From Thermoplasmata archaeon (GTDB taxonomy: Archaea; Thermoplasmatota; Thermoplasmata; Lutacidiplasmatales; UBA184), in the NCBI GenBank assembly GCA_035622275.1, contig DASPVQ010000004.1, forward strand, positions 1 through 37,680: DNA of 37,680 nucleotides. The letters are read 5' to 3'. A program made the position numbers and the translations under genes. The notes beneath the pieces are model-generated. The model ran no database searches and had not been told where the DNA came from. It saw nothing but the letters and a program-made list of their open reading frames with translations. Each line of letters opens with the position of its first letter. Positions within the stretch are counted from its first letter, which is position 1. Positions 1 to 37,680 of this stretch are shown here, piece after piece.

Positions 1-335
1 TCGATCCACCCCCGGCGGCGGCTGAGGAAGCAGACGCCGCGGTGCAGCGGCGGGCCGTTCGGTCGGCCCTCGGGTGGGGAAGCGCTCATGGGACTGCGGC
101 CGGCACCGTCGTGGACGTCGGACGCGCATTTGACCGCTCCCCCGGCCGGCCCGGTCGGTCGAGATGGACGGATCGGGTTCCTAGTCGGGTGGGTTGAGGG
201 AATCCCTGCGGGCCGAATCGCGCGTCCCTTCGGTCCCGGCCCGATCCGCCCGCGTTCCGAGATCGACGGTGCGTCGGCCTGCGGTCCACCGTCGCGCTAC
301 CGAAAGAACGGGAACTCGGCCGTCCTCGCGGTCGG
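1..335. other. No convincing gene at left edge
   Basis: Several frames are open because the DNA is very GC-rich, but none gives a recognisable protein. One plus-strand frame runs in from the window edge and stops at 195-197; its start is Ala-rich and could be the last residues of a gene beginning outside the window, but this cannot be decided here. Nothing else is seen before the end of the minus-strand gene at 336. Confidence 0.5.
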
Positions 336-782
336 TCAGTAGTGGTCCGGGATGGGTTCGTCCCAGGATTCCTCGACGTGGTCGTAAAGTTCGAGGAAGT
401 TCCCGTCGGGGTCCTTGATGTACATCACCCGGTGGCCGTTCGGGAGCACCCACATGTCTTCGTCCGAAGGAAGCTCCCGGGTCGCGGGCTCGATCCCGAG
501 TTTCTTGAGGCGCTCTCGTGCCTCGGGGACGCTTCGCACCCGGACCCCGATGTGATCCAGTCCTTCTCCGGGGACGTAGGGGGCAGCGAAGTCGGATCCG
601 GGGGCGTACCAGTTGAGCTCCAGTCGCTGGCCGGAACGAGGGTCCTTGAAGAGGACGTACGCGCCGCCCTCGTAGGCGACCCGCCTCAGCTCGACCAGAT
701 CGAGGACCTGGGTGTAGAACTCCACCGAACGCTCGAGGTTCGTGACTCGAATCCCGAAGTAGCTCAGCCAAGAGTCGGCCAT
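336..782 (-). CDS. VOC/glyoxalase-fold protein
   Basis: This is a 148-residue protein of the vicinal oxygen chelate superfamily (glyoxalase I, dioxygenases, antibiotic-resistance proteins). It shows two beta-alpha-beta-beta-beta halves: the first begins with the IRVTNLERSVEFYTQVL stretch (residues 11-27), the second with DHIGVRVRSVPEARERLKKLG (76-96). Candidate metal ligands are Glu55 (LELNW), His77 (LDHIG) and Glu131 (FLELYD). The position that is usually the first His is Tyr8 or Phe9, so the standard two-His/two-Glu glyoxalase site is incomplete. The typical C-terminal DPDGN-x-LEL motif is present. The length is normal for a two-module VOC protein. It is divergent from the cyclase gene, and a TTAATC box lies 25 nt before its ATG. 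The substrate cannot be assigned. Confidence 0.85.
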   Translation of the reverse strand: MADSWLSYFGIRVTNLERSVEFYTQVLDLVELRRVAYEGGAYVLFKDPRSGQRLELNWYAPGSDFAAPYVPGEGLDHIGVRVRSVPEARERLKKLGIEPATRELPSDEDMWVLPNGHRVMYIKDPDGNFLELYDHVEESWDEPIPDHY

Positions 783-800
783 GCGCTGGGAACGCCCCCG

Positions 801-810
801 GGAGATTAAC
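801..810 (-). promoter_or_regulatory. TATA-like box of the VOC gene
   Basis: On the minus strand this reads GTTAATCTCC. Its centre is about 25 nt before the ATG at 782, which would give a leaderless transcript. It shares the TTAATCT core with the box of the divergent cyclase gene. Confidence 0.5.
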
Positions 811-997
811 GCGCCCTACGCCCTCCCCCGCCGCGTCCTCCCTCGTCCGCGCGCCCTTCTCGGTCGGAGGGGGAACGGCACCTGGTGAACGAGCCCTCAT
901 CCTTCGAGCCACGGCGCCGCGGACGACGATGCGAGCCGAGGTGCCGCCAAGTGCAGAGTCCTCCACGCGGACGCCGGTGGGTACTTCGGGGAGGGAG

Positions 998-1007
998 CTT
1001 AATCTAA
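998..1007 (+). promoter_or_regulatory. TATA-like box of the cyclase gene
   Basis: CTTAATCTAA is an A/T-rich island in GC-rich DNA. Its centre is about 25 nt before the GTG at 1027, the spacing expected for a leaderless archaeal mRNA. This supports the GTG as start. The rest of 783-997 holds no visible gene. Confidence 0.55.
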
Positions 1008-1026
1008 CTAGACCGGTCCCCGTTCC

Positions 1027-2949
1027 GTGGCCTCGGTCCGTCGCCTCTCTGCGATCATGTTCACCGACATGGTCGGCTCGACCGCCGCGGCCCAGTCCAA
1101 CGAAGCGAACGCTCTCAAGCTCCGAGACGAGCAGGCCGCCCTCGTGCGCCCCCTCTTCGCCGCTCACCAGGGGCGAGAGATCAAGTCGATGGGCGATGGA
1201 TTCCTGGCGGAATTCGATAGCGCCCTTCGGGCCGTCCAATGCGCCCTGGACATCCAGCAGCATCTCCATGAGCGGAATTCGCAACCGGGCGTCGCATCCA
1301 TCCAACTTCGCATCGGCGTCCATCTCGGGGACGTCGAACAGAAAGAAACCGACATCTTTGGAGATGCCGTCAACATCGCCTCCCGCATCGAGCCCTTGGC
1401 CACCCCCGGAGGAGTTTGCATCTCGGGGGAGGTCTACAGTCAGGTTCGCAACAAGGTCCCGAACAAGCTCGAGAAGCTGCCCCCGGCCCCGCTGAAGGGC
1501 CTGCAGGTTTCGATTGACGTGTACCGAGTGGTCTTGCCCTGGGCTGCGCCGGAGACGGCTCTCGCGAGCGCAGGCTCGACGGGGATCGCGATCCTGCCCT
1601 TTTCCAACATCAGCCCGGATCCAAAGGACGAGTACTTTGCGGACGGACTCACCGAGGAGCTCATCACCGTCCTCTCCCAGCTGAGAGACCTCCGGGTCAT
1701 CTCGCGTACGTCGGTGATGCAGTACAAGTCCACCACGAAGACGGCCGCTCTGATCGGCGTGGAGTTGGGGGTCAAGTCCATCCTCGAGGGGAGCGTGCGA
1801 AAGGCCGGGAACCGGATCCGGGTGACCGCGCAGCTCATCGATGCCGCCTCCGACCGTCATCTTTGGGCCAAGACATTCGACCGCCAGCTGGACGACATCT
1901 TCGCCGTCCAGACCGAGATCGCCCGGCAGGTCGCGGAGGCGCTGCAGGTCGAACTGCGCGCGACCGACGTGGCCCGTCTGGGAGCCAGGGGGAGCGTCCT
2001 ACCCGATTCGTACCTCGCCTACCTCAAGGGTCGAACGCGTCTTCACGGACGGTCCGTGACCTCGCTCACCGAGGCGAAGGAACAGTTCGAGCTCGCGATC
2101 TCGCTCGATCCCCAGAACGCGGCCGCGTATTCGGGCCTGGCCGACGCCACCCGGCTGCTGGGATGGCGAACGCACGACGTGCCACGAGAAACTTGGGAGG
2201 AGACGACTCGACGTTTGGTCGCCCAGGCGATCGAGCTGGACCCGAGCTTGGCCGAGGCCCATACCTCCCTGGGACTGATCCGGTGGGAGGCCTACGACTA
2301 CACCGGCGCGGAGCAGCAGTACCAGCTCTCCCTCGCGCTCAATCCGAGCTATGCCGCGGCGCATCACTGGTACGCGACCCTCCTGGAGGACGAAGGCCGT
2401 CTCGACGAAGCGCTTCGGGAGTGGCAGCTGGCCGAGGGCGCCGACCCCTTGGCGGCCGGTTATGTCAGCGGCCTCGCGAGCCTGCTGATCGGTCTCAAGA
2501 GATTCGACGAGGCGTTCGTGAAGATCCAGCGGCTGGGGGTGCTCGAGCCCGATTCCTACCGGTACCACGACGCGGTGCTGCAGTTTCATCGCGGTCGGTC
2601 CGAGCTCGCCCAGAGCGTGGCGGAAGGCCTCCGATGCGAGGAACTACAAACCGATCCGGGCTGGAAGCGAATGTGGCATGTGTACAATCTCGCGACGTCC
2701 GGGGAGAAGGAGGCGGCGAGGGCGTTGCTGAAGTCCGAAGAGGCGTCATCGGAATTCCCGGGACTCGCATGGATCGTCGGCTGGGCCTACGCGCTGATCG
2801 GCGACCTCGACAGCTGTTTCCGTTGTCTGGAGGTCGCGGTCGAGACGCATAACATCGCGCTCCAACCCTTCCGGACCCGCCCGGAACTCGAGATCGTGCG
2901 GAGCGATCCCAGATTCCCACCCTTGTTGAAGAAGATGAACCTCGCGTGA
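1027..2949 (+). CDS. Class III adenylate cyclase with TolB-like and TPR domains
   Basis: This 640-residue protein has three parts. Residues 7-170 are a class III nucleotidyl cyclase domain. Residues about 186-310 match the FlgO/TolB_N-like domain that often follows such cyclases (AILPFSNIS, YFADGLTEELI). Residues about 330-620 are TPR helices with regularly spaced Ala/Tyr pairs. The catalytic set looks complete: metal-binding Asp14 (FTDMVGS) and Asp56 (MGDGF), adenine-selecting Lys53 and Asp109, and transition-state Asn116 and Arg120 (VNIASR). The Lys/Asp pair points to cAMP rather than cGMP. No transmembrane segment is seen, so it is probably soluble. This architecture is common in soil bacteria and unusual in archaea. 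Base use looks less GC-biased than the neighbours, so acquisition from bacteria is plausible. It stands alone, with its own promoter. Confidence 0.9.
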   Translation: MASVRRLSAIMFTDMVGSTAAAQSNEANALKLRDEQAALVRPLFAAHQGREIKSMGDGFLAEFDSALRAVQCALDIQQHLHERNSQPGVASIQLRIGVHLGDVEQKETDIFGDAVNIASRIEPLATPGGVCISGEVYSQVRNKVPNKLEKLPPAPLKGLQVSIDVYRVVLPWAAPETALASAGSTGIAILPFSNISPDPKDEYFADGLTEELITVLSQLRDLRVISRTSVMQYKSTTKTAALIGVELGVKSILEGSVRKAGNRIRVTAQLIDAASDRHLWAKTFDRQLDDIFAVQTEIARQVAEALQVELRATDVARLGARGSVLPDSYLAYLKGRTRLHGRSVTSLTEAKEQFELAISLDPQNAAAYSGLADATRLLGWRTHDVPRETWEETTRRLVAQAIELDPSLAEAHTSLGLIRWEAYDYTGAEQQYQLSLALNPSYAAAHHWYATLLEDEGRLDEALREWQLAEGADPLAAGYVSGLASLLIGLKRFDEAFVKIQRLGVLEPDSYRYHDAVLQFHRGRSELAQSVAEGLRCEELQTDPGWKRMWHVYNLATSGEKEAARALLKSEEASSEFPGLAWIVGWAYALIGDLDSCFRCLEVAVETHNIALQPFRTRPELEIVRSDPRFPPLLKKMNLA

Positions 2950-2970
2950 CCGCCGTCTCACCGGCGGTTA

Positions 2971-3044
2971 TGGACTGGTCGGGATTTGAACCCGAGGCCT
3001 CCGGTTTGCAAAACCGGCGATCTTCCGGACTGATCTACCAGCCC
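2971..3044 (-). tRNA. tRNA-Ala (anticodon UGC)
   Basis: Read on the minus strand, a full cloverleaf forms. The acceptor stem is GGGCUGG with CCAGUCC and contains the G3-U70 pair that identifies tRNA-Ala. The D stem is GAUC/GAUC, the anticodon stem CCGGU/ACCGG with loop UUUGCAA, and the T arm is UCGGG-UUCAAAU-CCCGA. The discriminator is A and CCA is not encoded. There is no intron. An A/T-rich stretch near 3069-3077 (GGCTAAGAC on the minus strand) is a candidate promoter. Confidence 0.97.
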
Positions 3045-3172
3045 ACGGCCCGAGAGGGCGGTCGGCCCGTCTTAGCCTTTCGCGCGGGACCGGCGAGCGC
3101 CCGGGGAGGACCCGTCCGTCCGGTCCGAGTCCCGCGACAAACGCCTTCTACGTCGCGCGGGTCGCCGCCGCG

Positions 3173-4213
3173 GTGCGGCTGAGCGCGTTCTCCGTGGTCG
3201 ACGCGGACCCCGCGGACGGCCCGCCGAACCGTGAGCGCCTCGCCGAAGTCCTCGAGCTGGGAGCCGCCGCGGACCGGGCAGGGCTCGACGCCCTCTGGAT
3301 CGCGGAGCACCACTTCCAGGCCAGCGGCGTCTGTCCGTCGCCGCCGGTGCTGCTGGCCGCGCTCGCCGTGCGCACGCGGCGGCTCGGCCTCGGCTCGCTC
3401 GTCAGCGTGCTGCCGTTCCACAACGCGATCGAGCTCGCCGAGCAGTTCGCGATGGTCGACCGGCTCTCGGGGGGTCGACTGCGGCTCGGGCTCGGCAGTG
3501 GCTACATCCCGCGGGAGTTCGAGGGCTTCGGGGTGGATCCGGCGACCAAGCGCGAGCGCTTCGACCGGGAATTCGACATCCTGATCGCTGCCCTCGAAGG
3601 TCGCGAGGTCCGCGCCGCCGCGCCGGGAGCGGGAGCGGTCCGGATCAACGTGACTCCGGTGCAGCGACCGCGTCCGCCGGTCTGGATCGCCGTCCAGCGA
3701 CGCGAGGCGATCCCGTTCGTGGCGCGTCGGGGCGCCTCGCTCGCTCTGATCCCCTACGCCACGCTGGGAGATCTCGAGGAGCTCGCGCAGGAGGTCCGCG
3801 AGTTCCGCGCGGCCGTCCCCGCGGGCGCGGCGGCAGGGGTGGCGGCGGCGGTACACGTCTACGCGGGGGCGCACCCGGAGCTCGCCCGGGCGGCGCTCGC
3901 GCGCTACCTGGAGAGCCGTCGGCGCTCGCAGAGCCCGTTCTTCGAGGCGAAAGCTCGGCGGGACCCGCACGCGACGAGCGTGCCGGCGCTCGAAGCCGCG
4001 GACCTCGCCGTGTTCGGCGCGCCGCAGGAGGTCGCCCGGCGCCTCGCCCACTACGCCGACGCCGGGGTCGACGAGCTCCTCGGCATCTTCGATTTCGGTG
4101 GCCTGCCGATCGGGCAGGTGCGCGCCTCGGTCGCGGCGCTCGGACGGGCGTTCGGGGCGCGCGCGGCCCCGCGGACGAAGGGGCCGGGCCGGGGGCGTCA
4201 CCCGACGGTCTAG
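3173..4213 (+). CDS. Luciferase-like flavin-dependent oxidoreductase
   Basis: This 346-residue protein belongs to the bacterial luciferase-like (LLM) family of F420- or FMN-dependent TIM-barrel oxidoreductases. The family start is clear: the AAADRAGLDALWIAEHHF stretch, then LGLGSLVSVLPFHN, the QFAMVDRLSGGRLRLGLGSGY block that lines the flavin site, and a late FGAPQEVARRLAHYADAGVDELL segment. The length is normal. The GTG start places the first beta strand (LSAFSVVDAD) at the N terminus, as in the family. The flavin (F420 or FMN) and the substrate cannot be told from sequence. It is convergent with the surface-protein gene; its TAG stop shares the tetramer CTAG (4210-4213) with that gene's stop. 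Confidence 0.88.
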   Translation: MRLSAFSVVDADPADGPPNRERLAEVLELGAAADRAGLDALWIAEHHFQASGVCPSPPVLLAALAVRTRRLGLGSLVSVLPFHNAIELAEQFAMVDRLSGGRLRLGLGSGYIPREFEGFGVDPATKRERFDREFDILIAALEGREVRAAAPGAGAVRINVTPVQRPRPPVWIAVQRREAIPFVARRGASLALIPYATLGDLEELAQEVREFRAAVPAGAAAGVAAAVHVYAGAHPELARAALARYLESRRRSQSPFFEAKARRDPHATSVPALEAADLAVFGAPQEVARRLAHYADAGVDELLGIFDFGGLPIGQVRASVAALGRAFGARAAPRTKGPGRGRHPTV

Positions 4214-6675
4214 GACGAGCCCGCCGGGGGCTGGGGCAGCGGCGGCGGCGACTCCGAGCTCGTCTCGGTCGGGGCGCTCTCCCCGCTCGGCGGGGACTCG
4301 CCCGTCGGGGCCGGGCCGCTCCACTCGGCCGCGGGCGGCGTCGACGGCGGCGGCGCCGGCGGGTTCATGCCGGAGTCCGGCGCCATCATCGCGGGCTCGG
4401 ACCCGCCGCGGCGGCGGAGCACGAGGTAGAGGACGAGCGCGACCACGATGATCAGGACGAGCAGGATCAGCCAGCCGACCGTCAGGCCACTGCCCGCCCC
4501 CAGCTCGAGCTGGAGCACGGAGGGGTGGGCGTTGATCGGCAGCGCGAGGATCCCCTCGCAGCCGCCCTGGGGCAGGCAGTTGTCGCTGACCCCCGTGCCG
4601 CCGGCCTCGAGGAAGATGAGCATCGTGCCGCTCGCCGCGTTCGACGGGATCGCAAACGACACCGAGCCGCTCGGCCGGGCGTTCTGGAGGTACTGCACCG
4701 ACGGGAAGCCCTCGGCGAACAGCTCGAACTCGAAGACCTGCGGCAGCGGCGCGCCGCCGATGCCGACCACCTGGTAGGTGAGGGTGACCGTCTGGCCGGG
4801 CTGGTAGCTGCCGTCGGCGTAACTCGAGGGAGTGGAGACCCCGAGGATGATCGAGTAGCCGGTCGCGAGGTACAGCTCCGTCGAGCTCGTCGCGACGATC
4901 TGGTTGCCGACCGTCGCCCAGGCCTGGACGTCGACGTAGGTCGGCGGGTTCGACGCGGAGATCGGCACGGAGAAGCTGCTCGCGTTCGCGACCGTTCCGC
5001 TCGAAATCGCCGCGGTCGCGGTCGGCCAGTAGCCGGTGACCTTGTAGCCGATCGTCGCGCCGGTCCCGCCGCCGAAGAGGGTCGCGCTCACGCTGACGCT
5101 GGTGCCGGCCGCGTAGTAGGTCGAGGCCGGGGCGAGCAGGAGGGCGGGGCCGATCGCCCCGAAGGTCGCGTAGCCGATGAATCCGCTGGTCGCGTTCGTG
5201 GCGGAGACGTAGACGACCGACGTGGTGCCGACCATCGCGGCGACCACCCCGAACGAGAACGTTCCGCTCACAGCGGTGCTGTCGATCGTCCCCTGGTCCA
5301 GGACAGCGGCGCCGGGGCCCTCCACGACCCATTCCTGGGCCGTGATCGGGCCGGTCGCGCTCCCCGAAGAGGAGCTGATCGACCAGCTCGCGGTCGCCGT
5401 CGCGCCGACATAGTACTGGGACTGGCTCAGGAGCACGCGGACGAGGCCGGAGGCGGTCGTCCCCGGCACGACGTAGAGCGTGCGGTTCGACCAGGCGGTC
5501 CAGGCGGAACCGGTCGCGAAGGCGCCCGGAGCGCTCACGGTGAAGTTGAGGTCGTTGTAGCGGGGGTACTGGATCTCGGTGACGAACGGCGGCGAGGAGG
5601 CGAGGAAGGTGAACTCCGCGATGCCGGTGGCGTTCGTCGTGAGCCCGCTCACGCTGCCGGTACCCGGGGTCACGTGGGCCGAGCCGTTCCAGAACGCGAC
5701 GCCGACGGGGAGCCCGGCGATCGGGGTGAAGAGCCCGTAGTAATCAGAGCCCGCCTCAAGGCACCCGGCGAGCAGCGTCCCGTTCGTGTAGGTGTTCGCG
5801 TAGCTGTCGATGCAGGCGGACGGCGAGCTCGACATGCCCGCGAACGGCACGTCGAGCGCGCCGATCTCGACGGCGATCGCGTTGCTCTCGTTCTCGGCGA
5901 TCTGCCCGCTCACGTTCGTGATCGCGTAGACCTCGAAGTCGATCGTGCGGTCGGGGGTCGCGTTGCCCGGGATCGAGCCGGACCACTCGCCGGAGCCGGT
6001 CGCCGCGGGGAGCGGCGCCCGCCCGCCGGCGAAGAAGTTCTGGTAGGACCCGTTGCCCCAGTAGTGACCCGTGATCCAGACGTTGCTCGCGTCGGTGTAG
6101 GTCGCGTACTGGTTCGCGTCGAGGTACAGCCAGTAGTACACGCTGACCGGCTGGCCCGGCAGCGTGGAGCTGATGCCGATCGACGTGAGCACCGTGACGT
6201 GGTAGGCATGCAGGGTGACCGTCTGGGTCACGTAGCCGGCGTTGACCGCGGAGAAGTTGACGAGCCACCCGCCCCCGTAGCTGAGGGTCGAGGGGAAGGT
6301 GTAGGAGACGCCAGCGCTCACGGAGTCGAACTCGAACGTGGTCGCGTTGATCGCGGCCTCGTAATGGAACGCCGGGGTCGGGACGCCGTCCCGGGTAGCG
6401 TTGGGGTCGGTGATCGTGACGTTGACGTGGGAGTCAATCGGGTCGTAGATGGTGAAGTACAGCGCGTCGGCGCCCGAGACGCCGATGTTGAAGCTGTCCG
6501 TCGAGGTCCCGTAGCCGTTCAGGATGTCGTAGGCGAGCCCGACCGCGGGACTCGCGTCGGCCCGGGGGGCGGCGGCCGGAGGAGCCGGGCCGTGGACCAG
6601 GTTCGGGACCACGGCTCCGATCGCGGAGACGGTCAGCAGTACGGCGATGGCCACGGCCCAGCGGGGAGGCGACAT
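4210..6675 (-). CDS. Large secreted, C-terminally membrane-anchored surface protein
   Basis: The 821-residue protein starts with a signal sequence (hydrophobic core about residues 7-26, then an Ala/Pro-rich stretch) and ends with one transmembrane helix (about 731-753, WLILLVLIIVVALVLYLVL) followed by RRR and a 60-residue Pro/Ser/Glu-rich tail. Most of the protein would therefore lie outside the cell with the tail inside. The extracellular part is rich in Ser, Thr, Gly, Tyr and short beta-like segments, with many N-x-S/T sites and few cysteines. It resembles strings of Ig-like or CARDB-like modules seen in archaeal surface proteins, but I recognise no named family. A CTTATAC box (6704-6710) lies about 31 nt before the ATG. 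Function is unknown; a cell-surface or adhesion role is an inference. Confidence 0.85.
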   Translation of the reverse strand: MSPPRWAVAIAVLLTVSAIGAVVPNLVHGPAPPAAAPRADASPAVGLAYDILNGYGTSTDSFNIGVSGADALYFTIYDPIDSHVNVTITDPNATRDGVPTPAFHYEAAINATTFEFDSVSAGVSYTFPSTLSYGGGWLVNFSAVNAGYVTQTVTLHAYHVTVLTSIGISSTLPGQPVSVYYWLYLDANQYATYTDASNVWITGHYWGNGSYQNFFAGGRAPLPAATGSGEWSGSIPGNATPDRTIDFEVYAITNVSGQIAENESNAIAVEIGALDVPFAGMSSSPSACIDSYANTYTNGTLLAGCLEAGSDYYGLFTPIAGLPVGVAFWNGSAHVTPGTGSVSGLTTNATGIAEFTFLASSPPFVTEIQYPRYNDLNFTVSAPGAFATGSAWTAWSNRTLYVVPGTTASGLVRVLLSQSQYYVGATATASWSISSSSGSATGPITAQEWVVEGPGAAVLDQGTIDSTAVSGTFSFGVVAAMVGTTSVVYVSATNATSGFIGYATFGAIGPALLLAPASTYYAAGTSVSVSATLFGGGTGATIGYKVTGYWPTATAAISSGTVANASSFSVPISASNPPTYVDVQAWATVGNQIVATSSTELYLATGYSIILGVSTPSSYADGSYQPGQTVTLTYQVVGIGGAPLPQVFEFELFAEGFPSVQYLQNARPSGSVSFAIPSNAASGTMLIFLEAGGTGVSDNCLPQGGCEGILALPINAHPSVLQLELGAGSGLTVGWLILLVLIIVVALVLYLVLRRRGGSEPAMMAPDSGMNPPAPPPSTPPAAEWSGPAPTGESPPSGESAPTETSSESPPPLPQPPAGSS

Positions 6676-6703
6676 ACCGAGCGTCAGTTTTGCGAGGAAC
6701 CAG

Positions 6704-6713
6704 TATAAGAAGG
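6704..6713 (-). promoter_or_regulatory. TATA-like box of the surface-protein gene
   Basis: The minus strand reads TTCTTATACT here, about 31 nt before the ATG at 6675. It is the clearest A/T-rich island between the two divergent genes. For the plus-strand MBL gene, ATTTAGG at 6777-6783 is the matching candidate. Confidence 0.5.
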
Positions 6714-6811
6714 TCTGCCGGGAGACGCCGGTCCCGAACCGGGCGCCCCGCGGCCGCTTCGGGCCGCTCCGAACGGATTTAGGTGCGGACGCCTAGGCCC
6801 CGGGGCCGACC

Positions 6812-7483
6812 ATGACCGAGATCCTCCCCGGAGTGCACCAGGTGGATGGCGTCGACCCGAGCCCGGACTTCTCAACGCACGTGTACCTGGTCAAGGACAA
6901 GGGCGCCAGCTGGACGCTGATCGATACCGGCCTACCGGGAGTGCACCCGGCGATCGAGCGCTATCTCGCACAGCACCGGATCGAGCCCACGGCGATCAAG
7001 AAGATCCTGATCACCCACCTGCACCGCGACCACGTCGGTTCCCTCCATGCGATGGCCGAGCGCACGCACGCGAAGACCTTCGCGCACTGGATCGAGGCCG
7101 CGTACATCGCGAAGGATCCGCCGTACACGGGCCCCGGCACCCCGCCGGCGGAGCCGTTCCGGGTCGACGAGACGTTCAAGGACGGCGACACGATCGACGC
7201 GGCCGGAGGGCTCATCGCCTACCACACGCCCGGCCATACCCCCGGGCACAGCTCCTTCTACCAGGCGGAACGCAAGATGCTGTTCAGCGGCGACCTGTAC
7301 TTCGGTGATGGTCCGCATGCCGTGCTCACGGTACCGGAGTACTCCTTCCACGTCCCGACCGCGTTGATCTCGGCCCGACGCATGGCCCAGCTGTCGGTCG
7401 ACTCGCTGCTGACCTACCACGGCGGGCCGTTCCTTCAGGGGGCGGGCAAGGAGCTTCGGTCGGTCGCTCAGACCCAGCTGTAG
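6812..7483 (+). CDS. MBL-fold metallo-hydrolase
   Basis: This 223-residue enzyme has the metallo-beta-lactamase fold. The metal motif THLHRDHVGS gives His69, His71, Asp73 and His74. Further ligands are His142 in YHTPGHTPGHSS, Asp161 in FSGDLYF and a late His in LTYHGGPF. The spacing fits glyoxalase II-like and lactonase-like members that bind two metal ions. No signal peptide is seen, so it is probably cytoplasmic. The ATG start gives the usual N terminus (ILPGVHQVDG, then a VYLVKD strand). The true substrate (thioester, lactone, or another ester) cannot be assigned. It has its own promoter region and is followed by tRNA-Pro on the other strand. Confidence 0.9.
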   Translation: MTEILPGVHQVDGVDPSPDFSTHVYLVKDKGASWTLIDTGLPGVHPAIERYLAQHRIEPTAIKKILITHLHRDHVGSLHAMAERTHAKTFAHWIEAAYIAKDPPYTGPGTPPAEPFRVDETFKDGDTIDAAGGLIAYHTPGHTPGHSSFYQAERKMLFSGDLYFGDGPHAVLTVPEYSFHVPTALISARRMAQLSVDSLLTYHGGPFLQGAGKELRSVAQTQL

Positions 7484-7511
7484 GGGCGTTCACTCGGGCG
7501 CGGGACGGCAG

Positions 7512-7586
7512 TGGGACTGGCCAGATTTGAACTGGCGTCTCGGAGTCCCGAACCCCGAAGGATGGACCAAGCTACCCCACAGTCCC
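7512..7586 (-). tRNA. tRNA-Pro (anticodon CGG)
   Basis: On the minus strand the acceptor stem is GGGACUG with CAGUCCC. The D arm is GGGU-AGCUUGGUCC-AUCC, the anticodon stem CGGGG/CUCCG with loop UUCGGGA (anticodon CGG, codon CCG), and the T arm GCCAG-UUCAAAU-CUGGC. The UGGGGUAGC start of the D arm is typical of archaeal tRNA-Pro. The discriminator is A and CCA is not encoded. One extra base sits between the D and anticodon stems. No intron. Confidence 0.95.
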
Positions 7587-7611
7587 AGGCCGCGGTCGGC
7601 GACCCCACCTC

Positions 7612-7620
7612 GGTATTTGA
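7612..7620 (-). promoter_or_regulatory. TATA-like box of tRNA-Pro
   Basis: On the minus strand this reads TCAAATACC, about 30 nt before the mature 5' end of tRNA-Pro. The same island could also serve the plus-strand nre gene, whose start is 58 or 97 nt further on. Confidence 0.5.
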
Positions 7621-7674
7621 ACCCGCGGTAGCGCGGGCGGCCGAGAGGCCCGCGCGGCGTTCCACGACCCCCCG

Positions 7675-9048
7675 GTGCCGCTCTTGAGCGGTGGCGGCCG
7701 TAGCCCCGGGAGCATGGGCTCCTCCACCGCGCCCCCGCTACCGGGGCTCGCTGCCTTCGACACGCTGTCCTGGAGCATCCCGGGCCTGCGCGACGATCCG
7801 ACCATGTGCCTGCGCTGCCGCTCGGCCCAGATGCTCTGCGGGAAACCGGTCTGCCCTATCCTGCTCAAGTACCACGCCTTCGAGCAGACTCTGCCCCTCG
7901 TCGGGGGCCAGGACCTCGCAGGGACCTCCCCGCCGGGGCTGTTCGTCGGTCGCTACGGCTATCCCCGCGTCTCCTTCGGCCCGCTCCTCTCCCCTCAGCA
8001 CGGCTCGACCGAGCTCCTGGACAGTCCGGAGGAGTGGGTCGGTCGCTCGGTCTCCGAGGTCGTCTCGTTCCGCACCTCGCTGGTGCGCGGCACGGCCCCG
8101 ATCCGCGTGACCGACGCGGAGCGGCCGATCCGCCTGCTCGAGGACCTGCAGTTGCTCGGGATCGCAGCGGAGTCGTCGGAGAGCGAGACCCATTTCCGAC
8201 GGCCGCCCCGGGGCCACCTCGCCCTCTCCGACACCACCCCCCCGTTCGGCCCCAGCGCGCCGATCGAGCGGTTCCGGCTGGACGTGCGGCGGGTGGACCC
8301 CCACCTGGACCGTCTCGCCTCGGACACCGACGCGAACGCCCGCATCGCGGTCGGCGAGCTCTACCAGCGCGGGGTTCGGGTCAGCCGCATCCAGCGCGCG
8401 TTCAGCGTGGGCGTGCTCGGCCGGCACGGCCGGCGTCGCCTCGTCCCGACCCGCTGGAGCATCACGGCGGTCGACGACCTGATCTCCAAGCGCAACCTCG
8501 AACGGGTCCGCGAGCTCCCCGAGCTCTCCGAGATCGAGGTCCACCGCCTCACCGCGCTGGACAACCGCTGGATCATCGCGCTGCTGCCGGGCGCCTATCG
8601 CTACGAATCGATCGAGGCCTGGTATCCGGGTACCCTGTGGAACCCGGATCCGTCGCGCATCATCGTCATGGGCGACCACGAGGGCCACGACGGTCGCACC
8701 ACGTACGCGGCGATCGGGGGCTGCTACTACGCCGCTCGGCTCGCCACGAGCGAGGCCCTGCTCACCAGAGGGCGCCAGGCCGGCGTCGTGGTGCTGCGCG
8801 AGGTCCACCCGGGGGAGATCCTGCCGCTCGGCGTCTGGACCGTCCGCGAGTACGTGCGGGCCGCGCTGCGCCGGCCCGCGGAGCGGCTCGGGAGCCTCGC
8901 CGAACTGTCGGCCATGATCGCCGCGACGTTCGCGATCCCGCTCGAGCGCTGGCTGCGGGCGAGCGCCGTGCTGCACGAGGCCCGGACCCAGCGCCGCCTG
9001 GACGAGTGGACGGCCGAGCGCGCCGCGTCGGCCCCCTCGGTCAGCTGA
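7675..9048 (+). CDS. Archaeal DNA repair protein Nre
   Basis: This belongs to the archaeal Nre family, proteins linked to DNA damage tolerance; the NreA branch binds PCNA. The N-terminal zinc finger is clear: Cys45, Cys48, Cys55 and Cys60 in MCLRCRSAQMLCGKPVC. The family core follows, including the GLFVGRYGYPRVSFGPL block, the KRNLERVRELPELSEIE region and WYPGTLWNPDP near residue 320. With the GTG start at 7675 the product is 457 residues. The ATG at 7714 (MGSSTAPPL) would give 444 and removes a GC-rich leader, so the start is uncertain. I see no PCNA-interaction peptide (QxxLxxFF) at the C terminus. Its stop overlaps that of the convergent zinc-ribbon gene in the palindrome TCAGCTGA (9041-9048). 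Confidence 0.88.
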   Translation: MPLLSGGGRSPGSMGSSTAPPLPGLAAFDTLSWSIPGLRDDPTMCLRCRSAQMLCGKPVCPILLKYHAFEQTLPLVGGQDLAGTSPPGLFVGRYGYPRVSFGPLLSPQHGSTELLDSPEEWVGRSVSEVVSFRTSLVRGTAPIRVTDAERPIRLLEDLQLLGIAAESSESETHFRRPPRGHLALSDTTPPFGPSAPIERFRLDVRRVDPHLDRLASDTDANARIAVGELYQRGVRVSRIQRAFSVGVLGRHGRRRLVPTRWSITAVDDLISKRNLERVRELPELSEIEVHRLTALDNRWIIALLPGAYRYESIEAWYPGTLWNPDPSRIIVMGDHEGHDGRTTYAAIGGCYYAARLATSEALLTRGRQAGVVVLREVHPGEILPLGVWTVREYVRAALRRPAERLGSLAELSAMIAATFAIPLERWLRASAVLHEARTQRRLDEWTAERAASAPSVS

Positions 9049-10000
9049 AACGCTCGCCGCAGCGGCCGCAGAAGGTGTCCGACGGGGCCCGGTCCGCGCC
9101 GCAGCGCGGGCAGACGACGGGTTGGCGGGGAAGTCCGCAGCCCCGGCAGAACGTATCGTCGGCACGGGCCGGGTAGCCGCACTGCGGGCAGCGCGAGCTC
9201 GCGGCGGCCTGCTCGGCGGCACCCGCCGGGTCCATCGCGCCCCCGTCCGCCCCTCCGCTGGCCGCCGAGGTCGTCGGGCCCCCGGCGACGGTGCCGAGAT
9301 CCGAGCCGAGCTCGCGGCGGCCCTTGAGCGCGAGCCGGAGGGCGTCGGTGTACTGCTGCCGGTCGAACGCGCTCTGGGCCTGGTCCCGCAGCCCGGCGGC
9401 GGCTCCGATCGCGGCCGCGTTCGGCCGCTCGGCGCGGGCGCGCTCGAGCTCGGAGGTGAGCAGGTGCAACTCGAACTGCGACTCGACCCGGTGGTGGGGG
9501 AGCCGGGAGACCGGCGACGCGGAGGGCCACGGCGCCGACGCGCCCGCCTCCACCGGGGCGAGGGGCCCCCTGCCGGCGGCCGCCGGCCCGCGCGCCTCGG
9601 GATCGCTCGCGCCGGCGACGGCGGCCGGGGCCGGGCCGCTCGGGATCGGGACGCCCTGGCGGGCGTGCACGAGCGCCTCGTGGGCGGACTGGGCGAGCTC
9701 GTAGGAACGGGAGAACTGCCGCAGGTCGAACGCCGACTGGGACTGCGCGATCAGCTCGCGCGCCCGCGTCACGTCGGTGCCCTGTCGGGCGAGGATCCCC
9801 TCCTCGCGCCGGGCCATCTCCAGGCGGTTGAACGCCCGGTCGGGGAGCAACGGCGACGGGCGGTTCAGGTCGGCGAGCAACTGGGCGCGACGGCGCTTCA
9901 AGCGCTGGATGACGAACAGGAGCACGCCCGCGGCGACGATCGCGAGGACGACCGCCACGAACAGGAGCACGTAGAGCTCGTTCACGATCCCGCACGCCAC
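9041..10000 (-). CDS. Membrane-anchored double zinc-ribbon protein
   Basis: The 319-residue protein has one N-terminal transmembrane helix (about residues 9-31) followed by a basic RLKRRR stop-transfer, so its bulk should face the cytoplasm. The middle (about 45-260) contains helical segments rich in Ala, Arg and Gln that recur with a similar pattern (ARELIAQSQSAFDLRQFSRS and DQAQSAFDRQQYTDALRLAL), suggesting a TPR-like repeat. The C-terminal 50 residues hold two zinc ribbons, CPQCG...FCRGCG and CPRCG...FCGRCG. Such tails usually mediate protein or nucleic-acid contacts. The start could be GTG 10000 or GTG 9985; either keeps the helix. I know no named function. A TCTAAATAGACC box lies about 57 nt upstream. 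Confidence 0.85.
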   Translation of the reverse strand: MACGIVNELYVLLFVAVVLAIVAAGVLLFVIQRLKRRRAQLLADLNRPSPLLPDRAFNRLEMARREEGILARQGTDVTRARELIAQSQSAFDLRQFSRSYELAQSAHEALVHARQGVPIPSGPAPAAVAGASDPEARGPAAAGRGPLAPVEAGASAPWPSASPVSRLPHHRVESQFELHLLTSELERARAERPNAAAIGAAAGLRDQAQSAFDRQQYTDALRLALKGRRELGSDLGTVAGGPTTSAASGGADGGAMDPAGAAEQAAASSRCPQCGYPARADDTFCRGCGLPRQPVVCPRCGADRAPSDTFCGRCGERFS

Positions 10001-10048
10001 CGCGGGCGCGCCCCGGGCTCGGGCGCGGACCCGTCAGTAACTGGTCCG

Positions 10049-10061
10049 AAGGTCTATTTAG
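10049..10061 (-). promoter_or_regulatory. TATA-like box, zinc-ribbon gene
   Basis: The minus strand reads TCTAAATAGACC. It sits in the near-palindrome GTCTA-TT-TAGAC between mat and the zinc-ribbon gene. A start site about 25 nt downstream would give a leader of roughly 30 nt. Confidence 0.5.
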
Positions 10062-10085
10062 ACGGAGGGGCCGCCCGCGGCCCCG

Positions 10086-11291
10086 CTAGAAGACGGTCAG
10101 CTTTCCGGTCAGCAGGCGGCGCGGGATCGTGTCGATCTGGTCGAACCAGGAGTTCGCGACCGCGTGCGCCTTGGACTCGACGCTCGAGAGCTTGACGCCG
10201 TCGGCGGGGAGGATCTGGAGGCTGGCGACCTGCGGCTCGTCGACGGGCTTGCCGATCTGAGAGAGGATGCGGACGTGGACCTCCTTGACGTTGCCGCCGG
10301 TCTCGCGGACGATGTCGTTCGCGATCAGGTTCCCGAGCAGGTTGTAGATCTTCCCGACGTGGTTGACGGGGTTCTTGCCGGCCGACGCCTCGAGGCTCAT
10401 CGGGCGGCACGGGGTGATCAGCCCGTTGGCCCGGTTGCCCCGGCCCACCGAGCCGTCGTCCCCCGCCTCCATCGAGCAGCCGGTGACCGTGAGGTAGAAG
10501 CGCCCCAGCTCGGGATCGTCCGCCGTGTTCACGTCGATCGACACCTCGCGTTGCGTGAGCTTGGCCGCGAGGTCCGTCAGCTGCTCGGTGACCTGGTCGC
10601 AGACGGAACGGTACTCGCTCGCGTCGGCGACCTCGCGGTCGACGAGCGCCGCGGCCACCGTGAGATGGATGCGCCCGGCCTGGCGGTAGCCCATCACCTT
10701 GACGTCCTCGCCGAGGGCGGGGAGCTTCTTCTTCAGCTTCAGCGTGAGGAACCGCTCGCTCTCGAGCACGAGGCGCTCGAGGTCGGAGAGCGGGGCGAAG
10801 CCGACGCCGAAGGAGGTGTCGTTCGCGAGGACCGCCTTCTGCTCGAAGACGCCGCGCAGGTCGACCGAGCCCGAGCCGATGCGGCAGTCGAACTCGACGT
10901 GGCGGTCGATGTCGACGTGGGCACAGACCGACTGGACGTACTTGCGGGCCGCTTCGATCGCGGTCTCCCGGTACGGGAGCTTCTCGCCGTTGACCTCGGT
11001 CGTCGCTCGGCCGACGAGCAGCATGTAGATCGGGCTCGTGACCCGGCCGCCGCCGAACTTGGGCTCGGAGGCGCCGCCCACGACCTGCGTCTCGTCGGTG
11101 TTGTGGTGGAGGATGCGCCCGTACTCGTCGAGGTACAGGCGCGAGAGCGCCCGGCTGACCGACTCGGAGACCCCGTCCGCGATCGAGTCCGGGTGGCCGA
11201 GCCCCTTGCGCTCGACCATCTCGATCTCCTGGTCCTCGATATGGACGGTCCGTAGCGGCTCTACGGCGATGTTCCGGGGCATCCGATCCAC
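10086..11291 (-). CDS. mat: S-adenosylmethionine synthetase, archaeal type
   Basis: This 401-residue enzyme makes AdoMet from methionine and ATP (EC 2.5.1.6). It is the archaeal form, which is only distantly related to bacterial MetK. Clear family blocks are [18 protein letters not shown] (about residues 27-44), [13 protein letters not shown] with an acidic metal-binding pair, the [13 protein letters not shown] segment, the [20 protein letters not shown] block and the [15 protein letters not shown] region. The length matches the family (about 400). The start may be GTG 11291 or ATG 11282 three codons later; a GTTAAACC box 28 nt before the GTG favours leaderless use of the GTG. It is the methyl-donor source for radical SAM and methyltransferase enzymes such as elp3, dphB and the Tes-like protein in this window. 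Confidence 0.97.
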
Positions 11292-11314
11292 TTCGGACCG
11301 CGGAGCCGGGGGTG

Positions 11315-11323
11315 GGTTTAACG
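11315..11323 (-). promoter_or_regulatory. TATA-like box of mat
   Basis: The minus strand reads CGTTAAACC, about 28 nt before the GTG at 11291. It lies at the very end of the upstream elp3 gene, so mat probably has its own promoter although it follows the ipk-fni-elp3 operon. Confidence 0.5.
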
Positions 11324-11324
11324 G

Positions 11325-12899
11325 TTACGAACCGCGCAACGGCGGAGTCGGTGCCCCGGCGGTCCCGAGGGCCTTGCGCTGGAGCGGCCCGGCGCGTTCG
11401 AAGCCGTGGCGCGCGTAGTACTCACGCGTGCCGACGGCGCTCGTGACGTATAATCCGGAGAAGCCGCGGTCCCGCGCCTCGGCCTCGGCCGAGGCGAGCA
11501 GCGCCCGTCCCAGGCCCCGGTGCTGGTACTCGGTCGCGCGTCCCGGCGCGAGACCGACCGCGACGGGGCTCCCGACGACCTTCAGCTCTCGGACGACCGG
11601 CTCGCACAGGCCCCCGTCCGTCACGTCGGAGGGGAAGCGCAGGCGCAGGAATGCCGCGACCGTGTCGGAGGCGGCATGCTCGATCGAGAGGAACACCTCG
11701 CGGCCTCCGGCGGCACGGTACTCGGTGCGAAGCGGGCGGAACTCGTCGGGCGGGGGGGCCGCGCGTCGGCCGACCTCGCGGCAGCGCAGGCAGCGGCAAT
11801 GCTCGCCCGCCTCGGCGAGCCCGGCGAGCGCCCGCTCGCGCAGGTTGCTCGCCCGCACGCCCGCCGCGATCAGCCGAGAGGGGATGTCGCGCTGGATCCG
11901 CTGGATCCGGACCCAGGGCGGCAGCACGCGCTTCATCGCGACCAGCAGCCGCGTCGCCGTCGGCTCGTCGTAGGGCGCGTAGCGCCCGCGCTGCCAATCC
12001 TCGAACAGCGGCGTGCCGGGGAGGACGAGCGTGGGGTAGATCTTGAGGAAGTCCGGCCGGTACTCCTCCTCGTCCCAGAGCCGGCGGAAGTCGGCGAGGT
12101 CGGCGGCGGGGTCCATTCCCGGCAGCCCCAGCATGAGGTGGTAGCCGACCTTGAGGCCCCGGTCTCGCGCCTCCCGCGTCGCGCGGGCGACGTCCCCGGT
12201 GCCGTGGGCCCGTCCCACGGCGACCAGCACGTCGTCGTGCAGGCACTCCACGCCTACCTCCACCCGCGTGACGCCCGCGTCCAGGAGGAACGGCAGGACG
12301 CGCCCGTCGCACCAGTCCGGGCGGGTCTCGACCGTGAGGCCGACGAGCCGGTGGACCGCGGTCTCGTTCGCCGCGATCGCCGCCGGTAGCGAGGCCGAGC
12401 GAGCGCCGTTGAGCCCCTCGTAGATCCCGCGGAGGACCTCCTCCTGGAAGCGGCGCGGTCGGGCCGGGAAGGTGCCGCCCATCACGATCGCCTCGACCTT
12501 GGAGGTCGGGTGCCCGATCGCCTCGAGCGCCGCGATGCGGTTCCGGGTGATCGCTTCCGCGTCCCAGTGGAGCTGCGCGCCGCGCAGCGCGGACGGTTCC
12601 TCGCCCGTGTAGCTCTGGGGGCTCGAGTTCTCCACCCCGCCGGGGCAGTAGGTGCAGCGCCCGTGCGGGCAGCGCGCCGGCGCGGTCATCACGGCGACCA
12701 CCGCCACGCCCGAGAGCGTGCGCGCGGGCTTGCGACGGACGACGCCCTCGAAGCGCCGTCGCTGCGGCGCGGGCAGTCCCGCGATCCAGTCCACGTTCGA
12801 GGGCAGGGGGCCGCCGCCCGCACGGCGGATCGCGGCGAGCTTCTCGCGATGGACCTCTTCCGAGGTCGGCGGCGTCGGCCCGATCAGCGCCCGAGCCAC
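11325..12899 (-). CDS. elp3: Elp3, tRNA U34 carboxymethyltransferase
   Basis: The 524-residue protein is archaeal Elp3, which uses a radical SAM domain and an acetyl-CoA-binding domain to place carboxymethyl groups on wobble uridine of tRNA. The radical SAM cluster Cys are 77, 82 and 85 in CPHGRCTYCPGGVE, followed by the family block SPQSYTGEEPSALRG. The stretch GVECLHDDVLVAVGRAHGT and the KIYPTLVLPGTPL block also match. The C terminus is a GNAT domain (YQHRGLGRALLASAEAEA, then YYARHGFERAG). The length is normal. The GTG start lies 16 nt inside the end of fni, so the two are coupled. It is the last gene of the operon with ipk and fni; the link to isoprenoid genes is not obvious, except that tRNA modification shares substrates with neither. 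Confidence 0.95.
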   Translation of the reverse strand: MARALIGPTPPTSEEVHREKLAAIRRAGGGPLPSNVDWIAGLPAPQRRRFEGVVRRKPARTLSGVAVVAVMTAPARCPHGRCTYCPGGVENSSPQSYTGEEPSALRGAQLHWDAEAITRNRIAALEAIGHPTSKVEAIVMGGTFPARPRRFQEEVLRGIYEGLNGARSASLPAAIAANETAVHRLVGLTVETRPDWCDGRVLPFLLDAGVTRVEVGVECLHDDVLVAVGRAHGTGDVARATREARDRGLKVGYHLMLGLPGMDPAADLADFRRLWDEEEYRPDFLKIYPTLVLPGTPLFEDWQRGRYAPYDEPTATRLLVAMKRVLPPWVRIQRIQRDIPSRLIAAGVRASNLRERALAGLAEAGEHCRCLRCREVGRRAAPPPDEFRPLRTEYRAAGGREVFLSIEHAASDTVAAFLRLRFPSDVTDGGLCEPVVRELKVVGSPVAVGLAPGRATEYQHRGLGRALLASAEAEARDRGFSGLYVTSAVGTREYYARHGFERAGPLQRKALGTAGAPTPPLRGS

Positions 12900-13933
12900 T
12901 GCCGGCTCTCCCCCGTCACCACGTAGGGCGCGCGGCCGAGCTCGGCGATCGTGCGCGAGCCGGTGAGGAACATCGCGACCTTGAGCTCGTGGACAAGGTG
13001 CTCGAGCTCCCGCCGGGTCTCCTCGTAGCCGGTGGACGCCGCTCGCAGCACCCCGCCCGCCGTCCCCGCGGCCGTCGCGCCGAGCGCGAGCGCGCGGGCG
13101 ACGTCGAGCCCGCTGCGCACGCCGCCGCTCGCGACGACCGGCAGTCCGAGGGGGACGAGCTCGAGGACCGCGACCGGCGAAGGGATCCCCCAGTCCCAGA
13201 ACGTCTTGCCGACCCGGGCCTCGCGCTCGGCGCCCTGCTCGAGCGCGCGGTAGTGCTCGACGGCGGCGAAGCTGGTCCCGCCCGTGCCGCTGACGTCGAA
13301 CGCCCGCACGCCGTGGTCGCGCAGCGCTTCGGCGACGGCCCGGCTGATCCCGGCGCCGGTCTCCTTGACCAGGACGGGGAACTCGGACGCGAGGGCCCCG
13401 ATCCGGTCGAGCGAGCCGCGGGCGCGGCGGTCCCCCTCGGGCTGCACCATCTCCTGGAGAAAGTTGAGGTGGATCGCGAGGACGTCCGCGTGGATGAGCT
13501 CCATCGCGGCGCGCACCTCGGCCGGCCCGACCACCCGGTCGTGGGGGCCCTGCGGGATGATCTGGGGAGCTCCGATGTTCGCGAACTTGAGCGGCACCGC
13601 GTGGCGGGCGACGGTGGCGTAGCTGTCGGGGTACTGGCCCTTCAGGATCGCCGCCCGCTCGCTGCCGACCCCCATCGCCACGCCGACCTCGGCGGCGGCG
13701 TGGGCGAGGTGGTCGTTGATCTTGGCGGCGTCCGGGAAGCCCCCGGTCATCCCCGTGATCACGATCGGCGCCCGCAGGCGGTGGCCGAGCAGCTCGACGG
13801 AGGTGTCGATGTCGGCGAAATCGATCTCGGGAAGGGCCTTGTGGATCAGCTGGACGTCGTTCCAGTATCGGTAGCGTCCCTCGACGTCGCGTCCGAGAAC
13901 GATCTTGACGTGCTCGGCCTTGCGGTGGCTCAG
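12884..13933 (-). CDS. fni: Type 2 isopentenyl-diphosphate isomerase
   Basis: This FMN enzyme interconverts isopentenyl and dimethylallyl diphosphate. Family blocks are SHRKAEHVKIVLGRDVEG, ALPEIDFADIDTS, ITGMTGGFPDA, MGVGSERAAI and the late VSGTGGTSFAAVEHYR and ASGGVRSGLDVARALALGA. The homology starts before the first ATG/GTG in frame (GTG at about 13762), which would drop the first 57 or so residues including family-conserved RKAEH. The open frame continues upstream (read DETDDPSGLDLSHRK) to about 13963 but has no ATG, GTG or TTG. The coordinate given uses a CTG codon at 13931-13933 and gives 349 residues, close to normal. Either a rare start, frameshifting from ipk or a base error explains this. 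The upstream ipk stop (13959-13961) lies in the overlap. Confidence 0.85.
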   Translation of the reverse strand: MSHRKAEHVKIVLGRDVEGRYRYWNDVQLIHKALPEIDFADIDTSVELLGHRLRAPIVITGMTGGFPDAAKINDHLAHAAAEVGVAMGVGSERAAILKGQYPDSYATVARHAVPLKFANIGAPQIIPQGPHDRVVGPAEVRAAMELIHADVLAIHLNFLQEMVQPEGDRRARGSLDRIGALASEFPVLVKETGAGISRAVAEALRDHGVRAFDVSGTGGTSFAAVEHYRALEQGAEREARVGKTFWDWGIPSPVAVLELVPLGLPVVASGGVRSGLDVARALALGATAAGTAGGVLRAASTGYEETRRELEHLVHELKVAMFLTGSRTIAELGRAPYVVTGESRQWLGR

Positions 13934-13958
13934 GTCGAGGCCGGACGGATCGTCCGTC

Positions 13959-14774
13959 TCATCCCGACGGCGCCCGCGCCCAGCTCCCGTAGACGTACTC
14001 CCCCCTCAGGGCGCGCGAGAGCGCGCCATCCGTCAGTCCGCTAATAAGCGCTGCGTCCGCGCCGGCCGCGGCGATCGCCAGCATCGCCTCGACCTTGCCA
14101 CGGATCCCGCCGGTGACGTCGGGCCGGTCGGCGGGCGGACGGAGCCCCTCCAGCGTCGCGGAGCTCACCTCGGCGACGATGCGGCGCCGGGGGACCGGCG
14201 GACCGTCGTAGACGCCCGGCACGTCGCTCACGAAGATCACGCGTCGGGCCCCGAGGGCCCGAACGAGCTCGAGGGCGATCGTGTCCGCGCTGAGGATCGA
14301 ACTGGTCCAGGCCTCGTCCGGGACCACGTCGCCGAACGAGACCGGAAGTCGTCCCCGATCGAGCGCGTCCCGCACGGGTCCGGCATCGAGCGAGCGCAGC
14401 TGGCCCGCGCGCTGGACGGCGTGGGTGCTCAGGGGGATCGACTCCGGCGACGCGCCGGCCGCGAGGAGGGCCCGCAGGACCGCGAGATGCAAGCGGCGGA
14501 CTTCGGCGGCCACGATCGCCGCACCCCGGGAACGCTGGGCCGCGGAGGCGCCGTCCTCGGGAGGGCGCGCGAGGCCGAAGCGACGCGCCCCGGGGTGGCC
14601 GAACGAGCCGGCGCCGTGGAGGAGCACTACCCGGGACTGCGTCGTGCTCGCCACCTCGTGGGCGAGGCGGGCCAGGAGCTTCGGTCGCAGGCGCTCGACC
14701 TCGCGCTTGCGCGTGAGCACCGAGCCCCCGAGCTTGACGATCGTCGGGGCTCGCTCCCGATCCGGAGCGGCCAT
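13959..14774 (-). CDS. ipk: Isopentenyl phosphate kinase
   Basis: The 271-residue protein is an amino-acid-kinase-fold enzyme that phosphorylates isopentenyl phosphate to isopentenyl diphosphate, the last step before fni in the archaeal mevalonate variants. It begins TIVKLGGSVLTRK (Lys14, glycine loop), has the family signature HGAGSFGHPGARR with the catalytic His60, and later the VSFGDVVPD and LSADTIALELVRALGA blocks and DVPGVYDGPP. A longer frame upstream exists but its first part is an out-of-frame reading of the small membrane gene; the ATG at 14774 gives the normal N terminus and length. It lies 14 nt after the small membrane gene and runs directly into fni, consistent with one operon. 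Confidence 0.96.
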   Translation of the reverse strand: MAAPDRERAPTIVKLGGSVLTRKREVERLRPKLLARLAHEVASTTQSRVVLLHGAGSFGHPGARRFGLARPPEDGASAAQRSRGAAIVAAEVRRLHLAVLRALLAAGASPESIPLSTHAVQRAGQLRSLDAGPVRDALDRGRLPVSFGDVVPDEAWTSSILSADTIALELVRALGARRVIFVSDVPGVYDGPPVPRRRIVAEVSSATLEGLRPPADRPDVTGGIRGKVEAMLAIAAAGADAALISGLTDGALSRALRGEYVYGSWARAPSG

Positions 14775-14788
14775 CCTCGGTCCCGCGC

Positions 14789-15010
14789 TCACGCGTGGTC
14801 GAGTCCGGCCCGCCGATCGAGCAGCATCAGGGTGCAGCCGATCACGAGCGCGATCCCGGGGAAGAAGACCCAGTTGAACGTGAACAGCCACTCGAAGATG
14901 AGGAAGATCCCGGCGCCGCCGAGGAGCGCCGCGAGCACCACCCAGGCGACGGAGATCGGGCTCTTCGTCACGTGGCCGTGCCCGCCGTGGGCGGATCCGT
15001 AGCTCGCCAT
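14789..15010 (-). CDS. Small two-helix membrane protein
   Basis: The 73-residue protein starts with a His/Gly-rich segment (SAHGGHGH, residues 6-13) and contains two transmembrane helices, about 19-39 and 43-63, joined by a very short turn around FEWL. The short C-terminal tail is LDRRAGLDHA. Both ends should lie on the same side, probably the cytoplasm given the RR. It is the first gene of the ipk-fni-elp3 operon, 14 nt ahead of ipk. I recognise no family. The His cluster could bind a metal ion, and the location suggests a partner for lipid synthesis, but both are guesses. The coding case rests on hydrophobicity, the ATG start and tight spacing. Confidence 0.75.
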   Translation of the reverse strand: MASYGSAHGGHGHVTKSPISVAWVVLAALLGGAGIFLIFEWLFTFNWVFFPGIALVIGCTLMLLDRRAGLDHA

Positions 15011-15091
15011 CCCCGTACCGGAGTTCCGGCCCCTTCAAATGCGTTCGGTCGCCATCCGGGGCCCGCGCGGGCGCTCGACACGCCGTCGGGC

Positions 15092-15111
15092 CTCGAACGC
15101 GCGCGTTCGAG
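15092..15111. repeat. 20-bp perfect palindrome upstream of orc1/cdc6
   Basis: CTCGAACGCGCGCGTTCGAG is identical on both strands. It lies between the divergent ipk operon and orc1/cdc6. A shorter symmetric element, TTCC-TTTC-GGAA, follows at about 15117-15128. Either could bind a symmetric regulator or an initiator protein. Confidence 0.6.
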
Positions 15112-15129
15112 CCGTGTTCCTTTCGGAAG

Positions 15130-15140
15130 GTTGATATGGC
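15130..15140 (+). promoter_or_regulatory. TATA-like box of orc1/cdc6
   Basis: GTTGATATGGC is the A/T-rich island nearest the start. It lies about 50 nt before the GTG at 15186, so a short leader of about 25 nt is expected. Confidence 0.4.
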
Positions 15141-15185
15141 TCGCCTTCCTCCGAGCGCCGCCCGAGGCCCGGGTAGGCGTCGACG

Positions 15186-16622
15186 GTGCCACCTGACAGC
15201 GAGGACCGGCCGGCGGACACGCCGGATAGGCCCGACCTACGACACGCCAGCCCCGGGGCGGTCACGCCCGTCAGCGACCGTCCCACGAGCGGAGGGAGCG
15301 CGCCCGAGCCGCCCTACGGTGGCGCGAGCCCTCCGCCCACAACCCCGAGCTCGACGGCGGAGTTCCTCGACGCGATCCTCCAGACGAAGAGCGAGCTGTT
15401 CCGCGAGAACCGCGAGGTGCTGCGGGACTCCTACGTGCCCGCGCGGCTGCCGCACCGCGACGGCGAGATCCGCCAGATCGCCGAGGTCCTCGCCCCGGCC
15501 CTGCGCGGCGATGTCCCGTCCAACCTCCTCCTCTACGGCAAGATCGGGACGGGCAAGACCGCGGTCGTGACCCAGGTCCGCCAGGACCTCCAGCGCCGGG
15601 CCGAGGCCGGCGCCGCGAAGCTCGCGTTCATCTCGATCAACTGCGGCAACATCGACACCGCCTACAGCCTGCTGCAGAACATCGGCAACACCTTCGCCCG
15701 CACCGACGCCGAGCGCATCCCCACGGGCTGGTCGCTCGACCGGGTCCAGAGCGCGATGCGCCGCCTCATGGACTCGAAGGGCGGGACGATCGTCCTGATC
15801 CTCGACGAGATCGACCGGCTCGTCGCCCGCAGCGGCGACAACGTCCTCTACACCCTGAGCCAGATCAACACGGAGCTCGAGGACGCGCGGCTCGTGCTGG
15901 TCGGGATCTCGAACGACCTCAAGTTCACGAACCACCTCGATGCGCGCGTGCGCAGCCGCCTCAACGAGGAGAAGATCCTCTTCGACCCGTACAAGGCGCC
16001 CCAGCTCCAGGACATCCTCCAGGACCGCGCGCGCGTCGCCTTTCGCGACGGGGTCGTCGACCCCGGGGTGATCGAGCTGTGCGCCGCCTACGCGCAGCTC
16101 GAGAGCGGCGACGCCCGCCGCGCGCTCGCCCTCCTGCGCCTCGCCGCGGAGATGGCCGAGCGCGACCGGGCGAAGCGGATCACGCGCGACCACGTCGTCA
16201 AGGCGAAGAACCGCCTCGAGAAGGACATCATCGTCGAGTGCTGCCGCTCGCTGCCGCCCCACTGCAAGGTCCTGCTCTACGCGATCCTCCAGTCCTACGA
16301 GCGTCGCCGGACCGGCGTGCTGACCGGCGAGGTGTACGACAACTACAAGCGGCTCGCCGAGCGCCTCGGGCTCCCGCCGCTGCACGCGCGCTCGATCTCG
16401 AACTACGTGAGCGAGCTCGAGTCGCTCGGCCTCATCCGCGCCACGATCGTCTCGCGCGGGCGCGGGGGCCGCACGCGCGAGATCCAGGTCGACGTCCCGA
16501 TCTCCGAGACGATGCCGGCCCTCGAGGAGGACGCCCTCCTCGCCCCGCTCGGACGCCCGAAGAACCGGGGCCAGACGCTGCTCACGAACTTCGACAACCC
16601 CGGGCGGACCGGCCCGTTCTAG
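15186..16622 (+). CDS. orc1/cdc6: Orc1/Cdc6 replication initiator
   Basis: The 478-residue protein is the archaeal origin-binding AAA+ ATPase that loads MCM. Residues 1-58 are a Pro/Ser/Asp-rich extension not typical of the family. The AAA+ core shows Walker A GKIGTGKT (118-125), Walker B IVLILDEID (202-210), sensor-1 LVGISNDL and the sensor-2 type ESGDARRALALLRLA. The C-terminal winged helix (about 360-440) includes LTGEVYDNYKRLAERLG and RSISNYVSELESLGLI. The GTG start could be replaced by a later one that trims the extension. The upstream intergenic DNA holds a 20-bp palindrome, so an origin nearby is possible because archaeal origins often adjoin this gene. The stop shares CTAG with the next gene. 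Confidence 0.96.
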   Translation: MPPDSEDRPADTPDRPDLRHASPGAVTPVSDRPTSGGSAPEPPYGGASPPPTTPSSTAEFLDAILQTKSELFRENREVLRDSYVPARLPHRDGEIRQIAEVLAPALRGDVPSNLLLYGKIGTGKTAVVTQVRQDLQRRAEAGAAKLAFISINCGNIDTAYSLLQNIGNTFARTDAERIPTGWSLDRVQSAMRRLMDSKGGTIVLILDEIDRLVARSGDNVLYTLSQINTELEDARLVLVGISNDLKFTNHLDARVRSRLNEEKILFDPYKAPQLQDILQDRARVAFRDGVVDPGVIELCAAYAQLESGDARRALALLRLAAEMAERDRAKRITRDHVVKAKNRLEKDIIVECCRSLPPHCKVLLYAILQSYERRRTGVLTGEVYDNYKRLAERLGLPPLHARSISNYVSELESLGLIRATIVSRGRGGRTREIQVDVPISETMPALEEDALLAPLGRPKNRGQTLLTNFDNPGRTGPF

Positions 16623-16831
16623 GCGCGGGCGCTCGCACCGGCCGCGTCCTGCGTCGCGATCGCCTCGTCGCCGGCGGATCGGCGTCGGGCGCGCTCGCGC
16701 CGCAGCTCCCTCAGGTCCCGATCGAGCGCCCGCAGCTCGGCGCCGGTCCGCCGGACGCGGACCCGCACGATACCCTCGACCGCGGCGATCTCCCGGTCGA
16801 GGGCCTCGTCCGATCCCCGGAACGGGCTCAT
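16619..16831 (-). CDS. Small coiled-coil protein
   Basis: The 70-residue product is almost wholly helical with charged heptads (RRTGAELRALDRDLRELRRE), consistent with a coiled coil. Its ATG overlaps the stop of the aldehyde dehydrogenase by ATGA, suggesting translational coupling, and its stop shares CTAG with the convergent orc1/cdc6 stop. I recognise no family. It is compact and in the right position to be real, but such short Arg/Glu-rich frames also arise by chance in GC-rich DNA. Confidence 0.6.
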   Translation of the reverse strand: MSPFRGSDEALDREIAAVEGIVRVRVRRTGAELRALDRDLRELRRERARRRSAGDEAIATQDAAGASARA

Positions 16832-18315
16832 CCGCCGGTGCCGTCCTCGATCTGCGCCTTCTGCAGGCGCGAGGAGAAGTCGATGAACACCGTCTTGAGC
16901 TCGGTGAACTCCTCGATCGCGACGCTTCCGGCCTCGCGGCCTCCGTTGCCGGTGTTCTTCACGCCCCCGAACGGCAACTGGACCTCCGCGCCGATCGTCG
17001 GCGCGTTGACGTAGGTGATCCCGGCCTCGAGGTCGTCCATCGCGCGGAAGGCCCGGTTCACGTCGCGCGTGTAGATCGACGAGGAGAGCCCGTAGTCGAC
17101 ATCGTTGGCGACCCGGACCGCCTCCTCGTAGTCCGCGACGCGGATCACCGAGAGGACCGGGCCGAAGATCTCCTCCTTGGAGATCCGCGTGCCGTGGCGG
17201 GTCTCGAAGATCGTGGGCGCGAGGAAGTAGCCGCGGTCGTAGAGGCCCCCCGTCAGCTTCTCGCCGCCGTAGCGCAGCGTCGCCTCCTGCTTACCGAGCG
17301 CGATGTAGTCGAGGATCTTGCGCTCCTGGTCGGCGCTCGCCACCGGGCCCATCCCCGTCCGCGGGTCGAGCGGGTCGCCGACCGGGAACGAGCGGAGCCG
17401 CTCGATCAGGCGCCCGAGGAACTCGTCGTAGACCGCCCGGTGCACGATCAGGCGGCTGGTCGCCGTGCAGCGCTGGCCCGAGGTGCCGAACGCGCCGAAC
17501 AGCACGCCGTCCAGCGCGAGGGCGAGGTCCGCGTCCTCCATCAGCAGCACGGGGTTCTTGCCGCCGAGCTCGAGATGGACCATCTTGAGGCCCTGGGCAC
17601 CGCGAACGTACACCTCCCGGCCGGTCTCGACCCCGCCGGTGAACGAGACCGTGCGCACCCGCGGATCGGCGACCAGCGCGTTCCCGACGGTGCCGCCGGA
17701 ACCGGTGACGAGGTTGAGCACGCCGGCCGGAACGCCGGCCTCCTCGTAGATCCGGACCACCTCGGCCGCGCAGCGCGCCGTGTTCGATGCCGGCTTGAAG
17801 ACGACCGAGTTGCCCGAGACGAGCGCGGCCGCGATCTTCCAGTTCGGGATCGCGGTGGGGAAGTTCCACGGTGTGATGCAGGCGACGACCCCCTTCGGCT
17901 GCCGAACGGTCAGGCAGAACTTCGAGCGGAGCTCGGAGGGCACCGTCTCCCCGAACAGCCGGCGGCCCTCGCCGGCCATGTACTCGATGAAGTCGATCGA
18001 CTCCTGCACGTCGCCGAGGCCCTCGGCGATCACCTTGCCCATCTCCTCGGTCACGAGGCGGCCGACGGCGCTCTTGCGCTCCTTGAGACGGCGCGCGGCC
18101 TCGAGCAGGAGGTCGCCGCGCTTCGGCGCCGGCGTCTCCTTCCAGGCGGGGAACGCCCGCGAGGCGGCGGCGATGGCGCGATCGACGTCCGCCGCGGTCC
18201 CCGCGACGAACGAGCCGACGGGCTCGCGCGTGGCCGGGTTGATCGTCTCGAACCGCTTCGCGCCGGGCGGTGACTCCCAGCGCCCACCGATGAAGAGGCC
18301 GAACTCCTCGGTCAT
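16828..18315 (-). CDS. NAD(P)-dependent aldehyde dehydrogenase
   Basis: This 495-residue enzyme oxidises an aldehyde to the acid. Catalytic residues are present: Asn151 (PWNF), Lys174 (FKPAS), Glu249 (LELGGK) and Cys283 (GQRCTA). The cofactor region has SFTGGVETGR. The end (PFGGVKNTGNGGREAG, IEEFTELKTVFID) matches succinate-semialdehyde or alpha-aminoadipate-semialdehyde type ALDHs, but substrate cannot be fixed. The length is normal and the ATG start gives the usual LFIGGRW N terminus. It is followed by the small coiled-coil gene through ATGA. An A/T-rich stretch at 18352-18361 (GCTAAGTACG on the minus strand) is a likely promoter. Confidence 0.95.
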   Translation of the reverse strand: MTEEFGLFIGGRWESPPGAKRFETINPATREPVGSFVAGTAADVDRAIAAASRAFPAWKETPAPKRGDLLLEAARRLKERKSAVGRLVTEEMGKVIAEGLGDVQESIDFIEYMAGEGRRLFGETVPSELRSKFCLTVRQPKGVVACITPWNFPTAIPNWKIAAALVSGNSVVFKPASNTARCAAEVVRIYEEAGVPAGVLNLVTGSGGTVGNALVADPRVRTVSFTGGVETGREVYVRGAQGLKMVHLELGGKNPVLLMEDADLALALDGVLFGAFGTSGQRCTATSRLIVHRAVYDEFLGRLIERLRSFPVGDPLDPRTGMGPVASADQERKILDYIALGKQEATLRYGGEKLTGGLYDRGYFLAPTIFETRHGTRISKEEIFGPVLSVIRVADYEEAVRVANDVDYGLSSSIYTRDVNRAFRAMDDLEAGITYVNAPTIGAEVQLPFGGVKNTGNGGREAGSVAIEEFTELKTVFIDFSSRLQKAQIEDGTGG

Positions 18316-18410
18316 GACCGCGATCCTGCTGCCGCGCCGGAGCCGGCGCGAGCGTACTTAGCGTTTCGTGGGACGCGGGAGGCCCCGGCGGGGCTCGGGA
18401 CCCGCCGGGG

Positions 18411-18421
18411 ACAAAGATTTT
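18411..18421 (+). promoter_or_regulatory. TATA-like box of serS
   Basis: ACAAAGATTTT is a clear A/T-rich island with its centre about 28 nt before the GTG at 18446. It supports that GTG as the true start and argues against an upstream ATG at 18368. Confidence 0.6.
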
Positions 18422-18445
18422 CGCCCTCGTCTCCTCCCGAGCGGC

Positions 18446-19738
18446 GTGATCGACCTCGAGCGGTTGCGACGCGAGCCTGCGGAGGTCGAGGCGAACCTCG
18501 CCCGCCGTCGCCAACCCGAGTACCTCCGCCTGCTCGGGGAGGCCCGGGAGAAGGACGCGGCCTGGCGCGCCGCCCGGGCCGAGGCGGACCGGCTGCGACA
18601 GCGGCGCAACGAGCTGAGTCGGTCGATCGCCGCGGCGCGCTCCCGCCACGAGGAGTCGAGCCCGCTCGAAGCCGAGGCGAAGCAGGCGCTCGAGCGATTC
18701 GACGAGCTCACCCGGCGGGAGGTCGCGCTCCTCCTCGAGCGCGACGAGCGGCTCAAACGTCTGCCGAACCTGCTCGATCCCAGCGTTCCCTACGGCAAGG
18801 ACGATTCGGACAACGTGGTCGTCTCGACCTGGGGGGACCCGATCCGGGACGCGGGGGCCCGCCGAGCCCACGGGGAGCTCCTCGAAGGCCTCGGCATGGT
18901 CGACTTCGATCGGGCCCGCCGCGCGAGCGGGGCCGGCTTCTACTACCTGTCGGGCCCGATCGTGTCGCTCGACCTCGCGCTCCAGCGTTTCGCGCTGGAT
19001 CTCCTCATCGAGCGGGGCTTCACGCCGGTGATCCCGCCGTTCCTGCTCCGCCGCGGCCCGTACGAGGGGGTGACCGACCTTGCCGACTTCGAGAACGTGA
19101 TGTACAAGATCGAGGGCGACGATCTCTACCTGATCGCGACGAGCGAGCACCCGCTCGCCGCGCTCCGCCTCGGCGAGATCCTGGACGAGGACTCCCTGCC
19201 GATCCGCCTCGCGGGTCTCAGCACGAACTTCCGCCGGGAGATCGGCGGTCACGGTGTCGACCAGAAGGGGATCTTCCGTGTCCATCAGTTCGAGAAGGTC
19301 GAGCAGTTCGTGTTCTGCCATCCGGACGATTCGTCGGCGATCCACGAGGAGCTGCGGGCGAACGCGGAGGAGGTCTTCCGGCGGCTGGCGATCCCGTACC
19401 GGGTCGTCAACGTCTGCACGGGAGACATCGGCACCGTCGCCGCAAAGAAGTACGACCTCGAGGCCTGGTTCGTGCGCCAGCAGGCGTTCCGCGAGGTGGT
19501 GAGCTGCTCGAACTGCAGCGACTATCAGGCGCGACGGCTCGGGATCCGCCTCGGCAAGGCCGGCCGGCCCGGCAAGATCGTCCCCCACACGCACAACTCG
19601 ACCGCGATCGCGACCTCGCGGGCGATCGCCGCGATCGCCGAGCAGTACCAGCGACCGGACGGGTCGATCGAGATCCCGAAGGTCCTGCGGCCCTACCTGG
19701 GCGACAAGACGCTCCTGACGCGGGGCGGACTCGTCTAG
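18446..19738 (+). CDS. serS: Serine-tRNA ligase
   Basis: The 430-residue class II synthetase charges tRNA-Ser (and tRNA-Sec where present). It is the common, bacterial/eukaryotic-like SerRS, not the rare methanogen type. The N-terminal long coiled-coil arm spans about residues 25-100 (RLRQRRNELSRSIAAARSRH). Class II motif 2 is FRREIGGHGVDQKGIFRVHQ, and motif 3 is HTHNSTAIATSRAIAAIAE. The LIATSEHPLAAL block is also typical. The start VIDLERLRREP (GTG) matches the family N terminus; 26 upstream codons are left out. It is followed after 30 nt by the helicase gene, likely in one operon. Confidence 0.97.
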   Translation: MIDLERLRREPAEVEANLARRRQPEYLRLLGEAREKDAAWRAARAEADRLRQRRNELSRSIAAARSRHEESSPLEAEAKQALERFDELTRREVALLLERDERLKRLPNLLDPSVPYGKDDSDNVVVSTWGDPIRDAGARRAHGELLEGLGMVDFDRARRASGAGFYYLSGPIVSLDLALQRFALDLLIERGFTPVIPPFLLRRGPYEGVTDLADFENVMYKIEGDDLYLIATSEHPLAALRLGEILDEDSLPIRLAGLSTNFRREIGGHGVDQKGIFRVHQFEKVEQFVFCHPDDSSAIHEELRANAEEVFRRLAIPYRVVNVCTGDIGTVAAKKYDLEAWFVRQQAFREVVSCSNCSDYQARRLGIRLGKAGRPGKIVPHTHNSTAIATSRAIAAIAEQYQRPDGSIEIPKVLRPYLGDKTLLTRGGLV

Positions 19739-19768
19739 GGCGAGGCCGAGGGAGCGAGGCGGAGCGGC

Positions 19769-21484
19769 GTGGGCGGCCAGCGTCACCTCGAGGAGTTCGG
19801 CCTGGAGCCGGCGCCCCCGATCGCCGTCGGGCGGACGCGACCGCCAGCGCTGCCGGGGACCTGGGCGACCGAGCGGGGCCACGTCCGCCACCCGCTCGTG
19901 CGCCCGGAGGAGATCCGGGCGCTCCCGTTCCAGATCGATCTCGCCCGCATCGCGCTGGACGAGGACCTCCTGGTCGTCCTGCCGACGGGTCTGGGCAAGA
20001 CCGTCATCGCGGCGCTCGTCGCGGCCGAGGTGCTGCGGCGGGATCCGGGCAAGGTGCTCGTGCTGGCGCCCACCCGACCTCTCGTCCGCCAGCACGCGGA
20101 GTCGTTCGCGCGCTGGCTCGTCCCGATGCGTTCGGCCCGCTTCACCGGCACGGTGGCCCGGCCCCAGCGCGAGGGGACGTGGGAGGACGCCGAGCTCGTC
20201 TTCGCGACGCCCGAGGTCGTCCAGAACGACCTCGCCGCCGGTCGCTACGCACTCACCGACGTCGCGCTGGTGGTCTTCGACGAAGCGCACCACGCGGTCG
20301 GCAAGTATGCCTACGTGCCGATCGCCGCCCGCTACCGGACCGATCGAGGGGCGGGCGGTCGGGTCCTCGGGTTGACCGCGTCGCCCGGCGGTCGCATCGA
20401 GCGCATCGAGGAGGTCGTCGGCGCCCTCGGCGTCGGCCGGGTCGAGGCCCGCACCCGGGACGAGCCGGGCGTTGCGGAGCATGTCCAGCCCGTCGCGATC
20501 GACGCCTGCTGGGTCGACCTGCCGCCCGAGGCGGCGCGCATCCAGGCGTCGCTCGCCGAGGCGGCCCGCGCGACCGCCCGCAAGCTGCAGAAGATGGGCT
20601 ACCTGCGCCGCAAGCCGATCGGGTCGCTCTCGGTCAAGGACCTCCTCGCGCTGCGGGCCGAGATCTTCGCTCGCCCGGGGGCGATGGTCCGTCGCTTCGG
20701 TCCCCTGTTCCACCAGCTCGTCCTCCTCCACCTGCACCACGCGCAGGAGCGGCTCGAGACCCAGGGGGTCGAGCCGTTCCTCCAGTATCTTGCTCGCGTC
20801 GCCGCGAAGGAGAAACCGGCCCGCGGCGACACCGCCTTCCTCAAGCTCCCCGAGGTCGCCCGCGCCCGGGCGGAGGCCGAGGCGTATCTTTCGGGTACGC
20901 GCCAGCCGTCGCACCCGAAGCTCGATGCCCTCGTGGAGCTGGTGCGGTCGACGCTCGCCCGCCCGGCCGGCCACCCGCCGCGCATCCTCGTCTTCGCGCA
21001 GTACCGCGACACGATCCAGGGCATTCGGTCCCAGCTCGAGCTCCAGGGATGGACCGTGGGCCGATTCGTCGGGCAGGCGACGCGCGACGCCGACGACCGC
21101 GGGATGAGCCAGACGGAGCAGGCCCGCGTCCTCGACGCGTTCCGCGCCGGCCGGTTCCCGATACTGGTGGCGAGCAGTGTCGCAGAAGAGGGGCTCGACG
21201 TGCCCGATGTCGACCTCGTCGTCTTCTTCGAGTCGGTGCCGAGCGAGATCCGCGCGATCCAGCGCCGGGGGCGGACCGGTCGCAGCTCGCTCGGTCGCGT
21301 CGTGCTGCTCCTCACCCGGGAGACCCGGGACGCACGCTACCAGGTCGCCGAGGTCCGCCGCGAGAAGGCGATGCGACGGATCGTTCGCCGCCTCTCCGCG
21401 GAGGCCCGCCGTCGGCGGGAGTCCGGGGCCGGCCCACTCAGCACCTCCCGCTCGGGGCCCGCGCCCGCCGAGTCCGGACTATAA
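19769..21484 (+). CDS. Hef/FANCM-type helicase, no nuclease domain
   Basis: The 571-residue protein is a superfamily 2 helicase of the archaeal Hef family, which remodels stalled replication forks. Motif I is LPTGLGKT (71-78), motif II DEAH (171-174), motif III TASPG, motif IV region ILVFAQYRDT, motif V VASSVAEEGLDVPDVD and motif VI IQRRGRTGRS. The region between motifs III and IV carries the family-specific helical insertion (about residues 240-370). The protein ends soon after the helicase core, so the XPF-like nuclease and helix-hairpin-helix domains of full Hef are missing. This is seen, not inferred; the stop is clean and the next gene is unrelated. The start is GTG, with the usual N-terminal leader before PFQIDLARIAL. 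Probably in one operon with serS. Confidence 0.9.
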   Translation: MGGQRHLEEFGLEPAPPIAVGRTRPPALPGTWATERGHVRHPLVRPEEIRALPFQIDLARIALDEDLLVVLPTGLGKTVIAALVAAEVLRRDPGKVLVLAPTRPLVRQHAESFARWLVPMRSARFTGTVARPQREGTWEDAELVFATPEVVQNDLAAGRYALTDVALVVFDEAHHAVGKYAYVPIAARYRTDRGAGGRVLGLTASPGGRIERIEEVVGALGVGRVEARTRDEPGVAEHVQPVAIDACWVDLPPEAARIQASLAEAARATARKLQKMGYLRRKPIGSLSVKDLLALRAEIFARPGAMVRRFGPLFHQLVLLHLHHAQERLETQGVEPFLQYLARVAAKEKPARGDTAFLKLPEVARARAEAEAYLSGTRQPSHPKLDALVELVRSTLARPAGHPPRILVFAQYRDTIQGIRSQLELQGWTVGRFVGQATRDADDRGMSQTEQARVLDAFRAGRFPILVASSVAEEGLDVPDVDLVVFFESVPSEIRAIQRRGRTGRSSLGRVVLLLTRETRDARYQVAEVRREKAMRRIVRRLSAEARRRRESGAGPLSTSRSGPAPAESGL

Positions 21485-21525
21485 GCCTGCGTGAGACGGC
21501 CTAGCCCATACCGCTGCGTCGGCGA

Positions 21526-21538
21526 GGCTAAATAACCG
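21526..21538 (+). promoter_or_regulatory. TATA-like promoter of the kdp operon
   Basis: AGGCTAAATAACC is one of the best A/T boxes in the window, with purine-rich bases (GGCGAGG) just before it that fit a BRE. Its centre is about 36 nt before the ATG of kdpF, and a GGGGAG Shine-Dalgarno-like run at 21559-21564 sits close to that ATG. Transcription of kdpFABC likely starts near 21557. Confidence 0.6.
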
Positions 21539-21567
21539 CCCCCAGGTGAAACGCGCTCAGGGGAGCG

Positions 21568-21681
21568 ATGAGCTGGTTCTCCGCGCTCGCCGACCACAGC
21601 GGGCTCGTCGCGCTGACCGTGGTCGCCATCGGTCTGACCGTCTACCTCCTCTACGTCATGATCCATCCCGAGAGGATCTGA
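21568..21681 (+). CDS. kdpF: KdpF small subunit of the potassium pump
   Basis: This 37-residue frame encodes one transmembrane helix (about residues 12-31, VALTVVAIGLTVYLLYVMI) ending in HPERI. The final hydrophobic-YLLY-x-x-x-x-PER pattern is the KdpF signature. It lies 13 nt before kdpA, right after the kdp promoter, where kdpF normally sits. KdpF stabilises the KdpABC complex in the membrane. The gene is easily overlooked because of its size. Confidence 0.85.
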   Translation: MSWFSALADHSGLVALTVVAIGLTVYLLYVMIHPERI

Positions 21682-21694
21682 GCGTCGGAGGTCC

Positions 21695-23401
21695 GTGATT
21701 GACTTCGAGTCGCTCTGGGACATCATCCTCGTCATCGGCCTCGTCCTAGCGATCGCGCCCTGGTTCGGCGCGTACCTGGGCGGCGTCTACCAGAACCGCC
21801 CGCTGTTCGGTGACGTCCTCCTCGCCCCGATCGAGCGCGGTGTCTACCGCCTGCTCGGCACCTCCCCGCGGCGCTCGATGCGGCCGCGCGAGTACCTCGT
21901 CGCGCTCCTGCTCGTCAACGGCGCGGTCTTCGCGTTCCTCTATGTCTACTTCTTCTTCCAGGCCCAGCTGCCCCTCGACGCGACCGGCGTCCCGGGGATG
22001 AGCTGGGACCTCGCGTTCCACTCGGCGTCGAGCTTCACCACCAACACCGACTTCACCCACTTCACCAACGAGTCGCAGATCAGCCTCGGCGCCTCCGTGA
22101 TCGCCTGGCAGCTCGCGATGTTCGTGAGCCCGGCGACCGGCCTCGCGGCGGCCGCGGCGATGATCCGCGGCTTCGTTCGCAAGGACGGGACGATCGGCAA
22201 CTTCTACGTCGACTGCGTGCGGAGCATCACCCGGATCCTGCTGCCGATCGCCTCGGTCGTCGCGATCGTGATGGTCCTGCTCGGAGTCCCCGAGACGTTC
22301 ACGAACTTCGTGATCGCCCATCCGCTCACCGGCGGCACGCAGACGATCTATCTCGGTCCGGTCGCGTCGTTCCAGTCGATCTCGCTGCTCGGCACGAACG
22401 GCGGCGGCTGGTATTCCGCGAACGCCGCCTCCCCGTTCGCCAACCCGTCGGCGGTCTCGAACCTGTTCGAGATCGGCGTCATGATGCTGATCCCCTTCTC
22501 GACGCCGTTCGCCTTCTCCCAGATCATCCGGCGCCGCGGCGAGGCGTGGCCGTACCTCGGCACGATCCTGATCGTCTTCGCGATCGCGCTCGGGCTGTTC
22601 ATCGCCTACCAGGCCGCGACGGACACGGCCCTGTCGACCGTGGTCGGACTCGGCCCGTCGACGAACGGCTTCCCCGTCGGGCAGGAGACGCGCTTCAGCC
22701 TGCCCGAGGCCTCGCTCTTCCAGGTCGTGAGCGTCTACTCCAACGTCGGCGCCAACAACATGGCGATCGGCTCGGTCTCACCGGTCGCCCAGATGGTCCT
22801 GCTCTTCGGCATGTTCACCCAGAGCACGCCGGGCGGGGAGGGCACGGGCTTCGGTACGCTGCTGCTGTTCGCGGTCCTCGCGATCTTCGTGGGAGGCCTC
22901 ATGGTCGGCCGGACCCCGGAGTACCTCGGGAAGAAGATCGAGACGAGCCACGTGAAGTGGGCCGCGCTCGCGCTGTTGATCCATCCCGCGATCATCCTCG
23001 TGCCGTTCTCGGTGGGGGTGCTCGCCGGCGACCCCGGCATCACGCTGACCTCGTCGACGGCCGCCTCCGCCCACACGTTCACGAGCGTCCTCTACGAGCT
23101 CACGAGCGAAGCCGCGAACAACGGGAGCGCGCTCGTGGCGGCCAACTTCAACGACGCGACGCCGTTCTGGAACGTCACCGGCGCCCTCGTCATGCTCGTC
23201 GGCCGTTTCGTCCCGATCTGGGCGATGCTCCAGGTCGGCGGCCTGTTCGCGAGCCAGGACGTGCTGCCGCCGGGCCCGGGGACGTTGCGGACGGCGAGTG
23301 CGACGTTCACGATCTACCTCACCATGATCCTGATCATCGTCTCGGCGCTCCTCTTCCTCCCGGTGCTCGCCCTCGGGCCGCTCGCCCAGATCGTGGGGTA
23401 G
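21695..23401 (+). CDS. kdpA: KdpA, potassium-binding channel subunit
   Basis: The 568-residue membrane protein is the K+-translocating subunit of the Kdp P-type ATPase. About ten hydrophobic helices are visible. The four selectivity-filter regions are present: SSFTTNTDFTHF, SLLGTNGGGWYSANAA, YSNVGANNMAIG and ELTSEAANNGSAL. The start is GTG (IDFESLWDII), with GGAGGT at 21687-21692 just ahead of it, though the spacing is short. The length is normal for KdpA. Its TAG is 1 nt from the kdpB ATG. High-affinity potassium uptake under potassium limitation is the family function. Confidence 0.97.
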   Translation: MIDFESLWDIILVIGLVLAIAPWFGAYLGGVYQNRPLFGDVLLAPIERGVYRLLGTSPRRSMRPREYLVALLLVNGAVFAFLYVYFFFQAQLPLDATGVPGMSWDLAFHSASSFTTNTDFTHFTNESQISLGASVIAWQLAMFVSPATGLAAAAAMIRGFVRKDGTIGNFYVDCVRSITRILLPIASVVAIVMVLLGVPETFTNFVIAHPLTGGTQTIYLGPVASFQSISLLGTNGGGWYSANAASPFANPSAVSNLFEIGVMMLIPFSTPFAFSQIIRRRGEAWPYLGTILIVFAIALGLFIAYQAATDTALSTVVGLGPSTNGFPVGQETRFSLPEASLFQVVSVYSNVGANNMAIGSVSPVAQMVLLFGMFTQSTPGGEGTGFGTLLLFAVLAIFVGGLMVGRTPEYLGKKIETSHVKWAALALLIHPAIILVPFSVGVLAGDPGITLTSSTAASAHTFTSVLYELTSEAANNGSALVAANFNDATPFWNVTGALVMLVGRFVPIWAMLQVGGLFASQDVLPPGPGTLRTASATFTIYLTMILIIVSALLFLPVLALGPLAQIVG

Positions 23402-23402
23402 C

Positions 23403-25523
23403 ATGGCCGAGCCGGGCGCCCAGGTGTCGGTCCGCCGCACCCCGCACACGTCGGTGCGGCGGGTCCTCGCGGATTCGTTCCGCAAGTTCGACCCCCGCCG
23501 GGAGGTCCACAACCCGATGATGTTCGTCGTCTGGGTCCTCTTCGTCTTCGTGCTCGTGCTCACGGTGTTCCCACGCGCCTTCCCCGACATCGCGCGCTTC
23601 TACACCCCCGGCTATTACCTCAGCGTCTCGATCATCCTGTTCCTGACGCTCTGGTTCGCCCACATCTCCGACGCGATCGCCGAGGCGCAGGGCCGGGCGC
23701 AGGCCGACAGCCTGCGCGAGATCCGCAGCGGGATCCGCGCGCGCCAGGTCCTGCCCGACGGGACGACCCGCTGGGTGGCGGCGGACGTGCTGCGGGTCGG
23801 CGACACCGTGGAGATCCGACCGGGCGAGCCCGTGCCGATCGACGGCGACGTGATCCGGGGCGCGGCGCTCATCGACGAGTCGATGATGACCGGCGAGAGC
23901 GCGGCCGTCCTGCGCGAGAGCGGCGGCGACAAGACGAGCGTCCTCGGCGGCGCGCGCGTCGTCCAGGGGACGATTCGGATGCGGGTGAGCGCCGTGCGGG
24001 GCGAGTCGTTCCTCGACCGGCTGATCCGCCTGGTGGAGGGTCAGGAGCGCGAGCCGACGCCGAACGAGCTGGCCCTCGCGGTGCTCCTGGCGGCGATCAC
24101 GGTCGCGCTGTTCACGGTCGTGGTGACGTTCGTCTACATCGCGAACTTCACGAACATCGTCGCGGTCGACCTGGCCACGATCATCGCGCTCTTCGTCTGC
24201 CTCATGCCGACGACGATCGGGGCGCTCCTCCCCGCGATCGGCATCTCGGGCATCAACCGGGTCGCGCGGGCCAACGTGATCGCCAAGAGCGGCAAGGCGG
24301 TCGAGGCGGCCGGCGACCTCGACACGCTGATCCTGGACAAGACCGGGACGATCACGGTCGGCAATCGCCTCGCGGTCCAGTTCGTCCCAGGCCCCGAGGT
24401 CCCGATGGACACCCTGGTCGAGGCCGCGATGCTCAGCTCGAGCCTGGACGACACGCCCGAGGGCCGGTCGATCGTCCGGCTCGCCGCGCGTCGGGGCACC
24501 GCGGTCCGCCGCCTCGACCCCGCCTCGATCAAGGTCCTGCCGTTCACCGCCGAGCGGCGCATGAGCGGGATCGCGCTCGGCGACGGCACCGAGTTCTACA
24601 AGGGCTCGCTGCAGGCAATGGAGGCCTATGGGACGGTCCTGCCGCCCGAGCTCAAGCGGGCCGCGGCCGACGTCTCGCGCCAGGGCATGACCCCGCTCGC
24701 GGTGAGCGCCCACCGGCGCGCCGTGGGCCTGGTCGTGCTCAAGGACGTGGTCAAGCCCGGCATCCGCGACCGGATCCGCGAGCTCCACCTCATGGGGATC
24801 CGCACGATCATGTGCACCGGCGACAACCGACTGACCGCGGCCGCGATCGCGCGCGAGAGCGGCGTCGACGACTTCGTCGCCGAGGCGAAACCCGAGACCA
24901 AGCTCACCCTCGTCGAGCGCGAGAAAGCCGCCGGCCGCCTCGTCGCGATGAGCGGGGACGGCTCGAACGACGCTCCGGCGCTGGCGCGGGCGGACGTGGG
25001 GCTCGCCATGAACAGCGGGACGAGCGCGGCGAAGGAAGCGGGCAACATGGTCGACCTCGACAACGATCCGACCAAGCTGATCCAGGTCGTCTCGATCGGA
25101 AAGCAGCTACTGATCACCCGCGGCGCGCTGACGACCTTCTCGATCACGAACGACGTCGCGAAGTACTTCGCGATCATCCCGGCGATCTTCATCGCCGCGG
25201 GCGCCGCGAGCCTGCCCGGCGTCGCGCTACTCAACCTGCTCGGGCTCTCGAACCCGCAGCTCGCGGTCCTCGCGACGCTCCTGTTCAACGCGCTGGTCAT
25301 CCCGCTGCTGATCCCGCTCGCGCTCGCCGGCGTGCCGTTCCGGCCCCGCCCGGCGATCGACCTGTTGCGCCGCCACCTCATCTACTACGGATTCGGGGGG
25401 CTCGTCAGCGCGTTCGTGGGCATCAAGCTCCTGTACCTCCTCCTCGCCTGGCTCGCCACCCAGCCGCTCGTCCAGGAGATCGGGACCGTCGTCGCGCACT
25501 ACCTGCCGCTCGGAGGGCTGTGA
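23403..25523 (+). CDS. kdpB: KdpB, P-type ATPase subunit
   Basis: The 706-residue catalytic subunit hydrolyses ATP to drive potassium uptake. The phosphorylated residue is Asp312 in DKTGTIT. The actuator motif TGES is at 163-166; the Ser in this motif is the site of inhibitory phosphorylation in E. coli KdpB. The GDGSNDAPAL hinge and the membrane motif CLMPTTIG (266-273) are present. Hydrophobic segments near 40-90, 225-275 and the C-terminal 130 residues fit the family. The length is slightly above the bacterial 680. The stop overlaps the kdpC GTG in GTGA (25520-25523). Confidence 0.98.
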   Translation: MAEPGAQVSVRRTPHTSVRRVLADSFRKFDPRREVHNPMMFVVWVLFVFVLVLTVFPRAFPDIARFYTPGYYLSVSIILFLTLWFAHISDAIAEAQGRAQADSLREIRSGIRARQVLPDGTTRWVAADVLRVGDTVEIRPGEPVPIDGDVIRGAALIDESMMTGESAAVLRESGGDKTSVLGGARVVQGTIRMRVSAVRGESFLDRLIRLVEGQEREPTPNELALAVLLAAITVALFTVVVTFVYIANFTNIVAVDLATIIALFVCLMPTTIGALLPAIGISGINRVARANVIAKSGKAVEAAGDLDTLILDKTGTITVGNRLAVQFVPGPEVPMDTLVEAAMLSSSLDDTPEGRSIVRLAARRGTAVRRLDPASIKVLPFTAERRMSGIALGDGTEFYKGSLQAMEAYGTVLPPELKRAAADVSRQGMTPLAVSAHRRAVGLVVLKDVVKPGIRDRIRELHLMGIRTIMCTGDNRLTAAAIARESGVDDFVAEAKPETKLTLVEREKAAGRLVAMSGDGSNDAPALARADVGLAMNSGTSAAKEAGNMVDLDNDPTKLIQVVSIGKQLLITRGALTTFSITNDVAKYFAIIPAIFIAAGAASLPGVALLNLLGLSNPQLAVLATLLFNALVIPLLIPLALAGVPFRPRPAIDLLRRHLIYYGFGGLVSAFVGIKLLYLLLAWLATQPLVQEIGTVVAHYLPLGGL

Positions 25524-26176
25524 GCGCGAGCGGGCGCGCCCCGTCGGCGGGCGCCGGCCGCGACGCGGGGCCCGCCCCGCGCCCCCCGCCCGCGCACTCG
25601 GGCGCCGGTCACGTCCGGGCGACGGTGGTGCTGATCCTGTTGACCCTGTTCGTCAGCGGCTTCGCCTACCCGCTCGTGATCACCGGGATCGCCCAGGTGA
25701 TCGATCCGGGCGCCGCGAACGGTTCGCTGATCCGCGATCCCAACGGCACCATCGTGGGCTCGCAGCTCATCGCCCAGAACACGAGCGCCCCGTACCTGTT
25801 CTGGGAGCGGCCGAGCGCCACCGACTACAACACCACGCTCGGCTCGGTCACGCCGCCCGGTCCGACGGACCCCGCGCTCGCCGCCCTGCTGAACGAAACG
25901 CTTGCCTACATGCGCGAGTATGGGAACTTCACCGTGAACGCCAGCCTGCCGTTCTGGTTCGTGTCGTGGTCGGGCTCGAGCGTCGACCCGGACCTCACCC
26001 CCGAGGCGGTGCTGGTGCAGGTTCCGCGGGTCGCGGCCGCCTCGAACCTGACGGTGGAGTTCCTCACCGGCTTCGTGAACGAGCACATCACCGAGCCGCC
26101 GATCCCCTACATCGGGGTCGCCTACGTGGACGTCCTCGCGCTCGACGTCGCGCTCCTCCCGCTCGAGGGCCGCTAA
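25520..26176 (+). CDS. kdpC: KdpC subunit
   Basis: The 218-residue protein is the small subunit of the potassium pump. After a Pro/Ala-rich 30-residue leader comes one transmembrane helix (about 34-54, VVLILLTLFVSGFAYPLVITG), then the KdpC pattern: a GS-L segment (NGSLI), VGSQLIAQN, a YLFWERPSATDYN block, and near the C terminus VEFLTGFVNEHITEPPIP where KdpC has its conserved end motif. The GTG overlaps the kdpB stop by four bases. A longer open frame upstream is only the kdpB shadow. The extracytoplasmic part has several N-x-S/T sites and is somewhat longer than bacterial KdpC. Confidence 0.95.
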   Translation: MSASGRAPSAGAGRDAGPAPRPPPAHSGAGHVRATVVLILLTLFVSGFAYPLVITGIAQVIDPGAANGSLIRDPNGTIVGSQLIAQNTSAPYLFWERPSATDYNTTLGSVTPPGPTDPALAALLNETLAYMREYGNFTVNASLPFWFVSWSGSSVDPDLTPEAVLVQVPRVAAASNLTVEFLTGFVNEHITEPPIPYIGVAYVDVLALDVALLPLEGR

Positions 26177-26178
26177 CG

Positions 26179-26982
26179 ATGTACGCCAAGATCCTGATCC
26201 CGGCCCAGGAGCCGAGCGAGGTCGAGCCGCTGATCCGCTTCGGGGCGATGCTCCTCGACGCCGAGGGGGAGATCCGGGTCCTGCACATCATCCCCGCGAC
26301 CACGCTGCCCGAGGTGACGCGCGAGTGGCGCAACTCGGTGAACCTGGTCGTCCCCGCCCACGAGGCCGGGGCCGCGCTCGACGTGCGCGTCGATCCGGAG
26401 GTGCGGGCCTCCACCGACGTGCCGGGGGAGATCCTCGAGAGCGCCGAGACCCACGGGGTCGATGCGATCCTGATGACGCTGCGGGGCAGCAAGCGCAGCC
26501 GCAACCCGTTCGTCGGCCACACCGCGAGCGGCATCCTCCACCACGCCCACGCGGACGTGCTGATCGTCAACCGCCTCGCGCTCGCCGCGGGGAAGATTCC
26601 GCGGATCGTCCTCCCGTCGTTCCGGGCCACGCCGGTGCCGAAGGCGATCCGGGTCGCCGAGGAGATCGCGGTGCGCAACGACGGGGTCCCGGTGACGACG
26701 GTCTCGATCGGTCCCGCCGGCGGGAGCGCGATGGACGGCATCCGCGAGGAGACGACGCCCCGCGGGATCGCCATCGTCCACAAGCACGTCCCGCTCGCCG
26801 GTCCGGTGCTCCGACGGGCCCGCATCCCCGCGCTCATCGTGCAGGCGGCCCAGCGCGAGCGCTTCGGTCTGCTGCTGGTCAGTGAGGAGGGCGAGGTGGG
26901 AGGCGGGGCGCTCCTGACCCGCCGCTTCCTCGAGGAGCTGTTCCGCGCGGCGCCGTGCCCGGTGCTCGCCCTGCGCGGATAG
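26179..26982 (+). CDS. Tandem UspA-domain protein
   Basis: The 267-residue protein has two universal-stress-protein (UspA) folds. The first (about 1-130) starts MYAKILIPAQ and ends with SKRSRNPFVGHTASGILHHA and VLIVNR, which resembles the nucleotide-binding Gly-rich end of UspA. The second (about 138-267) starts RIVLPSFRATPVPKAIRVAEE and ends with PVLALRG. It begins 2 nt after kdpC and precedes dphB by 16 nt, so it belongs to the kdp transcript. In many bacteria KdpD, the K+ sensor kinase, carries a UspA domain; no KdpD or KdpE is seen here. A potassium- or nucleotide-linked regulatory role is an inference. Confidence 0.88.
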   Translation: MYAKILIPAQEPSEVEPLIRFGAMLLDAEGEIRVLHIIPATTLPEVTREWRNSVNLVVPAHEAGAALDVRVDPEVRASTDVPGEILESAETHGVDAILMTLRGSKRSRNPFVGHTASGILHHAHADVLIVNRLALAAGKIPRIVLPSFRATPVPKAIRVAEEIAVRNDGVPVTTVSIGPAGGSAMDGIREETTPRGIAIVHKHVPLAGPVLRRARIPALIVQAAQRERFGLLLVSEEGEVGGGALLTRRFLEELFRAAPCPVLALRG

Positions 26983-26998
26983 CCCCGGGCGCCGCGCG

Positions 26999-27787
26999 AT
27001 GGGCGAGCTGTGGTTCGTCGGCCTCGGGCTCGGCGACGAGCGTGGCCTCTCGCGCCGTGCGCTCGAGGTGCTCGGCCAGAGCGCGCGCGTCTTCGCCGAG
27101 GAGTACACCGCGGTCGCGCCGGCCGGGACCCTCGAGCGCCTCGCGCTCGAGATCGCCCGGCCGATCGAGCGCCTGGACCGCTCGCTCGTCGAGTCGGAGC
27201 GCCCGATCCTCGCCGCGCTCGACGACGGGGCCCGGGTGAGCCTGCTCGTCGTCGGGGACCCGTTCGCGGCGACGACCCACGTCGCGCTACGGCTGGCCGC
27301 CGAGCGCGCCGGCCACGCCTGGCGCTACGTACCGAACGCGAGCATCCTCACCGCGGCGGCCGGCCTCCTCGGTCTCATGCACTATCGATTCGGCCGGACC
27401 GTCTCCCTTCCGTTCCCCGAGCCCGGCTTCGCCCCCCGCTCCCCGGTCGAGCAGATCGCCGAGAACCGCGGCCGCGGGCTCCACAGCCTCGTCCTGCTCG
27501 ACTTGCGACCGGCCGAGGGGCGCTTCCTGTCGGCGCACGAGGCGCTCGGGCTGCTGCGCGATCGGGACCCGGAGGCCACCGCGCTGCCCGCGACGGGCCC
27601 CGTCGCGGTCGTGGCGCGGGTGGGCCGGGACGACGCGCAGGGCTGGTGGGCGCCGACCGCGGGCCTCGCGGAGGTCGACTTCGGCCCGCCGATGCACGCG
27701 CTGGTCGTGACCGCGCCCGAGCTCCACTTCGAGGAGGCGGCGGCGATCGAACGGTTCCGCTGGCCCCGAGCGGCGCCCGGAGCCTAG
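26999..27787 (+). CDS. dphB: Diphthine synthase
   Basis: The 262-residue methyltransferase uses AdoMet to methylate the modified His of elongation factor 2, a step in diphthamide synthesis. It has the SAM-dependent tetrapyrrole-methylase-like fold: ELWFVGLGLGDERGLSRRA (the N-terminal Gly loop), EEYTAV, LLVVGDPFAATTHVALRL, VPNASILTAAAGLLGLMHYRFG and LHSLVLLDLRP. Length and order match archaeal DphB. It starts with ATG, 16 nt after the UspA gene. Its TAG shares CTAG with the convergent receiver gene (27784-27787). Archaea and eukaryotes, not bacteria, have this gene. Confidence 0.95.
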   Translation: MGELWFVGLGLGDERGLSRRALEVLGQSARVFAEEYTAVAPAGTLERLALEIARPIERLDRSLVESERPILAALDDGARVSLLVVGDPFAATTHVALRLAAERAGHAWRYVPNASILTAAAGLLGLMHYRFGRTVSLPFPEPGFAPRSPVEQIAENRGRGLHSLVLLDLRPAEGRFLSAHEALGLLRDRDPEATALPATGPVAVVARVGRDDAQGWWAPTAGLAEVDFGPPMHALVVTAPELHFEEAAAIERFRWPRAAPGA

Positions 27788-28182
27788 GCCGGGGTCCTCG
27801 ATCCGCCGCTCGGGCCGAGCAGGGCCTCGGCGAACTGGCGGATGCGGAACGGCCGCAGCAGGACGACGTCCGGACCCTTCTCGGACCCCGTGGGGACCGC
27901 GGGCGGACGGGAGGCAGGTGCGACCAGGATCACCCGGACGGAGGGGTCGATGCGACGGGCCTCGGCGACCAGCGTGCCCGGGCTCCCCTCGGCGACGTTG
28001 ACGTCCGCGACCAGGAGGTTCGGGTGGTGCTCCCGGACGAGTTCGATGCCCTGGGTGACCCCGTCGGCCTCGCCGTCGACCCGGAAGTGGTGGAGCCGCA
28101 GGAGGCCCCGCAGGAGCACCCGCGTCTCCTCGTCGCCGGCGACCACGACGGCGGATGCCGACGGTGCGCCCGAGCTGGCCAT
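27784..28182 (-). CDS. Divergent stand-alone receiver domain
   Basis: The 132-residue protein has the fold of a two-component receiver. Asp17 and Glu18 stand where acidic residues normally bind metal (canonical DD or DE), and Asp60 in LLVADVNV is the likely phosphorylation site. The conserved Lys near the C terminus is Arg110 (LLRPF), and the Thr/Ser loop is altered (VILVAPASRP), so normal phosphotransfer is doubtful. No output domain follows. The ATG at 28182 is preferred over an ATG at 28239, because the TATA box at 28246-28257 would put the transcript start between the two. No histidine kinase is nearby. It could be a chemotaxis-like or degenerate signalling adaptor. Confidence 0.75.
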   Translation of the reverse strand: MASSGAPSASAVVVAGDEETRVLLRGLLRLHHFRVDGEADGVTQGIELVREHHPNLLVADVNVAEGSPGTLVAEARRIDPSVRVILVAPASRPPAVPTGSEKGPDVVLLRPFRIRQFAEALLGPSGGSRTPA

Positions 28183-28245
28183 GCGTCCCGTCCGCGGACC
28201 GCGGCCTCCCGAAGACCCGTACGCGGACGCTGAATGCAAGGAATC

Positions 28246-28257
28246 CCCGAGTATTTT
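28246..28257 (-). promoter_or_regulatory. TATA-like box of the receiver gene
   Basis: The minus strand reads TCAAAAATACTC. It is a strong A/T island just outside the end of the 529-aa gene, about 70 nt before the ATG at 28182, giving a leader of about 45 nt. Confidence 0.5.
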
Positions 28258-28260
28258 TGA

Positions 28261-29850
28261 CTAACCTGAGCCCGGCAGGGGGTCGGCCGGCGCGTCGGCG
28301 CCCGGGCCCGGTGCCTGCTCGCCCCAGTCCGCGACGCCCGCCGCCTGCAGCAGGGCGTCGAGGGCGGCGTGGTAGCGCGCGGCGGGGGCGGCGAGGGTCG
28401 AGCGGGCCCGGTCGGCGAGCGCCGCCCCGAACTCCTGCTCGGTCTTGGAGAACTGCCAGGCGTGGTTCGTCGCCCGCCCGAGCGCGAGCAGCAGGCCGTA
28501 CGCGAGGCCGCGCTCCTTTCCTTCGGCCGGCAGCGACTGGACGATCGCCCGCTCGGCGAGCCCCTCCCCGTGGATCCGGTACTCCCGGGCGATCCGGTCC
28601 ACCCACGCCGCCTCCCGGGCGAGGCGGCGGTAGCGCGGGAGCTCGTCGAGCACCTGCCGCTCCTCGCTGCGGCGCTGGGCACGTTTCAGGAGCTCGGCGA
28701 CGCGACCGGGCGACGCGCGGGTCTCGGCGATCCACCGCCGCGCCTCCTCCGGGTCCGGGACGATCGTGCGCACGATCTCCTCCGCGTGCTCCGCCCAGAG
28801 GCGCTCGAGCGCCCGGCTCGCGATCGGCTCGTCGACCTCGAAGTACCCGTCGACGTGCGCCAGCGCCCGCTCGACCGCACGTCGCTCGAGCGCCGTCCCC
28901 TGCAGCGCCTCGACGAACGCGTCGAGCTGGGCGCCGTAGCAGACCCCGCCGGCGACGAGCGTGGGCCGGTTCGTGCCCTCGATCCGCGGTCGGATCTCGT
29001 CGGCGTAGGCGTCGAGCAGCTGGCCGTCGCTCAGCCGGCCGAGGTCGTAACGACGCCGCAGCGGCCGCGGAAGCTCGGGCAGGCGCGCGTGCACGCAGTC
29101 CGGACCGCCCTTGCAGCGCGCGTTCCAGCGGGCATCGACGGGGAACTCCTGCGCCGGGTCCGGCACCGCGGCCCCGTCCGACAGGCTGGACAAGAGGTGC
29201 CGGTCGGGCTTGGCGCATCGACGGCACACCCGGAAGACGACGCCGGCCCCGTTCCAGCCGACCTCGAGGTAGGGGCGCGGCTCCCCGTCCTTCAGGTGCG
29301 GGCAGACGTACCGGTGGTGCGCGGCGTCTTCGATGAGACGGTACGGCAGCTCGGCGATGCGCTCGGCCTTGAACTCGGCCGGTGGCGTCGGGTCGCGGCC
29401 GGTGCACCAGAGGGTGCGCCGGGTCGCGAAGAAGTGGAAGCCACGGCGGGCCCACTCGACGTAGCCGAGGAGCAACCGGGCCGGCTCGTCGGACTGCTGG
29501 ACCGCCACCTCGGTCTCGCGCGGGGCCTTCGCGAGCGGGGCGAACGAGACGTCGCCGTCGGGCAGCGAGAAGGCGACCACGGTCGGGGCGCTCGGCTCGA
29601 GGTAGAACTTGAGGAGGCCGGCGTAGGACCGGGCGAGGGGATCGCCCCAGCGGGTCAGCCAGCCGAGGCGCTTGTCGTCGTCGCGGGCCTCGCGCACGCC
29701 CTCCAGCTCGGTCCGTAGCTTGGCGAACCGCTCGGGCGGGCAGTCCGCGGTGCGCTTGGGCAGCAGCGGGTCGACCGACTCTCGGAGCACCTTCGCCCGC
29801 GCGACGAGATCGTGCTCGCGGACCCCCGAGCCCCGGCGGAGACGGGCCAT
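28261..29850 (-). CDS. Uncharacterised Cys/His-containing protein
   Basis: I do not recognise this 529-residue protein. It has no signal peptide or transmembrane segment. Cys and His cluster in the middle: Cys183-x-His185, Cys209-x2-Cys212 (CRRC) and Cys246-x5-Cys252-x-His254, so one or two zinc sites are likely. The C-terminal half (about 260-500) is largely helical and charged. The N-terminal part has a beta-rich segment (AFSLPDGDVSFAPL). The layout recalls SWIM or CHC2-like zinc-binding proteins but matches none. It follows guaA on the same strand and has its own AAATATAAA box about 35 nt before the ATG. Length and normal codon use support a real gene. Confidence 0.8.
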   Translation of the reverse strand: MARLRRGSGVREHDLVARAKVLRESVDPLLPKRTADCPPERFAKLRTELEGVREARDDDKRLGWLTRWGDPLARSYAGLLKFYLEPSAPTVVAFSLPDGDVSFAPLAKAPRETEVAVQQSDEPARLLLGYVEWARRGFHFFATRRTLWCTGRDPTPPAEFKAERIAELPYRLIEDAAHHRYVCPHLKDGEPRPYLEVGWNGAGVVFRVCRRCAKPDRHLLSSLSDGAAVPDPAQEFPVDARWNARCKGGPDCVHARLPELPRPLRRRYDLGRLSDGQLLDAYADEIRPRIEGTNRPTLVAGGVCYGAQLDAFVEALQGTALERRAVERALAHVDGYFEVDEPIASRALERLWAEHAEEIVRTIVPDPEEARRWIAETRASPGRVAELLKRAQRRSEERQVLDELPRYRRLAREAAWVDRIAREYRIHGEGLAERAIVQSLPAEGKERGLAYGLLLALGRATNHAWQFSKTEQEFGAALADRARSTLAAPAARYHAALDALLQAAGVADWGEQAPGPGADAPADPLPGSG

Positions 29851-29880
29851 GAACTCCCGCCGGCGCCGAGCGGTGGGTCG

Positions 29881-29889
29881 TTTATATTT
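29881..29889 (-). promoter_or_regulatory. TATA box of the 529-aa gene
   Basis: AAATATAAA on the minus strand is the most canonical TATA sequence of the window. It is about 35 nt before the ATG at 29850, giving a leader of about 10 nt. Confidence 0.6.
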
Positions 29890-29901
29890 CCGGCGGGCGG
29901 C

Positions 29902-30465
29902 CTAGCGGTGGCAGGCGTCCACGAAGTGGCGGAACATCTCGCGGCCGCCCTCCGTGTGCTCCACCTCGGGGTGGAACTGGACGCCCCAGATCGGGCGGTC
30001 CGGGTGGGCCATCGCCTCGATCGGGCAGGCGGCCGAGTGGCCGAGGACCGACCAGCCCGGGGGAGGGGTGACGACCGTGTCGTTGTGGTTGGCCCAGACC
30101 CGCAGCCGGTCGGGGAGGCCGGCGAAGAGGGGATGGTCCGGTCGGTCGACGAGCAGGTCGACCGAGCCGAACTCGGGCGCGACCCGGCCGAGCCGACCGC
30201 CGAAGTGCCGCCCGAGGAACTGGTGGCCGATGCAGACCGCGAGGACCGGGACGTCCACCGTGTCGATCCATCCATCGACGGCACCCAGCGGAGCGTCGCT
30301 GCCCTCGAGGCTCAGCGCCCCGCCGGAGAGGACGATCCCATCGGCCCGCAGCTCCCGCAACGGGGTCGTGTTCGCCACGATCTCGCTCTCGACGCCCAGG
30401 TCCCGGAGGACGCGCCACTCGCGGTGCGTCCATTGCCCGCCGTTGTCGAGGACCGGGACCCTCAC
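29902..30465 (-). CDS. guaAA: GMP synthase glutaminase subunit A
   Basis: The 187-residue protein is the class I glutamine amidotransferase that supplies ammonia to the separate GMP synthetase subunit, as in most archaea. The nucleophile is Cys78 in LAVCIGHQFLG, with His165 and Glu167 in GVQFHPEVEHTEGG. Start VRVPVLDNGGQWTHREWRVL is the family start for this subunit. GTG overlaps the upstream stop in GTGA (30462-30465). A longer frame upstream is a misreading of the two-TM gene. The matching synthetase subunit is not in the window. It ends the ubiX operon. Confidence 0.93.
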   Translation of the reverse strand: MRVPVLDNGGQWTHREWRVLRDLGVESEIVANTTPLRELRADGIVLSGGALSLEGSDAPLGAVDGWIDTVDVPVLAVCIGHQFLGRHFGGRLGRVAPEFGSVDLLVDRPDHPLFAGLPDRLRVWANHNDTVVTPPPGWSVLGHSAACPIEAMAHPDRPIWGVQFHPEVEHTEGGREMFRHFVDACHR

Positions 30466-30818
30466 GTTCGCCCTCCCGTCGGAGGTGGCGGGTCGGCGCC
30501 GTGCTCGACGCTCGCCCGCAGCTGCTCGACCTGGTCCTTGAGCTCGCGCACGTCGACCCGCATCCGGAGCATCTCCTCCTCGAACGGGGTGAACCCGCTG
30601 CGGCGGAGGATGCGGGCCGAGAAATAGACGCCGATGAAGATCGCGCCGACCAGGGCGAAGATCGTGGTCGCGACGAGCGCGAAGACGAACGCGAGCGGGT
30701 CGCCGATCGCGAGCTGGATCGGCAGCGTGAACAGGTGCGTGATCTCCGCGACCTCGATCAGGAGGAGGACGACGATGAGGCCGCTCCAGAACACCAGGAC
30801 CCACGACGACGGCTTCAC
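30462..30818 (-). CDS. Two-helix membrane protein with coiled-coil tail
   Basis: The 118-residue protein has two transmembrane helices (about 6-24 and 42-66), then SARILRRSGF and a predicted coiled coil (79-104, MRVDVRELKDQVEQLR). The end is Pro/Gly-rich. I recognise no family. It overlaps both neighbours by GTGA, so it is co-translated between the anchored extracytoplasmic protein and guaA. The coiled-coil tail should lie in the cytoplasm and could bind a partner. Confidence 0.8.
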   Translation of the reverse strand: MKPSSWVLVFWSGLIVVLLLIEVAEITHLFTLPIQLAIGDPLAFVFALVATTIFALVGAIFIGVYFSARILRRSGFTPFEEEMLRMRVDVRELKDQVEQLRASVEHGADPPPPTGGRT

Positions 30819-31381
30819 GGGCCGCCTCCGGAGCCGACGTTCGCGAGCGTGATCGGGACGGGGAGGTCCGTGACGGGCGTCGAGAAGGCACCGATGCCGC
30901 TCGTGTCCGACGCGACGATCAGCGCGTCCGCGGACTGACCCGAGGGGACCCCGATCGTCACCGCGAGCAGCCCGACGTAGAGGACGCTCGCGCCGTTCGC
31001 GGTGTAGAGCGCCGAGACGTTCACCGCCGCCGGCAACTGATCGACGTTCGCGGTGATCGCGAGGACGTTCGTTCCGTTCGTCCAGTTCGTCCAGTTCAGC
31101 GGGCCCGAGGGCCAGCCCCCCGTCCAGGAAAAGCCGAAGGCGAAGCCGAGATGGATCTCGGCATAGCGCGTGGTCGTCCCGAGGCCGCGGACGTAGAAGT
31201 GGACCGTCGCGTTGCCCGGGAGGCCGTCGACGATCAGTTCGGCCTGGGAGAAGATCGTGCCGGCGCTGGGCTGGCCATAGGACGTCAGGAACGGCGTGAA
31301 GACGATCAACAGGCCCAGCAGCAGCGCGACGCCGACGAGCGGCGCGGGGAACCAGTCCGCGAAGGGTCCACCCGTCCTCAC
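30815..31381 (-). CDS. Membrane-anchored extracytoplasmic protein
   Basis: The 188-residue protein has one N-terminal hydrophobic helix (about residues 12-32) that acts as an anchor or uncleaved signal, then an outside domain with beta-like composition. Three overlapping glycosylation sites form the unusual run NWTNWTNGTN (96-105). Further N-x-S/T sites are at Asn57 and Asn121. No family is recognised. It overlaps ubiX and the next gene by GTGA, which makes it a firm member of this operon. A longer frame upstream of 31381 is a shadow of ubiX. Confidence 0.8.
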   Translation of the reverse strand: MRTGGPFADWFPAPLVGVALLLGLLIVFTPFLTSYGQPSAGTIFSQAELIVDGLPGNATVHFYVRGLGTTTRYAEIHLGFAFGFSWTGGWPSGPLNWTNWTNGTNVLAITANVDQLPAAVNVSALYTANGASVLYVGLLAVTIGVPSGQSADALIVASDTSGIGAFSTPVTDLPVPITLANVGSGGGP

Positions 31382-31953
31382 GGAGCCTCCGCGCGCCAGC
31401 CCCGGTAGAGGGCGTGGGGGACGCCGAGATGGTCGAGCACCTTGCCGGCGAGGTACGAGGTCTGGTCGTCCACGGACCGGGGGTGGAGGTAGTACGGCGG
31501 GGCGGCGATGAGGACGACGACCCCGAGCTCGCTCAGGGTGGTCAGGTGCCGCAGCAGGGTCGTCGGCAGCGGCGACTCGCGGGGAACGATGACGAGGCGA
31601 CGCCGCTCCTTCAGGTGCACGTGCGCCGCGCGGGCGAGCAGGCTGTCGCCGAGTCCGAGCGCGACCTGCGCGGCCGTGTTCGACGAGCACGGCACGATCG
31701 CCATCCCGCGCGTCAGGCGAGAGCCGCTCGCGATCGGCGCGCCGAGGTCGTCGTCCGCGTAGACGTGGGTGGCCCGGGCGGCGAGCGCGTCGGGGTCGAT
31801 CCCGCACTCCTCGCGCAGCACCTCGCGTCCCCCCTTGGAGACGACGAGGGCGACCGGCACCTTCGCGGCGTGGAGCGCCTCGAGCACCCTCACGGCGATC
31901 GGCGCGCCGCTGGCTCCCGAGACGCCGACGACGAACGGGGGATCTTCCGCCAC
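31378..31953 (-). CDS. ubiX: UbiX flavin prenyltransferase
   Basis: The 191-residue flavoprotein makes prenylated FMN, the cofactor of UbiD-like decarboxylases, from FMN and dimethylallyl phosphate. It has the family start GVSGASGAPIAVRVLEAL (residues 10-27), a VSKGGREVL stretch, the MAIVPCSSNTAAQVALGLGD block, RLVIVPRESPL and YYLHPRSVDD. The length is normal. In archaea UbiX also serves the decarboxylase of the modified mevalonate pathway, which fits its place between the ipk/fni genes and the divergent thiolase. The start is GTG. No UbiD homologue is in the window. It is the first gene of the operon with the anchored protein and guaA. Confidence 0.96.
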   Translation of the reverse strand: MAEDPPFVVGVSGASGAPIAVRVLEALHAAKVPVALVVSKGGREVLREECGIDPDALAARATHVYADDDLGAPIASGSRLTRGMAIVPCSSNTAAQVALGLGDSLLARAAHVHLKERRRLVIVPRESPLPTTLLRHLTTLSELGVVVLIAAPPYYLHPRSVDDQTSYLAGKVLDHLGVPHALYRGWRAEAP

Positions 31954-31987
31954 GGGGACCCGGCCTTAAGAGGCTTCAACGACTCGG

Positions 31988-31996
31988 TCGATAAGA
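31988..31996 (+). promoter_or_regulatory. TATA-like box of the thiolase gene
   Basis: CGATAAGAC lies with its centre 25 nt before the TTG at 32017, which fits a leaderless mRNA and supports TTG as start. The adjacent CCTTAAGAGG may serve the divergent ubiX gene. Confidence 0.5.
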
Positions 31997-32016
31997 CGGT
32001 TCGCGGGGCGAGCGCG

Positions 32017-33177
32017 TTGGGACATCGGGCAGCGATCGTCGGCGCCGGCCACACGCGGTTCGGCGCGCTCGAGGACGGACCGCGGCGCCTACTGCGGACC
32101 GCGATCGATGCCGCGTTCGCGAGCGTCGAGCGCGGGGCCGACCGCGCCCTCGTCCACGAAGCGTTCCTGGCGACGATCGGCTTCGGCGGCTGGCAGCTCG
32201 GCAACGTCGCCGCCGTCCTCGGAGAGGAGGCGGGCCTCTCGGGCGTGCCGGCGAGCCGGATCGAGAACGCGTGCGCGTCCGGAGGGTTTGCCGCGCGCGC
32301 GGGCGTGCGGGCCGCGCAGGGCGAGCCCGGCCTGGTGCTGGTCGCGGGCCTGGAGAAGATGACCGACGTATCGAGCGCACGCCGTCGCTACTGGCTCGGG
32401 GTGAGCGGCGACACGGAGTGGGAGCGCGCGGCGGGGCTCACGTTCGCCGGCGTCTACGGTCTCATCGCGTCGCGGTACGTTGCCGACCATCCGCGCGCCG
32501 CCGACGCCCTGGTGGAGGTCGCGGTGAAGAACCACGCCAATGGTGCGCTCAACCCGAACGCCCACTTCCAGAAGGCCGTGACCGCGGAGGCGGTGCGTGC
32601 CGCCCCGCGGGTCGCCGAACCGCTCGGCCTCTACGACTGCTGTCCCGTGAGCGACGGCGCGGTCGCGCTCCTCCTGGCCGCTCCGGAGGAGGCCCGCTCC
32701 TTCACCGACTCGCCCGTTTACATCGACGGCGTCGGGGCGGGCACGGACGCTCTCGCCGTCCAGGAGCGGCCCGAGCTGACCCGCTTCGGCGCAACGCGCT
32801 GGGCGGTCGACGCCGCGCTGCGCCAGGCCCGCGTCGATCGCTCGGCCATCTCCTTCCTCGAGGTACACGACTGCTTCACGATCGCCGAGCTCCTCGCGCT
32901 CGAGGACCTCGGCTTCGCGGAGTCCGGCGAGGCCGCGGCGATGACGCTCGATGGCGCCACCGCGCGGGGGGGACGGTTGCCCGTGAACCCGGACGGCGGG
33001 CTGAAGGCCAAGGGCCACCCGATCGGCGCAAGCGGCGTCAGCCAGCTCTACGAGGGATTCCTGCAGCTCCGTGGCGCGGCCGGACGCCGGCAGGTGCCCG
33101 GGGCGGAGCGAGCGCTCGCCCACAACGTGGGCGGCGCCGGGGCGACCGCGACCGTCACCGTGCTGTCGGCCGGGTGA
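32017..33177 (+). CDS. Archaeal thiolase (acetyl-CoA C-acetyltransferase)
   Basis: The 386-residue protein is a thiolase of the archaeal SCP2-thiolase-like group that makes acetoacetyl-CoA for mevalonate synthesis. The N terminus (AAIVGAGHTRFG) and the catalytic blocks are present: Cys86 in ENACASGG, a His in EVHDCFTIAE, the NPDGGLKAKGHPIGASG block and NVGGAGATATVTVL. The TTG start gives the usual length; no ATG or GTG lies in frame close upstream, and the TATA box supports it. The next gene begins 4 nt later and carries the DUF35 OB-fold that normally bridges thiolase to HMG-CoA synthase. These genes form the MVA-entry complex in many archaea. Confidence 0.93.
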   Translation: MGHRAAIVGAGHTRFGALEDGPRRLLRTAIDAAFASVERGADRALVHEAFLATIGFGGWQLGNVAAVLGEEAGLSGVPASRIENACASGGFAARAGVRAAQGEPGLVLVAGLEKMTDVSSARRRYWLGVSGDTEWERAAGLTFAGVYGLIASRYVADHPRAADALVEVAVKNHANGALNPNAHFQKAVTAEAVRAAPRVAEPLGLYDCCPVSDGAVALLLAAPEEARSFTDSPVYIDGVGAGTDALAVQERPELTRFGATRWAVDAALRQARVDRSAISFLEVHDCFTIAELLALEDLGFAESGEAAAMTLDGATARGGRLPVNPDGGLKAKGHPIGASGVSQLYEGFLQLRGAAGRRQVPGAERALAHNVGGAGATATVTVLSAG

Positions 33178-33181
33178 TCGC

Positions 33182-34228
33182 ATGGTCGAGATCCGCGGGG
33201 CGGCCGCCTACGTTCCTCGATCCACCGACGGAGATCGGCGCGTCGGGGATCCGGACGAGGACGAGTTCACCATGCTCGCGACCGCGATCGAGCGGCTGGA
33301 GGACGGGATCGAGCCGCTCGGAGGCATCGGCCCGGTCGTGGTGGTCGGAACGATCGCCTTCGGCGCCGCGGACAACGTGGCGCGATTCCTCGGCTCGCCA
33401 TCGCCGATCGAGTGCGTCGGTCGGGGCCCGGAGGCCTTCTCGGCCGCGCTGGAGAAGCTCTCGTCCGGCGTCAGCGCCCACGAATCCGCGCTGCTCCTCG
33501 CCGTCGATCGGGACCCGGGCACGACCGGCGACCCTGGGGACCGCGGACTATCGCACGCGGCGATCGCGATCTGGCTGGGCGGAGGGGGCGCGAACCCCGT
33601 GGCGACCGACGCGTTCCGATCCGCGGCTCCGTCCTCCACGGGCCCCGCCTTCGCCTGGGCGGCATCGACCGCAGCCGCCCGGGTCCCCCGGTGGGGCGAC
33701 TGGCGATACGATGGGCGGGCCGGCACGCGCTCGCTTCCCGCGCCGGCGGCGTCCGCCCCCGGCGGAGCCACGGTCTCCCAGGGAGCCTACGTTCCCTGGC
33801 CGCGGTACCTCGAGGCCACGAACGCCCACTGGCGCCTGATCGCGGCGGAGTGCGGCGCGTGTGGTGCCCTGACCTTTCCACCTCGGGGTCGGTGCCGGGC
33901 CTGCGAGTCCACCGATCCGGGCCGGTCCGTTCGGCTCGCCCGTGACGGCGGTCGCGTGATCGCGTCGACCCGCATCGGAGCGGGCGGTCAGCCGACCGAG
34001 TTTGACGAACAGGTGACGGCCTACGGACCGTACAGCGTCGTCCTGGTGGAGTTCGCCGCGGGGGTCCGAGCCACGCTACCCGTCGCGCTCGGGTCCGGTG
34101 ACCCGCCGGCGATCGGCGGGACCGTCACCACCCGCCTGCGCCGGCGCTACCCGATCGACGGCGAGTGGCGATACGGTCGCAAGGCGCTCGTCCCCGACCC
34201 GCCGGCGCGAGGAACCGAAGGCAGCTGA
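33182..34228 (+). CDS. Truncated HMG-CoA synthase half fused to DUF35 OB-fold
   Basis: The 348-residue protein has two parts. Residues 1-140 match the first half of HMG-CoA synthase (IRGAAAYVPR, EDEFTMLATAIERL, VVVGTIAF, ADNVARFLGSP, AFSAALEKLSSG, ALLLAVDRD, SHAAIAIWLGG). The second half of that enzyme, with its His, is missing. The usual catalytic Cys position in an ungapped match holds Val79; Cys78 lies one residue away. Residues 200-345 are a DUF35 OB-fold with a zinc ribbon (Cys224, Cys227, Cys238, Cys241) and the VLVEFAAGVRATLPVALG core. In archaea DUF35 holds thiolase and HMG-CoA synthase together. Here the fusion may act as a scaffold, not an enzyme. It starts 4 nt after the thiolase stop, using the ATG at 33182. 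Confidence 0.8.
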   Translation: MVEIRGAAAYVPRSTDGDRRVGDPDEDEFTMLATAIERLEDGIEPLGGIGPVVVVGTIAFGAADNVARFLGSPSPIECVGRGPEAFSAALEKLSSGVSAHESALLLAVDRDPGTTGDPGDRGLSHAAIAIWLGGGGANPVATDAFRSAAPSSTGPAFAWAASTAAARVPRWGDWRYDGRAGTRSLPAPAASAPGGATVSQGAYVPWPRYLEATNAHWRLIAAECGACGALTFPPRGRCRACESTDPGRSVRLARDGGRVIASTRIGAGGQPTEFDEQVTAYGPYSVVLVEFAAGVRATLPVALGSGDPPAIGGTVTTRLRRRYPIDGEWRYGRKALVPDPPARGTEGS

Positions 34229-34234
34229 GGGAAA

Positions 34235-34447
34235 TCAGGCGAAGCCGGCGGCGTCGCGATCCCGTTTGTCCGGACGGGAGTAGGGTTCGGCGGTGATGCC
34301 GAGCTGGGTCGAGATGGCGCGGAACGTCTGGACCAGCTGGTCGATCGAGCGGGCGAGCTCGCGTTGCTCGCTCCGCATCACCTTCAGCTCCTCCCGGAGC
34401 TCGCGCAGCTCCACTTCCCAGCGGTCCTTCTCCGTACCGAGCGCCAT
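34235..34447 (-). CDS. Small coiled-coil protein
   Basis: The 70-residue product begins MALGTEKDRWEVELRELREE and continues as an amphipathic helix with heptad Leu, Ile and Val to about residue 48, then a short polar tail. An upstream start (34495) would add 16 residues of low quality, so the ATG at 34447 is preferred. It is convergent with the fusion gene (7 nt gap between the stops). I recognise no family; it could be a small partner protein. Confidence 0.6.
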   Translation of the reverse strand: MALGTEKDRWEVELRELREELKVMRSEQRELARSIDQLVQTFRAISTQLGITAEPYSRPDKRDRDAAGFA

Positions 34448-34517
34448 GATCGCGCCGACAGGTCGGCACCGTACATAGCCCGTCCCCCGGGGCAAAGGTC
34501 GGGCGGCTCGCGCGCTC

Positions 34518-35051
34518 CTAGGTGCGGGTACCGGAGGGGCCGAACGGGGAGTCCGACGCCCCCTTCTCCACGAAGGGGACCCAGGCCTCCTTGGCGGCCG
34601 AGTAGTCGACGCGTTGGAGCTCGACCACGAAGCTCTTCAGCAGGTCGCCCGCGACGGGGCGGACGGAGACGGCGTAGACGTAGATCCCGAAGCCCATGAA
34701 CTCGCTCACGCGGCGGAGCACCTCGGCGAGGTCCTCGCGCGGCACCGTCACGCGCACCGAGGTCTCCCCCAGCAGCGTCGAGAACTCGTCGACATCGAAC
34801 GGCCGCTCGAGCGAGATCAGCGGCATCGGTGCCGAGGCCCCCGGGGGGGACCCCGCGGCCGGGGGCGACGCGGCCGTCGCGGCGGGCCGGGCGGGGGCCG
34901 GAGGACCCTGGACCGAGAGCGACGGGTCTTTGGGAGGGTAGCGATCCAGGACCGCCGACCCCGCTTTGCCGACGAAGCCGGACGAGCGGCGGGTCCCTCG
35001 GCGCGTCGAGGCCCGCCGCGTCCGCGGCTTCGCTCGGGACCTCGCGGGCAT
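34518..35051 (-). CDS. Unknown protein with basic N-terminal tail
   Basis: The 177-residue protein has three zones. Residues 1-28 are very basic (SRAKPRTRRASTRRGTRR), like a nucleic-acid-binding tail. Residues about 40-80 are Pro/Ala-rich and probably disordered. Residues about 82-165 form a compact alpha/beta domain (SVRVTVPREDLAEVLRRVS, FGIYVYAVSVRPVAG, FVVELQRVDYS). I do not recognise the domain. The ATG at 35051 is preferred over 35090, because a CTTATGG box (about 35082-35088) lies near the right distance for a leaderless start. It is divergent from the tetraether-synthase-like gene. Confidence 0.7.
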   Translation of the reverse strand: MPARSRAKPRTRRASTRRGTRRSSGFVGKAGSAVLDRYPPKDPSLSVQGPPAPARPAATAASPPAAGSPPGASAPMPLISLERPFDVDEFSTLLGETSVRVTVPREDLAEVLRRVSEFMGFGIYVYAVSVRPVAGDLLKSFVVELQRVDYSAAKEAWVPFVEKGASDSPFGPSGTRT

Positions 35052-35312
35052 GGCCGTCCCGAGACGACCACCTGGCAGCCCATAAGCCATCCGGCGTCCG
35101 CCTTCCATCACGCGCCGCGCCTCCGGGCGTTGGCGCCCGTGGCCCACGGAGCCCGGGGGAGTGTTCGGTCGGCCCGGAATCGGTGTAGGCCCTCCGGGGG
35201 TACACAGACGGCCGTCGAGGCACGCGCCGACCTCGGGGAGTCGGGGTTGTAGCGAATAACACCGTGCGACTCCACGTCACGGCCCGCGAGTTTTGTCGCC
35301 GCCCGCACGACA

Positions 35313-35325
35313 CATCAATTATGTA
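35313..35325 (+). promoter_or_regulatory. TATA-like box of the Tes-like gene
   Basis: CATCAATTATGTA is an A/T island with its centre near 35319, so transcription should start near 35344. This rules against the GTG at 35333 as translation start. The stretch 35052-35312 otherwise shows no gene. Confidence 0.55.
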
Positions 35326-35338
35326 GGACAGAGTGGGT

Positions 35339-35375
35339 GGCCAGCCCAAGGCCGAGCCGAGTCGGAAGGCTGGCC
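35339..35375 (+). repeat. Inverted repeat in the Tes-like leader
   Basis: GGCCAGCC (35339-35346) and GGCTGGCC (35368-35375) are exact reverse complements with a 21-nt loop. It lies between the promoter and the GGAG at 35381-35384 that precedes the ATG by 8 nt. It could form an RNA hairpin or bind a regulator. Confidence 0.45.
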
Positions 35376-35392
35376 GATTGGGAGAACAGGAA

Positions 35393-37102
35393 ATGCCGGC
35401 GCGCGTGATGAAGGAGTTCCAGGCCCCCCGCGGCCTTCCGAGGAAGACGGCGTCCGTCTGTCCGGAGTGCATCAAGGTCATTCCCGCGATCGTCCGCGAG
35501 AAGGACGGCCGCGTCATCATGGAAAAGACGTGCCGGACGCACGGGTACTTCTGGGACATCATCTCGAACGACGTCGACTTCTACCTCCGGATGGAGGTGT
35601 ACGCCCACGACGGGGTCGGCTACGAGAACCCGTACTACGACAAGTTCCGCGGCTGCCCGACCACCTGCGGGATGTGCAGCCACCACAAGTCGCACACGGG
35701 CCTCGCCCTGCTCGATCTGACGAACCGCTGCAACCTGAAGTGCCCGGTCTGTTTCGCGAACGCGAACGCGGCCGGCTACGTCTACGAGCCGACGCGCGAA
35801 CAGATCCACTTCATGCTCAAGACCCTCCGGGAGCAGAAGCCGGTCGGCACGGTCGCCGTCCAGTTCTCGGGCGGGGAGCCGACGCTGAGCCCCCTCTTCC
35901 TCGACGCGGTCTCAATGGCCCGTGACCTCGGCTTCAAGCAGATCCAGGTCGCGACCAACGGGATCCGGGTGGCCAACGAGCCCGGCTTCGCTCAGGCGTG
36001 CCGGGAGTCGGGGCTGCACACTCTCTATCTCCAGTTCGATGGTCTCGACGACGAGATCTATCGCAAGGTGCGGGGGGTCCCGCTGCTGAAGGTCAAGCAG
36101 AAGGCGATCCAGGCCGCGCGGGAGACCCACTCCTCCGCGGCAGAGCTCGCGGCCGGCAAGCCGGACAAGCCGCTGAGCGTCGTGCTCGTGCCGACCCTCG
36201 TCGGCGGCTTCAACGAGAAGGAGATCTGGCCGACGGTCAAGTTCGCCATCGACAACATCGACGTGGTTCGGGGGGTCAACTTCCAGCCGGTCGCGCTCAC
36301 CGCCCGTATCCCCGACAAGGACCGCTTCCAGATGCGGTTCACCCAGTCGGACCTGGTCCGTATCCTCTGCACGGAGGGCCCGTTCGAGAAGTCGGACTTC
36401 TTCCCGGTCCCGTCGGTCGCCCCGATCTCGGAGCTCGTCTCGATCATCCACGGCGAGGAGAAGATGACCCTGACGACCCACCCCGGCTGCGGGTGCGCGA
36501 CGTTCGCCTTCGTGTCGAAGGACGGCTCGAAGATCACCGCTCTCCCGCGGTTCATGGACGTCGACGGATTCTTCGAGTCCGTCGAGGGCATGATCGAGAA
36601 GTACCGGGACGCGCGGTTCGCGCGGGTCCGCTCGGCCGTGGCCGGCGCGAAGCTGTTGCACGACGTGTCGAAGTTCTTCGACTTCGAGCGGGCCCCGGAG
36701 GGCCTCACGGAGAAGGACTGCGCGCGCCTGATCGCCGGGATCTTCACCGAGGGGAACAAGGAGGCGCTCGCCAAGTTCACCTGGAGGACGCTCTACATCG
36801 GCAACATGCACTTCCAGGACGCCTACGACTACGATATCCAGCGCCTGATGCGCTGCGACATCCACTACTCGGTGCCCGACGGGCGGATCATCCCGTTCTG
36901 CTCGTACAACTCCGGTCCGATCTACCGGACGGAGGTCGAGAAGAAGTTCTCGATCCCGATCCCGGACTGGCAGGCCGCGAAGACGGGCGCGGGGAAGACC
37001 CTCAAGACCATCGAGACGATGGGCGTCAACGGCGAGGTCATCGTGGACCCGGAGTACTACAAGGTCCGGGCCCTCAAGGGCGCGCCGGGGATGTCGAGCT
37101 AG
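35393..37102 (+). CDS. tes: Tetraether lipid synthase-like radical SAM protein
   Basis: The 569-residue protein matches the Tes/MJ0619 radical SAM family, which joins archaeol tails into membrane-spanning tetraether lipids; relatives methylate pterin cofactors in methanogens. The radical SAM cluster is Cys113, Cys117 and Cys120 in NRCNLKCPVCFANA, with GGEPT at 160-164. N-terminal Cys23/Cys26, Cys47 (TCRTHGYF) and Cys88/Cys92/Cys95 (GCPTTCGMCSHH) fit the extra metal sites of the family. Near the end lie HPGCGCATFAF and MRCDIHYSVPDG...FCSYNS. GGAG at 35381-35384 lies 8 nt before the ATG. It stands alone with its own promoter and leader hairpin. The tetraether role is probable; related lipid-alkyl or cofactor chemistry is the main alternative. 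Confidence 0.85.
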   Translation: MPARVMKEFQAPRGLPRKTASVCPECIKVIPAIVREKDGRVIMEKTCRTHGYFWDIISNDVDFYLRMEVYAHDGVGYENPYYDKFRGCPTTCGMCSHHKSHTGLALLDLTNRCNLKCPVCFANANAAGYVYEPTREQIHFMLKTLREQKPVGTVAVQFSGGEPTLSPLFLDAVSMARDLGFKQIQVATNGIRVANEPGFAQACRESGLHTLYLQFDGLDDEIYRKVRGVPLLKVKQKAIQAARETHSSAAELAAGKPDKPLSVVLVPTLVGGFNEKEIWPTVKFAIDNIDVVRGVNFQPVALTARIPDKDRFQMRFTQSDLVRILCTEGPFEKSDFFPVPSVAPISELVSIIHGEEKMTLTTHPGCGCATFAFVSKDGSKITALPRFMDVDGFFESVEGMIEKYRDARFARVRSAVAGAKLLHDVSKFFDFERAPEGLTEKDCARLIAGIFTEGNKEALAKFTWRTLYIGNMHFQDAYDYDIQRLMRCDIHYSVPDGRIIPFCSYNSGPIYRTEVEKKFSIPIPDWQAAKTGAGKTLKTIETMGVNGEVIVDPEYYKVRALKGAPGMSS

Positions 37103-37228
37103 GCGGGCTCGCGGCGACCCCCGACCGATCCAACCCCTTCTCCCGCCCGAGGGCGGGGCCTGGATACCTTCGATCCCTTTGCCGCGGTCCTCCCCGGTCC
37201 GTTCCGGGCGAGCCGGACGCGGGCCGGT
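37103..37228. other. Intergenic, convergent genes
   Basis: The 126 bases between the Tes-like gene and the SWIM gene hold no visible gene or tRNA. A pyrimidine-rich run (CCAACCCCTTCTCCC, about 37131-37145) follows the Tes stop and could end transcription, but no clear T-tract or hairpin is present. Confidence 0.4.
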
Positions 37229-37663
37229 TTACCCGAGCAGGGCCGCGCCACCGATTCGAACTCGCAGCGGATCCGCTTCGCGGCTCTTGCCCTGGAGCCG
37301 GAGCGCCCGGTCAATAGCGGCCCAGTCGCCCGCCGTCGGGGTCTCCTCCGCCCGTGGGGGGATCTCCGGGGAATGCTCCTGGACCCAGAGCCAGGCGGCC
37401 TCGAGGTGCTTGCAGGTGCCGATGCCGCGCCGGGCGAAATCGGTGCAGCTACAGAACCCCCCCTCTCGCTCCGGATAGGCGGGCAGCGCCACATCGTACC
37501 GAGTGTCGTGGACCGGATTCCGAACCTCCAGCCGGACGAATCTCGGGTCGGGTCGGGGGCGGACGTCGAGCGGGCTCTCGATCGCGCGGACCCGGCGCTC
37601 GGCGCGGGCCCGATCCTCCTCGCCGGGCGGGGTGCGGGCGGAGCGACGCGATCGGTCGGGCAC
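37229..37663 (-). CDS. SWIM zinc-finger protein
   Basis: The 144-residue product has a SWIM finger, Cys-x-Cys...Cys-x-His, in FCSCTDFARRGIGTCKHLEA, preceded by beta strands (FVRLEVRNPVHDTRYDVALP). SWIM domains bind DNA or proteins. The frame stays open to the right edge of the window, so the GTG at 37663 may not be the true start; the basic N terminus (DRSRRSARTPPGEEDRARAERRVRA would be longer) is uncertain. No partner gene is visible. Confidence 0.75.
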   Translation of the reverse strand: MPDRSRRSARTPPGEEDRARAERRVRAIESPLDVRPRPDPRFVRLEVRNPVHDTRYDVALPAYPEREGGFCSCTDFARRGIGTCKHLEAAWLWVQEHSPEIPPRAEETPTAGDWAAIDRALRLQGKSREADPLRVRIGGAALLG

Positions 37664-37680
37664 GAGGGCGGAACGACGCC

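Follow-up and report, generated by a model that had tools for sequence, protein, structure and literature searches.

A half-length HMG-CoA synthase-like domain without catalytic residues, fused to DUF35 and encoded next to a thiolase in Lutacidiplasmatales archaea

The window analysed here, the whole 37,680-nt stretch of contig DASPVQ010000004.1 (GenBank assembly GCA_035622275.1), comes from a Lutacidiplasmatales archaeon, and the nearest relatives of the fusion gene that it carries were found in Candidatus Lutacidiplasmatales genomes. The features of the locus, with coordinates relative to the window, are as follows:

32017–33177, plus strand: SCP2-type/archaeal thiolase, partner of the fusion (Pfam/NCBIfam-type profiles; putative TTG start at 32017)
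33182–34228, plus strand: fusion ORF of 348 aa, consisting of the N-half of a pseudo-HMG-CoA synthase (pseudo-HMGCS), a linker and DUF35 (ORF reading, profile, AlphaFold2 and Foldseek; orthologues in about 80 species)
33182–33586, plus strand: half thiolase/HMGCS fold, residues 1–135, lacking catalytic residues (model, Foldseek, profile-profile comparison and dN/dS in relatives)
33254–33271, plus strand: DEDxxT motif, D25, E26, D27 and T30 (alignment of 54 fusions)
33587–33775, plus strand: variable linker, in which RWGDW (compare GPVxWxG of the long forms) may be left over from the lost second half
33776–34201, plus strand: DUF35 domain, residues 199–340, Cys4 zinc ribbon plus OB fold (Pfam, alignment and structure)

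The fusion ORF starts with an ATG at 33182, 4 nt downstream of the thiolase stop, and its stop codon ends at 34228. Its position next to a thiolase, pointed out in a preliminary description of this DNA, is general, since a thiolase lay directly upstream in all 66 loci where both genes were readable, with a gap of -20 to +51 nt (mostly -4 to +7), and thiolase residues C87, H285, C287 and H335 (numbered from 32014) were conserved in 65/65. Synteny around the fusion, involving genes for a glutamine amidotransferase, a flavoprotein and the tetraether lipid synthase Tes, is conserved in about 34 loci; a search of this neighbourhood for a pathway clue yielded none. In the window, the UbiX/Pad-type flavoprotein gene (31378–31953, minus strand) is divergent from the thiolase gene, and its neighbourhood is likewise kept in about 34 loci, while Tes (35333–37102, plus strand) matched NF045702 with 574 bits (cut-off 450) and is syntenic across the order.

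The C-terminal part of the fusion is a complete DUF35 domain, with a Cys4 zinc ribbon followed by an OB fold, in agreement with the preliminary description. Pfam zf-ChsH2 matched residues 218–245 with 29.8 bits (cut-off 23.2), the zinc-ribbon cysteines (C224, C227, C238 and C241) being invariant in 54 orthologues; the OB fold was weak by sequence and clear in the structure model, and Foldseek matched the domain to PhlB (E 7.5e-9) and to the DUF35 subunit of 6ESQ (E 1.4e-7). Residues 1–140, earlier assigned to the first half of HMGCS, matched no Pfam or NCBIfam model when searched alone, so the resemblance to HMGCS is remote. The assignment was borne out by three agreeing approaches: 1) profile-profile comparison with a set of HMGCS, PhlA and pseudo-HMGCS gave a probability of 92 (E 7e-7) for the N-part of the long orthologues and of 78 (E 2e-5) for that of the half form, with 20 column-shuffled long-form profiles as control all at E ≥ 0.23; 2) in the AlphaFold2 single-chain model (pLDDT 88.9, pTM 0.90) the elements of the N-half follow the order beta-alpha-beta-alpha-beta-alpha-beta-beta, as in the N-half of the thiolase fold; and 3) Foldseek hits of this half to its counterparts in HMGCS, including the one in 6ESQ, and in PhlA spanned about 167 columns, with E values from 9e-7 to 1e-5. 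Profile comparison with canonical HMGCS alone gave short or weak alignments that became clear only when pseudo-HMGCS and PhlA were added, and the direct sequence link between the N-part and HMGCS is weak. The DEDxxT motif is invariant in the 54 aligned fusions; since its D-E-D is common to active HMGCS and to the dead PhlA and pseudo-HMGCS (it is conserved in MucA as well), it looks structural.

In the fusion, R81 and I58 stand in place of the catalytic Cys and Glu of HMGCS, and its orthologues have other residues there; the catalytic His and Asn belong to the half that is missing. Read from its sequence, the fusion retains none of the HMGCS active-site residues. Catalytic rescue by C78, a single Cys close to the former active site, was considered and rejected, as it is found at that position in this species only. 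The statement in the preliminary description that the catalytic second half is absent holds as to the absence, but the Cys and Glu of the first half are gone too, so that catalytic residues are not confined to the missing half, and the loss of that half is graded among relatives. Compared with the HMGCS families TIGR00748 and NF003274, the fusion gave no profile match, contains only the N-half of a two-half fold and is deficient in all four catalytic residues; by these measures, it is not an HMG-CoA synthase.

Of the 82 fusion loci detected by scanning GTDB species genomes, 80 were retained. The fusion is a fixed architecture recurring in 66+ species; within the family, it is present in 49/56 genomes that are at least 85% complete, one genus of four genomes (g24) being without it. 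The source genome also contains a full-length, canonical HMGCS (521 bits) on contig C1, with a thiolase and a DUF35 of its own downstream, indicating that mevalonate synthesis is independent of the fusion. Five thiolase-DUF35 pairs (contigs C1, C4, C5, C6 and C24) and a sixth thiolase (C20) were observed in this 1.7-Mb genome, and reading of the frames revealed that only the DUF35 copy on C4 is fused to an HMGCS-like half. A KASIII/HMGCS-like gene found in a species of the genus (genome G033; L137:4309-5322), flanked by genes resembling an acyl-CoA ligase and a TetR regulator, was set aside as unrelated to the fusion system; genome G003 had a second HMGCS-like match, too.

An unfused counterpart, in the order thiolase, full-length pseudo-HMGCS and DUF35, was found in 19 genomes of Thermoplasmata families f5 and f25, the upstream thiolase not being seen in one of the 19 loci (L162). 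In all 19 pseudo-HMGCS proteins (L135:6341-7363 and 18 relatives, L145–L162) the catalytic residues are replaced, Cys113 by T/S, Glu81 by T, His235 by Q and Asn267 by D, and despite these losses the copies are 61–80% identical to that of L135. In a quick tree, the thiolases of these operons formed the sister group of the fusion-associated thiolases (SH-aLRT 99), separate from the mevalonate thiolases, and the DUF35 nearest to that of the fusion outside the order was that of the unfused operon (E 3e-20). These comparisons suggest that a three-gene operon of this type is the likely ancestor of the fusion. As all four catalytic residues are lost in the unfused relatives, with sister thiolases and the nearest DUF35, the synthase was probably already dead before it was fused.

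The loci L135, L136 and L174–L185 share a conserved cluster of thiolase, pseudo-HMGCS, DUF35, CoA-transferase A and B, and class-III aminotransferase genes, with a lysine 2,3-aminomutase gene next to it in most loci (Pfam). Because such genes surround the unfused operon, it is suggested that the operon functions in cleavage of a 3-oxoacyl-CoA derived from beta-lysine, as part of a possible beta-lysine degradation route. Lysine aminomutase and CoA-transferase domains were both sought in the genome carrying the fusion and neither was found. A role of the fusion complex in lysine catabolism was therefore rejected for the source genome, and the fused form probably acts on a substrate other than that of the unfused operon.

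Among the fusions, long N-parts have 263–296 aa before DUF35 (21 species) and short ones 166–232 aa (47 species), the latter comprising half forms of 166–218 aa and intermediates of 232 aa, so that the sizes form a series from the separate protein of about 340 aa through the long fused and intermediate forms to the half. One of the long forms could be aligned with HMGCS almost from end to end (340 columns). A second-half model scored 72–170 bits in the long forms, which were its training set, and mostly below 8 bits in the short ones, with L061 and L076 intermediate; loss of the second half is thus graded across species, not all-or-nothing. In the quick thiolase tree the short state requires three changes, and shortening may thus have occurred more than once. 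For six close pairs of relatives, a simple counting method gave dN/dS values of 0.13–0.35 for the folded N-part, the linker lying mostly at 0.35–0.85. For the whole N-part the values were 0.12–0.47, compared with 0.09–0.25 for DUF35 of matching pairs. Constraint is strongest on DUF35, followed by the folded N-part, and least on the linker.

Known assemblies of these families offer three kinds of comparison: the PhlABC multicomponent acyltransferase (PDB 5M3K, 5MG5 and 9SKH), with PhlA as a dead HMGCS-like subunit, PhlB as DUF35 and PhlC as thiolase; the archaeal acetoacetyl-CoA thiolase/HMGCS/DUF35 complex (PDB 6ESQ and 6ET9); and the two-component thiolase-DUF35 enzymes BbsAB (7PXP), Ltp2-ChsH2 (6OK1) and Sal-Shy (9MYR). 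The last group resembles the present system in that an SCP2-type thiolase is paired directly with DUF35, but has no HMGCS-like part. The archaeal complex contains the same three families with the same operon logic, and its subunits were matched by the DUF35 and the N-half of the fusion; its HMGCS is active, however, and the source genome keeps a separate canonical set. The likeness to PhlABC goes further, since both have a thiolase with intact catalytic residues, a DUF35 and an HMGCS-like partner without the catalytic Cys and Glu; PhlB was among the best structural matches of the fusion's DUF35, and the unfused pseudo-HMGCS shares with PhlA the changes of His to Gln and Asn to Asp. In PhlABC the key Cys and Glu are absent from PhlA and only PhlC catalyses, yet all three subunits are required (PMC6392133).

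By analogy, the half-domain most likely works as PhlA does, as a non-catalytic scaffold and cavity wall. The fusion has the HMGCS-related fold without Cys and Glu and is encoded with a thiolase (66/66) and DUF35, whereas PhlA is full length and separate, a state seen only in the unfused relatives; being fused and halved, the fusion is not a plain PhlA-type member. Polyphenol acylation as in PhlABC found no support for the fusion. PhlA and MucA grouped with pseudo-HMGCS in the tree (98/97), on long branches, and the fusion/pseudo-HMGCS and PhlA may share descent. Fusions of DUF35 to other domains, including members of the thiolase superfamily, were noted for SSO2064 homologues (PMC2954200); these are similar in the joining of the two families, but neither a half-fold nor a pseudo-HMGCS was described there. 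Searches confined to the open-access literature turned up no account of a fusion between pseudo-HMGCS and DUF35 or of its halved form. The suggestion that such a pseudoenzyme would be new as a fixed architecture is thus right as to its fixation across species but too broad as to novelty: PhlA is already a dead HMGCS-like subunit (PMC6392133), and what appears to be new here is the fused, halved form.

For the fusion, the data directly support its homology and fold, the absence of catalytic residues, its linkage to the thiolase gene, the kinship of the thiolases and constraint. With these and the PhlABC analogy in mind, we consider it probable that the fusion serves as a non-catalytic partner of the thiolase in a complex of two proteins, with its N-half in the place of HMGCS or PhlA, and that it arose by fusion of operon genes. 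The DUF35 part would bind the adjacent, catalytically intact thiolase, and the pseudo-HMGCS half would stand where HMGCS stands in the archaeal mevalonate complex or PhlA in PhlABC, lining the shared acyl-CoA cavity. HMGCS-family proteins pair through strands of the N-half, a dimer contact typical of the superfamily, and the N-half probably aids oligomerisation, perhaps by such a contact. HMG-CoA would not be made by the fusion. Genes two and three of the thiolase/pseudo-HMGCS/DUF35 operon would have been fused in Lutacidiplasmatales, after which the tethered, dead synthase would have shed most of its second half stepwise. More tentatively, and with slightly less than even confidence, we propose that the half thiolase fold has come to stand by itself as a domain under selection, a dead synthase having been cut down after fusion, step by step, to the part that shapes the cavity or oligomer of its partner thiolase, with graded intermediates in living species.

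The weaker constraint on the N-part than on DUF35 and its variable length, as a drifting remnant might show, count against the scaffold reading. So do the weak direct sequence link to HMGCS and the failure to find lysine aminomutase or CoA-transferase in this genome, where the substrate route proposed for the unfused operon therefore cannot operate. If DUF35 alone served the thiolase, the N-half would be a passive, eroding leftover of the fused pseudo-HMGCS, which would fit the repeated loss of the second half (three changes of the half label on the thiolase tree), the variable length and the higher dN/dS of the N-part; we nevertheless regard this as unlikely, as the folded part is under purifying selection (0.13–0.35), DEDxxT is invariant in 54 sequences, the fold is modelled confidently and no complete fusion-linked gene was seen without the N-half altogether. 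That the N-half instead became a new catalytic or regulatory domain using other residues, for example the DED motif, could explain the same invariance, but D-E-D also occurs in active HMGCS, dead PhlA and pseudo-HMGCS, and the N-half supplies just one half of an ordinary active-site cleft, making this idea highly improbable. The source genome is a draft assembly in 29 contigs, in which a frameshift, a truncated gene or another assembly or annotation artefact could be suspected; recurrence of the identical architecture in 66+ species, with the thiolase directly upstream, excludes an assembly artefact, and we give this explanation next to no credence.

The preliminary description had offered two functions, recruitment of a separate synthase and occupation of its site on the thiolase. 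A docking adaptor bringing a full-length HMGCS to the fusion's thiolase would be in keeping with the N-half strand pairing of the HMGCS family and with the presence of a full HMGCS in the genome, but we think it quite improbable, as a thiolase and a DUF35 of its own already lie beside that HMGCS and the unfused-operon relatives replace HMGCS rather than join it. Occupation of the synthase site appears to be the best reading, because the unfused relatives hold the HMGCS position in the operon with four catalytic residues lost and with sister thiolases.

Dead subunits of the PhlA kind have been described before, but the reason for their retention is not known. Living species display the whole course, from active HMGCS through a full-length dead paralogue and a fused dead paralogue to a half, probably the reduction of an enzyme to a structural component; what has survived would indicate which portion the complex requires, which makes the question of retention testable by deletion. 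The full-length dead paralogue also presents a hazard for annotation, as the L135 pseudo-HMGCS, without any of the four catalytic residues, scores 275 bits against NF003274, above the 244-bit cut-off that NCBI sets for this HMG-CoA synthase equivalog, and proteins of this type are likely to be misannotated as HMG-CoA synthase.
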